The translations under genes and the position numbers were made by a program. Below are positions 1 through 64,000 of a stretch of DNA of 64,000 nt, piece by piece; positions within the stretch are counted from its first letter, which is position 1, and every line of letters starts with the position of its first letter. The notes beneath the pieces are model-generated. The model was not told where the DNA came from and did not search any database. It worked only from the letters and a program-made list of their open reading frames with translations. The stretch comes from an uncultured Alistipes sp. GTDB lineage: Bacteria > Bacteroidota > Bacteroidia > Bacteroidales > Rikenellaceae. The DNA lies in assembly GCA_944323075.1 (NCBI GenBank), contig CALURC010000013.1, forward strand, positions 107,461 through 171,460. The letters are read 5' to 3'.

Positions 1-57
1 TTGAATGATTTCAGTTGGGCGGAGTTGGATCGTTATTTGGTAAATAAAAAAGGATGA
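1..57 (+). CDS. C-terminal end of an unknown (probably phage) protein, truncated by window edge
   Basis: Frame 1 is open from the first base and ends at a TGA at 55-57, giving 18 residues that finish in VNKKG. The stop overlaps the ATG of the next gene in an ATGA arrangement, the same coupling seen between the next two genes, so this is most simply the first visible member of a translationally coupled phage packaging operon. Too little is present to assign a function. Confidence 0.4.
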   Translation: MNDFSWAELDRYLVNKKG

Positions 58-527
58 TGGAACAGTCGGTCGTTTTATTACAGGATCAAGCTCGAGCAGA
101 AAAATCAATACTTCATGTTATCCGAGAGATGAAACGGAGCCTTTCAGCCGATCAGCATGTCGAAAATGGACAAAATCATGCGACGGATCGATCTATTATA
201 GGGACCTTGTATGAACGGGCATTGTATGAATTGTTAAGGAAAGTGAGGGGATATGTATTTCGTGAGGTGAAAACGACTTACGAATATGATACAACCGGAG
301 AAAAGAAGGTAAAAAATGAGGTGGTTACACGAAAGCGGCAGGGACCCGATCTTGCTGCGATAATTTTCGTGTTGACCAATGTCGATTCGCAACATTGGCG
401 GACAAAAGGATTTACCGAGCAGAATTCAATATCGGATTCGGTAACATCGCCGGATCTTTCGGCGTTTACTGATCCCGAATTGCAGGAGTTGGCTGGATGG
501 GGGAATATTCAAAATGAGGATGAATGA
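54..527 (+). CDS. phage-like hypothetical protein, candidate terminase small subunit
   Basis: A 157-residue soluble protein with no signal peptide or membrane segment. The N-terminal half is rich in charged residues and helical in character, with a basic stretch around residues 85-95; the C-terminus is acidic. Its start codon overlaps the upstream stop (ATGA at 54-57) and its own stop overlaps the terL start (ATGA at 524-527). Position directly before terL suggests the DNA-recognition (small) subunit of terminase or a homologue with the same job. I recognise no family motif, so the function is inferred from context only. Confidence 0.5.
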   Translation: MMEQSVVLLQDQARAEKSILHVIREMKRSLSADQHVENGQNHATDRSIIGTLYERALYELLRKVRGYVFREVKTTYEYDTTGEKKVKNEVVTRKRQGPDLAAIIFVLTNVDSQHWRTKGFTEQNSISDSVTSPDLSAFTDPELQELAGWGNIQNEDE

Positions 528-1975
528 AATTGACGAAGAAACAGGCTGCTGAAGAGTTGGCTAGGCGTTCTTTTGGTAATTTTGCCCGATGGATCGATCC
601 TTCAGTACGAATGACACGTTTCCATCGGAGATACTATGAGCTTTTACACGATTTTGCTTGTGGAAAAATAAAACGGTTGATCGTTTCGATGCCGCCTCAG
701 CATGGTAAATCATTGGGCGCATCGGTTTTGTTACCCGCTTATCTATTGGGATGTGACCCGAATTTGAGGGTTGTTCTTGCTTCGTATAATTTGCGGTTAG
801 CGTCCCGGTTTAACCGACGGGTGCAACGGTTGATGAGTGGGGCGGCATATAAGGGAGTGTTTCCAGGAAGTCGACTGAAAACCGGAAATAGAAGTCGTGC
901 GTTGAGAACAAGTGATGAGTTTGAGATCGAAGGATATGCAGGAGGTATGCTCAGTGTCGGTCGGGGCGGGTCGTTAACAGGAAATCCGGTAGATGTGTTG
1001 ATTATGGATGATCTCTATAAAGATTCTATGGAGGCCAATTCGCCGTTGATTCGGGACCATGTATGGGAATGGTACAATGCGGTGGCAAAGACGCGGATGC
1101 ACAACGACACACGGGAGTTGATCGTTTTTACACGTTGGCATGAAGACGATTTGGTGGGACGGTTGATGCAACACGAACCGGTGGTTGAGTTGCACGATCC
1201 GAAGCAGGTTGCAGATGCGGCATCGGATGCGGTCTGGTGGCATCTGAACTTCGAGGCGATCAAACGCGGTGCACCTACCCCGCTGGATTCGAGAAATGAG
1301 GGAGAGGCATTGTGGCCGCAACGGCATTCGCTGGCGCTGCTGGAACGGAAACGCCGACTCGATCCTTTTCTGTTCGAAACGATGTATCAAGGGGTGCCCT
1401 CGGTGCGGGAAGGGTTGCTGTATGGAGATCGTTTTAAGATCTATGCCGAACGGCCGGCTGAGCCGATTCGTCGGGCCAATTATACCGATACGGCCGATAC
1501 GGGATCGGATTATCTCTGTTCGGTCTGTTATGAAGTCGGGGTGGATGGGGTGATTTATGTGACGGATGTGGTTTATACGGCATTGGATATGGATCGGACG
1601 GAGGAGATGGTTGCCGATATGTTGGAGAGGAACGGAACGTTGGAGGCTCGGGTCGAGAGTAATAACGGGGGACGTGGATTTGCCCGAGCTGTGGCCCGTC
1701 GGTGTCCGGGGATTCATGTCGAGTGGTTCCATCAATCGCACAACAAGGAGGCCCGGATCTTGTCGAACGCACCGGCCGTGTTGACGCAAATTGTGATGCC
1801 GGAGGGCTGGCATCTTCGGTGGAGTGAATTTTATGGTGATTTAGTCACATTCCGGAGGCTGTTTCGGACGAATCGGCACGATGATGCTCCCGACGTATTG
1901 ACCGGTATCATCGAGACCGAAGCGGAGATGGCCAATCGGTCGGGGTTCTGTGCTTATGGATTTATGCGAAAGTAG
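524..1975 (+). CDS. terL: phage terminase large subunit (ATPase/nuclease)
   Basis: The motor that pumps phage DNA into proheads and cuts it at the end of packaging. Seen in sequence: a Walker A-like motif PPQHGKS at residues 57-63, a Walker B LIMDD at 159-163, a probable coupling motif in FTRWHEDD near residue 202, and a C-terminal RNase H-type nuclease region with acidic residues near 320 (DTADTGSD) and 452 (DDAPDV). Length 483 fits the family. It is translationally coupled to the preceding gene. What is odd is what follows: a portal gene is expected directly downstream, but only about 175 non-coding bases separate terL from the opposite-strand umuC. That suggests a remnant or the edge of a degraded prophage. 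The motifs look intact. Confidence 0.88.
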   Translation: MKLTKKQAAEELARRSFGNFARWIDPSVRMTRFHRRYYELLHDFACGKIKRLIVSMPPQHGKSLGASVLLPAYLLGCDPNLRVVLASYNLRLASRFNRRVQRLMSGAAYKGVFPGSRLKTGNRSRALRTSDEFEIEGYAGGMLSVGRGGSLTGNPVDVLIMDDLYKDSMEANSPLIRDHVWEWYNAVAKTRMHNDTRELIVFTRWHEDDLVGRLMQHEPVVELHDPKQVADAASDAVWWHLNFEAIKRGAPTPLDSRNEGEALWPQRHSLALLERKRRLDPFLFETMYQGVPSVREGLLYGDRFKIYAERPAEPIRRANYTDTADTGSDYLCSVCYEVGVDGVIYVTDVVYTALDMDRTEEMVADMLERNGTLEARVESNNGGRGFARAVARRCPGIHVEWFHQSHNKEARILSNAPAVLTQIVMPEGWHLRWSEFYGDLVTFRRLFRTNRHDDAPDVLTGIIETEAEMANRSGFCAYGFMRK

Positions 1976-2133
1976 CCGTTGTGGTCCGCAGTGTGGCGGT
2001 CAAGAAAATCGGGGAGCGTCTTTTGTGTTTTAGAGGTGAGTTTGAATCGGGAAGGATACGTATCGGGCGTGTCAGTCCGCTAGGAGGTCTGCCAGACGAG
2101 AAGTATGGTTGCAGGTTTCCTCTTGTTCAGTAT

Positions 2134-2160
2134 ATAAAAAAAGCCGAAAGCTCACGCTTT
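2134..2160 (-). terminator. candidate rho-independent terminator of umuDC
   Basis: On the minus strand a 5-bp stem (AAAGC/GCTTT, 2147-2151 with 2156-2160) contains the umuC stop codon TGA in its loop and is followed by CGGC and a run of T. The stem is short, so the call is tentative. Apart from this, 1976-2151 holds nothing I can support. Confidence 0.4.
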
Positions 2161-3408
2161 GACCTCTAAAAGTTCCTTCCAGTCGGTCGTGTAGCGGGGA
2201 CTCAGGTGTTCTCGGTTCATGCGGAACGGTTCGGTGCCTTGTGCAGCGACGACGATCTTCCCTTTGCCGAATGTGCGGTTCATGCGATCCATCGCCTCCA
2301 TCAGTCGGGTCTGTTTGTCGTGGTCAACCGGAGAAAAAAGCGAACGCTGAATCTCCGAAGCCGGGGTAATATCCGAAAGGATAACTCCGGCTTTTTTGTA
2401 TCCGTAGCCGTTGCAGTAGATTTGGCGCAGGGCCTTACGGGCACTTTTTACGATGTCCGGAGTACAGGAGGTGGGTTCCGGTAGGATAGACAGTCCGGTT
2501 TCGTAGCGTTGTGGCTGGTCGTCGCGGTGTCGGTTGGTGTAGATGAAACTTCTCACTTCACGACAGACCGATTTTTGTTTGCGCAGCTTCTCCGCACACA
2601 TAGAAGCAAATTCTGCGACAATTTTCTCCAGTGTTTCCAGTTCGTAGACCTCATGGGGAAAACTTCGGGAGATCGTGATTTGTTGTTTTTGCGGAGGTAG
2701 GTCATCGAAGTCGATGCAAGCGACTCCGTGCAGTTCGTTCCAAGTCTTCAGACCTGTGACTCCCATGTGTTTTTGGATCCACTCTTTGGGTAGTTGGACG
2801 AATTGTCGGGTTGTTGTGATTCCCATGCTGTCGAACATCCTTCCGTAGCGGCGGCCGATTCCCCAAATGTCGCGCAAGGGGAATTTCGAAAGAACCTTTT
2901 CGATATCTTGTGGACGATACATGTAGCAACAGCCGTTTAATTTCGGATAGCTTTTAGCTAATTTGCTGGCGATTTTGGCCAGTGTTTTGGTCGGAGCGAT
3001 GCCGATGCTGACGGGAATACCTGTATTACGCCGGATGACCTGTCTGATACGACGGCCATATCCATCCAGCGGCTCGGAGATACCTCGCAAATCGAAAAAT
3101 GCTTCATCGATCGAGTAGACCTCTGTACTTGGAACAAGCGAACGCAGGGTGGACATAACTCGGTGTGACATATCACCGTAGAGGGTAAAGTTCGTTGAGA
3201 AGATGGTGATGTCGTATCGGGAGATCAGGGGTTGGGCCTGATACAGCGGCTGCCCCATTTTGATGCCGACGGCTTTTGCTTCATTGGAGCGGGCGATGAT
3301 ACACCCGTCGTTATTGGAGAGTACGACTACGGGCTTCCCGTTCAGATCGGGGCGGAAAACCCGTTCACACGAGACAAAAAAATTGTTGCAGTCGCAAAGT
3401 CCGTACAT
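2152..3408 (-). CDS. umuC: UmuC-type Y-family DNA polymerase (Pol V catalytic subunit)
   Basis: Error-prone translesion polymerase that copies past damaged bases together with processed UmuD. The N-terminus shows the Y-family palm signature (MYGLCDCNNFFVSCERVF) with the first metal-binding Asp, followed by GKPVVVLSNNDGCIIARS. YSIDEAFFD near residue 100 holds the second acidic pair. A helix-hairpin-helix region (IWGIGRRYG) and a little-finger domain follow. Length 418 is typical. It lies 7 bases after umuD on the same strand, so the two form the usual operon. It carries no obvious defect. Confidence 0.95.
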   Translation of the reverse strand: MYGLCDCNNFFVSCERVFRPDLNGKPVVVLSNNDGCIIARSNEAKAVGIKMGQPLYQAQPLISRYDITIFSTNFTLYGDMSHRVMSTLRSLVPSTEVYSIDEAFFDLRGISEPLDGYGRRIRQVIRRNTGIPVSIGIAPTKTLAKIASKLAKSYPKLNGCCYMYRPQDIEKVLSKFPLRDIWGIGRRYGRMFDSMGITTTRQFVQLPKEWIQKHMGVTGLKTWNELHGVACIDFDDLPPQKQQITISRSFPHEVYELETLEKIVAEFASMCAEKLRKQKSVCREVRSFIYTNRHRDDQPQRYETGLSILPEPTSCTPDIVKSARKALRQIYCNGYGYKKAGVILSDITPASEIQRSLFSPVDHDKQTRLMEAMDRMNRTFGKGKIVVAAQGTEPFRMNREHLSPRYTTDWKELLEVKA

Positions 3409-3415
3409 TTTTTAC

Positions 3416-3859
3416 CTATTTGAAAGTTTTGATTGCATGGCGCACGACACCCCAAATGATCAGTTCGTTGTCTGCCGCAACCTTGATGGGTGGATATTTG
3501 GGGTTTGAGGGAAGCAGTAATACGCAGTCTTGTTCAATTTTTACCCGTTTTACGGTAAACTCTCCGTTCAGGTAACATATGGCAATGCATCCGTCGTAGG
3601 CTTCTATGGATTTGTCTACGATCAATAAATCTCCGTTTCCGATTCCGTCGCCGTTCATGCTGTCACCCGAGACGCGGACGATGAATGTTGACGCCGGGTT
3701 GTGTATTAATGCCTGATTCAGATCGAGCGGGGCGTCCAGAAAATCGTCAGCCGGAGAGGGGAATCCCGCTTGAACGGAACCGCCCGCTACGGAGAGCTCC
3801 TGTTGTGTCGATGTGTCCGGACGAATGAACGTTAGATTGAGTTCTGAACGGTCTTCCAT
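3416..3859 (-). CDS. umuD: UmuD-type self-cleaving S24 peptidase
   Basis: Accessory subunit of Pol V; RecA filaments trigger its self-cleavage. The S24/LexA catalytic dyad is visible: Ser67 in VSGDSMN and Lys104 in FTVKRVK. A probable cleavage site is Ala31-Gly32 in QAGFPSP. The 147-residue length fits UmuD and not full LexA, and there is no N-terminal helix-turn-helix. The gene is first in a umuDC operon with a -7 element 23-30 bases upstream of the ATG. SOS control is expected from the family, but I did not identify a LexA box. Confidence 0.93.
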   Translation of the reverse strand: MEDRSELNLTFIRPDTSTQQELSVAGGSVQAGFPSPADDFLDAPLDLNQALIHNPASTFIVRVSGDSMNGDGIGNGDLLIVDKSIEAYDGCIAICYLNGEFTVKRVKIEQDCVLLLPSNPKYPPIKVAADNELIIWGVVRHAIKTFK

Positions 3860-3881
3860 GTGTTTTTTGAGTTATTTTCTA

Positions 3882-3889
3882 CAAAGGTA
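3882..3889 (-). promoter_or_regulatory. -7 promoter element for umuDC
   Basis: Minus strand reads TACCTTTG, matching the Bacteroidota consensus TAnnTTTG, 22 bases upstream of the umuD ATG. No clear -33 TTTG was found at the usual distance. Confidence 0.6.
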
Positions 3890-3999
3890 CAGATTATCTT
3901 CGGGAGAAAGTAGAAAATAAAGACGGGAGATGTTTGAATCGATCAACAAGTGAGCCCGATTTTCAGTTAGAATCGTAAGGGTGTTGATGTTGGAAAAAT

Positions 4000-4029
4000 A
4001 AAAGAGATCGAAGTGAATCGATCTCTTTT
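4000..4029 (-). terminator. terminator after tRNA(CAU)
   Basis: A perfect 12-bp inverted repeat (4000-4011 with 4018-4029, six-base loop) lies 20 bases past the tRNA 3' end. On the minus strand it is followed by TATTTTTCC, a U-rich tail. Confidence 0.7.
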
Positions 4030-4049
4030 GGCCTTTATCTTATCTTTTG

Positions 4050-4123
4050 TAGCGAGACCGGGACTTGAACCCGGGACCTTCGGATTATGAATCCGACGCT
4101 CTAACCAGCTGAGCTATCTCGCC
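4050..4123 (-). tRNA. tRNA with CAU anticodon (elongator Met, or Ile2)
   Basis: The minus strand folds into a full cloverleaf. The acceptor stem is GGCGAGA/TCTCGCT, the D-arm is AGCTCAGCTGGTTAGAGC, the anticodon stem is TCGGA/TCCGA around loop TTCATAA (anticodon CAT), and the T-arm contains GGTTCAAGTCC. Discriminator A is at 4050; CCA is not encoded. It lacks the three G-C pairs of an initiator anticodon stem. Whether it is Met or lysidine-modified Ile2 cannot be settled by eye. Confidence 0.93.
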
Positions 4124-4383
4124 ATGCCTGCAATTCGCGATCCTTTCTTTCCCCTCACTGTCTCTCAATCCGTTTTTTTTTTTGAGATCGGCTGAAATCT
4201 TTCGGACGGGATGTCATCCGCATTGCGAGTGCAAAAGTAGCAAATATTTTTTTTCGGACAAATTCTTGCGCGGCTTTTTTGATTAAAATTAAAATTCATT
4301 GAAACGTAATAGCCCGAAATCCGGAATTTTGTACCTTTATAGCCGGAAAAGAATTTAATCGATCGAACAAATAAATGTAGAAG

Positions 4384-5511
4384 ATGAAAAAGTTGATTTG
4401 TGGGGTGTTGGTCGTATTGATGACGGCCGTTACACCTGTGCTTTCGGCCAAGTCGAACAGTGCGAAAAAGGCGGGGAAATGTGAGGTTAAGAATCTGATT
4501 TATATGATTGGAGATGGAATGGGGCTTGCGCAGGTATCCATGTTGTTGCTCGAAGGAAAATATCTGCCTACTGCGTTCAATCGCTCGGAAAATATTGCGC
4601 TGATCTCTACTTATTCGGCGAATAACCGGGTGACGGATTCGGCTGCAGCGGGAACAGCATTGGCTTCCGGTCATAAAACGGATAACGGCATGTTGGGGCA
4701 GGAACCAGATGGTACGCCTTGTGTGTCGATTATGGAACGTGCCGGTAAAGAGGGGTATCAGACCGGTCTGGTCGTTACGGTCTATTTGCAACATGCGACT
4801 CCGGGTGCATTCTATGCCCATGTGCCGAGCCGGAACGATCTGGGTGTAATTTCAGAACAATTTGTAGAGAGTGGTGTGGATGTAGCGCTCGGTGGAGGTA
4901 AAAAGTTTTTGGCTGAGGGAGAAAAAGCGGGTAAAAGCCTGATTGAAGCGTTGGAGGACAAGGATTACAAGGTGGTTTATGATATGGATGAACTCGGATC
5001 AGTCGATAAAGGTAAGGTTGTCGGTCTCTTTTCTGATGAGTATATGCCAACGGTGTTGAACGGGCGTGATCCGAATTATTTGAAGGAAGCAACAGAAAAG
5101 GCACTTGAGATTTTGTCGAACAATTGTGCCGATTCGAAAAAGGGATTCATGTTGATGGTCGAGGGTTCGCAGATTGACAGCGAAGGGCATGCCAACAATG
5201 CGGCCGGGATCTTGGAAGAGACACGCGATTTTGCACAAGCCGTGGGGGCAGCGATGGATTTTGCGGACCAAAACCCTGGAACGTTGGTGGTTGTTACGGC
5301 CGATCACGAGACGTCGGGGCTCTCGATAACGAGCAATAAGACCGATTTTACGCTCTCGGATAGCGGTATCGGATATGATTTCGGAACGACAGGCCATACC
5401 GGAATTATGGTGCCGGTTTATCTGTACGGTACGGGAGCGGAACAGATTAACGGAATTATGGACAATACCGATCTGCCGAAAAAATTGGCTGAATTGATGC
5501 GCCTGAAATAG
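4384..5511 (+). CDS. secreted alkaline phosphatase (PhoA family)
   Basis: Hydrolyses phosphate monoesters outside the cytoplasm to supply phosphate. Residues 1-22 form a signal peptide (MKKLICGVLVVLMTAVTPVLSA). Family motifs follow in order: IYMIGDGMG (first metal Asp), VTDSAAAGTALASG with the phosphorylated Ser, GHKTDNG, VEGSQIDSEGHANN, and VVVTADHETSG with metal-binding Asp-His, then a late GHTGIMVP His. Length 375 is at the short end but all metal-site motifs are present. It is a single gene between the tRNA and a strong terminator; a -7-like element TACCTTTA lies at about 4331-4338. Confidence 0.92.
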   Translation: MKKLICGVLVVLMTAVTPVLSAKSNSAKKAGKCEVKNLIYMIGDGMGLAQVSMLLLEGKYLPTAFNRSENIALISTYSANNRVTDSAAAGTALASGHKTDNGMLGQEPDGTPCVSIMERAGKEGYQTGLVVTVYLQHATPGAFYAHVPSRNDLGVISEQFVESGVDVALGGGKKFLAEGEKAGKSLIEALEDKDYKVVYDMDELGSVDKGKVVGLFSDEYMPTVLNGRDPNYLKEATEKALEILSNNCADSKKGFMLMVEGSQIDSEGHANNAAGILEETRDFAQAVGAAMDFADQNPGTLVVVTADHETSGLSITSNKTDFTLSDSGIGYDFGTTGHTGIMVPVYLYGTGAEQINGIMDNTDLPKKLAELMRLK

Positions 5512-5528
5512 ACAGCAAACAGATAAAA

Positions 5529-5576
5529 AGAGAAGAGCGGAGGGACTGTGATTCATCAGTCTCTCCGCTCTTCTCT
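5529..5576. terminator. bidirectional terminator between alkaline phosphatase and copA
   Basis: A 19-bp stem with one mismatch (5529-5547 with 5558-5576, ten-base loop), flanked by an A-run on the left and a T-rich stretch on the right. It can end both convergent genes. Confidence 0.85.
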
Positions 5577-5605
5577 TTATGTAAAGCGTAATTCCTGGCG
5601 GTCAG

Positions 5606-7831
5606 CTATTTGGTAGAACCGATTGACAGCCATTTCAGTCGGAGACTGTTGGTGACCACCGAGATGGAGCTGAATGCCATTGCGGCACTGGCCAGCATGG
5701 GATTCAGAAGAATACCCCACAGCGGAAAGAGAACTCCGGCCGCAATGGGAATACCGATCAGGTTGTAGATAAACGCCCAGAAGAGATTCTCGTGGATAAC
5801 CCTTGAGGTGCGGCGGGAGAGTCGGTAGGCTTTGGGCAGCAGATTTAGGTCGGAGTTCATCAACGTGATCGAAGCGATCTCCATCGCGACATCGGTGCCG
5901 TGTCCCATGGCAATACTGACATCGGCCCGGGCCAATGCCTGCGAATCGTTGATTCCGTCGCCGACCATGGCTACATGTTCCCCGCTGTTTTGCAGTTCGG
6001 TAATGTAGCGGTCCTTATCCTCGGGCAACATTTCGGCCCGGTAGTGTTCGATGCCGAGCTGTTCGGCCAAGGCTTTGGCGGTCTTTCGGTTGTCTCCGGT
6101 CGACATGACGGGATCGATGTGTAGATGACGGAGCTCTTCGATGGCCGGACGGCTCGAGGGTTTTACCGGATCGCTCACGATCAGAACTGACAGTAGCTGG
6201 TCGGCGGATCCGAAGAATACGACACTTGCTCCGGCTTGCCGGTTGCGGTCGATCTGTTCAGCAATTTTCTGCGGAATGGTTGCACCTTTTTCCTCGACGA
6301 GACGCGAGCTGCCGATCCAATAGGGGGTACCGTTGCAGATAAACTCGACCCCTTTCCCGGTTAGGCTCGAGAAGGATTCGATCGTTGGAGCCAGTGTGTC
6401 GGATTGGGGAATATGGGCGACAATCGCTTCAGCCAGTGGGTGTTCGGATTTTAGCTCGGCCGCGCGGATGATGGGACGGTATGGATCCTGTTCCGGGGCT
6501 ACTGCGATCCACTCCGTAACGGTAGGACGTCCTTCGGTCAGTGTTCCCGTTTTGTCCATGACGATCGTGTCGATCCGGCACATTTGTTCGAGAGCCGTGG
6601 CATCCTTGATCAGGATTTTATTCTCGGCCCCTCGTCCGATACCGACCATTAGGGCGGTCGGAGTGGCTAATCCCAAGGCACAGGGGCAGGCGATGACCAG
6701 AACCGATACGGCCGACAGCAGGGCGTGTGAAAAGTAGTCCGTCCCGCCGATCACGAGCCAGAGAATGAAGGTCAGTGCAGCGATGCCGATAACGGTCGGA
6801 ACGAAGATCGAAGCGATGCGGTCGGCTGTCCGCTGTACGGGGGCTTTGCTTCCCTGAGCCTGTTGTACGGTTTGGATGATTCGGGCCAAAAGCGTTTCGC
6901 TGCCGACTCCGGTTGCTTTCATGGTGAAGGCTCCCCGTGTGTTGATCGTTCCGGCCACGACTTTGTCGCCGACCTCCTTGGCGACGGGAAGGGGCTCTCC
7001 GGTGATCATGCTTTCGTCGACGTGGGAACGTCCCTCCGTGACCACGCCGTCGACCGGGATTTTTTCACCCGGACGTACGGAGATCCGGTCTCCCACTTGT
7101 AGGGTGGCGATCGGAACCTCCTCTTCGGTGCCGTTGCGGAGAATCCGCGCGGAGGTGGGTTGGAGACCGATCAGCTTTTTTATTGCAGAGGAGGTCTTTC
7201 CTTTGGCGCGTTCCTCCATCAACTTCCCGATCGAGACGAAGGCGATGATCATGCAGGAGGCCTCGTAGTAGACATGTGGCTCGATGCCGCGTTGTATCCA
7301 GAATTCCGGATAGAAGGTGTTGAATGCGCTGAATACGAAAGCAATCGAGGTGCTTAGTGCAACCAAGGTATCCATGTTGGACTTCCCGTGTCGGGCCTGT
7401 TTCCATCCGTTGATAAAGAAGCTCCGTCCGAAGATGCAAAGTACGGGAAGCGTAAGGATCAACATGATCAGGTGTACGTAGGGAAGTTTCATGAAGAACA
7501 TACCGAGGATGGCGACGGGAAGTGCAAAGATCCACGTTCCGATCGTCCGGTGGATCATGTTTCGATAGTGGTTCTGTTCGGCTTGCTGCTGTTTGAGTGC
7601 CGTATCGTCTTCGTCGATGATCAGGTCATAACCGGCAGCTTGTACGGCTGCACGGATTTGTTGCGGTGAGAGTGCTGTTGGATCGAAGGAGACCGTGAGC
7701 TGATTGGCCGCGAAATTGACGGAGGCCTTTTCGACGCCATTGAGTTGTTGTACGGTCTGTTCGACATTCATGGCGCAAACGGCACAGCTCATCTCCAATA
7801 CCGGATAGGTTTTGCTTACAATCTTTTTCAT
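5606..7831 (-). CDS. copA: copper-translocating P1B-type ATPase
   Basis: Pumps Cu(I) (possibly Ag) out of the cytoplasm. An upstream ATG at 7864 would give 752 residues, but it lies inside the -7 element, so the ATG at 7831 (11 residues later, [10 protein letters not shown]) is the better start. Numbering from the long form: HMA metal-binding motif MSCAVC at 25-30, actuator TGEPLPV near 288, CPC in transmembrane helix 6 at 393-395, phosphorylation motif DKTGT at 437-441, SEHPLAEA at 473-480, and [10 protein letters not shown] near the end of the ATP-binding region. The HMA motif lacks the usual Gly before Met (EMSC). It is probably monocistronic. Confidence 0.93.
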
Positions 7832-7861
7832 GTGTGTGTCAAAAGTTGCGTTTTGCGTCTT

Positions 7862-7869
7862 CAAAGGTA
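7862..7869 (-). promoter_or_regulatory. -7 promoter element for copA
   Basis: Minus strand TACCTTTG overlaps the upstream ATG at 7864, which excludes that codon as the start and places the 5' end of the mRNA about 25 bases before the ATG at 7831. Confidence 0.6.
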
Positions 7870-7981
7870 GAAATTTTATTCAGGAGATAGGATCCCCGAT
7901 TTTAGGTATTTGAAATGTGAAAGTTGACGATATTGTCGAAAAGTAACTGTCTGACAAGGGTTCTATTTGGGATAGTTTTAC

Positions 7982-7989
7982 TATCTTTG
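7982..7989 (+). promoter_or_regulatory. -7 promoter element for pdxA
   Basis: TATCTTTG, a match to TAnnTTTG, 53 bases upstream of the pdxA ATG in the copA-pdxA divergent gap. Confidence 0.6.
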
Positions 7990-8042
7990 CAAAGTTGTAG
8001 GGGCAAAATCAATCGCTCCATTCTAAAATGGCATAAAACGAA

Positions 8043-9140
8043 ATGGCTATGAATGACTCCAAACTACGGATCGGAATAACGCATGGGGATGTAAATGGTA
8101 TTGGCTATGAGGTGATTATCAAGACGTTAGTCGATCCTCGTATGTGCGAATTGTTTACTCCGGTCATTTACGGTTCGGCGAAAGCTGCTGCCTACTACAA
8201 GAAACAGGTCGAATCGGCCGAGAATTTTGGGTTTAATATCGTGTCTTCGGCTCGGGAGGCTTCTCCGCGGAGGGTCAATCTTGTCGGATGTGTATCAGAT
8301 GAACTGCGTGTAGAACCCGGTGTGCTGACGGTAGCAGCCGGCGAGGCCTCCGTTGCTGCACTTCGTGCTGCGGTGGCCGATTTGAAGGCTGGGTATATCG
8401 ATGCGGTTGTGACGGCGCCGATCTGTAAAGAGAACGTGCAGAGTCAATCGTTTTCGTTCTCCGGTCACACCGAGTTCTTTGCCTCCGAATTTGGCGGGGA
8501 TCCGCTGATGTTGATGTGCAGCGATCGGATGAAGGTGGGACTGGTCACTGTTCACATTCCGATCTCGGCCGTGAGTCCATCCATCACGCAGGAGCGAATT
8601 GTTGCTAAATTACGTGAATTGCGGCAATCGTTGGTGCTGGATTTTTCGATTCGCGATCCCCGGATCGCCGTGCTGGGGCTTAATCCGCATATTGGCGACG
8701 GCGGCTTGATCGGTAACGAAGAGCAGGAGATCATTATTCCGGCGGTACAAGCCGCATTTCAAGAGAAGATCTTGGCGTTTGGCCCATTTGCAGCCGACGG
8801 ATTTTTTGCCGCTTGCAGTTATATGAAATACGATGCCGTGCTGGCTATGTATCATGATCAGGGACTAGCACCGTTCAAGGCATTGAGTCACGGCGGAGTG
8901 AACTTTACCGCAGGACTGCCGATCGTCCGGACTAGTCCGGCGCATGGTGTCGGATTTGATATTGCCGGACAGAATCGTGCGGATGCGCAGGCGATGCGTG
9001 ATGCGATCTATATGGCTATCGATGTGGTTCGAAGTCGACAGGAGTATGCATTAATGACATCGAATCCATTACAGAAGTACAGAAGGGATAACGGGGCGGA
9101 CATGTCGGCTTCGGATTTGCCCGAACAACAAGAAGATTAG
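8043..9140 (+). CDS. pdxA: 4-hydroxythreonine-4-phosphate dehydrogenase
   Basis: Oxidises 4-phosphohydroxy-L-threonine in the DXP-dependent route to pyridoxal 5'-phosphate. Recognised by the N-terminal ITHGDVNGIGYEVI, the middle SGHTEFFA and the C-terminal AMYHDQGLAPFK, where the His and Asp bind the divalent metal. The length of 365 is normal. A second possible ATG two codons in (MNDSKLR) cannot be excluded. thrS follows after 59 bases on the same strand, with a short hairpin (9160-9166 with 9173-9179) between them that has no U-tail, so co-transcription is possible. Confidence 0.95.
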   Translation: MAMNDSKLRIGITHGDVNGIGYEVIIKTLVDPRMCELFTPVIYGSAKAAAYYKKQVESAENFGFNIVSSAREASPRRVNLVGCVSDELRVEPGVLTVAAGEASVAALRAAVADLKAGYIDAVVTAPICKENVQSQSFSFSGHTEFFASEFGGDPLMLMCSDRMKVGLVTVHIPISAVSPSITQERIVAKLRELRQSLVLDFSIRDPRIAVLGLNPHIGDGGLIGNEEQEIIIPAVQAAFQEKILAFGPFAADGFFAACSYMKYDAVLAMYHDQGLAPFKALSHGGVNFTAGLPIVRTSPAHGVGFDIAGQNRADAQAMRDAIYMAIDVVRSRQEYALMTSNPLQKYRRDNGADMSASDLPEQQED

Positions 9141-9199
9141 ATAATAATTCAGCGAAGGGGCACAGGTTGTATTGTGCCGGAATTTATTAAAATAAAAAC

Positions 9200-11146
9200 A
9201 TGATGGTAAAAGTAACATTTCCCGACGGCGGCGTTCGTGAGTACGCCAAGGGAACAACGGCAATGCAAATTGCATCGAGCATCAGTCCTCGTTTGGCGCA
9301 AGAAGCGCTATCGGCGACGGTAAACGGAGAGATTGTAGATTTAAACCGTCCGATCGAGCAGGATGCGACAATTCGATTCCACAAATGGGAAGATCCTGAA
9401 GGGAAAAAGGCCTTTTGGCACTCTTCGTCACATTTGATGGCAGAGGTTCTTGAGGCTCTTTATCCGGGAATCAAATTCGGTATTGGACCGAGTATCGAAA
9501 ATGGATTCTATTACGATGTAGACTCACCAGTACCCATAACCGAAGGTGATCTTCCTAAGATCGAGAAGAAGATGGAGGAGCTGGCTCGGACGAAAGAGGA
9601 GATTTGTCGTCGCGAGGTGAGCAAGGCAGAAGCATTGAAGACCTATACAGAAAAGGGTGATCAATATAAGGTAGAGTTGATCGAAGGACTCGAAGACGGA
9701 ACGATCAGTTTCTATACGAATGGAAACTTTACAGATCTGTGTCGTGGTCCGCACTTGCCCAATATGGGTTATATCAAGGCGATCAAGTTGACTTCGGTGG
9801 CAGGGGCTTATTGGCGCGGTGATGAGAAAAATAAGATGTTGACCCGAATCTACGGCATTACCTTCCCGAAAAAATCGATGTTGGATGAGTATCTGGCGAT
9901 GCTTGAAGAGGCAAAAAAACGGGATCACCGCAAATTGGGCAAGGAGCTCGAACTGTTCTGTTTTTCGCCGAGAGTGGGGGCCGGTTTGCCGTTGTGGCTG
10001 CCTAAGGGAGCCGCTTTGCGTGATCGGTTGGAGCAGTTTTTGAGAAATGTCCAGAAACAGTATGGTTACCAACAGGTTATGACACCGCATATCGGTATGA
10101 AAGAACTGTATGTCACCTCGGGACACTATGCCAAATACGGGAAGGATTCGTTCCAGCCGATCCATACGCCGGATGAGAGCGAAGAGTTCTTGCTCAAACC
10201 GATGAACTGTCCGCATCACTGTGAAATCTATAAATTTAAACCACGTTCATATAAGGACCTGCCGTTGCGTTTTGCGGAGTTCGGTACGGTTTACCGGTAC
10301 GAACAGAGCGGTGAGTTGCACGGTTTGACCCGTGTGCGCGGATTTACCCAGGATGATGCACACATCTTCTGCCGTCCTGACCAGTTGAAGGATGAGTTCA
10401 TGAAGGTGATCGACATTGTGCTCTATATCTTCAAAACGTTGAGCTTCGATAAGTTTACGGCACAGATTTCGCTGCGCGATCCGAACAATAAGGAGAAATA
10501 TATCGGAACGGACGAGAATTGGCACAAGGCCGAACAGGCAATTATCGAGGCTTCTAAAGAGAAGGGGTTGAATACGACGGTCGAATTGGGCGAGGCTGCA
10601 TTCTATGGGCCTAAATTGGACTTTATGGTTCGGGATGCCATCGGACGTCAGTGGCAGCTGGGAACAATTCAGGTCGACTACAATCTGCCTGAGCGGTTCA
10701 ATTTGACCTATAAGGGTTCGGATGACAAGGAACATCGGCCGATCATGATCCACCGTGCTCCGTTTGGCTCGATGGAACGTTTCGTAGCGGTATTGCTCGA
10801 GCATACGGGAGGAAAATTCCCGTTGTGGTTGTCGCCGGATCAAGTGGTAGTTTTGCCGATCAGCGAAAAATTCAACGATTATGCGAAAAAAGTTTCAGAT
10901 TTTCTAAATAATTCCGATATTCGTGCACAGGTAGATGACCGTAACGAAAAGATAGGACGTAAGATACGTGATAATGAATTGAAACGAATTCCGTTCCTGT
11001 TGATCGTGGGCGAAAAAGAAGAACAGCAGCAAACAGTTTCCGTGCGTGCGCAAGGAGAGGGTGACAAGGGAACCATGACGCTCGATTCGTTTGTTTCATT
11101 GGTCCGCGAGACGGTTGCCGGAGAGATTCAGAAAATCAATGAATAG
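9200..11146 (+). CDS. thrS: threonyl-tRNA synthetase
   Basis: Charges tRNA-Thr and hydrolyses mischarged Ser-tRNA-Thr. Domains in order: TGS (residues 1-62), the editing domain with HSSSH at 74-78 and TDLCRGPHL near 180, the class II catalytic core with [13 protein letters not shown] near residue 335 and [13 protein letters not shown], and a C-terminal anticodon-binding domain from about 545. The length of 648 is typical. ATG codons occur at 9200 and 9203, so the true start may be one codon in. infC follows in the conserved thrS-infC order. Confidence 0.97.
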
Positions 11147-11187
11147 CGAAAATTTATTTGTTTCACTAACGTAAGGAGGACAAAGCT

Positions 11188-11754
11188 ATAATAACAAAAC
11201 CGAAACCCGTAGCAGTACGGCCAGGCCGTGTGCAGGAAAAAGAGGCTGCGCATCGAATCAATAATTTTATTACTGCCCCGCAAGTAAGAGTCGTGGGCGA
11301 ACATGTCGAACAACCTGTAGTCGTATCGTTGCGCGAAGCGCTCGATATGGCCGATGAGTTGGGACTGGATCTGGTTGAAATCTCACCGAAGGCCGATCCT
11401 CCAGTTTGTCGGATTGTCGATTATTCGAAGTTTCTTTATCAGCAAAAGAAGAAGGCTAAAGAGATTAAGTCTAAGGTTACAAAGGTCGTTGTTAAGGAGA
11501 TCCGTTTCGGACCCAATACAGATGACCATGACTATAATTTCAAGCTGAAACATGCCGAGAATTTTCTGAAAGAGGGGGCCAAAGTAAAAGCGTACGTTTT
11601 TTTCCGAGGACGTCAGATTGTATTTAAAGATCAGGGTGAGATTCTTTTGTTGCGTTTTGCTACTGATCTCGAAGATTTGGCCAAGGTAGAGCAAATGCCG
11701 CGTTTGGAAGGGAAAAGGATGATTCTGGTGCTTGCTCCGAAACCGAAGAAATAG
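11188..11754 (+). CDS. infC: translation initiation factor IF-3, probably starting at AUA
   Basis: IF-3 binds the 30S subunit and checks start-codon pairing. The body is clear: [16 protein letters not shown] at the N-domain start, [34 protein letters not shown], a C-domain with VFFRGRQI, and the final [12 protein letters not shown]. No ATG, GTG or TTG occurs in frame between the upstream stop (11167) and a GTG at 11230. That GTG would leave a short N-terminus and has no ribosome-binding site. A strong AAGGAGG at 11173-11179 ends 8 bases before an AUA at 11188 (a second AUA follows at 11191), giving 188 residues. Rare starts in infC are known to allow IF-3 to repress its own translation. Unusually, rpmI and rplT do not follow. 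Confidence 0.9.
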
Positions 11755-11784
11755 GCTTTGTCCGAATTAGATCTATTATATAAG

Positions 11785-11808
11785 CCCGAGGAGCTGTGCT
11801 TTCTCGGG
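11785..11808 (+). terminator. weak hairpin after infC
   Basis: CCCGAG at 11785-11790 pairs with CTCGGG at 11803-11808, 30 bases after the infC stop. The tail is AT-rich but has no long U-run, so this is only a candidate terminator. Confidence 0.35.
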
Positions 11809-11908
11809 ATTATATGTTTATAGAGTGGGATTTTGATATAGCTTTACGAAAAAAGCGACAAATGATTTGATAGAAAACGAAAATTAACTAATCCATAAAA
11901 TTAAAAAA

Positions 11909-12970
11909 ATGAGACGGAATGTTTTTAATTGGATCGCAGCAGTTTGCGTGTCGGTATTTATGATGGGAGTAAATGGCTGTGCTACAGATGCTAATGCACG
12001 GGAGGGAGAAGATCCCATTACACCGGTAGCTCCAGCTGATCGTGAGGTGGGAATTGCCTACGGATTGTGGATGGATCGGGATATGTGGAGTAATCCTAAC
12101 AATACGTGGGGAACTCCTACGTTGGGTCTTTATGATTCCCGTGAACGTAGAATTATCCGACAGCATGCACAATGGCTGGCCGATGCCGGAGTAGATTTTG
12201 TTTGGCTCGACTGGTCAAACAATATAACTTATGATCCGGATGAACTTTGGGTCGGTGGAAAACAGGATTTGATTGAAGATGCAACTGCGATTCTGTTCGA
12301 TGAATATTATAAGATGTCTAAAGCCGGAATGGATCATCCGCGGATCAGTATCTTTATAGGGGTGACAGGTGCACCTGAAGCCGTCACAGATGGGCGGCTC
12401 CAGAAAAAAGCCGATCAGGTTTGGGATATGTATGCCAATAATCCGAAGTATAAAAGCATGATGCAGCTGTATAAGGGGAAACCTTTGTTGGTTGTATATG
12501 TCAACACACCTTCTCCATGGCAGACCGGTACTCCAGATTGGGATGACGATCGTTTTACGGTACGTTGGATGACAGGATATGTATCGGAACAGGCTTCTTT
12601 GCGGACAGAGGATCGGATTAGTAAATACGGCTACTGGTCGTGGGAAGATCGTGGTGAGCAGACCTATCCGATTTGTGACGGTCAGCCAGAGACCATGGTC
12701 GTATGTGCTGCGGTTCGTAAACAAGCAGAACCAGGAGAGAGCGGATATATTCCGGAAGTAGGACGTCGCAATGGCGAAACGTTTAAAGAACAATTTGCTC
12801 GTGCTCGTAAGATAGGAACTCACTTTGCTATGGTTGTATCATGGAATGAATGGACTACGGGAGAACAACCCAGTGCAGAGGTAAGTAAGGATCTTGAACC
12901 GTCGAATGAATGGGGGGATCAGTATTTGCAGCTCCTGAAGGAGGAAATTCGTAAATTCAAATCCGAATAA
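11909..12970 (+). CDS. secreted GH99/GH71-like TIM-barrel protein (lipoprotein)
   Basis: Probable surface glycan-acting protein. The N-terminus is a lipoprotein signal with a candidate lipobox ending at VNGC. The mature part opens with VGIAYGLWMDRDMW and contains DAGVDFVWLDWSNN, KPLLVVYV and a terminal VVSWNEWTTGEQ, the pattern of the GH99-like/GH71-like (WbsX-type) group. In those families the acids near WNEW and the strand-4 loop line the active site. The length of 353 is right for one catalytic domain. A second secreted glycosidase-like gene follows closely, so the two probably act on the same glycan. Substrate is not deducible; alpha-mannan or alpha-glucan are possibilities for the group. 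Confidence 0.65.
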   Translation: MRRNVFNWIAAVCVSVFMMGVNGCATDANAREGEDPITPVAPADREVGIAYGLWMDRDMWSNPNNTWGTPTLGLYDSRERRIIRQHAQWLADAGVDFVWLDWSNNITYDPDELWVGGKQDLIEDATAILFDEYYKMSKAGMDHPRISIFIGVTGAPEAVTDGRLQKKADQVWDMYANNPKYKSMMQLYKGKPLLVVYVNTPSPWQTGTPDWDDDRFTVRWMTGYVSEQASLRTEDRISKYGYWSWEDRGEQTYPICDGQPETMVVCAAVRKQAEPGESGYIPEVGRRNGETFKEQFARARKIGTHFAMVVSWNEWTTGEQPSAEVSKDLEPSNEWGDQYLQLLKEEIRKFKSE

Positions 12971-13017
12971 AAATAAGTTGGTGAATGACGGCGAGTGCCG
13001 AAGTGAAAAATCAAGGT

Positions 13018-14853
13018 ATGAGAAGAGTTTTGAAGACATGGGCGATTGCAGGATTCGCCGTGTGTATGTGTAGTTGTGATAGTACGAATAATCAGTCGCT
13101 GAGTACTGCAGGTTTTGAGTCTGTTACGATTGGAGGTGAGTTGGGAGAGCGGCTTAACCGGAATTTCGATCGGATGGAGACAGAGTTGTATCAGCCCGAA
13201 CAGGTTTATTGGACTGAGGAGGAATCCGGAGGCTGGCCGGCCGATAAGGAGGGTCGGACGATTCTGGCACTGGTTCTCGATGCACGTGCTTCGCATAGGA
13301 CTCCGAAGTATTTGGATGAGCTGATCACGCTGTTGCCCGAGTATTTGAATGCCAAGGGGTATTTGGGATCGATCCATGAAGGTCAGGTTGACGAACAGCA
13401 ACTCTCCGGTCACGGGTGGTTGTTGCGCGGACTTTGTGAATACTATGCATGGAAACAGGATCCGAAGGTATTGGATATCGCCAAAACCATTGTTGATAGT
13501 CTGTTCCTGCCGATCGCTCCGTTTGTCGAACGCTATCCGCTCAGTAACGAGGAGCGTGTTGTCGGTACGGGAGAGATGTCCGGAAGTATACAGAATACGG
13601 TTAACGGATGGCGTCTGTCATCAGATATTGGATGTGTGTTTATCGGTATGGAGGGGCTGATCCACTCTTACCAATATATACCCTCAGCCGAGTCGAAGGC
13701 GTTGATCGAACAGCTGATTGATCTGTTCCGCAAAATGGATTTGGTCGGTATCAAGGCACAGACGCATGCCTCGCTGACCGCGATGCGCGGCATGTTGCGG
13801 TATGCTTCGTTGACGGGCGATACGACACTCGTGCCAGAGGTTGAATCACGCTGGCAACTCTACAAGGAGTATGGAATGACCGAGAATTACGAGAATTATA
13901 ACTGGTTCGAGCGTTACGATACGTGGACCGAGCCGTGTGCAATTATCGACTCATATCTCGTGGCCGTACAGCTTTGGGCAGCGACGCGTAATCCGGCCTA
14001 TCTGGAAGATGCTGAGAGAATCTATTTTAATGGGATCGGTGCTACGCAGCGGGCAAACGGCGGATTTGGTTGCGATCGTCCGGTGGGTGTAGTCTTTCCC
14101 GATATTGCGATCCATGCCGATGAAGCCCATTGGTGTTGTACGATGCGAGGCGGAGAAGGTTTGGGCCGAGCTGCAGAATATGCCTATTTTACGGCTGGAG
14201 ATACGGTTTTCGTTCCGGCCTATCACGAGAGCGTGTTGGCGTTGGCCGATCGTGGACTTACTTTGGAACAGCATACGGAGTATCCGTTCGGAAATCGGGT
14301 CGAATTTGTGGTTAAGGAGGCTCCGAAGCGGGAGATGACTTTGGCCCTGTTTGTTCCGTCGGATATGCGCGTCGAATCGATGGTTGCATCACGGCCGGAA
14401 TTCGGAAAAATTTCGGGTCCTCAGGATGGTTTTGTTACGGCAACGGGTCGATTTGCAGCGGGAGATACCCTGACTCTGACGTATGGGTTTGATGCCCGTT
14501 GGGTACGGCTCGAGAATAAGGACGTAACGGATTCGTGTCAGTACAAAGCGATGTATGGTCCGTTGGTGTTGGGTTATGAAGCGGAGGCACCTCTCGGATT
14601 TATGGGTGAGGTAGAAATTGTACCTGCGGCCGATGGCCGAAGTTGTGCGGTACGCGGAGCCAAAGAGTGTAGTCCGGTTGCCGCAGGAAAAAGCGGTAAA
14701 AATAGTTTTACACGTGACGGCATGACGTTTGAGGTTGTTGAAGGAACGGAACATCGTTTTACGCCGTTGTATCATTTGCTTGATCCGGCCGTCTCTATCG
14801 GAGCGAATTATCACCGGATGGTGACCGTAAATATGTATCCTTTGGTAGAATAG
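13018..14853 (+). CDS. GH127-like (DUF1680) glycosidase lipoprotein
   Basis: Probably a beta-L-arabinofuranosidase-type or related exo-glycosidase with an (alpha/alpha)6 barrel. An ATG at 12985 extends the frame by 11 polar residues, but the ATG at 13018 starts directly at a lipoprotein signal (MRRVLKTWAIAGF) with candidate lipobox MCSC, so it is preferred. Counting from the longer form, LSGHGWLLRGLCEYY lies at 140-154, WTEPC at 314-318 and WCCTMRGGEG at 383-392. The paired Cys and the TEPC Glu resemble the zinc-thiolate catalytic site of GH127. The C-terminal third is beta-rich. It follows the GH99-like gene by 47 bases and is probably co-transcribed. GH146 and other DUF1680 relatives are alternatives. 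Confidence 0.72.
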   Translation: MRRVLKTWAIAGFAVCMCSCDSTNNQSLSTAGFESVTIGGELGERLNRNFDRMETELYQPEQVYWTEEESGGWPADKEGRTILALVLDARASHRTPKYLDELITLLPEYLNAKGYLGSIHEGQVDEQQLSGHGWLLRGLCEYYAWKQDPKVLDIAKTIVDSLFLPIAPFVERYPLSNEERVVGTGEMSGSIQNTVNGWRLSSDIGCVFIGMEGLIHSYQYIPSAESKALIEQLIDLFRKMDLVGIKAQTHASLTAMRGMLRYASLTGDTTLVPEVESRWQLYKEYGMTENYENYNWFERYDTWTEPCAIIDSYLVAVQLWAATRNPAYLEDAERIYFNGIGATQRANGGFGCDRPVGVVFPDIAIHADEAHWCCTMRGGEGLGRAAEYAYFTAGDTVFVPAYHESVLALADRGLTLEQHTEYPFGNRVEFVVKEAPKREMTLALFVPSDMRVESMVASRPEFGKISGPQDGFVTATGRFAAGDTLTLTYGFDARWVRLENKDVTDSCQYKAMYGPLVLGYEAEAPLGFMGEVEIVPAADGRSCAVRGAKECSPVAAGKSGKNSFTRDGMTFEVVEGTEHRFTPLYHLLDPAVSIGANYHRMVTVNMYPLVE

Positions 14854-14882
14854 TATATCTATTCTATAAAGTAGATTGATAT

Positions 14883-15089
14883 ATGAAAACATTGAAATTT
14901 AAGACGAATGCCAAGTGTGGCGGATGCGTTGCCCGGATTGGAGAAGCGCTCGGAAAATTTGTGCCGGAGGGTAAATGGTCGATCGATCTTTCGACTCCCG
15001 ATCGGGTGTTGACCGTTGAGACGGATCTTCCGGCAGAAGAGATTGTACGGATTGTGACCGGAGCAGGATATAAGGCAGAGGTTTTGTAG
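14883..15089 (+). CDS. small HMA-domain metal-binding protein
   Basis: A 68-residue stand-alone ferredoxin-like HMA domain with no signal peptide. The metal loop is KCGGC (Cys12 and Cys15), and the C-terminal GAGYKAEVL is typical of the fold. The usual MxCxxC is changed: the residue two before the first Cys is Ala, not Met. It follows the glycosidase pair by 29 bases and precedes a strong terminator. Proteins of this kind are usually copper chaperones, but its distance from copA and the absence of Met leave the metal open. These short HMA proteins are common and often poorly characterised in Bacteroidales. Confidence 0.72.
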   Translation: MKTLKFKTNAKCGGCVARIGEALGKFVPEGKWSIDLSTPDRVLTVETDLPAEEIVRIVTGAGYKAEVL

Positions 15090-15131
15090 GGGTTAAAGGC
15101 TGCTTGGTATAGCGATCCAAAAAGCCAAGGT

Positions 15132-15171
15132 AAAGGAGAGGGGACCGAACTTGTTCGGTCCCCTCTCCTTT
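15132..15171. terminator. strong bidirectional terminator
   Basis: A perfect 19-bp stem (15132-15150 with 15153-15171) with a two-base gap at the tip, followed by T on the plus strand and preceded by A on the left. It separates the HMA gene from the convergent DUF4832 gene. Confidence 0.9.
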
Positions 15172-15204
15172 TTATCATATATTCCTACCTTTTAATGAGA
15201 AAAA

Positions 15205-16731
15205 TTATTCCGTGAGGGTAATCTGTCCCAAACGGTAGCGGTGTTTTCCGTCGTCACCGTCGTAGGGCAGTTCATAGATCGGTGTTCCGTCGCGCATGCC
15301 GGCCGATACGTACAGCGTGTAGGTCCCCGGTTTGCAACTGCGGAAAAAGGTCCCCGCCTTATCCTCATACCTCGGGGCGATGCGGAACGGTTGTACGACC
15401 TCTTGTTTAACGGCGGCTTGGGGTTCTGCGACTGGGAGGTCTTTCAGATCAAACTGGTCGACGACTAACGTCGAGACGATGCCACCCTGATCGTCTTTCA
15501 GGGTGAAACAAGGGTATCCGCCCTTGTAACAGGGGGCAACTCCCGTATTGCTCCACAGAGACCGGATCTCGAAAGTTTCGCCCATACGGACACTCTCCGG
15601 CCATTCGGCAGACTCCATAAAGAGCCGGTAACCCATCCGTCGGTTGATGCGGTCGATGATGTCCCGATTCTCTTCGAGCAGGATGCGCGGCCACCAGTGA
15701 ATCGACATGTAGGAACCGTGATAGTCCTCGACGGCTTTCAGCAGCAGCTCTTTGTCCCAGCTGCCACGCTCTTTGGCTCCGCCGTAGTGCTCATGTTCGA
15801 GAATGACGGGAAGGGTAGGCCAGAACAGTTGGGCCATCTCGCTGTGGTACCACGATCGTGGAGGCGGTTGTACCAGAATGCTGTCATCACGGATCGTGAC
15901 ACCTTTCGAGAAGGCATAATCTGTAATCGGGAAACGTGCTCCGGGCTTGTCATGACCGGCGAAGTCATCCGAAATGCAAAGCTGCGTATTCTTGAAGTGT
16001 TTCAGGTAGAGGTCGATATGTTTCTTTTGGGTTTCAACGCTCCATTCGTGACCGTGTTTGGGCGTAGTCATGACGGTGTGCCCCTCGCCCCACATGCCGA
16101 AGTGTCCGACATCGACGAACGCGACATGCGGATTGTTGTCGTAACGTTTAGCCATCGCCTCCAAAAAATGATCTACCTTTTCGAGGAAGATGGGATCTTC
16201 GTATTCCGGTTCCTTGTAGTGACCTTCGACGTCGTAGCCTTGCGCTCCGGCATCAAATACCCACTTGGGAGTCGCATGATAGAGCCAGCTCTCCATGGCG
16301 CTGACGCGGAAGGCGATGAATTTTCCTTTATCGATCCATCGTTGTGCCGGTGTATCGAGCAGTTCCCACACGAATACGCCCTCTTCCGGCTCGAGAAAGG
16401 CCCACGGAACTCGTAGGTAGACGGTGCTCAGGCCCGGAAAATCATCGAGTGTGTCCGACGGAGCGAGTTGCGACCCGTAATTGTTCAGGATATTCGAGTA
16501 GAAATGCATGGTCCAGCCCATGCCGGGATTGACAAGGGCTTTCCCATGATCGGTCATTGTTGCGCGACACTGTCCGTTGTCAACGGTCAGCGTTCCTGCT
16601 GTTGTTGCAGGATTGGGCGTATCGACTGTGTGCCGTTCAGCAGCAACGGCATGTCGGTAGGTACCTGTTGCGAGTGCCGCTGTCACGAGGCCGGCTTGCT
16701 GAAGAAAAGTTCGTCGGTTTATTTTTTTCAT
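15205..16731 (-). CDS. Tat-exported DUF4832-type TIM-barrel protein
   Basis: The N-terminus NRRTFLQQAG is a twin-arginine motif followed by a hydrophobic stretch and an AxA-like cleavage region (HAVAA), so folded export is likely. The mature domain (PGMGWTMHFYSN, YLRVPWAFLEPEEG, FIAFRVSAM, DVGHFGMWGEGH, SIHWWP) looks like a glycosidase-type barrel of the DUF4874/DUF4832 group, and the last 110 residues form a beta-sandwich typical of DUF4832. Glu and Asp in WGEGH and similar loops could be catalytic, but activity is not known. It has its own -7 element and lies 130 bases after the DUF2264 gene, in the same direction as the GH88 unit. Confidence 0.7.
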   Translation of the reverse strand: MKKINRRTFLQQAGLVTAALATGTYRHAVAAERHTVDTPNPATTAGTLTVDNGQCRATMTDHGKALVNPGMGWTMHFYSNILNNYGSQLAPSDTLDDFPGLSTVYLRVPWAFLEPEEGVFVWELLDTPAQRWIDKGKFIAFRVSAMESWLYHATPKWVFDAGAQGYDVEGHYKEPEYEDPIFLEKVDHFLEAMAKRYDNNPHVAFVDVGHFGMWGEGHTVMTTPKHGHEWSVETQKKHIDLYLKHFKNTQLCISDDFAGHDKPGARFPITDYAFSKGVTIRDDSILVQPPPRSWYHSEMAQLFWPTLPVILEHEHYGGAKERGSWDKELLLKAVEDYHGSYMSIHWWPRILLEENRDIIDRINRRMGYRLFMESAEWPESVRMGETFEIRSLWSNTGVAPCYKGGYPCFTLKDDQGGIVSTLVVDQFDLKDLPVAEPQAAVKQEVVQPFRIAPRYEDKAGTFFRSCKPGTYTLYVSAGMRDGTPIYELPYDGDDGKHRYRLGQITLTE

Positions 16732-16754
16732 GGCAGTTTGGGTTTGGTTCTAAA

Positions 16755-16762
16755 CAAAGATA
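16755..16762 (-). promoter_or_regulatory. -7 promoter element for the DUF4832 gene
   Basis: Minus strand TATCTTTG, 23 bases before the ATG at 16731. It has no LacI-type operator beside it, unlike the GH88 promoter, so this gene may be controlled separately. Confidence 0.55.
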
Positions 16763-16861
16763 CATATTTTATCGTTTGTTTACCAGACACCCATGACAAC
16801 CTTTGCGCGTGTTTGAATATCTTAAAAAAAGATTTATTTAGCGTGTATATATTTTTGTTTC

Positions 16862-18091
16862 TTATTTATTGAAAGAGTGATCAGCCGGCATGTCTACTCC
16901 CTGCCACATTTTGACGGTTGTCCACGGTTCGTCGGGAGTAGCCCAGAACGGGTCATCAGCCGGTAATCCCAATGGGAGGAAACCAGTTGTACAGAGATAA
17001 AGGCTTCCTGTATTGACATAGCCTTCTGCCATCGAGGGCTGGGAACCGACCAGTCCGACTTTGAGCCAACCTTTGTCATCGAAGGTTCCAGGAGCTTCCA
17101 TCAACCGTTTGGCAACGGCAGTCATGGCACAACGTACCTGTGCCGGAGTGACCGTGCTTTCGAGCTTGTGCATCAGGGCAATCTGTCCGAGCGCTTGGAA
17201 AACTCCGGTGCGATAACACAGCGAGCGTCCGAACGGAGGAAATGTTCCTTCGGGCGAAATCGACCGTTCAAGAATAGAGGCGTATCGGGCCATACGAGCT
17301 TCTACGGTGTTGTATGTAGCGTCCGAAGCTAATTTATGCCGGTTGAGGATCTTTACGATGTCGACCAACATCGGCTGAATGACAAAGCTGTTGTAATAGT
17401 CCCAGTGAAACTGATCGCCATCTCCGTAGGTTGCATCACCCTTGAATCGTTCGAGATGTTTGTTGACCGCATAGTCGATGCGCATCAGGTCGCCCCCCAA
17501 ATCGTTATCTAACAGAAAAGCTTCGATCGTACCGCTGAAAAGCAGCCAGTTGTTGGTCGGGGTGCGGATCGAACGGGTCGATTTGAGACAGTCGACGACT
17601 TGTTGTTTTACGGTGTCGGATAGTTTGTCCCAGATTTGTGTTTTGGCTCGGATCAGGCCGTGCGCGAAAAATGCAGCATCGACCAACGGTTGCTGATGTT
17701 CGGTGAAGTTCATGAAGTCGGGCGACTCCGGATTTGTGGCGTTGTCGATCGCTTTGAGTGTCAAGTCAATGTATTTAGCTCGAAGTTGTCCTTCCGGAGT
17801 GTCGTCTGGACCTAGTTCGAGCCATGCCGACAGACCGCAGAAAGTACGTCCGAATGCTTCCAAATAAGCAACGTGATAAGCTCGGTCGATGGTTGTTTCG
17901 ATCGGCATCTTTTCTTTGAGTTTTCCCTCTGCCAAGGAGCTGATTACCGGATAGCAGATTTTATCCATCAGGGAAACCCAGTATTCACGTGTAGTTTGCT
18001 CTGGGGCTTTGTTTTGGGTCGCTTTCTCTTTTGCAAAGAGATTGCCGCAGTATAAGAGTAAAAGGGAGAAACAGATGATTAGTTTTTTCAT
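16862..18091 (-). CDS. secreted DUF2264 (GH154-like) protein
   Basis: Signal peptide at residues 1-20 (MKKLIICFSLLLLYCGNLFA). The rest is a helical (alpha/alpha)6-type enzyme of the DUF2264 group: REYWVSLMDKICYPVISSLA, YLEAFGRTFCGLSAWL, PTNNWLLFSGTIEAFLL, YGDGDQFHWDYYNSFVIQPML and FPPFGRSLCYRTGVFQ. Some DUF2264 proteins are now classified as GH154 beta-glucuronidases, which fits its place 58 bases downstream of GH88. It probably belongs to the same operon under the LacI operator at 19434-19446. The length of 409 is normal. Substrate is inferred from neighbours only. Confidence 0.75.
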   Translation of the reverse strand: MKKLIICFSLLLLYCGNLFAKEKATQNKAPEQTTREYWVSLMDKICYPVISSLAEGKLKEKMPIETTIDRAYHVAYLEAFGRTFCGLSAWLELGPDDTPEGQLRAKYIDLTLKAIDNATNPESPDFMNFTEHQQPLVDAAFFAHGLIRAKTQIWDKLSDTVKQQVVDCLKSTRSIRTPTNNWLLFSGTIEAFLLDNDLGGDLMRIDYAVNKHLERFKGDATYGDGDQFHWDYYNSFVIQPMLVDIVKILNRHKLASDATYNTVEARMARYASILERSISPEGTFPPFGRSLCYRTGVFQALGQIALMHKLESTVTPAQVRCAMTAVAKRLMEAPGTFDDKGWLKVGLVGSQPSMAEGYVNTGSLYLCTTGFLPLGLPADDPFWATPDEPWTTVKMWQGVDMPADHSFNK

Positions 18092-18149
18092 GGAGTAAAA
18101 AGTTTTAGGTTTGATGATTTCAGAGAGAATTTTGTAGAATAGAGGTTAT

Positions 18150-19382
18150 CTATTTTCCCAGAGGATCTAGGCGTGCATCCCAAAGATGTTTTTTCAGTTT
18201 TTTGAAATATTTGTGTCGATAGAGTGCCTCCAGATAGTAGTAGTCGGCATATACTAACGGAACATCCACTTCAGATTTGGCCGGACGACTGCCAACTGAG
18301 TGCATCAGGATGAAATTTCCGTTTGTGCCGATTGGTGCAGTGTAAGCGGGAGTCGAGAGCGATGCAACGATCTGATCGGCCGCATCAGCATATTTCGGAT
18401 CACTGTATAGGGCAAGTTCATAAAGTCCGGAGGCGAGAATGGCTCCGGCCGATGCGTCACGTTCTTCGTTCGGGATGTTGGGTGCGTCGAAATCCCAGTA
18501 CGGAATTTTGTCTTCAGGCAGACGGGGGTGTGAAAGGATGAAGTCGGCTATTGCCTTTGCTTGTTCCAAGTATCGTTTGTCTTTGGTGAACCGATAACAG
18601 GTAACGAAACCATACAATCCCCATGCCTGTCCGCGTGCCCAGGCCGATTCGTGTGCAAATCCCTGGGCGGTGTTTTTCATTCGTACAGCACCTGTTTCGG
18701 GATCGTAGTCGACTACGTGATAAGAGCTATGGTCGGGTCGGAAGTGGTTTTCGAGCGTTTTATCGGCATGAGATACGGCTATTTTGTAGAAGCTGGAATC
18801 GCCGCTGTAAAGGGTTGCATTGAACAGTAGTTCTAAGTTCATCATGTTATCGATGATGACAGGACATTTCCAGCGAGCATTCGGATTCCACGACATGATA
18901 ACACCTGCTTTGGGTTGAAAACGTGTGGACAGCGAGCGGGCCGATTGAATCAATATGTCAGGATATGTCGGATTTCCTGTAATGCGGTAACCGTTGCCAT
19001 AGCTGCATCCCATCCGGAATCCGATATCATGATCCGCTGTGCGATTCTTGATCCTTTCGAGCCGTTCGGTCTGTTCAGTTGCGCGGGCTTTCCATTTCGG
19101 ATCGCCCGTCAGTTCGTATAGATACCATAATGAACCAGGGAAAAAACCGCTGACCCAAGCTTCGTACGGGCAATAGTAATATTTTCCATTTTGGTATGTC
19201 TGTGGGCTTTTGTGGAATCCCTGAGCGATTAGCGAATCGTACTGTAAATCGATTTGTTGAACGGCCGATTCTACACTTTTTTCGACGTCTATTTTTGACG
19301 ATACTTTTTTGCTGGAAGCATCTTGTGCTGATAGAAAGACGAAAGCACAAAGGATGATTGTCCACTTGAAATTCATCTTCAT
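18150..19382 (-). CDS. GH88 unsaturated glucuronyl/galacturonyl hydrolase
   Basis: Removes the 4,5-unsaturated uronic acid that polysaccharide lyases leave at the non-reducing end of oligosaccharides. It does so by hydrating the double bond. The two family aspartates are visible: Asp119 in HDIGF and Asp178 in PVIIDNMMN, 59 apart as expected. An N-terminal signal (MKMNFKWTIILCAFVFLSAQ) suggests periplasmic location. It heads a minus-strand unit with DUF2264. The product feeds KduI/KduD, encoded across the divergent promoter region. Whether the source is a glycosaminoglycan, ulvan-like or pectic oligosaccharide cannot be told from this gene. Confidence 0.9.
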   Translation of the reverse strand: MKMNFKWTIILCAFVFLSAQDASSKKVSSKIDVEKSVESAVQQIDLQYDSLIAQGFHKSPQTYQNGKYYYCPYEAWVSGFFPGSLWYLYELTGDPKWKARATEQTERLERIKNRTADHDIGFRMGCSYGNGYRITGNPTYPDILIQSARSLSTRFQPKAGVIMSWNPNARWKCPVIIDNMMNLELLFNATLYSGDSSFYKIAVSHADKTLENHFRPDHSSYHVVDYDPETGAVRMKNTAQGFAHESAWARGQAWGLYGFVTCYRFTKDKRYLEQAKAIADFILSHPRLPEDKIPYWDFDAPNIPNEERDASAGAILASGLYELALYSDPKYADAADQIVASLSTPAYTAPIGTNGNFILMHSVGSRPAKSEVDVPLVYADYYYLEALYRHKYFKKLKKHLWDARLDPLGK

Positions 19383-19433
19383 TTTCTCAAGTTTTTTGTT
19401 AGTATAAAGGGTAAGGTCTGATTTTTTATTTAA

Positions 19434-19446
19434 TGCAACCGTTTGC
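19434..19446. promoter_or_regulatory. LacI-type operator in front of GH88
   Basis: TGCAACCGTTTGC is the exact reverse complement of the site at 19580-19592. It is a nearly palindromic LacI-family operator with a central CG. It lies one base past the GH88 -7 element on the transcribed side, where a bound repressor would cover the transcription start. Confidence 0.75.
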
Positions 19447-19447
19447 G

Positions 19448-19455
19448 CAAATGTA
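19448..19455 (-). promoter_or_regulatory. -7 element of the GH88 promoter
   Basis: Minus strand TACATTTG. A TTG preceded by A lies exactly 19 bases upstream, a fair match for the Bacteroidota -33 element at its usual spacing. The mRNA would start about 60 bases before the GH88 ATG. Confidence 0.7.
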
Positions 19456-19572
19456 ATCTATTTTCTGATAAAAGCAATTTTTTTAGTGGTGAAAATAGGC
19501 AATGAATGGTATTTTATGGAGTTTTTAGAGCTTTTTGAGTGCTTTTATGGATTTATGTCGAAAAGAATTGTT

Positions 19573-19580
19573 TATATTTG
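19573..19580 (+). promoter_or_regulatory. -7 element of the lacI-kduID promoter
   Basis: TATATTTG, 33 bases before the ATG at 19614. It falls inside the longer open frame that begins at 19539, which is why that earlier ATG is rejected as the start of the regulator. Confidence 0.7.
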
Positions 19581-19592
19581 CAAACGGTTGCA
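19579..19592. promoter_or_regulatory. LacI-type operator in front of lacI-kduI-kduD
   Basis: TGCAAACGGTTGCA, palindromic except for one A/C pair in each half, with central CG. It overlaps the end of the -7 element. Thirteen bases (19580-19592) are identical, inverted, to the operator at 19434-19446, so one regulator can control both directions and itself. Confidence 0.78.
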
Positions 19593-19613
19593 TATTTTAC
19601 CGAATGGTCTGAA

Positions 19614-20636
19614 ATGAGAACGAAAAAGATATCGATCTATGATATTGCTCAGCAGTTGGGGGTTTCGACTTCGACCGTATCCCGTGCGTTGCAAAATAAT
19701 CCGGCGATCAGTGAAAAAGTTCGAGAGCGGGTTCGGGAAACAGCCGAGGCGTTGGGATATAAGCCCAATTTGTTTGCGGTTAATCTGCAACGAGGAACAA
19801 CACGAACCATAGGTGTTGTGGTTCCGATGGTGAGCCGAAACTTTTTTTCTATGGCTATCGATGGGATCGAGGAAGCGGCTTCGCAGCGTGGTTATGACGT
19901 GATGATCTTTCAATCGCGGAATGAACGGGAACGCGAAGAGCGGATTATTAACAGTCTTTCGAATGGTAAGGTAGATGGTGTAATCGCTTCTTTAGCTTCA
20001 GATGGCGGCGATTATGCGTATTACAAAGTTTTGTCGCGTTATGGAACTCCGCTGGTGTTATTTGATCGTTATGTCTCCGGACTGGAGGCAGGAACCGTGT
20101 TGCTTGATGACTATCGCGGAGCGTTCGATACGGTCGAACACCTGATTGATCAGGGATGCCGTCGGATTTATCACTATGCCGGTTCGCAACAGGTTAGTAT
20201 ATGGCAAAATCGGCGGAAAGGGTATGAAGAGGCGTTGCGAAAGCATGGAATAGAACCTGAACCGGATTGGATTACCATAGGTGCAACGACTGAGGAGGGA
20301 GGCTATCAGGCGATGGAACGATTATTTGCATCCGGAAAAGTTTTGCCTGAGGCGATCTTTTTTGCTGGAGATTATGCTGCTTTGGGTGCTTTTCGGTCGA
20401 TGCGTAGACATGGAATCCGGGTTCCTGAAGATGTAGCTTTGGCCGGATTTGCGAATGAACCGTTTTGCGAACTGATCACACCGAGTTTTACCTCCGTCGA
20501 ACAGTTTGGTTACAGGATGGGAAATACAGCAGCACAGATGTTGTTGGACAAACTTGATGGAGCTCCTTATATGGATGTAGTCATCTCGCCCAGGCTCATT
20601 GTCCGTGATTCTTCGTTATGGGCAAAAGGGAAATAG
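19614..20636 (+). CDS. LacI-family transcriptional regulator of the uronate locus
   Basis: DNA-binding repressor with an N-terminal LacI helix-turn-helix (ISIYDIAQQLGVSTSTVSRAL) and hinge (NPAISEKVRERV), then a periplasmic-binding-type effector domain opening TIGVVVPMVSRNFF. An ATG at 19539 would add 25 residues, but the promoter and operator lie inside that stretch. The ATG at 19614 also places the HTH at the usual distance from the N-terminus, giving 340 residues. It is first in an apparent operon with kduI (42-base gap), kduD and a DUF4861 gene. The operator in its own leader implies autoregulation. The effector is probably a uronate intermediate (KDG-like), an inference from pathway. Confidence 0.9.
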   Translation: MRTKKISIYDIAQQLGVSTSTVSRALQNNPAISEKVRERVRETAEALGYKPNLFAVNLQRGTTRTIGVVVPMVSRNFFSMAIDGIEEAASQRGYDVMIFQSRNEREREERIINSLSNGKVDGVIASLASDGGDYAYYKVLSRYGTPLVLFDRYVSGLEAGTVLLDDYRGAFDTVEHLIDQGCRRIYHYAGSQQVSIWQNRRKGYEEALRKHGIEPEPDWITIGATTEEGGYQAMERLFASGKVLPEAIFFAGDYAALGAFRSMRRHGIRVPEDVALAGFANEPFCELITPSFTSVEQFGYRMGNTAAQMLLDKLDGAPYMDVVISPRLIVRDSSLWAKGK

Positions 20637-20678
20637 TTACGAAATACAATTCATTTAATGGTTTAAAAAATAACAGAT

Positions 20679-21515
20679 ATGCAGTATGAAGAACGTTATG
20701 CCGTACATCCGGAAGATGCGAAGAGGTACGACACGGAGCGACTCCGAGAAGAGTTTTTGATTGAAAAGTTGTTCGAACCGGACGATATCCGCTTGGTCTA
20801 TTCGGCTTATGACAGACTGATTGTAGGTGGAGTCATGCCCGTGAAACAGACGTTGGAATTGACTCCGATCGATCCTTTGAAGGCCCCCTATTTTTTACAT
20901 CGACGTGAGCTGGGAATCATCAACGTAGGAGGGAAAGGTGTTGTTTGTGCTGGTGATGCCGAGTTTAAACTCGATTATAAAGAAGCGTTGTATCTGGGAA
21001 GCGGAGACCGGATGATAACTTTCCGTTCGGAAGATGAATCGGCACCGGCCCTGTTTTATATCAACTCGGCACCGGCTCATCGGAACTATCCGGATCGTAA
21101 GGTAACCAAGGCCGATGCCGTGGTGGCCCATATGGGTTCGCTCGAGGATTCGAATGAGCGGACGATCAATAAGTTGATTGTTAGTCAGGTACTTCCTACA
21201 TGTCAGTTGCAAATGGGTATGACCGAACTTAATACCGGTAGTGTATGGAATACGATGCCTGCTCATACGCACAACCGACGGATGGAGGCCTATTTCTATT
21301 TCGAGTTGCCGGAGGAGGCTGCCGTATGTCATCTTATGGGGCAACCCCAGCAGACCCGTCACATCTGGATGCACAACCATCAGGCCGTGTTGTCTCCCGC
21401 GTGGTCGATTCATTCGGCTTGTGCAACGCACAACTATACGTTTATATGGGGAATGGCCGGAGAGAATCTCGATTACGGGGATATGGATACTTGTGCAGTA
21501 ACCGATTTAAAATAG
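20679..21515 (+). CDS. kduI: 5-dehydro-4-deoxy-D-glucuronate isomerase
   Basis: Converts 5-keto-4-deoxyuronate, formed from unsaturated uronic acid, to 2,5-diketo-3-deoxygluconate. The bicupin zinc ligands are all present and fall at the positions known for the E. coli enzyme: His196 and His198 in AHTHN, Glu203, and His245. Length 278 matches the family exactly. kduD follows after 6 bases. This placement next to a GH88 hydrolase gives a complete path from unsaturated disaccharide to KDG, apart from the lyase. Confidence 0.96.
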   Translation: MQYEERYAVHPEDAKRYDTERLREEFLIEKLFEPDDIRLVYSAYDRLIVGGVMPVKQTLELTPIDPLKAPYFLHRRELGIINVGGKGVVCAGDAEFKLDYKEALYLGSGDRMITFRSEDESAPALFYINSAPAHRNYPDRKVTKADAVVAHMGSLEDSNERTINKLIVSQVLPTCQLQMGMTELNTGSVWNTMPAHTHNRRMEAYFYFELPEEAAVCHLMGQPQQTRHIWMHNHQAVLSPAWSIHSACATHNYTFIWGMAGENLDYGDMDTCAVTDLK

Positions 21516-21521
21516 CAGACG

Positions 21522-22316
21522 ATGAACATTCAGGAACTTTTTTCATTAAAGGGTCGCGTCGCGTTGGTGACCGGTGCGACACACGGTTTGGGCATGGCAG
21601 TAGCTACGGCGTTGGCCGAGGCAGGAGCAACATTGGTAGTAAACGGACACTCGGCCGATCGATTGGAGCAAGCATTGAAAGCCTATCGTGAGAAAGGAAT
21701 CGATGCTAAAGGATATTTGTTTGATGTAACAGACGAACAGGCGGTCATTGAGTTTGTTGGACGGATCGAGCGCGAAGTCGGACCGATTGATATTTTGGTG
21801 AACAATGCGGGGATCATCAAACGGATTCCGGCATTGGATATGACTCTTCCGGAGTGGAACGAAGTCATTACCACCGATCTGACCTCACCGTTTTTGATGT
21901 CGCGGGCCGTAGCAGCAGGAATGATTCAGCGTGGAGGTGGCAAGATCATCAATATGTGTTCGATGATGAGTGAAGTGGGGCGTGATAGTGTTACCGCTTA
22001 TGCAGCGGCAAAAGGCGGACTGAAAATGCTGACCAAGAATTTGGCGACCGAGTGGGCGAAATATAACATTCAGGTCAATGGAATCGGGCCTGGCTATTTT
22101 GCTACGGCACAGACGGCACCGATCCGTCAGAATGGAAATCCGTTTAATGAGTTTATTATCAGTCGGACACCTGCATCCCGTTGGGGCGATCCCGAGGATT
22201 TGGCCGGAACGGCCGTATTCCTTGCCTCTAAGGCATCGGATTTCGTGAACGGCCACATTTTGTATGTTGACGGTGGAATTTTAGCCTCGCTTGGACGAGC
22301 ATCAAATGAGAATTAA
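21522..22316 (+). CDS. kduD: 2-dehydro-3-deoxy-D-gluconate 5-dehydrogenase
   Basis: Short-chain dehydrogenase that reduces 2,5-diketo-3-deoxygluconate to 2-keto-3-deoxygluconate with NAD(P)H. Seen: the nucleotide motif TGATHGLG near residues 18-25, NNAG near 91-94, a catalytic Ser near residue 147, the YAAAK catalytic pair, and a C-terminal YVDGGILASLG. Length 264 is typical. Neighbours kduI and GH88 make KduD more likely than another SDR. KDG kinase and aldolase, needed to finish the pathway, are not in the window. Confidence 0.93.
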   Translation: MNIQELFSLKGRVALVTGATHGLGMAVATALAEAGATLVVNGHSADRLEQALKAYREKGIDAKGYLFDVTDEQAVIEFVGRIEREVGPIDILVNNAGIIKRIPALDMTLPEWNEVITTDLTSPFLMSRAVAAGMIQRGGGKIINMCSMMSEVGRDSVTAYAAAKGGLKMLTKNLATEWAKYNIQVNGIGPGYFATAQTAPIRQNGNPFNEFIISRTPASRWGDPEDLAGTAVFLASKASDFVNGHILYVDGGILASLGRASNEN

Positions 22317-22331
22317 TAATGATCAAAGGTT

Positions 22332-23432
22332 ATGAAACGGATTTTATTTGCAGTTTTGTCGTGTGCATCGATCTGTTTTTCGTGTACACGCGACATGGTG
22401 GTCGATGTGACCAACCCGATTGATTCGGATCGATCAGGAGAGACGGTCGAGGTATCGTGGAGCGAAGTGCAGACCGCTTTGCCAGGAGCAGTCGCCGGAA
22501 AACTCTTTGTGCTGAACCAGGCAGGAGATACGCTCCCCTGTCAAGTGATAACCGCAGGAATGGATCAACCTCAGAGTCTGATCTTTCAGGTATCCCTGCC
22601 AGCCAATGCAACCGAAAGTTTCCGGATTTGCAGCAGCGATGATTCGGTCCGGTTTGAATCGCAGGTGTTCGGCCGTTTCGTGCCCGAACGCATGGATGAC
22701 TTTGCATGGGAGAATAACCTGATTGGATACCGTATGTACGGTCCGGCTCTTCAGGCTACCGGAGAGATCAGCAACGGTATCGATGTGTGGCAGAAGCGCA
22801 CCTCGAAATTAGTTGTAGACCAATGGTATAAGAACGGAAACTATCATGTTGACCATGGTGAAGGACTCGACTGTTATAAGGTGGGTCGGACGCTCGGGGC
22901 TGGAGCCATGGCGCCCTATCTGAATGATACGATATGGCTTGGGAACAACTATGTTACCTATAAGGTATTGGATAACGGGCCGATCCGTGTGTCGTTTGAA
23001 TTGACTTATGCGCCCTATTTGGCAGGAAGTGATTCGGTCGTTGAGAAACGTATCATTTCACTGGATGCCAATACCCGATTCAATCGTGTGACCGAAATCT
23101 ATGATCGCTCGATGCCAGTTGCAGCCGGAATCGTGTTGCGTGAAGGGGGTGAACGGGCTGAGACGGAACACTACGTAGCTTATTGGGAGCCTGAATGCGG
23201 AGCCGACGGAAATACGGGAATCGGAATGATTTTCCCGGAAGTATCGGTAACGAGTCTGGAAAATTGCGGACACTTGTTGGCAAAGACCTCTGTTGAAGCA
23301 AATCAACCTTATACCTACTATACAGGAGCAGGATGGAGTAAAGCTGGTACGGCGAATGCCGATGCTTGGTTCGAACAGGTTAATGAGGCTTATGTGAAAT
23401 TGTCGAATCCGTTGCAGGTTAAGATCCGATAA
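22332..23432 (+). CDS. DUF4861 lipoprotein of the uronate operon
   Basis: A 366-residue exported protein with a lipoprotein signal (candidate lipobox CFSC at residues 15-18). The body is beta-rich and begins VDVTNPIDSDRSGETVEVSW. Conserved-looking stretches include FAWENNLIGYRMYGPAL, WYKNGNYHVDHGEGLDCYKVG and YVAYWEPECG, which match the DUF4861 group. Its enzymatic role is not established to my knowledge. The fold is likely a galactose-mutarotase or lyase-like beta-sandwich, with a possible catalytic role for HVDHGEG. It is last in the lacI-kduI-kduD operon, followed by a terminator. Confidence 0.72.
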   Translation: MKRILFAVLSCASICFSCTRDMVVDVTNPIDSDRSGETVEVSWSEVQTALPGAVAGKLFVLNQAGDTLPCQVITAGMDQPQSLIFQVSLPANATESFRICSSDDSVRFESQVFGRFVPERMDDFAWENNLIGYRMYGPALQATGEISNGIDVWQKRTSKLVVDQWYKNGNYHVDHGEGLDCYKVGRTLGAGAMAPYLNDTIWLGNNYVTYKVLDNGPIRVSFELTYAPYLAGSDSVVEKRIISLDANTRFNRVTEIYDRSMPVAAGIVLREGGERAETEHYVAYWEPECGADGNTGIGMIFPEVSVTSLENCGHLLAKTSVEANQPYTYYTGAGWSKAGTANADAWFEQVNEAYVKLSNPLQVKIR

Positions 23433-23462
23433 CGGAGGAATTATAGAAAATTGATAGATGGG

Positions 23463-23502
23463 AATTCGGGAAACGGAGCTTTGGGGAACCGTTTCCCGAA
23501 TT
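23463..23502 (+). terminator. terminator of the lacI-kduID operon
   Basis: Inverted repeat 23463-23476 with 23489-23502 (14 bp) followed by a T-run, 30 bases after the DUF4861 stop. In the remaining gap to 23823 (about 320 bases), apart from the terminator at 23757-23789, I see no gene or clear promoter. Confidence 0.82.
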
Positions 23503-23756
23503 TTTTGTCGGTTTTGATGTCCGGAGGACAAAAGGTTTCGTGTGATTAAACTGTATGAGGATTTTTTGTTTGGTCGGTTGTCAGGAAAAATTTAACATCG
23601 TTATATAGAAGTAACTTTTTTCGGAGATGAGCGGCATGAGGAGAAGCTCTTGAAAAAAAATGGATAATTTTCCAGGTCAATCAAATCGCGTATTTGAACG
23701 GAAGAAGAGAACTGTTGTAGTTTGAAAGATTTTCGGGGAAATGATAGCGGTATGAT

Positions 23757-23789
23757 AAAGGAGCAGTCCACTCAATGGACTGCTCCTTT
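23757..23789. terminator. terminator of the cytochrome/Fe-ADH cluster
   Basis: A 14-bp perfect stem (23757-23770 with 23776-23789) with A/T flanks on both sides, 34 bases past the Fe-ADH stop on the minus strand. It can work in both directions. Confidence 0.85.
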
Positions 23790-23823
23790 TATCTTTAAAG
23801 TCATAAACCGAGTTTCTGAAAAG

Positions 23824-24990
23824 CTACCGGAACGATTTCTCGAAAATATTGATCAGTTCCGGATTGCTCAAGGGACGAGGATCGAGATAGAAGAGCATGG
23901 TCATCGTTTCACGGGCGTTAGCAACGATTCTCGGGAAATCGGCTTCCGTCGCACCCCAATCGGAGAATTTGAGGTCGTAAACACCGCAATCTTTTTGCAG
24001 TTGCACCAATGCACGGATAAAGTCTTCGGGATCGTCGCTTCTCTTTCCGGTCATGGCTTGAGCCATCTCCCTGTATCGTTCCGGAACATCGTTGAGGAAA
24101 CTCGACAGATAGGCTTCCGAAATGATAATCAGTCCGGCCCCGTGAGGTAATTTCGGGAAAAGTCCGCTCATGGCATGTTCCAAAGCATGTTGAGAGATGG
24201 TACATGAGGTTGCCTCGACCATGCCGGCCAACATGCTGCCTAAAGCTACATTCGCACGTGCTTCCAAATCTGTGCCATCTTTGACGGCTTTGGTCAGGTT
24301 GGAGGCAATCAGCTCGATGCTTTTCAACGAATACATTTGACTGAGTGGACTCGCGATGTTGGCCAAGTAGCCTTCGACGGAGTGGAACAGGGCATCGAAA
24401 CCCTGGTAAGCGGTCAGATGTGGGGGGACCGATACCATCAGTTCCGGGTCGACGATCGAAATGGTCGGGAAGGTTTCGTCCGTTCCGAATCCGATCTTCT
24501 CTTCTCCGTTTGAAATGACGGTCCATTGGTCAGCTTCGGTTCCCGTTCCGGCTGTCGTGGGGATAGCGATGATCGGGAGGACTCCCTTTGTGATGGGTTT
24601 TGCCTTGCCGCTGCCTCCGCTGATGTAATCCCAGTAGTCGCCGTCGTTGCGGGCCATGATAGCGATCGATTTGGCGGAATCAATGGAGCTACCGCCTCCT
24701 AAACCGATGATGAAGTCGCATCCCTCTTCCCGGCAGATCGTAGCGGCTTCCATCACATGTTCGCGGATCGGATTGGGAAGTATTTTATCGTAGATCACGT
24801 AAGGGATTTTTTGAGCATCGAGAGCTTGGGTCAGTTTGTCCAGGTACCCGAATTTTCGCATTGAAGTACCTGAAGAGATGACGATCATGGCTTTACGTCC
24901 CGGCAATTTTTCTGTTGCCATACGTTTGATTTCTCCATTCCCGAAAAAGATGCGGGTTGGAATGTACTGTCCAAAAACTTGTTTTACCAT
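23824..24990 (-). CDS. iron-containing (group III) alcohol dehydrogenase
   Basis: Cytoplasmic NAD(P)-dependent oxidoreductase acting on an alcohol or aldehyde. Nucleotide motif GGGSSIDSAK at 98-107. Metal ligands can be placed at Asp199 and His203 (GFDALFHSVEGY), His268 (SQHALEH) and His283 (PHGAG). Length 388 is normal and all ligands are present. There is no signal peptide. It is last in a five-gene minus-strand run after a chorismatase-like gene (123-base gap). Substrate unknown; the neighbours (cytochromes, RidA-like enzyme) do not match classic ethanol or butanol clusters. Confidence 0.9.
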   Translation of the reverse strand: MVKQVFGQYIPTRIFFGNGEIKRMATEKLPGRKAMIVISSGTSMRKFGYLDKLTQALDAQKIPYVIYDKILPNPIREHVMEAATICREEGCDFIIGLGGGSSIDSAKSIAIMARNDGDYWDYISGGSGKAKPITKGVLPIIAIPTTAGTGTEADQWTVISNGEEKIGFGTDETFPTISIVDPELMVSVPPHLTAYQGFDALFHSVEGYLANIASPLSQMYSLKSIELIASNLTKAVKDGTDLEARANVALGSMLAGMVEATSCTISQHALEHAMSGLFPKLPHGAGLIIISEAYLSSFLNDVPERYREMAQAMTGKRSDDPEDFIRALVQLQKDCGVYDLKFSDWGATEADFPRIVANARETMTMLFYLDPRPLSNPELINIFEKSFR

Positions 24991-25113
24991 ATCTTGAGGT
25001 TTTAAAAAATGTTTGTGTCTGATTGGGTGAAAATTTGATGCCTGTTCTTATTCACTATTCAATAAACGAGTCAAGTACCGGATATAATATGTGTCTTTGA
25101 TAAGCATCTGTAT

Positions 25114-26277
25114 TTATACTTTATTGCAAAGTTGAAAATAAGCGGTTCCCTCCATTTCAATCAGTAGCTCGTCCCGACAAATGTCAGCCTTCATAAAGAT
25201 GATAGGCAATGAACCGTATCGCTTTTTGAGTATTTGTTCGACAGCGGGACGGTCGTGCGGATGTTTTAAGTAGATCCGAAGGTGGGAGAGTGAAGCATCC
25301 TTTGGGACCGACATACCCGATTGCCGTAAATTAGCCGCAGAGATCAGGTATTCGATGTTTTCACAAGTCATGATCGTCTGTCGGGCGATGTCTGCTTCAC
25401 GGAGACTCTCTTCCCCCCGAATTGCTGCTGTACCGGAAATGTAGACCATAGCTTCATCTCCATACGATATGGCTTTTGCCCGCTCGAATTTCGGTGTTGT
25501 TTTTTCGGCTAAAAAAGAGTCTTTGTTGCCGATCAGCACCTGTTGGGAATATCGATGGGCTGCTACCTGAAGAGGATTGTCCACTCGGACTATCTTTGTC
25601 TCAGCGCTTTTACCTGTCGGATAAAGCGCATCCAGCCCGATCAATACGCCCCCGGCCTGAGTTCCGATTCCCGTAGCGGCAGGGTATCCGTTTCCCCATG
25701 TGCTTTGTTGGTAAAAACGGCTGCGCGCGTCATTAAAGATTTGATAGCGTTGACGGCCGGAGGTCTCTGTCTCGGTGATGCGCTCGATGTAGTTCCATTG
25801 ACGGACGATCGACTCTAAAGGGAGTTGCTCCTGTCGCATTAAAGTTCCTAACTTTGCAAAAACCTCTTCCGCCTGTTGCTGAAAGTTGTTCCCAGAGACA
25901 TCTCCTTGTACCCCTCCGACGAACAGTCGTTTTGCCTGAGGACTCTCTACGGTGATATAACAGGTATCTCCGGATTTTTTATAATGGATTTGCTCTGTCT
26001 TTTCAAGGACAACTTCGTGAACCTCTAAAGTCAGACCGACTTCACAGGGGGATTGAGCCACATAGCTGAAAACGGGAGCTTCCGTACCAAAACGGCGGAG
26101 AACCTCTTTCCGGGCGATATCTCGCTGTTCGACGTAGCTGTCGTTGTTTTTTGCGGCTCCGAAAAGTACCCAGCGGACAGGAATTCCTTCCGGACGGCAG
26201 GCATCGAAGATGTGCGTGATCATTTGCTCGAAGGAATTCTCGTTGGTTTCGTATAGTTTGTAAGTTAAGTGTCGCAT
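25114..26277 (-). CDS. chorismatase (FkbO/Hyg5)-like / RidA-fold enzyme
   Basis: A 387-residue cytoplasmic protein made of two related RidA-like halves. YPAATGIGTQAGG near residue 200 resembles the substrate loop of FkbO/Hyg5-type chorismatases, and the second half ends with HLRIYLKHPHDRPAVEQIL, common in Rid-type folds. Such enzymes remove pyruvate from chorismate, but many relatives in Bacteroidota have no known substrate. It sits between a c-type cytochrome and an Fe-ADH in one strand run (76 and 123-base gaps). Chorismate hydrolysis is possible but not shown; imine deamination (Rid activity) is the alternative. Confidence 0.6.
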   Translation of the reverse strand: MRHLTYKLYETNENSFEQMITHIFDACRPEGIPVRWVLFGAAKNNDSYVEQRDIARKEVLRRFGTEAPVFSYVAQSPCEVGLTLEVHEVVLEKTEQIHYKKSGDTCYITVESPQAKRLFVGGVQGDVSGNNFQQQAEEVFAKLGTLMRQEQLPLESIVRQWNYIERITETETSGRQRYQIFNDARSRFYQQSTWGNGYPAATGIGTQAGGVLIGLDALYPTGKSAETKIVRVDNPLQVAAHRYSQQVLIGNKDSFLAEKTTPKFERAKAISYGDEAMVYISGTAAIRGEESLREADIARQTIMTCENIEYLISAANLRQSGMSVPKDASLSHLRIYLKHPHDRPAVEQILKKRYGSLPIIFMKADICRDELLIEMEGTAYFQLCNKV

Positions 26278-26353
26278 AATTTGTTTTTTGAAAAACGGGA
26301 ATCTGGTCTGAACAAGCCAGCTTCCTGCGTTGACTCCTAATCGGATGCGGAGG

Positions 26354-28147
26354 TTACAACGATAAAATATACTCTTCCAAAGCCTCTATCTCTTTTTCGG
26401 AGAGATCGGAGGTTGTGCCGTGCCGGTCACCTTCGTTGAAGCGGGTCAACACTTCCCGAATCGTCTTCGCACTTCCGTTGTAGAGGTAAGGGGCGGTTCT
26501 CCATACTTCTTTCAAGGTTGGAGTGTCGAATTTTGTCCCTTCACACTCGTCGATTCCGGTTCCGACATCGTACATCGCTTTATCCGTGTAGTAGGCCCCG
26601 TTGTGGCAATGGATACATCCTGCCTTTTCAAAGATGCGCTCACCCTGCTGTGCCTTCTTCGATAATTCACCGTTAACTCGATGGGGGGAGACCAACGGTT
26701 CAAGGCTTCGCAGGTATTGGTCCATACAGGCGGCCTCCTCTTCCGGACGGTCCGTGAACAGGATGTAGCGGATGCCTGAACGTACCGCCTTTTCGGCATT
26801 GACCCGGATTCCGGTGATCATGGCAGGAGGGGTCTCGTGAGAGTAGAGCATGCTTTTGGAATTTTTGAAGTTACCGATACCGTCGTTGATCAGGTCCCAG
26901 TTCAATCCATCGGCACGTGCCCCGGGGTGGCATGTGACGCAGCTTTGCCAATTCTGGAAGCAGATATCGGCATCGGCGAACAGCATTTCCCCGCGTCGTA
27001 TCGGATCCATTTCCGGCTCCTCACCCAATGCAACCTCCCTGCCGTTTACCGGAAGCAATGGTTCGACGATGCTTAGCGTCCCCGAGAAGTAGCAGGATGC
27101 GAATACCTTCCCGTCTTTTTCGATCAGTTTCCGGGGCCCCTTGCCCGGCAGCGAGATGCGGTTTTTGACCGAAGCGAAAAAGGTCAGGTCGTTAGCGATG
27201 ATCGTGTTTTTCGGAGCATTTTCGATTTTTGGGAACAACTCTTTGAGTGATACCGCAATAACCTCATGCGTTCCGGCGATGGCTACGTACAGATAACGGC
27301 CGTCCTCCGATACGGTCATGCCTGCCGGGTTGGCTGCACCGCGATTGACGTTGTCCAGCAGGATCGTTGTGTAGTAGCTTCGGGTGCGCATGTCGATGAT
27401 CGACACGGCATTGGTGTTCATCCATCCCCGTTCAAGTTGGGTCGTCGGGATTTGGAATCGTGATTGTACGTGTGTCACGAAGAGGTAGTTTCCGTCTTTC
27501 GAGAAGCAGACATCTTCGATTGAATGGGTGCCGTTGGTAAAGGGAATGTGGCACAACACTTCGGAGGTAGCTGCATCGATCAGCGAAACCTCAGCTGAGA
27601 TCATTGTGTCCAACGCCGACATGAAGGGAAGAAAATTTCCAACGGCAACGATCGTTTGGTCCGGGGACAGGGCTACGGATTTCGGTTCGCGGATCAAAGG
27701 AATGCGGACCAGCTCTTTGCCCTTTTGCGGGTTGACGACCGAAAGGTCGTTTGAAAAACGGTTGGCAACCCATGCACGCGTTCCCTCTTCGTTGACGCAT
27801 ACGGCCGAAGGATAGGCTCCGACAGCGACAGACTTCTTGACAGAGAAGTTCGATGGATCCAAAACCTTTAAGCTTCCGGCCGGATCGTATTCCGTAGCGA
27901 CCAACACCTGTCCGTTGCCCGAGTAGGCAAAATCGGAGGCTTCGAAAGTAAGAGGAACGGTCTCCAGGAGCCTCTCCTTGTCTAAATCGATACGGGCGAT
28001 CGCTTGCGCCGTCGAAAGCAGTACCACGCCATTTTTTGTTGTAGGGTCTACCGCGATGCGTGTAGGCGAGAGGTAAGTAGGCTGGGCTGTCGAGACGGAT
28101 ACTGCTGCGACGACTGCAAACAAACAAGTTATAATGTGTTTTTTCAT
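26354..28147 (-). CDS. YncE-type beta-propeller fused to di-heme cytochrome c (CCP/MauG-like)
   Basis: A secreted electron-transfer or oxidase protein. The open frame starts at 28201, but the ATG at 28147 begins a good signal peptide (MKKHIITCLFAVVAAVS). The first 350 residues are propeller repeats (PSAVCVNEEGTRAWVANR, PKSVALSPDQTIVAVGN). Two heme sites follow, CVTCH (421-425) and CIHCH (529-533) counted from the long frame. TPTLKEVWRTAPYLYNGSA is the signature of the cytochrome c peroxidase/MauG group. The fused propeller is less common than the stand-alone enzyme. It is 50 bases from the HzsA-like gene and probably its partner. Heme attachment needs a Ccs/Ccm system not present in this window. 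Confidence 0.85.
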   Translation of the reverse strand: MKKHIITCLFAVVAAVSVSTAQPTYLSPTRIAVDPTTKNGVVLLSTAQAIARIDLDKERLLETVPLTFEASDFAYSGNGQVLVATEYDPAGSLKVLDPSNFSVKKSVAVGAYPSAVCVNEEGTRAWVANRFSNDLSVVNPQKGKELVRIPLIREPKSVALSPDQTIVAVGNFLPFMSALDTMISAEVSLIDAATSEVLCHIPFTNGTHSIEDVCFSKDGNYLFVTHVQSRFQIPTTQLERGWMNTNAVSIIDMRTRSYYTTILLDNVNRGAANPAGMTVSEDGRYLYVAIAGTHEVIAVSLKELFPKIENAPKNTIIANDLTFFASVKNRISLPGKGPRKLIEKDGKVFASCYFSGTLSIVEPLLPVNGREVALGEEPEMDPIRRGEMLFADADICFQNWQSCVTCHPGARADGLNWDLINDGIGNFKNSKSMLYSHETPPAMITGIRVNAEKAVRSGIRYILFTDRPEEEAACMDQYLRSLEPLVSPHRVNGELSKKAQQGERIFEKAGCIHCHNGAYYTDKAMYDVGTGIDECEGTKFDTPTLKEVWRTAPYLYNGSAKTIREVLTRFNEGDRHGTTSDLSEKEIEALEEYILSL

Positions 28148-28251
28148 TTCGATCCTCATTTTAATAGAGAAACTTCGGGTGAAAACAAGAGAGAAAGGCA
28201 ATCTTCCCGTTTGCGGATTTCCCGATACGGGAAGATGCCTCTCCGGAGAGT

Positions 28252-30780
28252 TTATTCCATAATCGGGAATACGACTTCGCCACGTTTCTGAGCTTCGGTA
28301 TCTTCGTAAGTTCCGTAGAAATCCGAATTACAGTCGAGCCATATGGCGACCCGACGCATCTCTTCGGGCGAAAGTTTGACACCCTTGTGTCCCTGTTCGA
28401 GCAGATAGTAGAGCGGAGAGGCCATAGCTCCGAACTTTCCTGGATAGGTTTTGGATTCGACGTATCCGCCTTGTCCGTCGTAGAAAAAGGCGTAGGGCCG
28501 CAAGTTGCGATAGGAGACGGACCAATGATCCTCATCGATCGTTCCCGTGAGATCCAGTTTAGTTCCTGCTCCGTGGCACGAAACGCAATGCTTGTCCCAG
28601 ATGGGTTGGACCAAACGGGGGTAGTTAAAGGGTGCGGTCCCGTCCATTTCGGGTTTGATGGTCGACGGTTTACGCTTCATGGCTATCGCTGTGCTGTGTA
28701 GTGGCGGAGCCATTTTCCGGTCGTCGTGACACCCGATGCAGCTCAAATTCTCGTTCGGAGCGACATAAATGTCTGAACGCATCGACAGAACGGCCCGCCC
28801 CTTTTCGTCGAGGGCTTGGAAGAAGACCGGGACATAAGGTTTCAGGTAGAAGTTTACGCTGCCGTCCTCTTCGACGGGAACAGTTCCCAGAACGAATCGG
28901 GCGTTTTTTTCCGTGCCGTAACCGATCGGCGGATTGTTGCGTCCTGGCGTACTTTTGGGTAGTACCTGTATGATTCGCAGCTCTTTGATCTTTGTACTGT
29001 CGGGCCATTGGCGGCGGCTTTCATATACGTTCATGATCGATACGATCCCCGGATCGTATTTTTCTCGTTTGATGTTCTTTTTTGCTTCGGTCAGCAGATG
29101 CGGCCGGTCGAGGTTCCAGCGTTTTTGATTCATGTCGACCGGAAGCGGCTGTACCTGATCCGGAATGACCGGAGGTGTCGGGCGGGCCTTGAGCGGAATG
29201 GGGCTCAGACAGGCGATCTTCGGGTCGCGGTAGATCAGCTCCAGGTTCCCGAAAGCGTCGAGCAGATAGATGCCGTAATTCTCCACCGATTTATCTTCGG
29301 CCGTGGGATCAGGGTACCCGAAAACGCAGAGGTAATAGTTTTCACTCAGCGGCCAAGGGGTAGAGTAGGAGGCCTCGCGGCAGAAATAGCCGTATTCCGA
29401 TTCGGGGAATCGTTCGTCGGGTGTCACGATTTTGACATTCGACATGGCATCATTGTCGTCTACATTCGGGTCGACGATAACGATTGATCCGTAAGCTTGT
29501 CCGTGGTGTGCAGTGGCTAAAGCCATGAGTTTCTGTGATCCGGGAATTGCCCTGATCTCCATCTCCATACAGGGACGATCGTACCAGTTTAGCGGGTAGT
29601 TACCGTGCAGGGCAATCGCATTACGTCCGTCCGGGGTAGTTGTCCATGGATGATGGGCCTGAAAGAATCCTCGATCCACATAATCCCAACGGGTATAGAC
29701 AATCATACCGTCGTGAAGGATACTGGGGTGCCATTCGCATGTTTCGTGATGGCTGAGGCGCTCCATTTTGCTGCCGTCGGCGTTCATGCGGTGCAGGGTG
29801 TAGGAGAACCACGGGGCGCCTCCATCGTATCCCATGTGGCAGCGACCGAAGCCTCCTCGTCGATCAGAGATGAAGACGATCTGTCCGCTGGGGAGCCAGC
29901 AAGGGTCGAAATCGTTGAACACACCGTGTGTCAGCTGTTTGAGCTCTGTCCCGTCGGTGTTTACGCTGAAAATGTGCCACGCGTTCTTGTCGGTAAAAGA
30001 GCTTTCGAAACCGCTGTAACTGTAATATCCGGCTGTGTCCTCTTCTGCGCATACGGTGGGTTTGTAGCCTGCAGCTTCGGTGAAGGCAAACAATATTTTG
30101 TTTCCATCGAACGATAGCTCGGGTGAGAGGTAGGCACCTTCTGGCATCTTGCCTTCAAGCAGGTTGTTGGCTGTCGGACTGTCACCGAAAGCATTTTCCA
30201 AAATAAAGAGACCTTCGTTTTCTTTGGTGGCATGTATGCCGTAGTATTGTCCGGCCATGTGGTCCCCGAACGGTTCGTTCCGCGGATTTTTCTTGTGTTT
30301 GACAAAAAGTATTCGGTCAAAGTCAAGCAACGGATTCGAAAAAGCCAGTTCCCGTCGGAATTGTACCAGATCCATATAGACCTTTTTCCGTTCTTCCGGA
30401 TCTTTGGTTTTTCGGACAGTCATTTCGAAGCGGATCAGGTCGTCTTTGAAACGGGAGGTTTCATTTCCCGGCAATTTCGACAGATCATCGAACAGGGCAC
30501 GTGTACGTCGCATCACTATATCCAGCGGATCGGTGTCGGTAAAAGTCGTTTGATAGAGTGCTTCGGGATGCCAAACGTGGTCCAATGTGGCAAATTTGCT
30601 TTTGGGAATCTGTCCGTTCCGTAAGCCTTCGATACGGTCGAACTGCATAAGTGCTTCGGTTTGAAGTTCTTCTTCGCGCGATGGAGTCTGAGCATCAAGA
30701 TGCTGAGGTGCACAGAATGCCATTGCTAACACCAAAGTCCCTATCACATTTTTTGTCGGAAAAATACAAGGTTTCATCAT
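28252..30780 (-). CDS. HzsA-like periplasmic c-type cytochrome
   Basis: An 842-residue exported protein (signal peptide about residues 1-30, ending HLDAQ). A TolB-like propeller is visible (SPELSFDGNKILFAF, NTDGTELKQLTHG, LPSGQIVFISDRRGG). Two CxxCH heme sites follow, CIGCH at 681-685 and CVSCH at 732-736. The order of propeller, beta-rich middle and two C-terminal hemes is that of proteins annotated as hydrazine synthase alpha subunit-like. True anammox hydrazine synthesis is not implied: the partner subunits are absent and the group is widespread in other bacteria. The two cytochromes and their enzyme neighbours suggest a periplasmic oxidation of unknown substrate. Confidence 0.78.
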   Translation of the reverse strand: MMKPCIFPTKNVIGTLVLAMAFCAPQHLDAQTPSREEELQTEALMQFDRIEGLRNGQIPKSKFATLDHVWHPEALYQTTFTDTDPLDIVMRRTRALFDDLSKLPGNETSRFKDDLIRFEMTVRKTKDPEERKKVYMDLVQFRRELAFSNPLLDFDRILFVKHKKNPRNEPFGDHMAGQYYGIHATKENEGLFILENAFGDSPTANNLLEGKMPEGAYLSPELSFDGNKILFAFTEAAGYKPTVCAEEDTAGYYSYSGFESSFTDKNAWHIFSVNTDGTELKQLTHGVFNDFDPCWLPSGQIVFISDRRGGFGRCHMGYDGGAPWFSYTLHRMNADGSKMERLSHHETCEWHPSILHDGMIVYTRWDYVDRGFFQAHHPWTTTPDGRNAIALHGNYPLNWYDRPCMEMEIRAIPGSQKLMALATAHHGQAYGSIVIVDPNVDDNDAMSNVKIVTPDERFPESEYGYFCREASYSTPWPLSENYYLCVFGYPDPTAEDKSVENYGIYLLDAFGNLELIYRDPKIACLSPIPLKARPTPPVIPDQVQPLPVDMNQKRWNLDRPHLLTEAKKNIKREKYDPGIVSIMNVYESRRQWPDSTKIKELRIIQVLPKSTPGRNNPPIGYGTEKNARFVLGTVPVEEDGSVNFYLKPYVPVFFQALDEKGRAVLSMRSDIYVAPNENLSCIGCHDDRKMAPPLHSTAIAMKRKPSTIKPEMDGTAPFNYPRLVQPIWDKHCVSCHGAGTKLDLTGTIDEDHWSVSYRNLRPYAFFYDGQGGYVESKTYPGKFGAMASPLYYLLEQGHKGVKLSPEEMRRVAIWLDCNSDFYGTYEDTEAQKRGEVVFPIME

Positions 30781-30831
30781 TCAGGTTTTTGGTTAGTCGT
30801 TTCGGGGTGAGTTTAATAGGGAATAGAAGAT

Positions 30832-31863
30832 TTATCGGTTAATTATATGTGGGGTTAATATGCAACTTTCATTTGTCGGTTCGCCTTTCTCAATTCGTGA
30901 CAATAACATATCTACTGCAGCTTTCCCCATTTCTTGAATCGGTTGATGAACATATGGAATTTTTAGATTAGGGGCGAAATCGGTTCGATCGAAACAAGCA
31001 ATCTGCATTTGAGGCCCGATCGGAATTCCTAATTGAATTAGGGTTTCTATCCCGTACATTGCCAGTCCTCCGGTTGCGAAAAAAAGGCCATCCACGTCGA
31101 AAGTGTCCCGATTGCTGAATAATTTTCGGATTGTTTCCCTCGTCTCTTGCTGGGTATTTGCATATCCGATTTTATAGATTACAGGTTGTGCGGCGTCAGG
31201 ATATTTTTCCAGAGCTTTTACGTAGCCCTTTTGTCGCTCTTGCATGTGCATGAGCTGATCGTCATAAAGCAGCATGGCAATCCGTCTGCATCCCTTTTCG
31301 AGTAGGCGTGAGACGATTTGGAATGAAGCTCCGAAGTTGTCTATGATGACCCGATTCATTTTTAAATCCGGAAAATATCGGTCGGCCAATACGATAGGGA
31401 AGCCGGTTTCAATCAAACGTACGAACTCTTGTTCGGTATGTTGGATTGGGACGACGATCATTCCGTCCACTTGTCGGTCGATCAGCATTTCGACAGTCGG
31501 CTTAAATTGTGCTCTGTCTTCACCAACGCTGGCGATTACGACCAGATATCCCTTATGTAGAGCGTGTTGTTGAACGTGAAAAGCAAGTGTTGCAAAAAAA
31601 CGGTCCGAAATGTCTGCCACCACGAGTGCAATAGTCCGTGTATGTCCAGTGCGTAAGCTGCGAGCCAACTCATTGAACCGGTAGTTCTCGCGATGGGCGA
31701 CCTCCTTGATCCTTGCTGCAACAACAGAACTGATTCTTCCCTCTTTTTCTTTCCCGTTTAGGACAAACGAAACAGTAGTCCGCGATACTCCGACTTGATC
31801 GGCAATGCTTTGCATCGAGACTCTGGGTTTCGTATGGAATTTATATGATTTGTCGTTGGCCAT
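30832..31863 (-). CDS. LacI-family regulator of the cytochrome cluster
   Basis: N-terminal HTH (VSMQSIADQVGVSRTTVSFVLNGK) preceded by a 14-residue basic tail, then a sugar-binding-protein-like effector domain (TRTIALVVADISDRFFATLA, DGMIVVPIQ, DFAPNLKIPYVHQP). Length 343 is normal. The HzsA-like gene begins 51 bases after its stop on the same strand, so regulator and cytochromes are probably one transcript. LacI proteins usually sense sugars or sugar phosphates, which hints that the cluster handles a carbohydrate-derived substrate. A possible operator lies at 31967-31982. Confidence 0.88.
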   Translation of the reverse strand: MANDKSYKFHTKPRVSMQSIADQVGVSRTTVSFVLNGKEKEGRISSVVAARIKEVAHRENYRFNELARSLRTGHTRTIALVVADISDRFFATLAFHVQQHALHKGYLVVIASVGEDRAQFKPTVEMLIDRQVDGMIVVPIQHTEQEFVRLIETGFPIVLADRYFPDLKMNRVIIDNFGASFQIVSRLLEKGCRRIAMLLYDDQLMHMQERQKGYVKALEKYPDAAQPVIYKIGYANTQQETRETIRKLFSNRDTFDVDGLFFATGGLAMYGIETLIQLGIPIGPQMQIACFDRTDFAPNLKIPYVHQPIQEMGKAAVDMLLSRIEKGEPTNESCILTPHIINR

Positions 31864-31966
31864 GTATGGAATGGGTGTGAATAAGATTGAGGGATAGTTC
31901 TGTTTGTTTTGTATAGTTTGGGTCGGGTGTTTCGTAAAATGTAGTTCTGGTTGCTTTTTATGCGTT

Positions 31967-31982
31967 GCAAAATCGGTTTAGC
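31967..31982. promoter_or_regulatory. candidate LacI-type operator upstream of the second lacI gene
   Basis: GCAAAATCGGTTTAGC, a 16-base imperfect palindrome with central CG and 6 of 8 half-site positions matching. It differs from the kdu-locus operator, as expected for another regulator. It lies about 70 bases downstream of a possible -7 element (32053-32060, minus). Confidence 0.4.
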
Positions 31983-31992
31983 AAGGTTTGCC

Positions 31993-32023
31993 AAAAAAAA
32001 GAAAGGTATGCTTTCTTTTTTTT
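31993..32023. other. A/T-rich perfect hairpin in the leader of the cytochrome cluster
   Basis: A run of A and GAAAG (31993-32005) pairs with CTTTC and a run of T (32011-32023), 13 bp with a five-base loop, giving a U-run on both strands. It could be an intrinsic terminator or attenuator in the leader before lacI. The stem has only two G-C pairs, so it may be weak. The rest of 31864-32266 holds no gene I can support. Confidence 0.4.
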
Positions 32024-32052
32024 TAGTTACACTTGTTAGGGACTGTCTCTTA

Positions 32053-32060
32053 CAAATATA
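32053..32060 (-). promoter_or_regulatory. candidate -7 element for the cytochrome-cluster transcript
   Basis: Minus strand TATATTTG, about 190 bases before the lacI ATG at 31863. The implied leader contains the A/T hairpin and the candidate operator. Confidence 0.4.
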
Positions 32061-32266
32061 AATATTATTTTAAGGAAAGGGAAACGGGAGATGTGAAAAA
32101 GTTGAAGGAATAGAAAAATTTAACGTATAGATGATTTTGCGTGAAAAAATAACCAAAGAGATTTGTATGAAGGTATGTGAAAAGAGTATTTCGTAATTAG
32201 GGTTACAGTATATAGATAAATTGGGTATTTCTTATCTTCAATCCTATATACTTATATAGGGAAAAA

Positions 32267-32297
32267 AAGCACCGTTAGAATTTAACTAACGGTGCTT
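32267..32297 (-). terminator. terminator of the tRNA-Leu pair
   Basis: A 12-bp perfect stem (32267-32278 with 32286-32297) followed on the minus strand by a run of seven T, six bases past the tRNA-Leu(CAG) 3' end. Confidence 0.88.
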
Positions 32298-32302
32298 CTC
32301 TG

Positions 32303-32385
32303 TGCCCAGGAAAGGACTCGAACCTTCACGTCATTGCTGACACTAGTACCTGAAACTAGCGCGTCTACCATTTCGCCACCTGGGC
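32303..32385 (-). tRNA. tRNA-Leu(CAG)
   Basis: Minus strand cloverleaf with acceptor GCCCAGG/CCTGGGC, the class II long variable arm (TGTCAGCAATGACG) and anticodon loop TTCAGGT in stem CTAGT/ACTAG. Discriminator A at 32303; CCA not encoded. Reads CUG codons. Confidence 0.94.
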
Positions 32386-32442
32386 TTTATCCATCTTTGT
32401 GTGTTTTGACCACGATGGAAAAGTTTTTTTGGCAGTTTTGCG

Positions 32443-32527
32443 TGCCCAGAACAAGACTCGAACTTGCACGTCGTAAACCGACACTACCCCCTCAAAGTAG
32501 CGTGTCTACCAATTTCACCATCTGGGC
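32443..32527 (-). tRNA. tRNA-Leu(GAG)
   Basis: Minus strand cloverleaf with acceptor GCCCAGA/TCTGGGC, long variable arm, T-loop GTTCGAGTC and anticodon loop TTGAGGG (anticodon GAG) in a stem closed by a T-G pair. It lies 57 bases upstream of tRNA-Leu(CAG) on the same strand and is probably co-transcribed. Confidence 0.93.
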
Positions 32528-32674
32528 AAATCAATATATATTTACAACGGGAATGAGGTCATTTTAAAATTCAAAGGAAAGCAACAGATAAGAGGTTTTA
32601 AACTCTCTTGGTCTGCGCATTTTCCTTCTACTAACCTAAAACTACTAACCTAAAATGAACCTAAAACTTCGTCG

Positions 32675-32682
32675 CAAAGATA
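32675..32682 (-). promoter_or_regulatory. -7 element, likely for the tRNA-Leu transcript
   Basis: Minus strand TATCTTTG, about 150 bases before tRNA-Leu(GAG). A second minus-strand match lies at 32795-32802. Confidence 0.5.
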
Positions 32683-32794
32683 AAGCTATTTCTTTGAATA
32701 ATCCAAAAAGAATAGAAAAAATTTTTCAAGGATTCTTTCGGATATGTCAAGAAGAACGACTCTTGTTTTCGAGTTCCCGATCTCAAGAGTGCTG

Positions 32795-32802
32795 CAAAGG
32801 TA
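32795..32802 (-). promoter_or_regulatory. second minus-strand -7 element upstream of the tRNA-Leu genes
   Basis: Minus strand TACCTTTG. It has no protein gene behind it for more than 700 bases, so it would serve the tRNAs or an unannotated RNA. The stretch 32528-32874 otherwise holds no gene I can support. Confidence 0.4.
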
Positions 32803-32874
32803 ACCAAATTTGGGCGAATGCAAAATATTCCGATGAAAAAAATGCGGAATTTTTTATTTCCCGGTTATTAATCG

Positions 32875-32882
32875 TATCTTTG
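32875..32882 (+). promoter_or_regulatory. -7 element for rplY
   Basis: TATCTTTG, 93 bases before the rplY ATG at 32976. It lies inside the longer open frame starting at 32655, which rules out that earlier start. Confidence 0.65.
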
Positions 32883-32975
32883 CAGGCGTTAACGGCGCGA
32901 TGGGATAACGGGTGTCTTTCTCTTTTCCCGTTTTGGAGTAGCGCTAAAAGTGTAATTTTTATTAGTATAAGTTTT

Positions 32976-33560
32976 ATGGAAACAGTCAAAATCGCCGGTG
33001 TAAAACGCGACGCTTTCGGCAAAAAAGAGAGTAAAACCGTCCGTAAAGAGGGAATGGTTCCTTGTGTGATTTACGGTAACGGAGAAAAAACAATTCATTT
33101 CGCTGTGGATGCACGTGCGCTTAAACCTCTGATCTATACACCCCAGTCTTATCTGGTAGAGTTCGATATCGAAGGAAAGAAAGAGGTTGGCGTTATGCGT
33201 GAGGTGCAGTTCCACCCGGTAAAAGATACCGTGTTGCATGTTGATTTCTTCCATGTTGTTCCGGGTAAGCCGATCGCAATCGATGTTCCGGTTCGTCTTT
33301 CTGGAAATTCTGAGGGTGTAAAACAAGGTGGTAAACTGATCTTGAGCAAACGTAAAGTACGTATCAGTGCAACGATGGAGAATCTGCCTGACGAGATTGT
33401 AGTTGATGTAACGTCACTTGGTTTGGGTAAGAGCATCTTTGTCGGAGATCTGAAATATGACAATATTACGATTCTGACTCCTGCGACGACGGCAATCTGT
33501 GCTGTTAAGATGACGCGTGCAGCTCGTGGAGCAGCTGCGGCAGCTGATGCAGGCAAATAG
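32976..33560 (+). CDS. rplY: 50S ribosomal protein L25 (long, CTC type)
   Basis: Binds 5S rRNA in the large subunit. The start at 32976 (METVKIAGVKRDAFGKKES) gives 194 residues: the L25 domain (about 1-92, with VPCVIYGNG) and the C-terminal TL5/CTC domain from about 95 (FHVVPGKPIAIDVPVRLSG). An upstream frame adds 107 residues without similarity and spans the promoter, so it is rejected. The C-terminus ends in an Ala-rich tail. pth follows in the conserved rplY-pth order, separated by a terminator. Confidence 0.95.
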   Translation: METVKIAGVKRDAFGKKESKTVRKEGMVPCVIYGNGEKTIHFAVDARALKPLIYTPQSYLVEFDIEGKKEVGVMREVQFHPVKDTVLHVDFFHVVPGKPIAIDVPVRLSGNSEGVKQGGKLILSKRKVRISATMENLPDEIVVDVTSLGLGKSIFVGDLKYDNITILTPATTAICAVKMTRAARGAAAAADAGK

Positions 33561-33610
33561 TAGAATTGGAAGTGTTGACGGACCGGGTTCAGGGTCCTGA
33601 AAAATGGATA

Positions 33611-33650
33611 TATCTTGTCGGAGTATCCCGGAAACGGTCCCGACAAGATA
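33611..33650 (+). terminator. terminator between rplY and pth
   Basis: An 11-bp perfect stem (33611-33621 with 33640-33650) followed by six T. It lies 31 bases before the pth start, so pth depends on read-through or a promoter not recognised here. Confidence 0.82.
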
Positions 33651-33680
33651 TTTTTTATTTAATGAAAAATCGAGTAGATT

Positions 33681-34244
33681 GTGAAATATTTGATTGTAGG
33701 ACTCGGAAATATCGGAGCTGAGTATACTGAGACGCGTCACAACATCGGATTCAAGGTGGTCGACGCTGTGGCCCAGGAGGCAGGGGTAACCTTTACCTCC
33801 GGTCGCTATGGGGCGGTTGCAGAGGTGAAATATAAAGGACGAACCTTTCTATTGCTCAAACCTTCTACGTATATGAATTTGAGTGGGAAGGCGGTGTCTT
33901 ATTGGTTGAAGACGGAGAAGATTCCTCTTGAGAATTTGTTTGTTGTGGTAGATGATATTGCACTGCCATTCGGAACGATCCGTATCAGGGCGAAGGGCAG
34001 TGACGGTGGGCACAATGGATTGAAAAATATAGCCGAGTTGCTTCAGAGTCAACAGTATGCGCGTTTGCGATTTGGAATCGGAGGGGATTTTCCCCGTGGA
34101 TTCCAGGTCGATTATGTGCTCGGAACGTGGACAGATGAAGAGCAGAAGGTTCTGCCCGAACGGATCGAGATGGCCCGTCAGGTGGTTCTCTCTTTCGGAA
34201 CTGCGGGATTGGAACGGACGATGAATACCTTTAATAATAAGTGA
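33681..34244 (+). CDS. pth: peptidyl-tRNA hydrolase
   Basis: Recycles peptidyl-tRNA dropped from ribosomes. Starts with GTG. Family motifs: [21 protein letters not shown] with the catalytic His (His20), [20 protein letters not shown] with the catalytic Asp, and [11 protein letters not shown]. Length 187 is typical. hslR begins 6 bases after its stop, so the two are coupled. Confidence 0.96.
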
Positions 34245-34250
34245 TCGGAT

Positions 34251-34682
34251 ATGGGGAATGATTCGGCAGTGAGGCTCGACAAATGGTTGTGGGCCGTTCG
34301 TATATTCAAGACCCGTTCGGATGCGGCGGATGCCTGCCGGACGAATAAGGTATTGGTCAATGGTTCTTATGTGAAGCCGTCTCGTGAAGTACGAATTGGT
34401 GACACGATTACGGTCAAAAAGATGCCCGTTGTTTATACATATCGGGTTGTTGCTCTTGTGTCGTCGCGGCAGCCGGCTAAAGAGGTACCCAATTATGCCG
34501 AAAATCTTACTCCACAAGAGGAGTTGGATAAGTTATTCGTTCCGAAATTGACAATTTTCGTACAACGGGACAGAGGAACGGGACGGCCTACCAAACGGGA
34601 GCGTCGAGAAATAGATTCGTTGATGGAAGAGGTCTATTACGACGAGGATTTCGATGAGGGTGAGTCTGATGAGGATTTATAA
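34251..34682 (+). CDS. hslR: Hsp15-like S4-domain RNA-binding protein
   Basis: A 143-residue protein that in E. coli binds 50S subunits carrying stalled nascent chains and helps their rescue. The S4 domain is at residues 7-67 (VRLDKWLWAVRIFKTRSDAADAC, KVLVNGSYVKPSREVRIGD). The C-terminus is basic (RGTGRPTKRERRE) and then strongly acidic, longer than in some homologues. Its coupling to pth fits a role in peptidyl-tRNA and ribosome rescue. Confidence 0.9.
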   Translation: MGNDSAVRLDKWLWAVRIFKTRSDAADACRTNKVLVNGSYVKPSREVRIGDTITVKKMPVVYTYRVVALVSSRQPAKEVPNYAENLTPQEELDKLFVPKLTIFVQRDRGTGRPTKRERREIDSLMEEVYYDEDFDEGESDEDL

Positions 34683-34727
34683 CAGTTTGTGTGTTGGTTG
34701 ATCAAATAGTGTTTTCTTTCCTTGATA

Positions 34728-35615
34728 TTATTGTCCATTCTGGAAAATATGGAAGATAGCTTCTCCGATACGAGCGATTAGATCGTAGTTCGTTTCGCTT
34801 GTTTCTGTGGAATTGGCAACCAGAATGGCGTAGGCAATTTTTTGATATCGAGATATTTTCATGATTCCTACATCATTGATGGCTGCGATAACTCCTTCTT
34901 CGTTACGACCAGAATGTCCGGTTTTTCGAGCAACTATTACATCGTTAGGAAGATATTTTTTGATGCTTCCGGTTGATATGTTGGCCATTGTTTCCCAAAG
35001 GAAATTATAGGATTCGGTGTTGAGTAGCTTTTTTTCCCCGAACAGTTCTAAAAGTTGAATAATCCCTTTGGGTGTGGTCCAGTTGTCAAACTGGACATTC
35101 CAAGAGGACTGTATTTCATGTTCGCTATTTTTGATTTGTATGCCTGTCATTCCTTTTCGGTAGAGGTAGTTTTGTACCGAATCCGGACCTCCTGCTTTTT
35201 TAAGTAGTATGTCGCTGGCATTGTTGTCGCTTTGTGCGATGACATATTGAATGAGACGAGCGAGGGGCAATGCGGTTCCATTAGGATAATTCTCTCGAAG
35301 CGGACTCCATGTATTCGGGTGAAGTTCTTTAGATTGTATTACGAGTGTGTCTGACAGGGCATTGTTTTGTTCAAGCAGTGCCAGAACAATAGGAAATTTG
35401 TATACACTTTGCATCGGGAATCGTTGATTTCCGTTGATGAAAAAAGACTTCCCTGTTTGAAAATCGTATATTCCTAAGCCTAATGTTAAATTCTTTTCTG
35501 AAACGATCTCTTTTATAGCTTCCCGAATCTCTTTTTTTTGAGCATACGTTGGGGATATATGTGATAGTAAAAATACTATACATAAGGTAAGGTGTAGGAA
35601 CCGTATCCCGTACAT
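34728..35615 (-). CDS. class A beta-lactamase (subclass A2-like)
   Basis: Hydrolyses beta-lactam antibiotics in the periplasm. The open frame extends to 35684, but the ATG at 35615 starts a clean signal peptide (MYGIRFLHLTLCIVFLLSHI...AQ). In long-frame numbering: S93-V-Y-K96 (SxxK), S152-D-N154 (SDN), Glu188 in SEHEI as the Glu166 equivalent, and K254-T-G256 (KTG). The motif spacing and the WNVQFDNWTTP stretch after Glu188 recall the extended A2 enzymes of Bacteroidota (CfxA/CepA/PER-like). All catalytic motifs are intact. It is not flanked by insertion sequences here, so it looks chromosomal rather than recently acquired. The spectrum cannot be read from sequence. Confidence 0.93.
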   Translation of the reverse strand: MYGIRFLHLTLCIVFLLSHISPTYAQKKEIREAIKEIVSEKNLTLGLGIYDFQTGKSFFINGNQRFPMQSVYKFPIVLALLEQNNALSDTLVIQSKELHPNTWSPLRENYPNGTALPLARLIQYVIAQSDNNASDILLKKAGGPDSVQNYLYRKGMTGIQIKNSEHEIQSSWNVQFDNWTTPKGIIQLLELFGEKKLLNTESYNFLWETMANISTGSIKKYLPNDVIVARKTGHSGRNEEGVIAAINDVGIMKISRYQKIAYAILVANSTETSETNYDLIARIGEAIFHIFQNGQ

Positions 35616-35702
35616 GTTGCGAAAATATTTTATAAGAGTGATATACGGATGATGATTTAGAAAGGGGTATACGATCGATGTCAATAAGATCTCTTATATG
35701 GA

Positions 35703-36095
35703 TCAATGTGTCGTCTCGGGAGAATCGGATGTTTGCTCAAGAAGTTGATTGGCCCGTTGTTTTTTCGAGGTCCACATTCTGAGCTTGGAGTAATAAGTCA
35801 TACTTTTGATTCCCAAATTGAATTCAAGCTCATATTGATCGGCTCCAGTTCTACGATATCGAAATTTTCTACCCTCAAAAATGTGGGTCCCGGAAGGAAG
35901 CATCTTTATGTCTAGAGGACGAAGATTATTTGGAAGACGTTTATGATCTTCTTGATATTGTTCGATTTTAGTAATTAGCCGGGTCCCTTTATCGACCATC
36001 TCTTGTTTTATCCGGTTGTATTTTATACAAGCAAAAAGGCATCCGCAAGCGATTACAAGAGGAAGTATGATCAGTAGAAAACGTCGTTTTTTCAT
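35703..36095 (-). CDS. hypothetical membrane-anchored, pseudopilin-like protein
   Basis: A 130-residue protein with a basic start, one hydrophobic segment (LLIILPLVIACGCLFACI) and a soluble C-terminal part. The helix after the membrane segment, TKIEQYQEDHKRLPNNL, has the IExYxxDHxxLP pattern common in type II secretion pseudopilins. No prepilin peptidase motif is clear, and two Cys at residues 17 and 19 could instead make it a lipoprotein. It lies between tatC (24 bases) and the beta-lactamase (87 bases to its preferred start). Function unknown. Confidence 0.7.
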   Translation of the reverse strand: MKKRRFLLIILPLVIACGCLFACIKYNRIKQEMVDKGTRLITKIEQYQEDHKRLPNNLRPLDIKMLPSGTHIFEGRKFRYRRTGADQYELEFNLGIKSMTYYSKLRMWTSKKQRANQLLEQTSDSPETTH

Positions 36096-36119
36096 GGCTC
36101 TTTATGGGAAAGACCTAAT

Positions 36120-36992
36120 TTATTCTTCAATTAAACTTTGCGATTCGTTCTCCTCGTCAGCATATTCAGCCTCTTCTTTGGCTTTTTGTTTCTCGACCCG
36201 AGCAGCCAAGAAAATACTCAATTCATAGAGAGCATATAAGGGGAGGACCACTAATACCAAACTGAATAAATCGGGAGGAGTGATCACAGCGGAGAGAATC
36301 GTTAGAATAATGACAGCATGTCTCCTGTATTTTCTTAAAAAGGCTGCGGTTACGATCCCCATGCGAGTAAGAAAATAGATGAGCAGAGGTAGTTGGAACA
36401 CTGCGGCACACCCGACCGATACGGTCAATACGTTTGTCAGGTAGGATCGCACGTCGATCATGTTCGTGATATCCGGACTCGCTTCATAACTCGACAGAAA
36501 ATTGATCGAAAGGGGAACGATCAGAAAATATCCGAAAAGTAACCCTCCGAAGAAACAAAGCGAGACATAAAATACGAACATTCTACTTTTGTTCCGTTCG
36601 TATGCGGTCAGGGCCGGGGCAACAAAGCGCCAGATTTCCCACAATAAGTAGGGAACAGCCAATACGACACCGGTGACTAATGAGATTTGCATGTGCAAAT
36701 TGAACTGTCCACCGAGAGCCGTGTTTACCATGTTGAGCTTTATATGGTTGATACATAGAGACTCGTTGCCCAATAAACGATGGGATATGTCACACAGCCA
36801 TTTGTTCGTAATAAAATCGGGTGATTGGGGGCCCATCAAAACGGTGTCTATGATGAACGATTTGCATAGAAATGCAACGATCATGATGACAAACAGCGAC
36901 ATAACACCCCTTAGCAAGTGGGGGCGTAAGGCATCGAGATGCTCAAAAAAAGTCATCTCGTTATCGGATGACTCTTTTGATTTTTTGCTCAT
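36120..36992 (-). CDS. tatC: Sec-independent translocase protein TatC
   Basis: Core receptor for twin-arginine signal peptides in the inner membrane. Seen: the cytoplasmic N-terminus MTFFEHLDALRPHLLRG, a long first periplasmic loop, then AVPYLLWEIWRFVAPALTAYE, FLIVPLSINFL and AVITPPDLFSLVLVVLPLYALYELS; six membrane segments. Length 290 is normal. It follows tatA by 75 bases. A TatABC system is not complete here because no tatB-like gene is seen; in Bacteroidota a single TatA often serves. A Tat substrate (the DUF4832 protein) is encoded elsewhere in this window. Confidence 0.95.
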   Translation of the reverse strand: MSKKSKESSDNEMTFFEHLDALRPHLLRGVMSLFVIMIVAFLCKSFIIDTVLMGPQSPDFITNKWLCDISHRLLGNESLCINHIKLNMVNTALGGQFNLHMQISLVTGVVLAVPYLLWEIWRFVAPALTAYERNKSRMFVFYVSLCFFGGLLFGYFLIVPLSINFLSSYEASPDITNMIDVRSYLTNVLTVSVGCAAVFQLPLLIYFLTRMGIVTAAFLRKYRRHAVIILTILSAVITPPDLFSLVLVVLPLYALYELSIFLAARVEKQKAKEEAEYADEENESQSLIEE

Positions 36993-37067
36993 AAATACAG
37001 GACATTAGCGTTCAGGTACTGATTGAGTTGTCGGAATGTTGTTTCCCGACTTTAGTCCTGGCGCAAT

Positions 37068-37304
37068 TTATTTCGTAGTTTCGTTGGTCGGTTTGTTGTC
37101 GGCAGGGGTAGTTGTGGTTGTCTCGTTTTTGGTCTCGGCCGAGTAGTCTTTGTTGACTGCATCTTTGAATTCTTTCATTCCTCGACCAAATCCGCGCATC
37201 AGTTCCGGAATCTTTTTACCGCCGAAAAGCAGAAGGAACAGAGCTACGATCACAACGATTTGCCAAGTACCGATCATGCCCATTATCATTAAAGGTGCAT
37301 TCAT
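37068..37304 (-). CDS. tatA: Sec-independent translocase protein TatA
   Basis: Forms the pore-like part of the Tat translocase. A short hydrophobic N-terminal helix (WQIVVIVALFLLLFGG) is followed by KKIPELMRGFGRGMKEFKDAV, the typical amphipathic helix, then a low-complexity Thr/Glu/Asn tail. A start at codon 7 or 10 is possible; the first ATG adds only a few residues. It precedes tatC on the same strand. Confidence 0.94.
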   Translation of the reverse strand: MNAPLMIMGMIGTWQIVVIVALFLLLFGGKKIPELMRGFGRGMKEFKDAVNKDYSAETKNETTTTTPADNKPTNETTK

Positions 37305-37410
37305 AGTCGTTAAGGTTTAAGTTAATATTTATGCAATTGGGAGAGAGGTAAATTACGATAAAAGATACGCAGACCCTCTATCTTGAAATCATGATACCGC
37401 TCTACACCTG

Positions 37411-37418
37411 CAAATATA
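37411..37418 (-). promoter_or_regulatory. candidate -7 element for tatAC
   Basis: Minus strand TATATTTG, 107 bases before the tatA ATG, in the gap after the GH78 terminator. Confidence 0.45.
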
Positions 37419-37515
37419 GCATAAAAAACGGATTTTTGTTGTATGAAAAGATTTTTTCTATGAACGACGAGATTCGGAGTCTAGATATTAGATGAAGATT
37501 ATTTGTTGGAAAAGA

Positions 37516-37564
37516 AGAGCGGATCGAGCATGCGATTGTTTTTTGTCGCATCTCGACCCGCTCT
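37516..37564 (-). terminator. terminator of the GH78 gene
   Basis: A stem of about 19-20 bp with few mismatches (37516-37535 with 37546-37564), 20 bases past the rhamnosidase stop on the minus strand, followed by a TCTTTT tail. Confidence 0.8.
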
Positions 37565-37583
37565 CTATTTTAGCGAATTTCGT

Positions 37584-40364
37584 CTATTTTTTGACGGAGA
37601 AGTTGTATTTACCGGAACCGATTTCGGCAGAAACGAAATTATCTGCAGTCTGTACGGCCTTGATGGCAGGATTTTGTAACAGAGGTTGTCCGTTTTCTGT
37701 TACGGATTCGGCAGAGGTAGCCGGAATGCGGATCACGGCAGTTGTGTTAGCCGGAATTTCTACTTGCCAGCTCAGACCTTCAGCAGTTTTCTTCCAGTTG
37801 CTGGCAACGGTTCCATAAAGGGTTTCTGTCGAGGCATTCACCCAGTCGAGATTTTCGGGGAAACATGGTTCCATGATGATCTTCTTGAAACCGACCTGCT
37901 GGCTATCGGATTTGATACCGGCGAGGTCTTCGAAGTACCATAACATCAGGTCGCCGAGCAACATGACGTGGTTACCGGAATTCATTGCAGGATTTGCCGT
38001 ATCTCCGTTCCACAGTTCCCAGATAGTGGTCGCTCCTTTGTCGATCATGTATCCCCAGCTAGGATAGCTCCGGTTCGTAGCGATGGTGTATGCGAGCTCT
38101 TTTTCGCCATTACGGGTGAGACCTCTCATCAGGAACTGGATACCGATCAGACCTGTGCTGACATGGCTGTTGAATTCGTTTTTGGTTTTTTCTACCACAT
38201 TGGCGAATACTTTGGCTTGGAGAGAGTCTGGTACCAAACCTTGCATCAGTGAAACGAGGTTTGCCGTAACGGTGTTGTTCGCATATTGTCCGGTTTCTGC
38301 GTTGAGGAACATTTTGTTGTAAGCCTCTTTGACGTTTTGTGCGAGTTCGTTGTAGGTAGCAATATCCTCGTTATGGCCACTCACGGCAGCGAATTTTGCC
38401 ATCATGTTGAGCAGACGGTAGTAGAAACTGGTACCTAAGAGTCGACCGTCGGTTACACGGGCCGGATCTTGGGAGTGGATCAATTCGGGAGACTCGGGGG
38501 GCATACACCAGTCGCCGTAAACATCTTTAACGATGATGTAATCGGTCATGTGTGTTTCCTGGATATATTGCATCCATTTTTTCAGCGAAGCGTAGTGCTC
38601 TTTAACCGCATTTACATCTCCGTATTGGTTGTAGAGCATGTCAACGATGCAAGGATAGGCTGCAGGCCATGTGACGTTTTCAGAATAGAAAGGCCAGTAG
38701 GTCGGTGATACATCAGGGATTTGTCCGTTTGGACGTTGAGAATCTTGAATATCGCGGAGCCATTTCTCATAAAGCAGAGTCGGGCGGAATATGAAACTTT
38801 CACCGAAGCTTCCCATTGCACGGTCGCCGAGCCATCCCATTCTTTCGTCACGTTGCGGGCAGTCGGTTGGCATACCCCGGTAGTTGCCGCGAATACCCCA
38901 GAAAGCGTTGTGGTAGATTTGGTTCAGGGTTGAGTCCGAGCAAGCGAATGATCCTGTGGTTTCCATTTCGTCATAGTTGACTTTTCCTTTAAACTCTTTG
39001 AGCTCGGGAACATAGTCGAGACCAGTGATTTCAACGAACCGGAAACCGTGGTAGGTAAATTTGGGTTCCCACGAGAACATACCGTCTTGAGCCGGAGTGT
39101 AGATATCGGTTACGAGAGCACCTCTGAGGTTTGCCATATAGAGCGAGCCGTCGGGTTGAAGCGTTTCAGCGAATCGCATGCGGATGGGTTTGTCCTTGGT
39201 CCCTTTGAGTGAGACGGCCAGCCATCCGACCATGTTTTGTCCCATGTCGAGGATAAGGGTCGAGTCGTTGAGTTGATTGATGGCAACCGGTGTAATGGTC
39301 TCCATCGTCTTGATGTTGGGGTTGGTCTGGGCTGTCAGTACACCCTGAGGTGCACCTACGATTTTTGCCTGCATCCAGGCATTGTCGTCGAAGCCGTTTT
39401 TGTTCCAATCCTTCATTTCGAGGCGTGCATCATACACCTCTCCGTCGAACTCGTTATTGGCGATAATAGGACCGTTTGTAGTGAGTTTCCAGCTGTCGTC
39501 CGAGGTTATGATCTCCTGTTTGCCGTCTTTGTAAGTGATTTCTAACTGAGCCAACAGTTTTGGAAAACCGTAATGAGTAAGGCTCGGTACAACGGCGCCA
39601 GGCATAGTCTCCTTGGTGATCATACGCATCGAGAAGAAACGTCCGTTTCCGAGAATGACACCGATTGTATTTTCTCCTTTTTGAAGTTTGTCTGTTACGT
39701 CAAACGTGTTGTAGTATACGCATTTTGTATAATCGGAGATTGTAGGAGCAAATATATTTCCTTCGCCAATTTGGGAGCCGTTGAGGTAACATTCGTACAT
39801 ACCCAGACCGGAAATGTATAATTTGGCGGAGGTAATGGTGCCGTCGACGGGGAACTCCTTGCGCAGATAGCGAGCTGCCAAGCGAGTCCGTGCATCATTG
39901 ATTACATCAGTGGCATTGAGAGCACTATCGATACCGATCCATTGGGCTTTCCAGTCTGTGGAATCTAGCAGTGCCATAGACCAGTGGGCTGGTTCACTCC
40001 ATACCGAATCACCTTTGTTCGTAGCGACCAAAACTTTCCACCAATAGTCTTTGCGTGATTCGAGTTTCGGGCCTGCATAGGAAACGAATACGGATTGGTC
40101 CGAGCTGACAACGCCTGAATCCCAAATCAGGTTTGCATCCTGATCAAGTCCGGCAGCATCTGCAGCCACTTTGATTCTGTATGCGGTCTGCATGAGGTCC
40201 GGTGTTTCAGACTCTATTTTCCAAGAGAAACGAGGTTGTTCGGCTGCGATGCCGATAGGATTTTCCAGCAGTTCGACGGATGTTTCGGTGACGGAGACCG
40301 TTGAGGTCTTACATCCCGCAAAGGCGAATAGTGCTAGAATGGGTAAAAAATGGATTTTTTTCAT
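37584..40364 (-). CDS. GH78 alpha-L-rhamnosidase lipoprotein
   Basis: Removes terminal alpha-L-rhamnose from plant glycans or glycosides. The N-terminus is a lipoprotein signal (lipobox AGCK, Cys18), so the enzyme is probably at the cell surface or in the periplasm. Domains in order: an N-terminal Ig-like part with LENPIGIAAEQPRFSWKI, a beta-sandwich rhamnose-binding module (WKAQWIGID, FPVDGTITSAKLYISGLGMYECYLNG), then the (alpha/alpha)6 catalytic barrel with MPTDCPQRDERMGWLGD holding the probable general acid, and a C-terminal beta-sandwich. Length 926 is typical. It stands alone, 53 bases after the lipid-kinase operon and without a clear promoter of its own. Confidence 0.94.
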   Translation of the reverse strand: MKKIHFLPILALFAFAGCKTSTVSVTETSVELLENPIGIAAEQPRFSWKIESETPDLMQTAYRIKVAADAAGLDQDANLIWDSGVVSSDQSVFVSYAGPKLESRKDYWWKVLVATNKGDSVWSEPAHWSMALLDSTDWKAQWIGIDSALNATDVINDARTRLAARYLRKEFPVDGTITSAKLYISGLGMYECYLNGSQIGEGNIFAPTISDYTKCVYYNTFDVTDKLQKGENTIGVILGNGRFFSMRMITKETMPGAVVPSLTHYGFPKLLAQLEITYKDGKQEIITSDDSWKLTTNGPIIANNEFDGEVYDARLEMKDWNKNGFDDNAWMQAKIVGAPQGVLTAQTNPNIKTMETITPVAINQLNDSTLILDMGQNMVGWLAVSLKGTKDKPIRMRFAETLQPDGSLYMANLRGALVTDIYTPAQDGMFSWEPKFTYHGFRFVEITGLDYVPELKEFKGKVNYDEMETTGSFACSDSTLNQIYHNAFWGIRGNYRGMPTDCPQRDERMGWLGDRAMGSFGESFIFRPTLLYEKWLRDIQDSQRPNGQIPDVSPTYWPFYSENVTWPAAYPCIVDMLYNQYGDVNAVKEHYASLKKWMQYIQETHMTDYIIVKDVYGDWCMPPESPELIHSQDPARVTDGRLLGTSFYYRLLNMMAKFAAVSGHNEDIATYNELAQNVKEAYNKMFLNAETGQYANNTVTANLVSLMQGLVPDSLQAKVFANVVEKTKNEFNSHVSTGLIGIQFLMRGLTRNGEKELAYTIATNRSYPSWGYMIDKGATTIWELWNGDTANPAMNSGNHVMLLGDLMLWYFEDLAGIKSDSQQVGFKKIIMEPCFPENLDWVNASTETLYGTVASNWKKTAEGLSWQVEIPANTTAVIRIPATSAESVTENGQPLLQNPAIKAVQTADNFVSAEIGSGKYNFSVKK

Positions 40365-40416
40365 AGAGAAAAAGATTAAGTTTGAGTATTATAACATGTT
40401 TTAATTATGTGTTTAT

Positions 40417-41379
40417 TTATTGATTGGAGCTCTCTTTGAGAAAACGTTCCGCGACGATAACTCGGACGGCCCGGTCGATAATTTCGAATTCGAATGGAGA
40501 ATTACCTAACGCTTCGCCATCCACTTCAATAACGATTTCGGGAGAGGATTCGATACGAATACGTCGTCCTCGATTCAAGCTGGTATTGCGTAGTTTGTAA
40601 ATTTTCCCGTTGAAAAGTACTTTAAAATTCAGAAGTACCCCGAGTTTACTCATCTTTCGTATTACGGTAAGGTCGAACAATCCGTCATCGGCGATGGCAT
40701 TTGGGGTTTGTAACATACCGCCGCCATTATATTTCCCGATACCTATGGTTGCACTGTATACCAGTTCGTTGACAACCAATTCATCATCGACAAAAACTTT
40801 GACTCCCGACGATGAGTAGGTTAACACAGCTTTCAGCGTACTCCACAAATAGAGCCATTTCCCTTTTTTGCCCTCTTCCTTGAGGTGGTTGTATCGGCGG
40901 TTGACAACAGCATCAAACCCGACTCCGGCTACGTTAGCCATATATCGGTGTTGTTTGTATGAAGCCTGATAGTAGGATATGACTCCTACGTCTTGCAAAA
41001 AGGAGTGTCCGGCGACGATAGCCCGAATAGCTTCGGAATATTTGCGAGGAATACCGAACATACGGATCCAGTCGTTTCCTGTACCGACGGCGATTACACT
41101 GAGCAGTACATCGGTTGTGGGCACGGTTTTTTGTATGAACAGTCCGTTGACGACTTCGTGGATCGTACCGTCTCCACCGACGACGATAATCTTCCGGAAT
41201 CCGTTATTGACGGCTTCGACAGTGAGTTCTATCGCATGGTATTTATGTTCGGTAAAGACATATTCGGGAACGATGTGGTGATCCCGCAACATTTTGCTGA
41301 TGGCTGGCCAGTCGGTCAATCCTTTACCGCTACCTGCTACGGGATTAACTATCGCATACCATTTGTCAGAGATTTCCAT
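40417..41379 (-). CDS. diacylglycerol/lipid kinase family protein (YegS/DgkB-like)
   Basis: Phosphorylates a lipid such as diacylglycerol. Seen: NPVAGSGKG near residue 12, the nucleotide-binding GGDGT (VVGGDGTIHEVVNG), AVGTGNDW near residue 98 and the late DGEALGNSPFEFEI. Length 320 is typical. No membrane segment is visible; these enzymes act at the membrane surface. It is the last gene of the tight phoH-purC-pepD run (6-base gap to pepD). The lipid substrate is not known from sequence. Confidence 0.9.
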   Translation of the reverse strand: MEISDKWYAIVNPVAGSGKGLTDWPAISKMLRDHHIVPEYVFTEHKYHAIELTVEAVNNGFRKIIVVGGDGTIHEVVNGLFIQKTVPTTDVLLSVIAVGTGNDWIRMFGIPRKYSEAIRAIVAGHSFLQDVGVISYYQASYKQHRYMANVAGVGFDAVVNRRYNHLKEEGKKGKWLYLWSTLKAVLTYSSSGVKVFVDDELVVNELVYSATIGIGKYNGGGMLQTPNAIADDGLFDLTVIRKMSKLGVLLNFKVLFNGKIYKLRNTSLNRGRRIRIESSPEIVIEVDGEALGNSPFEFEIIDRAVRVIVAERFLKESSNQ

Positions 41380-41385
41380 TGTAGG

Positions 41386-42849
41386 TCAGGCTTTAAACGG
41401 TGCATTACGCAAGGTGTCGAGCAGGAATTTCCAGAAACGACCGACGGAAGGGATGTTGACCTTTTCATCCGGAGAGTGAGGATGAACGATCGTGGGTCCA
41501 AATGAGATCATGTCCAGATGCGGATAGTTCGTGCTGATGATTCCACATTCCAAACCAGCATGAATGGCCATGACGGCAGGTGCCTTTCCGAATAGCGTTT
41601 CATAAGAGGATGTCATTGCATGCAGAATGGGTGAATCCATATTGGGATTCCATCCGTCGTAACTTCCTTCCAGGAGCGTTGTGGCTCCGGCCAGTTCGAA
41701 AACCGATGCAATCCGGTCACCCAGATCGGCCTTCTCGCTGTTGACCGAACTGCGCAACAGGCAATGAACATGTATCTCGCCTTTTTCAGAAACTACACGG
41801 GCCAGATTTGACGAAGTCTGAACCAGTCCTTCCATCGACGGACTCATTCGCATGACACCGTTTGGACATCCATGTATCGCACGGATCATCTTTTGCTGGG
41901 TCGTTTTGTCGATCAAAGTGGCGGGCATTCCGGTTTCGATAGCAGTGAACGTAATTCCGTCATCGACACCTTTGTATTCATCCTTTAGCAACGTCTCATA
42001 TTGTCGGACGGTCTCTTGAAAAGCTTTGTCGGCGGCTTGCGGAATTACGACGACAGCCGATGCCTCACGCGGAATGGCGTTGCGCAGTCCACCTCCGTCA
42101 ATCGACGCCAAACGCATGCCGAACTCTCCTTCCGCTTGTTTTAAAAAACGGATCAACAGTTGGTTGGCGTTTCCGCGTTCCAAAACGATGTCCATCCCTG
42201 AGTGACCACCTTTCAATCCTTTGATTTCGACGCGATATGCGATGTGTCCTGACGGAATAGCTTCTTCGTGATAGGAGAAGGTTATCGAGGCATCCAGTCC
42301 ACCTGCACATCCGACAAACAGTTCACCTTCTGACTCCGAGTCGAGGTTAATCAGAATGTCACCGTCGAGCATCTTCTCTTTCAGGCCTCTTGCTCCGTGC
42401 ATACCGCTCTCTTCGGTTGTCGTAATCAGGGCCTCGATCGGTCCGTGCGGGATATCATCGGCCTCCATTACAGCCAGAATAGCCGCCATGCCGATACCGT
42501 TATCAGCTCCGAGTGTTGTGCCGTCAGCGGTGACCCAGTCGCCATCGATGTAGGCGTCGATCGGGTCATGGGTGAAATCGAACGACTTGTCGTTGTTTTT
42601 CTGAGGAACCATATCCATATGGGCCTGCAGGATAATCCCCTTGCGCGCCTCCATCCCTTTTGTAGCAGGTTTGCGCAGGATTACGTTGCCGGCTTCGTCA
42701 GCTTCACATTCGATACCGTGCGTGCGGGCCTCGTTCAGTAAATATTCCCGAATCGCATCCTCGTGAAACGAGGGTCTTGGTACGCGCAGAATTTCAGCGA
42801 ATTTTATCCATACCGGTTCGGGTGCAAGTCGTTTGATCTCCCTGTCCAT
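41386..42849 (-). CDS. pepD: aminoacyl-histidine dipeptidase (Xaa-His dipeptidase)
   Basis: Cytoplasmic M20 metallopeptidase that cleaves dipeptides with broad specificity. Seen: the metal-binding HMDMVPQKN, TTLGADNGIGMA with the bridging Asp, TTTEESGMHGARG with the catalytic Glu pair, DSESEGELFVGCAGG and the C-terminal HAGLECGI. Length 487 is typical of PepD and longer than other M20 peptidases. It lies in the phoH-purC-pepD-lipid kinase operon, 22 bases after purC. Confidence 0.94.
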   Translation of the reverse strand: MDREIKRLAPEPVWIKFAEILRVPRPSFHEDAIREYLLNEARTHGIECEADEAGNVILRKPATKGMEARKGIILQAHMDMVPQKNNDKSFDFTHDPIDAYIDGDWVTADGTTLGADNGIGMAAILAVMEADDIPHGPIEALITTTEESGMHGARGLKEKMLDGDILINLDSESEGELFVGCAGGLDASITFSYHEEAIPSGHIAYRVEIKGLKGGHSGMDIVLERGNANQLLIRFLKQAEGEFGMRLASIDGGGLRNAIPREASAVVVIPQAADKAFQETVRQYETLLKDEYKGVDDGITFTAIETGMPATLIDKTTQQKMIRAIHGCPNGVMRMSPSMEGLVQTSSNLARVVSEKGEIHVHCLLRSSVNSEKADLGDRIASVFELAGATTLLEGSYDGWNPNMDSPILHAMTSSYETLFGKAPAVMAIHAGLECGIISTNYPHLDMISFGPTIVHPHSPDEKVNIPSVGRFWKFLLDTLRNAPFKA

Positions 42850-42871
42850 CTTTATATTCGTTTAATCGTTT

Positions 42872-43825
42872 CTAACGCAAACGGGCGAGCATGTTTTTTA
42901 CGTTGTTCTCAATCCGATCGGTGATGTTGTCTGTCTCGTCGCGAACAAACTTCTCGCCGGTAATATTTTCATAGAGTTCGATGTATCGGTCACTGACGCT
43001 TGCAACGAATTCGTCAGTCATTTCCGGGACGGTTTGACCGGGTTTGCCCTGAAATCCGTGTTCCATCAACCACTCCCGAACGAATTCTTTCGAGAGTTGG
43101 CGTTGTGGTTGACCTGCTGCAAAACGTTCTTCATACCCGTCTGCATAGAAGTAACGTGAGCTGTCCGGCGTATGGATTTCATCGATCAGGTAAATTTCGC
43201 CGTCTTTTTTACCGAATTCGTATTTCGTGTCTACAAGAATCAGACCTCTTTCTGCTGCCATTTTGCTGCCGCGTTCGAAAAGGGCCAGTGCGTATTGTTC
43301 GAGTTTTTCGTAATCCTCTTTCGAAACGAGTCCGCGTTCGATGATCTCCTGCTTTGAGATATTCTGGTCATGCGATCCGATTTCGGCTTTGGTCGTAGGC
43401 GTTACGATCGGGTGGTCGAAACGTTGGTGTTCACGCATGCCGTCGGGGATGGGTACTCCGCAGATTTCACGAGCACCGGCTTTGTAGTCTCTCCAAGAAC
43501 TTCCTGTCAGATAGGCACGTACGATCATTTCGACAGGGAAAGGTTCGCAACGGTAGCCGACCGTAACCATCGGGTCGGGTGAAGCGATTTTCCAGTTGGG
43601 ACAGATATCCGATGTGGCATCCAAAAACTTCGAAGCAATCTGGTTGAGAACCTGGCCTTTAAAGGGAATTCCTTTGGGCAGTACCACGTCGAAGGCCGAG
43701 ATGCGGTCGCTGACGATCATCACCAGATATTTGTCGTCGATATTGTATACATCGCGGACTTTACCTTCATAAAGGCTTTTTTGTCCAGCGAATTGAAAGT
43801 CGGTTTTAACGATAGCTTTTGTCAT
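42872..43825 (-). CDS. purC: phosphoribosylaminoimidazole-succinocarboxamide synthase
   Basis: SAICAR synthetase of purine biosynthesis; joins CAIR with aspartate using ATP. Seen: [28 protein letters not shown] at the N-terminus, then [22 protein letters not shown] and [13 protein letters not shown]. Length 317 fits the long type in Bacteroidota. It lies 25 bases after phoH on the same strand. Confidence 0.96.
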
Positions 43826-43850
43826 GATGCGTAAAATTTTGGTATGTTAT

Positions 43851-44819
43851 TTATGAATCTTTTTCTTGAGTTGTCTCGGCGTTCTTTTCAAATGCTTCGA
43901 CGATGTATTTTACTAGTCGGTGACGGATGATGTCCCGGTTGTCGAATTCAATGATCCCGATACCGTCGATACCGTGCAACATGTTGATAACCGGCATCAG
44001 ACCCGAATCGCTGCGTCGAGGTAAATCTATTTGCGTATAGTCTCCGGTCACGATGAAGCGGGCGTTTTTTCCCATGCGGGTCAGAAACATTTTGATCTGA
44101 GAAACGGTGGTATTTTGTGCCTCGTCGAGAATGACGAATGCATTATCAAGAGTTCGTCCGCGCATATAGGCCAGCGGTGCGATCTGAACGGTCCCGTCTT
44201 CTATGTATTTACTGAGTTTGGCGGCTGGGATCATATCGTTCAACGCATCGTAGAGGGGTTGTAAATAGGGGTCGAGCTTTTCCTTGATATCGCCCGGAAG
44301 AAAACCGAGCTTTTCACCGGCTTCAACTGCCGGACGGATCAGGATGATGCGTTTGACCTCTTTGTTTTTCAGAGCTCGGACCGCTAAAGCAATAGCGGTA
44401 TAAGTTTTACCCGATCCGGCAGGTCCGGTGACGAAAAGCAGATCATTCCGGGCATAGGACTCCAATAAACGGATTTGATTGACTGTCCGTGCCCGAACGA
44501 TCAAACCGTTGTTCCCATATACGATAATTTGTTGGTTATCTGTGTTGTTTGGTGCGGTTTCGGGAAGGCCTCCATCGTAGATTTGGTCGATCACCTGAGG
44601 TGATATGTGCCCATATCGGGTATAATATTCGATCAATTCGGTCAGTTTATGATCGAACCGATTGATCTCGTTTTCATCACCCATCACTTTGATGGTTGAA
44701 CCTCGAGCGATGACTTTGAGTTTCGGAAATTTTGTTCTTATTATTTCGAGGTTTGCGTCGTATAGCCCGTAGAATTCAGCAGGATCGACACCCTCGAGTA
44801 CAATCAGTTTTTCCGTCAT
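43851..44819 (-). CDS. PhoH-like ATPase
   Basis: A cytoplasmic P-loop NTPase linked in other bacteria to RNA metabolism and ribosome quality control. An N-terminal KH-like region (about residues 1-105) precedes the PhoH domain. Walker A is TGPAGSGKTYTAIA near residue 131, Walker B is NAFVILDEAQNT, and TGDYTQIDLPRRSDSGL follows. Length 322 is typical. It is the first gene of a four-gene operon with purC, pepD and the lipid kinase. Confidence 0.93.
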   Translation of the reverse strand: MTEKLIVLEGVDPAEFYGLYDANLEIIRTKFPKLKVIARGSTIKVMGDENEINRFDHKLTELIEYYTRYGHISPQVIDQIYDGGLPETAPNNTDNQQIIVYGNNGLIVRARTVNQIRLLESYARNDLLFVTGPAGSGKTYTAIALAVRALKNKEVKRIILIRPAVEAGEKLGFLPGDIKEKLDPYLQPLYDALNDMIPAAKLSKYIEDGTVQIAPLAYMRGRTLDNAFVILDEAQNTTVSQIKMFLTRMGKNARFIVTGDYTQIDLPRRSDSGLMPVINMLHGIDGIGIIEFDNRDIIRHRLVKYIVEAFEKNAETTQEKDS

Positions 44820-44873
44820 ACGAATAGCCTGTTTGGCCCTTTTGTCGGCTTTGTTTTTAATATTTGAGTGTGG

Positions 44874-45491
44874 TTAAAACAGATAGCAGACATTCAACTG
44901 CCATTGATTCATCCCGGTCTTGTAGATGCTGGCAGGTAGATCTCCTTTGATGACGCTTAATTCGGGTCTTTTGAACTGACCGCCATATCGCATGTCGACA
45001 TTGATTCTGCCGAATTCAACGCCACCCCCCACTTCATAGGCTACAACCGATTTGGAAAGTTCGGCATTGATTGCAGTTGTCGTATTTTGCATTTTGTTTC
45101 CTGTATCGGTCATGATGGTGAATACGGGTCCTGCAAAAAGTCTGAAAAAGGCAATTTTCCATCCGAAAAGAACGGGAACTTCCATATTCTTGACTTTCAC
45201 CTTTGTCGAAGCGTTGTCCTCCATGTCCATAGTAAAACGGTGGCTGGCATAAACCAGTTCTGGTTGGATATAGAACATGGGTAGGTTGATCCGTGCGACG
45301 AAACCGAGTTGGTATCCGAAATCCTTGTCGGCCGAAAACATACCAAGCACTTCGTCTTTGGAGGCATGGATGCTTTGGGTCTGAATGCCGGCCTTAATTC
45401 CGAACTGGATTGGGCCTTTGGCGGCGATTCTGTTCGTTATCGTACAGATAGTCATAATAATGACGGTTGCGAGCAGGCATTTTTTGATCAT
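44874..45491 (-). CDS. outer-membrane beta-barrel protein (PorT family)
   Basis: A small eight-stranded-type outer membrane protein. The open frame begins at a TTG at 45530 that lies inside a -7 element, so the ATG at 45491 (MIKKCLLATVIIMTICTITN, a signal peptide) is preferred, giving 205 residues. The mature part alternates short beta strands (FGIKAGIQTQS, YQLGFVARINLPMFYIQPELVYASHRF) and ends in a terminal aromatic residue (NVCYLF), typical of barrel proteins. Ligand unknown. It is in the same direction as phoH but 54 bases away. Confidence 0.82.
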   Translation of the reverse strand: MIKKCLLATVIIMTICTITNRIAAKGPIQFGIKAGIQTQSIHASKDEVLGMFSADKDFGYQLGFVARINLPMFYIQPELVYASHRFTMDMEDNASTKVKVKNMEVPVLFGWKIAFFRLFAGPVFTIMTDTGNKMQNTTTAINAELSKSVVAYEVGGGVEFGRINVDMRYGGQFKRPELSVIKGDLPASIYKTGMNQWQLNVCYLF

Positions 45492-45527
45492 GATTTCCTT
45501 CTTTTTTAGCGTGATATTAAGAACTCT

Positions 45528-45535
45528 CAAAGGTA
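45528..45535 (-). promoter_or_regulatory. -7 element for the beta-barrel gene
   Basis: Minus strand TACCTTTG, 36 bases before the ATG at 45491. It overlaps the TTG at 45530, excluding that start. Confidence 0.6.
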
Positions 45536-45682
45536 GAAAAAAATAGAGATTATTTCAACAGCATATTCCGAAAGGGCAAAAGAAGAATCGATCTGTTTGA
45601 TTGTGTGGGTTAGAGAATCACGAAATCAACTGTTTGCAAGTCTCTTTTAGAAAATGGTGTTGCGACTTGGTCGACAGAAAGG

Positions 45683-47257
45683 TTATAGTAGCGGGCTGAA
45701 AAGTCTGGACAGCGCTTCATAAAAATTGTGCAGATTCGGACGGCTTTCCCAATATTCGCGGGTGACCAGGCGACTGCGTTGCAAATCGTACAGGAATCGT
45801 TCTTCGAGCTCTTCGGTAATAGCCTTATCGTAGAGGATGGCCGATACTTCGAAATTGTCCTCGAAACTGCGTATGTCCATGTTGGCCGTACCGACAGAGC
45901 TGAATTTCCCGTCGATCATGATCAGCTTCGAATGGTTGAATCCCCGGCGATAGAGATACACTTTGACGTTGGCGTCGATCAGTTCTTCGATGTAGGATCT
46001 TGAGGCCCAGTAGACTATCTTGGAGTCGGAGCGACTGGGAATCATGATCCGCACGTCGATGCCGCTGAGCGAGGCGACTTTGATTGCAGTAAGAATCGCT
46101 TCATTAGGGAGAAAATAGGGTGATGAAATGTAAATATGGTGTTGTGCATGGGTGATTGCGGAGAAAAAGGCTTGCATGATTGAGGCCCAATCCGAATCGG
46201 GGCCCGAAGTGACGATCTGGATCGGAGTTTCCGTTTTTACTTGTGTCTTGGGAAGGTATCTGGGATAGTCGATCAGCTTCTCTTTGCTGACAAAAAACCA
46301 GTCGGTCATGAAGATGATCTGCAGCATACCTACGGCTTCACCTTCGAGTTTGAGGTGTGTATCCCGCCATGGACCCAATCGGGTTCCTGTGAGATAACGC
46401 TGGGCGATGTTGATGCCTCCGGTAAAGCCGATTTTCCCGTCAATGACCAAAATTTTTCGGTGGTTTCGGTAGTTTACGTGGCTGGTGAGCCAAGGGAAGA
46501 CTACTGGCATGAAGCATTTGACGTGGACTCCTGCACGACGCAGCTTTTTGATGAATTTACGACTTAGCCCCCAACTGCCCACATCGTCGTATATGACGCG
46601 AACCTCGATTCCGGATTGCGCCTTGTCAACCAGAATGTCGGCAATTTCCCGTCCCAAGGGGTCGTCTTCAATAATGTAGTACTCCATGTGAATCGAGGAT
46701 CTGGCATTGAGCAATGCACGGCGAATTTCGGCGAAGGTCTCTTTGCCGTCATTGAGGATTGCCACCTCGTTGTGCATGGTGAGCAGAGCCTTGTTGCTGT
46801 TGAGCAATAGGGTGATGATGTCGCGGTTGTCGGAAATCTCTGTTTTGTGGAATATTGCGGCGTTGTTGATTTCGTAGATTTGTTGTCGGCTGAGCGCATC
46901 GATTTGTTCCAAGTCGTGGAGCTCTTTACGGTTGAAAATTTTTTGTTTTCTGTGGTTACGTCCGAAGACGATATAGAGAACGAATCCGACGACAGGTAGC
47001 AGAGAGATGACGATGATCCACGAAAGAGCCTTGACCGGATCGCGTTTGTCGTGTATGATTACGGCGATCGTAACCATGACGAAGAGGATGTATCCGATAC
47101 TCAGCAGCGGTTTCAAGTCGGCTGCAGCGAATAGAAGTTGGGCACCATTCATATCCGGAACGTTGAAAATTAAAGTATAGGAAAAATGTGAATCGGAATC
47201 AATAAAAAGTGCAGTTTCCCAATTTAATCCGGTTAGATCCTGTCCTATACTTTCCAA
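45683..47257 (-). CDS. cls: cardiolipin synthase (PLD type)
   Basis: Joins two phosphatidylglycerols into cardiolipin in the inner membrane. Two N-terminal membrane segments (YILFVMVTIAVIIHD and WIIVISLLPVVGFVLYIVFG) precede two phospholipase D motifs, NYRNHRKILVIDGKIGFTGG and NHSKLIMIDGKFSSVGTAN. Length 524 is slightly long because of about 35 extra N-terminal residues; the Met at residue 36 (47152, MNGAQLLF) may be the real start. The two HKD motifs are complete. Probably a single-gene unit. Confidence 0.93.
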   Translation of the reverse strand: MESIGQDLTGLNWETALFIDSDSHFSYTLIFNVPDMNGAQLLFAAADLKPLLSIGYILFVMVTIAVIIHDKRDPVKALSWIIVISLLPVVGFVLYIVFGRNHRKQKIFNRKELHDLEQIDALSRQQIYEINNAAIFHKTEISDNRDIITLLLNSNKALLTMHNEVAILNDGKETFAEIRRALLNARSSIHMEYYIIEDDPLGREIADILVDKAQSGIEVRVIYDDVGSWGLSRKFIKKLRRAGVHVKCFMPVVFPWLTSHVNYRNHRKILVIDGKIGFTGGINIAQRYLTGTRLGPWRDTHLKLEGEAVGMLQIIFMTDWFFVSKEKLIDYPRYLPKTQVKTETPIQIVTSGPDSDWASIMQAFFSAITHAQHHIYISSPYFLPNEAILTAIKVASLSGIDVRIMIPSRSDSKIVYWASRSYIEELIDANVKVYLYRRGFNHSKLIMIDGKFSSVGTANMDIRSFEDNFEVSAILYDKAITEELEERFLYDLQRSRLVTREYWESRPNLHNFYEALSRLFSPLL

Positions 47258-47350
47258 AAATAGGAATTTTTTTGTGGAGTTACGAATTTATGTAGTCGAT
47301 TTTTAAAAGTGGTAAAAAATCTAATGTAGGTTGTTAGCCTTCAACAATAA

Positions 47351-47384
47351 AAAACGAAGAACCCGATTTAGGATTCTTCGTTTT
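47351..47384 (-). terminator. terminator of guaA
   Basis: An 11-bp stem extended past one mismatch (47351-47361 with about 47374-47384), 31 bases past the guaA stop on the minus strand, with a TTATTGTTG tail. Confidence 0.75.
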
Positions 47385-47414
47385 AGTGTAGTGTAAATTA
47401 GACTCAAATGAAAT

Positions 47415-48941
47415 TTATTCCCACTCGATGGTTGCAGGTGGTTTCGAACTGATGTCATAGACTACACGGTTTATACCCCGTACGCGGTTGATGATGTCGT
47501 TTGACACCTGAGCGAGGAAGTCGTAGGGTAAGTGTACCCAATCGGCGGTCATTCCGTCCGTTGAGGTTACGGCACGTAGAGCCACACAATTTTCGTATGT
47601 TCGTTCATCACCCATTACGCCGACCGATTGTACCGGCAACAACATCACTCCTGCTTGCCATACCTGGTCGTAAAGTCCCGACGATTTCAGTCCGTCAATG
47701 AAAATCTTGTCGGCTTCTTGGAGAATGCGAACCTTCTCTGCTGTCACTTCACCGAGAATCCGGATACCTAATCCCGGACCCGGGAAGGGATGGCGTCCCA
47801 AAATTTCATGGGGGATATTCAGCTGTTTGCCGACGCGGCGTACCTCATCCTTGAAAAGCAGACGAAGTGGTTCAACGATTTTGAGGGTCATCTTCTCGGG
47901 CAGTCCGCCGACGTTGTGGTGTGATTTGATCGTGGCCGATGGCCCGTTTACCGATGTCGACTCGATGACATCTGGGTAGATCGTACCCTGAGCCAGCCAT
48001 TTTACGTCGGTGAGCTTCATCGCTTCGCTGTCGAAGACTTCGATGAAGTCGCGGCCGATGATCTTACGTTTCTTTTCGGGATCTGTCGTTCCGGCCAGAT
48101 CGGAGAGAAACTTGTCTCCCGCCCGGACTCCGATGACATTCAGTCCAAGCGATTCGTAGGAGCTCATCACATCTTCGTACTCGTTTTTGCGCAGCAATCC
48201 GGTATCTACGAAGATACAGATCAGTTGATCCCCGATAGCTTTGTGAAGCAGTACGGCAGCAACCGACGAGTCGACTCCGCCGGATAGCCCGAGCAACACT
48301 CGGTCTGTTCCTACTTTTGCGCGCAGTTCGCGGACGGTCGATTCGATAAACGAATCGGGTGTCCAGCTCTGCTCACAGCCGCAGATGTCGACAACAAAAT
48401 GTTTCAATAGACGGGATCCTTCGGTCGAGTGGTATACTTCCGGATGGAATTGAATACCCCATGTCTGTTCACCTTCGAACTTGAATGCGGCGACCGGTAC
48501 GTCTTCTGTACTGGCAATGATTTTGCAATTAGCCGGAAGGCGGACGATCGTATCGCCATGCGACATCCACACTTGTGTCGTATCCGACAAATCGCGGATC
48601 AGCGGGTTTTCTTTGTCGACTTTCGACAACATGGCACGACCATACTCCCTTGTGGCCGATGGAGCAACTTCGCCGCCGAAATTTTGCGACAGATACTGAG
48701 CTCCGTAGCAGACGCCTAACAGAGGAAGTCGTCCTTTGATGGCGGAGAGATCGATCTGCGGAGCTTTTTCATCGCGCACCGAGAATGGACTTCCTGAAAG
48801 GATCACGCCTCGTACCGATTCATCCAAAGTGAATTTGTTGAACGGATGGATTTCGCAATAGACATTCAATTCACGAACCCGGCGGGCGATCAGTTGAGTG
48901 TATTGCGATCCAAAATCCAGAATCAATATTTTTTCCTGCAT
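47415..48941 (-). CDS. guaA: GMP synthase (glutamine-hydrolysing)
   Basis: Aminates XMP to GMP. The N-terminal class I amidotransferase (about 1-190) has the nucleophile in LLGVCYGAQ and the His/Glu in QFHPEVYHS. The ATP-pyrophosphatase part has [14 protein letters not shown] near residue 225, and the dimerisation domain ends [13 protein letters not shown]. Length 508 is normal. Gap to pheT is 39 bases on the same strand, so pheT-guaA may share a transcript. Confidence 0.97.
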
Positions 48942-48980
48942 ATTCTGTATCGATATATGTGTGTTTAGTGCATTGTCGGG

Positions 48981-51446
48981 TTATCCTCGTAGTTGGGCTC
49001 CTGTTTGTTTCTCGAAGGCTTGCAGCAGATTGTTCATTGTCCGGTCGATAACTTGATCGGTGAGTGTCTTTGTCGTATCTTCGAGTGTAAAACTCAAGGC
49101 ATACGATTTTTTGCCTTCAGGAAGTTTGTCTCCTTCGTAGACGTCGAACAGCGTGACGTTTTTGAGTAACTTCTTCTCTGTCGAATAGGCGATGTGTCTC
49201 AGTTGCGAAAAAGTCACCGCTTTGTCTACCAACAGCGCCAAATCACGTTTTACTTCAGGGAATTTGGATAGTTCGCTTACGGTTACTGAATGATTCCGAA
49301 TCAATTTGACCAACGTGTCAAAATTCATTTCCAGATAGAAGACATCGTTTTTGATGTCGAATTGGTTGCGGATCTTCCGGGAAACGACACCCATTTCCAG
49401 CAGACGTTGCGAACCGTTGAATTTGCAACATACCGCTTCCGAATAGAGGTCGCTGTCACAAGTTTCGAATACAGCACTGTTCAAGTCGAGCCCGAAGCGT
49501 TTCAACATCCGTTCGGCAGCATTTTTTAACGTAAAGAAGTCGGAAGGACGGGAAGGTACGTTCCATGAGGCCGCCCTGTCGTTACCCGTTACGATCATCG
49601 ATACCATAGCGCGTTCCTCATAAGGTGCAAGACCACCCTGCTCGGCCTTGGTCGCGTCATAGCTGTAACAATTTCCCAATTCGAAGAGTTTGAGGTCTCC
49701 GTTTTTTCGGTTCGTGTTGAGCTGTACGGCCTCCAATGCGTTGAAAAGGAGCGTCTGCCGCATGACATTCAGATCGTTGCTCAGCGGATTGAGTATTTTT
49801 ACGCAACGGGATGCCGGATAAGAAGTCAACCCTTCATAGTAGGCGGCTTTGGTCTGCGAGTTGCTCATGATCTCACGGAAACCGATCGATGCCAACAGGT
49901 CTGAAAGCGTATTGGCTATTTTGTCGCGATTGGGACGCGGAGCATACGACAACGAGGAGTTTACATGTTCCGGAATCTCTACATTGTCGTATCCGTAGAT
50001 TCGTAAAATATCTTCAATCAGGTCTGCTTCACGCTGTACGTCAACTCTGTATGGAGGGACGCAGACGTTCAATACGCCGTCGTTTTCGCTTTCGATTTTA
50101 ACATCGAGTGCGAGAATAATTTTACGGATTGTTTCGTCCGGTATATTTTTACCGATCAGTTTTTTGATTCGGTCAAACGATACTTCGAATCGGAACGGTT
50201 CGATCCGCACGGGATAAAGGTCCGTAATCGGTGAGGTGACTTTACCTCCGGCCAATTCTTGAATCAGTAATGCTGCACGTTTTAGTGCATACGGAGTCAT
50301 ATTCGGGTCTATTCCACGTTCGTAACGGAACGAGGCATCGGTACTGAGTCCGTGTCGTTTGGCCGTCTTCCGGATCCATACAGGGTTGAAATAGGCACTT
50401 TCGATAAATACTTCGGTGGTCGAGTCCGTCACTCCGGAATCTAACCCTCCGAAAACACCGGCGATGCACATCGGTTTCTCGGCATTGCAGATCATCAGAT
50501 CCTGTGCCGATAGTTTACGCGAAACTCCGTCCAGTGTTACGAATTCTGTCCCTTCCGGGCAGGTCCGTACGACAATTTTGTTGCCCGTGATTTTCGAAGC
50601 ATCGAAAGCGTGGAGTGGCTGACCTGTTTCATGGAGGATGAAGTTCGTGATGTCCACCACGTTGTTTTTCGGATTCATGCCGATGGCGATCAGACGACGT
50701 TGTAGCCACTCGGGCGACGGTGCGATCTTGATGCCGGTCATGGTGAGCCCCATGTACCGCGGAGCCGCTTCGCTGTTGGCTACCTCGACTTCGATGTGCT
50801 TCGAGTCATTGTCTTGCCGGAACGCATCCACCGAAGGCAATCCGAATTCATAAGGGATGTCGTTGGCCTTGAGATAGACGGCCAGATCGCGGGCAACACC
50901 GTAGTGGGACATGGCATCGGCCCGGTTGGGGGTCAATCCGATCTCCATCAGGTAGTCGTCCTCCAATTGGAAGTAGTCGCGTGCGGGAGTACCGGCCTTT
51001 ACGTCGTTCGGCAGGACGATGATTCCCTGATGATCGGTCCCGACACCGATTTCATCCTCGGCACAGAGCATACCGAATGATTCGACTCCGCGAATTTTGC
51101 TCTTTTTGATTTTGAAACCATTCTCTTCTCCGGTAGGATAGAGGGTTGTGTTGATTGTAGCGACGACTACTTTTTGCCCGGCAGCGACGTTCGGCGCCCC
51201 GCAGACGATTTGGGTCGGAACGCCATCGCCCAGATCCACCGTCGTTACGTGCAGTTTGTCGGCATCTGGATGTTTCTCGCAGGTGAGGACTTCACCGACG
51301 ACTAATCCGGCCAATCCGCCGCGGATCGATTCGATTTTCTCGAGTGCTTCGACTTCGAGTCCGATTCCGGTCAGAATCCGGGCAATCTCTTCGGCAGGAA
51401 GGTCGGTTTTGATATAGGTTTTTAGCCAGTTTAATGATATTTTCAT
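48981..51446 (-). CDS. pheT: phenylalanyl-tRNA synthetase beta subunit
   Basis: Non-catalytic subunit that binds tRNA and edits Tyr-tRNA-Phe. Domains in order: the N-terminal region with tRNA-binding EMAP-like domain (VVGEVLTCEKHPDADKLHVTTV, about 40-155), the B3/B4 editing core (NRADAMSHYGVARDLAVYL, GLDSGVTDSTTEVFIESAYF), B5 (FDRIKKLIGKNI), the core-like domain, and the C-terminal FDX-ACB (SKFPEVKRDLALLVDKAVTF). Length 821 is typical. pheS is not adjacent, which is normal in this phylum. The 275-base gap upstream (51447-51721) holds a terminator and no gene I can support. Confidence 0.97.
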   Translation of the reverse strand: MKISLNWLKTYIKTDLPAEEIARILTGIGLEVEALEKIESIRGGLAGLVVGEVLTCEKHPDADKLHVTTVDLGDGVPTQIVCGAPNVAAGQKVVVATINTTLYPTGEENGFKIKKSKIRGVESFGMLCAEDEIGVGTDHQGIIVLPNDVKAGTPARDYFQLEDDYLMEIGLTPNRADAMSHYGVARDLAVYLKANDIPYEFGLPSVDAFRQDNDSKHIEVEVANSEAAPRYMGLTMTGIKIAPSPEWLQRRLIAIGMNPKNNVVDITNFILHETGQPLHAFDASKITGNKIVVRTCPEGTEFVTLDGVSRKLSAQDLMICNAEKPMCIAGVFGGLDSGVTDSTTEVFIESAYFNPVWIRKTAKRHGLSTDASFRYERGIDPNMTPYALKRAALLIQELAGGKVTSPITDLYPVRIEPFRFEVSFDRIKKLIGKNIPDETIRKIILALDVKIESENDGVLNVCVPPYRVDVQREADLIEDILRIYGYDNVEIPEHVNSSLSYAPRPNRDKIANTLSDLLASIGFREIMSNSQTKAAYYEGLTSYPASRCVKILNPLSNDLNVMRQTLLFNALEAVQLNTNRKNGDLKLFELGNCYSYDATKAEQGGLAPYEERAMVSMIVTGNDRAASWNVPSRPSDFFTLKNAAERMLKRFGLDLNSAVFETCDSDLYSEAVCCKFNGSQRLLEMGVVSRKIRNQFDIKNDVFYLEMNFDTLVKLIRNHSVTVSELSKFPEVKRDLALLVDKAVTFSQLRHIAYSTEKKLLKNVTLFDVYEGDKLPEGKKSYALSFTLEDTTKTLTDQVIDRTMNNLLQAFEKQTGAQLRG

Positions 51447-51666
51447 TGTATATTTATGCTTATAAGTTCGGCTTTGTCAACAGAGGTTATTTGCTTCTGT
51501 TTGTAATGTTTTCGGGTAAACGCAATTTAGGTCGTTCATAATCGAGGCGAAAGTTACGGAAAATTTTGCAAAGTAGCTAATTCTGTTCAGGTAACCCGTT
51601 CGGAAGGGTCAGTTTTATCACTCTTTCATTTTTCCGTTGCTATCGAATGAGCAGAATATTAAAGAA

Positions 51667-51698
51667 GACGAGCGGAGACAGAATCGTCTCCGCTCGTC
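51667..51698 (-). terminator. terminator of lysC-lysA
   Basis: A 13-bp perfect stem (51667-51679 with 51686-51698, six-base loop), 23 bases past the lysA stop on the minus strand and followed by TTCTTTAAT. Confidence 0.85.
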
Positions 51699-51721
51699 GG
51701 CTATGTTGGGTTTAGTGCTGC

Positions 51722-52879
51722 CTATAATGTGTTGCTGTATACTGCTTCAGGCAAGTCCCGGAGATTGTAACGGGAGGCCATGGCGGCTCCGTATGCTCCT
51801 GCGGAACGGATTGTCAGTAAATCACCCCGCCGTGTGACAGGCAGTTTGATGTCACGGGCAAAGATGTCGGACGACTCGCAGATCGGACCTCCGATCGTAT
51901 ATGTCTCTTCACCTTCCGTAGAGGTAAGGTTTTCGATCTTGTGTTTGGCACTATACAGCGCGGGCCGGATCAGATCGGTCATGCCGGCATCAACGATCAC
52001 AATGTTTTGTCCCGAAGCCGTCGTCTTGTTATAGAGTACGCGGGTGATCAATTCGCCGCATTGTGCAGTCAGTGAACGTCCTAACTCGAAATGTACCGTT
52101 TGTCCGGCCTCGATCTCCAGATTTTTGTGGAAGATGTCGAAGTAGGTTTCGAAATCGGGAATGAGCTCTCGGTCAGGATCGTCGTAGTCGATGCCGAGGC
52201 CTCCCCCCATGTTCAGATGTTTGAGTACGATGCCCTGTTCGGCAAACCATGCCTTTATCATGTTGACCCGTTGGCACAAGGTCTCGAAAACTTTCATATC
52301 GCGTATCTGCGATCCGATATGGAAATGAAGTCCGACGATTTCGATGCGATTCATTTGGGCCAGCGTAGCGATTGCTTCGTCGACCTCTTTGTAGGAGATG
52401 CCGAATTTGTTTTCTGCTTTTCCTGTCGAAATGTTCTTATGGGTTTTCGGGTCGACGTCGGGGTTGATTCGCAGTGCGACCCGGGCCCGTTTACCCATCC
52501 GTTCTGCAATCTGGTTGATGACCTGCAGTTCGTGCAACGATTCGCAGTTGAAGGAAAATATACCTTGTTCGAGTCCGTACTCGATCTCTTTGTCGCTCTT
52601 GCCGACACCGGCAAAAACGATTCCTGAGGCGGGAACACCATGCTCGATCGCTGCCCGTACTTCGTTACCGCTGACGCAGTCCATTCCCATTCCGGCCTGA
52701 TGCGCGGCATCGATGATGCGGGGATCGAAATTCGACTTCAGCGCATAATGTATTTTGAATCCGTAGCGGTTCGCGGCTTTCATGGCGGTATCGAGCGTAC
52801 GGTTCAAAAGATCGATGTCGTAAAAGTAGAACGGAGTGGCCTTTTGATTCAGCTGGGCCGTGTATTGTTTTGCACTCAT
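51722..52879 (-). CDS. lysA: diaminopimelate decarboxylase
   Basis: Last step of lysine synthesis: decarboxylates meso-diaminopimelate with PLP. Seen: the PLP-Lys region IHYALKSN, FHIGSQ, the glycine-rich LNMGGGLGID, EPGRS-like ELGRSL, and CESSD with the active-site Cys near the end. Length 385 is typical. In the EPGR position the sequence reads ELGRS, a small difference. Its ATG overlaps the lysC stop (ATGA, 52876-52879), so the two are translationally coupled. Confidence 0.95.
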   Translation of the reverse strand: MSAKQYTAQLNQKATPFYFYDIDLLNRTLDTAMKAANRYGFKIHYALKSNFDPRIIDAAHQAGMGMDCVSGNEVRAAIEHGVPASGIVFAGVGKSDKEIEYGLEQGIFSFNCESLHELQVINQIAERMGKRARVALRINPDVDPKTHKNISTGKAENKFGISYKEVDEAIATLAQMNRIEIVGLHFHIGSQIRDMKVFETLCQRVNMIKAWFAEQGIVLKHLNMGGGLGIDYDDPDRELIPDFETYFDIFHKNLEIEAGQTVHFELGRSLTAQCGELITRVLYNKTTASGQNIVIVDAGMTDLIRPALYSAKHKIENLTSTEGEETYTIGGPICESSDIFARDIKLPVTRRGDLLTIRSAGAYGAAMASRYNLRDLPEAVYSNTL

Positions 52880-54183
52880 TGGAATAGACCGTCGTTAAGT
52901 GATTGTAAAGTCTGTTTTTTCTGTTCTGTAGCGATCAAAATGGCTAAACTCCGGTGGCTGGCACCGTACGAGATCATCTTGATCGGAATTTTACGGATGC
53001 TTTCGAACACTCGAGCAGCGAGTCCAGCATCGCCATGTTCCATACGACCAACGACACAAACGATCGAGTTATTGCGTTCGATTTCGATTGTTCCCAATTT
53101 TTCCAATTCGGCAACGATTCCATTGAGGTGTTTGTCGCTGTCGACTGTCAACGATACAGCGACCTCTGAGGTGGTGATCATGTCGATCGGAGTCCGGTAC
53201 TGTTCGAAGATTTCAAATACTTTTCGCAGGAATCCATAGGCCATCAGCATACGTGCTGAATGGATACGGATTACGGTGATGCCATCTTTTGCCGCTACGG
53301 CGTGGAACGATTTCGAGTTGTCGTCGCAATTCGAAATCGTGGTGCCCGGAGCGTCCGGATCCATCGTGTTCTTCAGCATTACCGGAATGCATTTATCTTT
53401 ACAAGGTTGTATGGTGGCCGGATGCAGAATTTTTGCACCGAAGTAGGCCAACTCGGCAGCTTCGTCGAAACTCATGTTCCGAATCGGGTAGGTATGTTCC
53501 ACGAAACGGGGGTCATTGTTGTGCATGCCATCGATGTCTGTCCAGATCTGTACTTCGGAGGCTCCGATGGCTGCACCCATAAGGGCCGCACTGTAATCGC
53601 TTCCTCCACGACCCAGATTGTCTATTTCGCCTTTGTTGTTCGTGCAGATAAACCCTTGTGCTACATAGAATGTGTCGGGATCTGCTGCTACCGGGGCTAA
53701 AGCTTCGCTCAGTCGTTTGGTGTCGACTTTTTCCTCCTGATCGGTTACCATGAAATCTGGAGAGTTGAGGCATACGGCTTTAGTGCCCGTCTCGTTCAGA
53801 TAAAAAGTAAAGATTGCGGAGGTTAGCAATTCTCCCTGCGCAATGATTTTGCGTTCGGAGGTGTATTCACGGAAGTTCGAAGTTTCATTGCGGATCAGCT
53901 CGAACGTGGCTTGCATACGGTTCAATGCCTCCTGTTTGTAGCGGTTGAGCAGACCTTCGATACAGGTGGTGTATTTTTCGGTCAGCATGCCGATGCGTTC
54001 GTCAATCGTGTTTTGGTCGTTTTCAGCAGCGGCTGATACGATGCGCACCAGCGCGTCGGTGGTTCCCGACATGGCTGACAGAACGGTAATGCGTGCCTTT
54101 TCGCGGCGAATGATTTCCGCTACTCTCTTCATGTTCGCGGCGGAACCTACGGATGTGCCGCCGAACTTCAAAACTTTTGTCAT
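52876..54183 (-). CDS. lysC: aspartate kinase
   Basis: First step of the aspartate family pathway. The kinase domain starts MTKVLKFGGTSVGSA with later GRGGSDYSAALMGAA and WTDIDGM; two ACT domains follow from about residue 300 (ITVIRIHSARMLMAYGFLRKVFEIFEQ). Monofunctional: the open frame ends without a homoserine dehydrogenase part, length 435. Pairing with lysA in one coupled operon points to lysine or diaminopimelate supply and feedback by lysine. A -7 element lies upstream. Confidence 0.95.
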   Translation of the reverse strand: MTKVLKFGGTSVGSAANMKRVAEIIRREKARITVLSAMSGTTDALVRIVSAAAENDQNTIDERIGMLTEKYTTCIEGLLNRYKQEALNRMQATFELIRNETSNFREYTSERKIIAQGELLTSAIFTFYLNETGTKAVCLNSPDFMVTDQEEKVDTKRLSEALAPVAADPDTFYVAQGFICTNNKGEIDNLGRGGSDYSAALMGAAIGASEVQIWTDIDGMHNNDPRFVEHTYPIRNMSFDEAAELAYFGAKILHPATIQPCKDKCIPVMLKNTMDPDAPGTTISNCDDNSKSFHAVAAKDGITVIRIHSARMLMAYGFLRKVFEIFEQYRTPIDMITTSEVAVSLTVDSDKHLNGIVAELEKLGTIEIERNNSIVCVVGRMEHGDAGLAARVFESIRKIPIKMISYGASHRSLAILIATEQKKQTLQSLNDGLFQ

Positions 54184-54249
54184 ACAATAAGTACTTGGTA
54201 AAATTTAATGTTGTCCGATGGAGTTGTCACTCCATATCGGATGTGGGTG

Positions 54250-54257
54250 CAAAGATA
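54250..54257 (-). promoter_or_regulatory. -7 element for lysC-lysA
   Basis: Minus strand TATCTTTG, 66 bases before the lysC ATG, in the 306-base divergent gap 54184-54489. I saw no lysine riboswitch fold there. Confidence 0.6.
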
Positions 54258-54400
54258 ACGGTTTGAATTCTGAAAAATCAAACAGAAATATACTTTTTGC
54301 ACAAAAGAAGTGTAAAATGTTTGTTTTTATGGGTGATTTTTATTTTTTTTGCAACAATAGGCCGGATCGTTAAAAAATATATAGCGGAATGCCGGCAAAG

Positions 54401-54408
54401 TACGTTTG
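54401..54408 (+). promoter_or_regulatory. -7 element for the ACT-like gene
   Basis: TACGTTTG, 81 bases before the ATG at 54490, facing away from the lysC promoter. Confidence 0.5.
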
Positions 54409-54489
54409 TCTCGATGTGCGTGAGCTGAATGAGGGGGGTGTGAAAGACAAGGGTACAGACGATTTTGTCGAACCGAAAAACCATCGCAT

Positions 54490-55158
54490 ATGTTGACGAT
54501 TCCGAACGCCGTAGAAGAAGTGATCAAGAAAAAGCCGTTTTTGGAGGGAGCCCTTGTTGAAGGGTTGGTCAATCTCTCCGCATTGGCCCGCCAGCTAAAA
54601 CCAGATATCGAGAAAAAGGTAGGTCGTCCGGTCAATGACAGTGCAGTGATTATGGCGCTCAACCGGCTGGTCCCACGTTTGGAGCTGATGTCGGCTATGA
54701 AGTTCAAAAAAGTAGTCGAAAATATCGGCGATATCATTGTGCGTTCGAATCTGGCCGACTATGCTTTCGTTAATTCACCAACCCTTTTTGCCAAACAGGC
54801 ACGTTTGCTGGAGCGTATCAGTACGATGAAAGATGTGTTCTGTACCTTTTCACAGGGGATCTATGAAACGACTTTTGTGGTGAGCAATTCGATAGTCGGA
54901 CTCGTTGATGAGATTTTTACGCAGGAAAGCCGGATTGCGAAAACCGAGAATCTGTCTTCGATCACCGTAAAACTTCCGGCCGAGAATACGGTATGCCCGG
55001 GTGTATACTATTATATCTTTAAGGAGTTGGCTTGGGATAACATCAATATTGCAGAGGTGATCAGTACTACTAACGAATTTACGGTGGTGATTGGCGATGC
55101 TGATATTCATCGGGCCTTTACGATTCTGATGGAGGCGAAACGCCAAGCAACTCTTTAG
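54490..55158 (+). CDS. ACT-like regulatory protein divergent from lysC
   Basis: A 222-residue cytoplasmic protein. The N-terminal part (residues 1-75) is helical and reads like a small DNA- or protein-binding domain (GALVEGLVNLSALARQL, NDSAVIMALNRLV). The second half has the pattern of two ACT-type units (SSITVKLPAENTVCPGVYYYIFKELAWDNINIAEVIST, then TNEFTVVIGDADIHRAFTIL), similar to the C-terminal part of aspartate kinases. No kinase domain is present. Lying head-to-head with lysC-lysA, it may sense an amino acid and regulate that operon or a transporter. I know no assigned function. Confidence 0.65.
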   Translation: MLTIPNAVEEVIKKKPFLEGALVEGLVNLSALARQLKPDIEKKVGRPVNDSAVIMALNRLVPRLELMSAMKFKKVVENIGDIIVRSNLADYAFVNSPTLFAKQARLLERISTMKDVFCTFSQGIYETTFVVSNSIVGLVDEIFTQESRIAKTENLSSITVKLPAENTVCPGVYYYIFKELAWDNINIAEVISTTNEFTVVIGDADIHRAFTILMEAKRQATL

Positions 55159-55204
55159 AGTCCGTCTTTCTGACGTGATATCGGTCTTCCGAAAATAAAG
55201 TAAA

Positions 55205-55975
55205 GTGAAACGGATCGTCATATTATTGAGTGCGGTCATAGTTTGTGTGTCGTTGCAGGCGCAGCGGACGAAAGTGCCCCGTAGATTGATGCGAGACAGT
55301 CTGCCCGTAATGACCGAACGGTGTGCACGAGTGCTCGAGGCTGCTTATATGACCCAACGGTTGATTCGCGTCGATCGGGATTTGGAAGGTTGGGAAGGAT
55401 GTCCTGTCTCTTTATATGAGTATGATACCGGATATGACAGTACGGCTTGCGGTCCGAAGCTTGGTAAGGTCTATCTTTATAATCCCACTCCGGAACGATT
55501 GGCCAAGTGGATAATGAATGCATGCTGGAAGGTGAAGCAAAGTATCGATTACCGGTATACGGAACGGATGCGTAAACAGGTGTTGTATCAATCGGGCGGG
55601 CAGTTTCCCGTGAGCGGGGTGGTGTATGAGGCCATGTATCGGGCGGGAGATTATTATCCCTACCTTTTTAAGGATGGGGTTACGGTTTGGTTGGCTGATA
55701 GCACTTATTTTGCGGCAGACAAGCACCCGACAGAATCGCAATTGGATTTTTACCTGCACATGACAAAAGCGGATTTGAAACCTCATACCGGAAAATATGC
55801 CCGAATCATAAGTACAACGCCTCAACAATATGTGGCAGCGGGAGGCAAAGTACCGGTATTAGACGGTGATGCTGTATCGCAGCGATGGCTGGATATTGTT
55901 CGCAAGATGTACAAAAAGGCAATGAAAAGCGATCGTAATGAGTTGATGGAGATTTGGGCTGAGGCCAGTTTGTAA
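55205..55975 (+). CDS. secreted protein of unknown function
   Basis: A 256-residue protein starting at GTG (55205) with a signal peptide (MKRIVILLSAVIVCVSLQAQ). The mature part has several Trp/Tyr-rich stretches (RDLEGWEGCPVSLYEYDTGYDS, VKQSIDYRYTERMRKQVLYQSGG) and two Cys that could form a disulfide. I recognise no family. The 46-base gap from the ACT-like gene allows a shared transcript, but nothing in the sequence links their roles. Confidence 0.7.
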   Translation: MKRIVILLSAVIVCVSLQAQRTKVPRRLMRDSLPVMTERCARVLEAAYMTQRLIRVDRDLEGWEGCPVSLYEYDTGYDSTACGPKLGKVYLYNPTPERLAKWIMNACWKVKQSIDYRYTERMRKQVLYQSGGQFPVSGVVYEAMYRAGDYYPYLFKDGVTVWLADSTYFAADKHPTESQLDFYLHMTKADLKPHTGKYARIISTTPQQYVAAGGKVPVLDGDAVSQRWLDIVRKMYKKAMKSDRNELMEIWAEASL

Positions 55976-56009
55976 GGTAAAGCTATGTGAGAAAGCCGAG
56001 GCAAAGTTG

Positions 56010-56017
56010 TACCTTTG
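56010..56017 (+). promoter_or_regulatory. -7 element for the HTCS gene
   Basis: TACCTTTG, 46 bases before the ATG at 56064. Confidence 0.6.
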
Positions 56018-56063
56018 TGTAAGGTGTGAAGCACGAATTTTACAGTTTCTCTTTAGATGAGCG

Positions 56064-59000
56064 ATGGTTAAGCATCTGAATAATATTGTTCTGCGGTCTT
56101 TTTGTGCTGTGCTGTCAGCTTTTGTCTGTTTGTCTTGCACAGAATCCCTGTCCGAAAAGTTCCCAAGCAGAAAGATGATGGTGAGTCCCGTACTGTCGAA
56201 CTTGAATATATCTGCTGTTGTTCAGGATTCGTATGGCTATATTTGGATAGGAACAGCACGAGGACTCAATCGTTTCAATGGATATGAATATGTACAATAT
56301 TTTCGACAGCCGGAAGATTCGTGTTCATTGTGGAATGATAACATAACGGCACTGTATGTCGATTCGAAAAATAATTTGTGGGTAGGGGATCGGCAAGGGG
56401 TCAGCCGTTACGACAGGGAAAGAGATGTTCTGATCAGGTACCGCGCTACGTCGGAGATGTTGAATGTGAGAAAATTCGTTGAGGATGCACAAGGAAATCT
56501 GTATGTCGGTACATTCCGAGGGTTAGGTCTGATCGACAAGGAGAAGCAGTGCTTGACTCTTTTGAACGGGACCGTAAACAGTGTGGCGGATTTTACGATC
56601 GATCGGTCGGGAGTATTATGGATTGTACCTGCAGATCGAAACGGAATATGTCGGTTCGACACTGAGACTCGGACGTTGGATGCTGTGCCCGAATTGAATC
56701 GTTATAAATGTCGTACAGTTGTCGATATGGCAGATGGACGGATGTTTGTTTGTGCGGATCAAGGTATATTGGTTTATGATCCTGTCAATAACAGAGTTGC
56801 GGCTTTGGCGGCAGCAGAGATAGGTGTAGATGGACTGCCGGATGATATTCAGCAAGTGTTTAAAACGGGAGAAGAGCGTTTGGTCTGTTTCATGACAGAG
56901 TCACGGAAATTATTCGTTTGGAAAGGAGATGATCGTGTCGTTGAGATCCCGGAATCGGAATATGGAACGCCTGAGGATATTAACTGTATCTATGCAGACA
57001 AAGAGGGGAATCTGTGGATAGGAACGTTTGATGACGGATGCAAGTTGGTCATAAAGAATAAATTTCCGTTTTGTACAGATCTGGTATTGTCCGAACAGTT
57101 GCACGGTCGTTTTATTACCCGTGTTACTTCACAGGGAGAAGATACGTTGTGGGTGGGGACGCGTTATGACGATTTTTACATGTATGATAAGAGAAATCGG
57201 ACATTCCGTTCGTATAAACTCAATTCGTATTTTCCGCAGGTCGAGAAGAAGGTGACGAGAATTATGTATTACGATTCGAAGCATCGTCTGTGGATTGGTA
57301 CGGAAAATCGATTGAAGTGCTTTCGTGCAGGCCGTGATGGACTGCAGCAAATCGAGGAGTTCACAACGGACGGATTGCTTCATAGAATATATGAAGATTC
57401 AAGCGGTAATATATGGATCTCATCAAATGGTCTTTATCGATTGGATGCAGGGGAATGTCACGCTTCGTTACGTAAGATGTTTCCGGAAGGAGTACGAAAT
57501 GCCAATGTTACGGATATAGCGGAACTACCTTCGGGAGATATGATTTTTTCTGTTTTTTCGGAAGGATTGTATGTGTTGCATCGTGGAAGTGAATTTCCAC
57601 AGCGTTTAGCAGTCGGGGAGCCCTCGGCAAAATCGGCTTTGACTTACGTGGGAACATTGTATGTCGATACGTTCGGTAATTTATGGGTAGGGACCTATGG
57701 AAGCGGGTTGCTGAGATATGATCAAAAGAATGATTTCTGGCGGCTTTATGATGTATCCGATGGACTTCCGAGTAATGATGTCGTTGCGATCAGCGATGAC
57801 GGCCGGGGTGATCTTTGGTTCGGCACGGCATACGGGATTTGTCGGATGAACATCGAGAGCGGAGTCTGCAGCAATTATTTCGAAACGGATGGGACACTCA
57901 ATAACCAATATCACGAACGAGGCGAACATAAGGATAGTAGAGGGAATATGTATTTTGGAGGAAATTATGGATTGACTTTTTTCAATCCGGCGGATTTTGT
58001 CGATAATACATTCAATGTCCCGAGGTGCATAGTTGAGAATGTAGAGGTTCGAGATGGATCGGTCAACAGTTCGACTGACCGTTCTCCATTAAAGATTCCG
58101 GTTACCGATGTCTCACGAATCACCTTGTCTTATAAGGATAATCCGGTGAGTTTCGAATTTGCAGGAATCGACTATCAGGCTCCGAATAAACTGAAGTATA
58201 TCTATCGTTTGAGAGGATTCGATACGGAGTGGAGTCTGCCGGATGGGTCGAGGCGGGCCAATTACTCGAATCTTCCGGCCGGATCCTATCTCTTTGAGGT
58301 AAAGACTGTCGGGGTGAATCAGCAGGAGAGTCCGATTTCGTCGACTTTGGCTGTGCGAGTAATGCCTGCACCGTGGTATTCGTGGTGGGCCATATTGCTT
58401 TACGTGTTGTCGGGGGGAGTTGTCCTGTTTTTGATAATCCGGTTGTTGTGGAATAATCGGATGAACCGCATCCGACTGAAAATCGCGGAGGAGAATCTCG
58501 CAAAGGATGCAGAGATGCATGACATGAAGATTCGGTTCTTTATGAATATCTCGCACGAGCTAAAGACTCCGCTGTCGCTGATTTACGGACCGCTTCAGCG
58601 GGTGTTACAAGTACGGAGGGTGCCGGAAGAGGCGCAACGTTATCTCTCTTTGATTCACGTCAATGTGGATCGGTTGATGCGATTGACGAACCAGTTGCTG
58701 GATTTCAGTAAATTGGATCGTGATACGTTTACTTTACGGATGGAGCGGTTGGATTTTCCTCTTTTGATCGGACGTGTTGTCGGTTTATTTGAGGACTATG
58801 CCCGCCAGAAACGGATCGAATTAGGTTACACGACGGAATTTCAGTCTTTATGGATGGATGCCGATGCAGATAAGGTTGAAAAAATATTTTCCAATTTGTT
58901 GTCCAATGCGATGAAATACACTCCCGCGGGGGGAACGGTTAAGGTTCGGTTGGATCGGCAAATGCCGGAAAGCGATAGCGGATTACAACGGGATGTGCGG

Positions 59001-60098
59001 TATGTTCATGTTGCAGTGCAAGATAACGGGATCGGAGTAAAAGAGGCTGAGTTGCCTTATATTTTCGACCGGTTCAAACGTTTTTCGACATCTTCGGCGG
59101 GCGGGAACGGTATAGGATTACACTATACGAAACGTTTGGTGGAGGAGCATAAAGGTTATATTTCGGCAGAGCTCAATGCAGATAGAGGAATGACACTCCA
59201 TGTCTATTTGCCCATTTTGTCCGATTCCGATTGTAAGATCGAAAGTGTGAACTTTATGACGACAGGAGGGTTGACCGATAACGAAAGAAAAATGGAGGTT
59301 GGTCTGTCGTACGATTTGCCTGTCAGTGATGCAGCAGATCGTCCGACTCTGTTGATTATTGATGATGCACCCGGAGTTCAGCAGTTTTTACAAGAACTTT
59401 TGGGAACTCAATACACTCTGTTGTCTGCATTCGACGGGCAACAGGGATTGGAGATCGCACAGAAAGAGTTGCCGACATTGATTTTATGCGATTGCCTGAT
59501 GCCGTTGATGGATGGTTATGAGGTTTGTCGGAGAATAAAGACACTGCCGGTCACATGTCATATTCCGGTGATTTTACTTACGGCCAAGAGTGCGGTCGAG
59601 GATCAGATCAAAGGTGTACAGGAAGGTGCAGATGTATACATACCCAAACCGTTTCATCCGGATTATTTGCTGTCGGTGATACGCACGACGATTCTCAATC
59701 GCCGGAAAATTCAGAAGAACATTGCGGATCATCCGCAAGATTTGACTCTTTTAAACAAGCAGGATCAGCAATTTATCGAGCGGCTTCATACGTTGATGGA
59801 AAAGGGCATGAGCAATCCGGAACTCAATATCAATGTGTTGGCCACGGAGTTGAATTTCAGCAGGACTACCTTTTATCGAAAGGTTAAGGCGTTGACAGGA
59901 ATGGCTCCCAACGATTATCTCAAGCACTATCGGTTGCAGCGGGCGGCGGAGTTGATTCTCTCCGGAGAATATTCCATTTCAGAAGTTGCCGATATGGCCG
60001 GTTTCTGTACGCACTCCTATTTTTCGGCGATGTTCAAAAAAGAGTTCGGCGTGCTGCCTCGTGAATATCAGACGGTACAGACGAAACGTACCATATAG
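56064..60098 (+). CDS. hybrid two-component system sensor/regulator (HTCS)
   Basis: A one-protein glycan sensor and transcription factor. An N-terminal signal or anchor with VCLSC is followed by many Reg_prop propeller repeats (DSYGYIWIGTARGLNRFNG, DSKNNLWVGDRQGVSRYDR and others, to about residue 670) and a Y_Y_Y domain. Next come a membrane helix (YSWWAILLYVLSGGVVLFLI), histidine kinase (His831 in MNISHELKTPL), the HATPase (DNGIGVKEAELPYIFDRF), a receiver domain with Asp1143 in LILCDCLMPLMDGYE, and a C-terminal AraC helix-turn-helix (FSRTTFYRKVKALTG). The length of 1344 is typical. HTCS genes normally sit beside the glycan locus they control; here the neighbours are a sulfatase and its maturase, which suggests a sulfated glycan as signal. 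No SusC/D is nearby. Confidence 0.95.
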   Translation: MVKHLNNIVLRSFCAVLSAFVCLSCTESLSEKFPSRKMMVSPVLSNLNISAVVQDSYGYIWIGTARGLNRFNGYEYVQYFRQPEDSCSLWNDNITALYVDSKNNLWVGDRQGVSRYDRERDVLIRYRATSEMLNVRKFVEDAQGNLYVGTFRGLGLIDKEKQCLTLLNGTVNSVADFTIDRSGVLWIVPADRNGICRFDTETRTLDAVPELNRYKCRTVVDMADGRMFVCADQGILVYDPVNNRVAALAAAEIGVDGLPDDIQQVFKTGEERLVCFMTESRKLFVWKGDDRVVEIPESEYGTPEDINCIYADKEGNLWIGTFDDGCKLVIKNKFPFCTDLVLSEQLHGRFITRVTSQGEDTLWVGTRYDDFYMYDKRNRTFRSYKLNSYFPQVEKKVTRIMYYDSKHRLWIGTENRLKCFRAGRDGLQQIEEFTTDGLLHRIYEDSSGNIWISSNGLYRLDAGECHASLRKMFPEGVRNANVTDIAELPSGDMIFSVFSEGLYVLHRGSEFPQRLAVGEPSAKSALTYVGTLYVDTFGNLWVGTYGSGLLRYDQKNDFWRLYDVSDGLPSNDVVAISDDGRGDLWFGTAYGICRMNIESGVCSNYFETDGTLNNQYHERGEHKDSRGNMYFGGNYGLTFFNPADFVDNTFNVPRCIVENVEVRDGSVNSSTDRSPLKIPVTDVSRITLSYKDNPVSFEFAGIDYQAPNKLKYIYRLRGFDTEWSLPDGSRRANYSNLPAGSYLFEVKTVGVNQQESPISSTLAVRVMPAPWYSWWAILLYVLSGGVVLFLIIRLLWNNRMNRIRLKIAEENLAKDAEMHDMKIRFFMNISHELKTPLSLIYGPLQRVLQVRRVPEEAQRYLSLIHVNVDRLMRLTNQLLDFSKLDRDTFTLRMERLDFPLLIGRVVGLFEDYARQKRIELGYTTEFQSLWMDADADKVEKIFSNLLSNAMKYTPAGGTVKVRLDRQMPESDSGLQRDVRYVHVAVQDNGIGVKEAELPYIFDRFKRFSTSSAGGNGIGLHYTKRLVEEHKGYISAELNADRGMTLHVYLPILSDSDCKIESVNFMTTGGLTDNERKMEVGLSYDLPVSDAADRPTLLIIDDAPGVQQFLQELLGTQYTLLSAFDGQQGLEIAQKELPTLILCDCLMPLMDGYEVCRRIKTLPVTCHIPVILLTAKSAVEDQIKGVQEGADVYIPKPFHPDYLLSVIRTTILNRRKIQKNIADHPQDLTLLNKQDQQFIERLHTLMEKGMSNPELNINVLATELNFSRTTFYRKVKALTGMAPNDYLKHYRLQRAAELILSGEYSISEVADMAGFCTHSYFSAMFKKEFGVLPREYQTVQTKRTI

Positions 60099-60247
60099 AT
60101 ATATGCCTAAAGAAATTTCATGAAACAATATTTCTCATATTGACGGGAAGTTGCGTTTTTTTTATGTGGGGGACGGAGAAAAGGTTTGATGTAATGCTCG
60201 GTTGATATGCGGGAAGCGGAACACCCGGAGCAATGAGGTCCGTCTGT

Positions 60248-61510
60248 TTATTCAAATCCCATTCGCCTGCGGGCCCATGGCATGACTAATGCAGGCGGTT
60301 TTTGTTCACGGAGCAGGTCGGCCATATATTTCATGTAGGGGTCTACATGTTTGAAAAACAGTTTGAATCCTTCGCATAGTGCATTCTTGTTGGGCTCTCC
60401 GTCGGCAGATTGTTCGAAGCGATGTTTGGGACACTCTCCCCGGCAGGCAAAATAGTAGCGGCAGTTAAGACATTCGGACGGCAATGTATTGCGTTTGTCC
60501 ATGCCGAATCGGAATTGCTCTTTTTTTCGGTATAAGGATTTCAGATTGTGTTCCTTAATATTTCCCAAACGGTATTCCGGATAGACAAAGTGGTCGCAGG
60601 AGTAGACGTCTCCGTTGTGTTCGATAACCAAGGCATCGCCGCAAGTGTCTGCAAAAGCGCACAGGGCAGGAGGCACTCCGACCCATTGGGCAAGAGCGAC
60701 ATCGAACATCTGAACGAAGTAGCGTCCGACATCCGTCAGTACCCACTCATCGAAAATGTCGTTGAGAAATCTGCCGTATCCTTTGGCCGAGACGGACCAT
60801 TCGGCCATAACCGAATCTGGAGTCCCGGGCGGGACAATTAACGGTTTCCCCGTTTTGTCGGAGATGCGGACATATTCGAGAGCCGGCAGAAACTGCATGA
60901 ACGAGCTGCCGATCGATTTAAGGAATCGATAGATCTCGACAGCTTTCCCTTTGCTGGCCCGACTGACGACGCTCATGGTGTTGAACTCGACCCGATATTT
61001 TTTCATCAGTTCGATGGCTTTCATGACCCTTGAGAAGGTGGCTTCATCTGCTTTACTTCTTCTGTACGCATCGTGTACCGATTCAGGACCGTCTATGGAA
61101 ACACCGATCAAAAAGTTATGCTCGGCAAAGAAGTGGCACCACTCTTCGTCGAGCAATATACCGTTTGTCTGTAGTACATTCTCTATTTGTTTTCCGTTGG
61201 CATACTGATGTTGCAGTTCGATAGCTTTTTTGTAAAAATCGAGTCCTGCGATCAAAGGCTCTCCGCCGTGCCAGACAAACATGATCTGCGGAATGTCGTT
61301 CGCTTGGATGTATTGTTTGATAGTTGTCTCTAGCAGTTCATCGTTCATGATGGACTGATGGTTTTCGTATAAAGAGGCTTTATCCAAGTAGTAACAGTAG
61401 CGGCATCCCAGATTGCAGACCGATCCGGCAGGTTTGATCATCGCAGAAAAGGCTGTCGGTCTGTTCGGTTTGAGTGCTTCGTCGAATGTGATGAATTTTT
61501 TGTTTCTCAT
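60248..61510 (-). CDS. anaerobic sulfatase-maturating enzyme (radical SAM)
   Basis: Converts the catalytic Ser (or Cys) of sulfatases to formylglycine without oxygen. The radical SAM cluster motif CNLGCRYC holds Cys32, Cys36 and Cys39. Further Cys motifs in the C-terminal SPASM region (CAFADTCGDALVIEHNGDVYSCDHF, LNCRYYFACRGECPKHR) bind two auxiliary Fe-S clusters. The length of 420 is typical. It is directly next to a Ser-type sulfatase on the same strand (138-base gap), the expected substrate. A possible -7-like TATCTTTA lies upstream near 61531. Confidence 0.95.
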   Translation of the reverse strand: MRNKKFITFDEALKPNRPTAFSAMIKPAGSVCNLGCRYCYYLDKASLYENHQSIMNDELLETTIKQYIQANDIPQIMFVWHGGEPLIAGLDFYKKAIELQHQYANGKQIENVLQTNGILLDEEWCHFFAEHNFLIGVSIDGPESVHDAYRRSKADEATFSRVMKAIELMKKYRVEFNTMSVVSRASKGKAVEIYRFLKSIGSSFMQFLPALEYVRISDKTGKPLIVPPGTPDSVMAEWSVSAKGYGRFLNDIFDEWVLTDVGRYFVQMFDVALAQWVGVPPALCAFADTCGDALVIEHNGDVYSCDHFVYPEYRLGNIKEHNLKSLYRKKEQFRFGMDKRNTLPSECLNCRYYFACRGECPKHRFEQSADGEPNKNALCEGFKLFFKHVDPYMKYMADLLREQKPPALVMPWARRRMGFE

Positions 61511-61648
61511 GTGCGTATAAGCAAAAACTCGATAAAGATACGAAAATAGTACGGTATTGTATAACGGAATGTCGGATGGATTGGAATCGGGCGGTTATAT
61601 GCAAGTACGAAAATTTGAACAATCTTTATCCCATCGGGTTCCGACCGG

Positions 61649-63148
61649 CTAATAGCACGGATAGTTCTCGACCGGGAAACGATTTTGTTTGCCCATGGGG
61701 TTTGCGACCGATGGATCGTAGTTCGGATTGAGAACAGGTATCGTAGCTTGAGTCCGAATCAAATGATCGTCTAACATACGCTCGAGTTGCTGTACGATTT
61801 TCGGATATTTGTCGGCGAGGTTATTCTGTTCCCCGATATCTTCTCTGATTTTGTATAGTTCATAGCTGCACGTACGGTCCGGTCCTTCACCGTATGTGCG
61901 GATCAATTTCCATTTGTCGGTTCTGACAGAGGAAGAAGGAAGATTATTGGTCGCAACTACGTAATGGGGAAAGTGCGTAAAGATGGCTTTGCGTTTCATC
62001 TTGCCTTTGTCTGTCAGCAGTGGCATGATACTCTCTCCGTCCAATTCGATGGTGGGGTCAGGTTGAAGTCCTGCGATCTGCAGCAAAGTCGGGAAAAAGT
62101 CGTAAGTCGAAACGATATGGTCCGATCGGGTTCCGGCTTTGATTGTCCCCGGCCAAGAGATAATGCATGGGACCCGGACGCCCCCTTCATGGATGTTGCC
62201 TTTCCCGGAGCGTAAAGGGTCGTTATTTGTGGGGTAGCCTGAGTCCAGAATGTCGTACTCGTTTCCGCCGTTATCGGAAACAAATACGATCAGTGTGTTG
62301 TCAGCTATGCCTAGCTCATCCAGTTTGTCCATGATTCGGCCGAGGCTGGCATCCATCGATTCGATCATGGCGGCCATGATGGCACAATTCTGTTTCCCTC
62401 GCGGATCGACCTTGTTCTGATATTTCTCCATCAGGGAAAGTTGTCCTTGATATGGGGCATGTACGGCGTAGTGCCACATATTGAGATAGAACAAAGTGTC
62501 TTGATGAGTTTCGATGTATTTTAATGCTTCATCCGTCAGCCTGTCTGTAATGTATTCCTTATCCGGACCGTCTTTGAATCCGGCTATTTTATATGGAGAA
62601 AAATAGCTGGGTGGACCCGGATGGTGCCCTGATGCGATTACTGTGTCGAATCCTTGATGCTGTGGGTAGTAGGGCTCATGTCCCAAATGCCATTTCCCGA
62701 TGTGGCAGGTGGTGTATCCGGCTTCTTTGAGGCGTTCGGCGATTGTGACCTCTTCCGTCGGCATGAATGTGCGAGAAGTGGCTTCGATTACCTTTTTCCA
62801 TGCAGCATCCTGTTTCTTCAGCAGAGGGACATCCGGATTGGGCGGAAGATGTCCGGCAGGAGTAGTCAGGTGGAACCGTTCGGGAGCCCTGCCGGTCATG
62901 ATGCTGGCCCGTGTCGGAGAGGAGAGTGGACTGGCAGAATAGGCGTTTGTGAAAAGCCGGCCTTGTGCGGCCAGCCGTTCCATGTTGGGGGTTTCGTAAT
63001 ATTGGCTGCCGTTCGTAGAGCAATCCATCCATCCCATGTCGTCGACCAAAAAAAAGATGATGTTAGGTTTACCCGTGTTAGGTTGTGCGGCAGATGCTGA
63101 GGTTATCCCTATTCCTGTTGTTAATAGGATTAAAGGTAGATTTTTCAT
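61649..63148 (-). CDS. Ser-type sulfatase (S1 family), exported
   Basis: Removes sulfate esters from a glycan. Signal peptide residues 1-21. The metal site begins NIIFFLVDDMGW (Asp36-Asp37). The modification motif is S76-S-P-T-R80, so the catalytic residue is made from Ser by the adjacent anaerobic maturase. IGKWHLGH and VSDNGGNEYD complete the metal and sulfate site. The length of 499 is normal. The sequence suits the large S1 family, whose subfamily decides the substrate and cannot be read here. A -7 element lies 45 bases upstream of the ATG. Confidence 0.95.
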   Translation of the reverse strand: MKNLPLILLTTGIGITSASAAQPNTGKPNIIFFLVDDMGWMDCSTNGSQYYETPNMERLAAQGRLFTNAYSASPLSSPTRASIMTGRAPERFHLTTPAGHLPPNPDVPLLKKQDAAWKKVIEATSRTFMPTEEVTIAERLKEAGYTTCHIGKWHLGHEPYYPQHQGFDTVIASGHHPGPPSYFSPYKIAGFKDGPDKEYITDRLTDEALKYIETHQDTLFYLNMWHYAVHAPYQGQLSLMEKYQNKVDPRGKQNCAIMAAMIESMDASLGRIMDKLDELGIADNTLIVFVSDNGGNEYDILDSGYPTNNDPLRSGKGNIHEGGVRVPCIISWPGTIKAGTRSDHIVSTYDFFPTLLQIAGLQPDPTIELDGESIMPLLTDKGKMKRKAIFTHFPHYVVATNNLPSSSVRTDKWKLIRTYGEGPDRTCSYELYKIREDIGEQNNLADKYPKIVQQLERMLDDHLIRTQATIPVLNPNYDPSVANPMGKQNRFPVENYPCY

Positions 63149-63192
63149 AAGATAATGCGGTTAGTATTTTAAGGTTCCTTGGGAAAGGTATT

Positions 63193-63200
63193 CAAAGGTA
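63193..63200 (-). promoter_or_regulatory. -7 element for the sulfatase-maturase pair
   Basis: Minus strand TACCTTTG, 44 bases before the sulfatase ATG. Confidence 0.6.
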
Positions 63201-63418
63201 TGTGAAATAAAAAAGAAAAAATAGCAAAAACTAGTCGTTGTTTGTTTGATATGTTTCGTTTAGGGGCGTTTGGAGAAAGAGTAGAAATGAAACCATGAAG
63301 GTGGTCTGTATTTGTTATTTTCTGAATAGTTTGTGGCCTTTATTGGATAGAAAAATGTCTAAATTTGTTTGATATAAGGATTGGCTCCTTGTTTTGAGTC
63401 CAATAAAAAAACAGTCAT

Positions 63419-63670
<252 letters not shown>

Positions 63671-63909
63671 TATTTTATGTCTATTGTTCCCGTTTTGTTC
63701 CCACACGGACTTATTCGGCAACTCTTTAAATGGAATTGAATACGCTTAAACATTATTCTCCTTGCAATATATTGAATAGATGGAAAGCGATAAGTATTAG
63801 CCAAGGAATTTCTTACTACTACTGAAAATCAATATTATATACAGTCCAAGAAACAAGCCGGGTACATTAACTCCCGGAAAACAACTTAAAGATGGTGACA
63901 AGGGTTCGA
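63671..63909. other. AT-rich stretch without a supported gene
   Basis: About 240 bases with no open frame of convincing length. On the minus strand a possible 27-codon frame at 63670-63753 has an AAGGAG sequence before its ATG, which is unusual for this genome, but it matches nothing I know. The composition differs from the housekeeping genes to the left, in keeping with inserted DNA. Confidence 0.4.
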
Positions 63910-64000
63910 TTATTTCAATTTCCTGACTATCTCCCTACATCCTTTCTCGATGGTATTGAAGCATGTGTAATATACCTGTGCTGACTGATAGTGAGGATCC
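63910..64000 (-). CDS. C-terminal end of an unknown protein, truncated by window edge
   Basis: Minus strand codes for 29 residues ending at TAA (63910-63912), with YYTCFNTIEKGCREIVRKLK at the end. The amphipathic, Lys/Arg-rich ending is protein-like, and the frame is open to the window edge. It lies just beyond a broken sulfatase and probably belongs to a mobile element. Identity unknown. Confidence 0.45.
   Translation of the reverse strand, partial: DPHYQSAQVYYTCFNTIEKGCREIVRKLK

Follow-up and report, generated by a model that had tools for sequence, protein, structure and literature searches.

Within a 64,000-nucleotide stretch of DNA from an uncultured Alistipes sp. (the window, meaning the whole stretch that was analysed), a cluster of five minus-strand genes contains what is, judged from its sequence, an α plus fused β-γ hydrazine synthase (HZS)-like set with four CxxCH heme sites. 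Computation shows homology of all three HZS domains, conservation of the heme sites, and recurrent linkage of such sets to a chorismatase-fold gene and to genes for sugar enzymes. The combination of these parts with sugar enzymes in several phyla suggests an undescribed oxidation route for a sugar-like compound outside the cytoplasm.

Organization of the Alistipes gene cluster

All five open reading frames described in a prior sequence-only reading are present at the coordinates it gave, and its gaps of 51, 50 (more with a later start), 76 and 123 bases were recovered on re-measurement. The first gene, as that reading had it, encodes a LacI-family regulator (30832..31863, minus strand, read from 31863 to 30832) supported by PF00356 and PF13377; its score against TIGR02417 (165 bits) misses the cut-off of 389.55. 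The genes that follow, all on the minus strand, encode an 842-residue HzsA-like protein, a homologue of HZS α (28252..30780; PF18582, 5.8e-20), a 615-residue homologue of an HzsB-HzsC fusion (26354..28201; NF052342, 3.5e-45, cut-off not reached), a 387-residue FkbO/Hyg5-type chorismatase-fold enzyme of the RidA superfamily (25114..26277; PF21168, PF01042), and a 388-residue iron-containing alcohol dehydrogenase (Fe-ADH; 23824..24990; PF00465, 1.6e-49, equivalog cut-offs missed). Pfam and NCBIfam back the earlier family assignments of the LacI, HzsA-like, chorismatase/RidA-like and Fe-ADH proteins. The two CxxCH motifs claimed for each cytochrome are present in the translations, as they are in those of the relative L086, and both proteins have hydrophobic N-termini that look by eye like signal peptides.

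Behind the last gene lies a 14-pair inverted repeat (23757..23789, no strand assigned in the feature list, plus strand in the scan listing). Read on the minus strand, the stem ends in TTT followed by ATCATACC, which makes this a plausible, though not a strong, site for the terminator proposed earlier. In the scans, terminator-like sites were rarer than in shuffles (5 observed, 12.4 on average in shuffles), whereas the number of promoter-like sites was at chance level (12 versus 9.6). Another genome of the genus (locus L086) has the identical five genes, and parts of the set occur in other families and phyla, which indicates that the order is not due to chance.

The HZS-like α and β-γ proteins

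The HzsA-like protein comprises a propeller part, an HZS_alpha domain and two c-heme sites. Profile A3 of the HzsA-like proteins matches 5c2v_A (2.6e-45), which is also the top PDB match of the AlphaFold model (E 9.9e-25; TM 0.53 by query, 0.57 by target); the NCBIfam hydrazine synthase α model gives 42 bits, short of its curated cut-off of 800. The motif CIGCH (28726..28740, minus strand) aligns with CSGCH of 5c2v_A as the equivalent of the heme α-I site, and CVSCH (28573..28587, minus strand) aligns with CAMCH as that of heme α-II. The sole long HzsA-like protein scanned, from locus L108, carries an NPCBM domain.

The adjacent protein had been labelled CCP/MauG-like. It is instead a homologue of an HzsB-HzsC fusion, which makes the gene pair an HZS-like α/β-γ set. 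A β-propeller (approximately residues 45–380) is followed by a di-heme domain (approximately residues 398–615), with sequence matches to 5c2v_B (1.1e-24) and 5c2v_C (1.7e-22); the structure model has 5c2v_B as its top PDB match (TM 0.86 by target). The γ homology comes from sequence comparison, that of α and β also from structure-model matches. NCBIfam cut-offs were missed for both β (103.6 of 560 bits) and γ (86.8 of 625 bits). CVTCH (26927..26941, minus strand) aligns with CASCH of 5c2v_C at the heme γ-I site, and CIHCH (26603..26617, minus strand) with CLECH at heme γ-II. The γ-II heme ligands His533 and His594 are invariant among the 20 sequences of alignment A4, and the second γ-II His is present in 98 of 114 sequences by text pattern. 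Assignment as a plain CCP/MauG peroxidase was rejected, the HzsBC fusion being the better fit to the NCBIfam and 5c2v matches; the di-heme domain is related to CCP/MauG but has Ile462 in place of the catalytic Trp.

Recurrence of the gene set and of sugar-type genes in relatives

The loci compared were fetched by a match to one of the genes, and percentages among them are not population estimates. "Named" loci are the best 80 of 581; named and other loci may overlap, as do L086 and L143 (26,347 bases each), which are apparently one contig and were counted once. Many contigs are fragments of metagenome-assembled genomes, which makes absences close to contig ends uncertain.

Co-occurrence of all five families, put forward as a check in the earlier reading, was borne out in part: in relatives, too, the HzsA-like, HzsBC-like and chorismatase-like genes adjoin one another, but the complete order of five was confined to two genomes of the genus among those examined (that of the window and L086). 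The three-gene core recurs, tightly spaced, across other families and phyla. Next to the set, L090 and L094 have a LacI-type gene, and L088 and L186 have an Fe-ADH gene; in some other loci the regulator is of the IclR type.

Of the 33 places matched in the same family, 20 loci were compared, and in 17 of these the chorismatase-like gene lies beside the HzsBC-like gene. Among the 112 loci with an HzsBC-like ORF longer than 450 aa, a chorismatase-fold gene is directly downstream on the same strand in 48, from several phyla, and within 215 bases in 47 of those 48. Downstream sequence of 1 kb or more was available for 67 named loci, of which 22 have a chorismatase-like gene within 1.5 kb and 45 do not; the profiles behind this count, the 6-kb count below, the 112-locus count and the sugar-gene counts were derived partly from the counted loci. 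No HzsA-like gene was found within 6 kb in 16 of the 43 named loci with 3 kb on both sides. An independent tblastn search of the named loci gave a chorismatase-like match in 22/80 and an HzsA-like match in 52/80.

Some loci with a downstream chorismatase-fold gene also encode a homologue of D-lyxose isomerase, the DhaK-DhaL pair and a thiolase of the LsrF type. The isomerase homologue (D-lyxose/D-mannose; 7nzo, 7.9e-27) occurs in 22 of the 33 fetched and 14 of the 80 named loci. The trio of DhaK, DhaL and LsrF is complete in 19 of the 33 fetched and 7 of the 80 named loci, and only 9 of the 80 named loci have any member of it. The LsrF curated cut-off was exceeded by all five proteins tested, and the expected motifs are present in 26/26. 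The lineage of L144, which is nearest to the window genes (local support 0.998), carries isomerase, DhaK, DhaL and LsrF; no chorismatase-like gene is present in the stretch of L144 examined. Other neighbours include a xylulokinase-like kinase and DeoC (L131 and L186, the former also with GH43 and GH2), SusD and a TonB-receptor plug gene (L091), and a PTA/PTB-type transferase fused to a butyrate-kinase-type kinase (L207). L186 is Puteibacter caeruleilacunae JC036, a named strain with a version of the HZS-like pair. The flanks of ten named loci, inspected by eye, indicate no single substrate.

A possible periplasmic oxidation

We tentatively favour, at slightly under even likelihood, a secreted HZS-like complex that oxidises a sugar-like substrate in the periplasm, with cytoplasmic partner enzymes finishing the conversion. 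This keeps the periplasmic heme redox and cytoplasmic follow-up enzymes of the sequence-only reading, now with sugar-type context in relatives, and drops the CCP/MauG identity. The HzsA-like and HzsBC-like proteins would form a complex as in HZS, oxidise a carbohydrate or polyol-like substrate, and pass electrons through the complex's hemes to a further acceptor. The oxidised product would be taken into the cell, where the chorismatase-fold enzyme may hydrolyse or tautomerise an enol-type intermediate. In the longer operons of relatives, phosphorylation of a dihydroxyacetone-like end by DhaK-DhaL would be followed by cleavage to DHAP and an acyl-CoA by the LsrF-type thiolase. In Alistipes, Fe-ADH under LacI control may handle the product in place of the DhaK/LsrF branch.

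The Alistipes genome gave no match to DhaK or D-lyxose isomerase in searches in which the same two control genomes were positive, and none to LsrF in a search run without a control genome; a pathway identical to that of the relatives was rejected, and theirs cannot be transferred to Alistipes. Further points against the favoured reading are the named loci that lack a nearby chorismatase-like or HzsA-like gene, the lack of the former in the L144 stretch, and the small number of named loci with DhaK, DhaL or LsrF. NrfA was not found in the genome. The heme-attachment check named in the earlier reading was positive, as one protein of the genome exceeds the cut-off of the Cytochrom_C_asm family. 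Such assembly is not special to carriers, however, being present in 9/9 genomes of the genus compared with 2/9 for the HzsBC-like gene.

A broader proposal, that HZS-like complexes are widespread periplasmic sugar oxidases opening an undescribed catabolic route to DHAP and acyl-CoA and that anammox hydrazine synthase was recruited from such an enzyme, is speculative and on balance doubtful. With the complexes read as sugar oxidases, the route would comprise an isomerase, the heme complex, the chorismatase-fold enzyme, a DHA-type kinase and an LsrF thiolase.

Alternative explanations

The chorismatase-fold enzyme might be a true 3-hydroxybenzoate synthase whose aromatic acid, or a derivative, serves as mediator, ligand or cofactor of periplasmic di-heme enzymes, the sugar genes being secondary. 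The protein matches 5ag3 (8.5e-29), and the Hyg5 residues R128, R154, R220, G240, C327, R328 and E334 are conserved, as this explanation would have it; the window enzyme has G282, C367 and E374 at the positions of Gly240, Cys327 and the catalytic Glu334. Its score against TIGR04444 (135.9 bits, cut-off 325) speaks against such an activity. A second chorismatase-fold gene of the Alistipes genome lies behind genes for an imelysin, a DHOR di-heme oxidoreductase, a porin and a one-CxxCH protein, a setting that fits a cofactor role as well. In nine of the ten other matched genomes (the fragment in G059 was omitted), this DHOR row is clear in three, which favours the explanation, but weak in one and absent in five. 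The chorismatase-like gene of L113 adjoins PSCyt2/PSD1, a further point in favour of the explanation. Two observations weigh against the favoured sugar reading: across L111-L125 the neighbours of the chorismatase-like gene vary by locus, and of the 21 strong matches to this gene within the order, 14 have no HZS-like genes. A plasmid search with the protein returned 18 records, three with at least 80% coverage, all below 60% identity. The isomerase, kinase and thiolase of the relatives look catabolic, and we know of no hydroxybenzoate user among the five cluster genes; both count against the aromatic-acid explanation, which we judge unlikely.

Alternatively, the HZS-like complex could be a protective peroxidase or an NO/hydroxylamine reductase carried along with metabolic genes. 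The relationship of the γ-like domain to CCP/MauG and the retained γ-II heme ligands are compatible with this. The position of γ-His144 is Trp in CCP/MauG (PMC12758564); here it is mostly Ile or Val (81/107, with Trp in 2/107; Ile462 in the window protein), these counts and those below coming from text patterns, not structures. Since metabolic enzymes as operon partners also argue against it, a protective role seems distinctly improbable.

That the five genes are mere neighbours with no common task is very improbable: the exact order in only two genomes of one genus and the differing regulator and dehydrogenase elsewhere would suit it, but the tightly spaced three-gene core in other families and phyla would not.

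Production of hydrazine or another N-N bonded product, as by anammox HZS, would agree with the α, β and γ homologues and the four heme sites. The position of α-Tyr591, a heme α-I ligand (PMC12758564, PMC12607021), is Lys689 in the window protein and Tyr in 0/91 sequences; that of γ-His144 is His in 0/107. No conserved Cys equivalent to γ-Cys165 (third heme link) is present in alignments A1 or A4, some Cys occurring in this stretch in 24/113 sequences. With the HZS-specific α-Tyr591 and γ-His144 missing, the complex is not a hydrazine synthase proper, and an N-N bonded product is the least probable of the outcomes considered.

Relation to known systems

HZS-like gene pairs outside anammox bacteria were published in 2023 and 2025 (PMC10732223, PMC12758564); neither paper gives an established function for these relatives, and alternative substrates were proposed earlier for the Phycisphaerae genes (PMC10732223). 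The terms 'chorismat-', 'sugar' and 'carbohydrate' do not occur in the main text of PMC12758564, and in a literature search at listing level we met no description of an HZS-like set with a chorismatase-fold partner. The recurring partner genes across phyla offer a concrete handle on the role of non-anammox HZS relatives and bear on where hydrazine synthase originated. The pair in Puteibacter caeruleilacunae JC036 renders the question of function testable in a named strain. If the sugar-oxidation proposal holds, a heme-based entry step would be added to carbohydrate use by gut and sediment bacteria. Metagenomic hzs-like matches call for caution and should not be taken for anammox.

The relatives' operons resemble E. 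coli lsr (AI-2) catabolism in their LsrF equivalogs but have DhaK-DhaL, not LsrK, beside LsrF; the Alistipes genome is unmatched (search without a control genome). The chorismatase-fold enzyme shares family and catalytic residues with the FkbO/Hyg5 chorismatases (5ag3, 4bps), with Gly and Cys as in Hyg5, and differs in scoring below the family cut-off and, as far as seen, in having no polyketide or pigment cluster context.

Like the published clades I-IV (PMC12758564) and the Phycisphaerae genes (PMC10732223), the Alistipes set combines adjacent α and fused β-γ genes with loss of key HZS residues. Its family, mostly Ile/Val at γ-144, differs from clades I-III, which have Trp, and may overlap clade IV of PMC12758564. 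A β-γ fusion is also reported for Scalindua (PMC12758564). Compared with HzsABC of Kuenenia stuttgartiensis (5c2v), the Alistipes set has homologous α, β and γ domains, four CxxCH sites and both γ-II His ligands; unlike anammox HzsABC, it has no equivalents of Tyr591, His144 and Cys165, its α gene precedes the β-γ gene, and its relatives are linked to sugar enzymes.

The five-gene cluster and its surroundings

Open reading frames in the window bear out the sequence-only reading of five minus-strand genes at 23824–31863, all present as it described them. The order on that strand is LacI regulator, HzsA-like protein, HzsBC-like protein, chorismatase-fold enzyme (FkbO/Hyg5-type, RidA superfamily) and Fe-ADH, with intergenic gaps of 51, 50, 76 and 123 bases and a hairpin 3′ of the final Fe-ADH gene. 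The window genome (2.5 Mb in 19 contigs) also encodes one Cytochrom_C_asm protein, so that machinery for attaching heme, which the earlier reading called for, is available. The closest named relative of the HzsBC-like gene among the matches listed is Candidatus Alistipes merdigallinarum (96% identity), and the host is taken to be an Alistipes.

Compared with L086, a locus from a second genome of the genus, the HzsA-like, HzsBC-like and Fe-ADH proteins are 96–98% identical, the chorismatase-fold protein 89% and the LacI protein 80%. Adjoining the cluster on the plus strand (19539–23432) are a second LacI-type gene and, after it, what appear by eye to be KduI- and KduD-like uronate ORFs; similar neighbours occur in the relative L143, which also has the pair of tRNA-Leu genes found upstream of the cluster at 32302–32527. 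An ORF at 34728–35684 resembles, by eye, a class A beta-lactamase.

Two hydrazine-synthase-like heme proteins

The two cytochromes of the cluster are a hydrazine-synthase (HZS)-like set. The 842-residue HzsA-like protein matches PF18582, and its family profile finds the HZS alpha chain (5c2v_A) at 2.6e-45. The best match of the 615-residue HzsBC-like protein is the NCBIfam model of a fused HZS beta-gamma subunit (3.5e-45); with phmmer, its consecutive halves match the beta (5c2v_B, 1.1e-24) and gamma (5c2v_C, 1.7e-22) chains. None of the curated NCBIfam HZS cut-offs is reached by the window proteins. AlphaFold models (mean pLDDT 74.0 for HzsA-like and 79.3 for HzsBC-like) have 5c2v_A and 5c2v_B, respectively, as their top PDB matches; the gamma-like heme region of the HzsBC-like model is of low confidence, and the gamma chain is absent among the 50 matches listed for that model. 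Two predicted heme sites per HzsA-like protein is the rule, judging from CxxCH motifs in 97 sequences (two in 81, three in 10, one or none in 6). Another subfamily is represented by L139 and L140, where short HzsA-like proteins (~480 residues) are encoded next to highly divergent HzsBC-like ones (24% identity).

HzsA-like matches occur in 12 of 247 genomes of the window's order (E 1e-10), and HzsBC-like matches in 23 of 101 genomes of its family (E 1e-5) and 2 of 9 of its genus. A scan of named genomes gave at least 581 HzsBC-like relatives, of which the best 80 were used; by record title, these 80 cover Bacteroidota, Planctomycetota, Verrucomicrobiota and kin, Hydrogenedentota, Omnitrophota, Armatimonadota, Spirochaetes, Acidobacteriota and Nitrospira kin.

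Linkage of the chorismatase-fold gene

The chorismatase-fold gene belongs with the HZS-like set. It lies directly downstream of the HzsBC-like gene in 48 of 112 loci by profile (those with an HzsBC-like ORF above 450 residues, one contig being counted twice), within 215 bases in 47 of the 48. Both genes are present in 17 of 20 same-family loci, chosen for having HzsBC, and tblastn detects a chorismatase-fold match in 22 of the best 80 of at least 581 named loci. Starting from the 21 genomes of the order with a strong chorismatase-fold match (E < 1e-39), an HzsBC-like gene adjoins in seven (the window, L106–L110 and L124) and was not found within the stretch fetched for the other 14 (L111–L123 and L125).

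The window protein scores below the curated family cut-off. Equivalents of Hyg5 R128, R154, R220, G240, C327, R328 and E334 are identical in all 34 sequences of the comparison. Of these, 15 belong to the window's order, five of them lacking HZS-like neighbours, and 19 come from named loci whose titles do not point to Bacteroidota. PMC7170507 describes the Glu and Cys as catalytic or characteristic.

Sugar enzymes around the core and the reduced Alistipes version

Sugar enzymes recur around the HZS-like core. The same-family locus L096 has a long operon (HzsBC, chorismatase-fold, isomerase, DhaK, DhaL, LsrF, propeller, HzsA), and long forms elsewhere differ from it in gene order. The trio DhaK, DhaL and LsrF is complete in 19 of 33 fetched loci with HzsBC and in 7 of the best 80 of at least 581 named ones. 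By record title, three of the seven are Hydrogenedentes or Hydrogenedentota, and the others are Bacteroidales, Verrucomicrobia, Phycisphaerae and an unassigned bacterium. The isomerase (~230 residues) is homologous to D-lyxose/D-mannose isomerases (7nzo, 7.9e-27; 2y0o, 1.3e-23); most of 11 aligned copies have, by eye, a lipobox or RR leader, and that of L207 has none. All five LsrF proteins tested pass the curated cut-off. Elsewhere, HzsA/HzsBC are paired with an FGGY kinase and DeoC (L131, L186); the kinase reaches the xylulokinase cut-off in L131, which also has GH43 and GH2, and scores 359 of 380 bits in L186, which also has an Fe-ADH-type gene. SusD and a TonB-receptor plug protein adjoin the HZS-like genes in L091, and L108 encodes beside HzsA a cytochrome c assembly protein whose family recurs in five fetched loci. 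At L119:4409-11844, one of the stretches in which an HzsBC-like gene was not found, the neighbours of the chorismatase-fold gene look by eye like arabinose genes for an isomerase, an epimerase, a kinase and an aldose epimerase.

The Alistipes version of the operon is reduced. DhaK and the isomerase have no match in the window genome, with control genomes G274 and G255 positive for both, and LsrF has none in a search run without a control genome. The closest grouping of the window copy in a phylogeny of 113 HzsBC-like proteins is with L144 (local support 0.998), a Bacteroidales MAG contig that has the isomerase, DhaK, DhaL and LsrF; a chorismatase-like gene was not found in the stretch of L144 examined. 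Alistipes may thus have lost the lower branch or replaced it, and has Fe-ADH in its place.

Proposed mechanism and its main rival

Homology, heme sites and recurrent linkage are shown by computation. Beyond them, on the most likely reading, the heme complex would oxidize a sugar-like compound in the periplasm. The oxidized product would then be taken up, and the chorismatase-fold enzyme could act on an enol-type intermediate. Phosphorylation and thiolytic cleavage would follow in relatives, and a step by Fe-ADH in Alistipes. An acyl-CoA product would fit the fusion of a PTA/PTB-type transferase and a butyrate-kinase-type kinase that is encoded next to the HZS-like genes in L207.

The main rival, in which the chorismatase-fold enzyme serves periplasmic heme enzymes through a hydroxybenzoate-type role, also fits, since chorismatase-fold genes recur beside different enzymes of that kind. 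The window genome carries another chorismatase-fold gene (L224:690-6548, on its contig C16), which is preceded by genes for imelysin, a DHOR di-heme oxidoreductase, porin O/P and a one-CxxCH protein. This row is clear in three of nine other loci (in genomes G105, G088 and G055), weak in one and absent in five. Against a purely heme-related role, the chorismatase-fold gene at L112:7451-12232 sits between genes for a 3-keto-disaccharide hydrolase domain protein and GH127; HZS-like genes were not found in the stretch around it.

Comparison with hydrazine synthase and known HZS-like proteins

A true hydrazine synthase was rejected because the equivalents of gamma-His144 and alpha-Tyr591 are absent, residue roles being those given by PMC12758564 and PMC12607021: His occupies the former position in 0 of 107 sequences (those of 114 fitting the pattern) and Tyr the latter in 0 of 91 (text pattern). 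The gamma-II heme ligands are kept, with His533 and His594 invariant in all 20 aligned HzsBC-like sequences and the second gamma-II His present in 98 of 114 by text pattern.

Pairs of HZS-like alpha and fused beta-gamma proteins outside anammox bacteria have already been described (PMC10732223, PMC12758564), and alternative substrates proposed (PMC10732223). The words chorismat-, sugar and carbohydrate are absent from the main text of PMC12758564, and the limited literature collection searched yielded no paper on this gene set. Whereas the published HZS-like clades I–III are reported to have Trp at gamma-144 (PMC12758564), the family described here mostly has Ile or Val (81 of 107).
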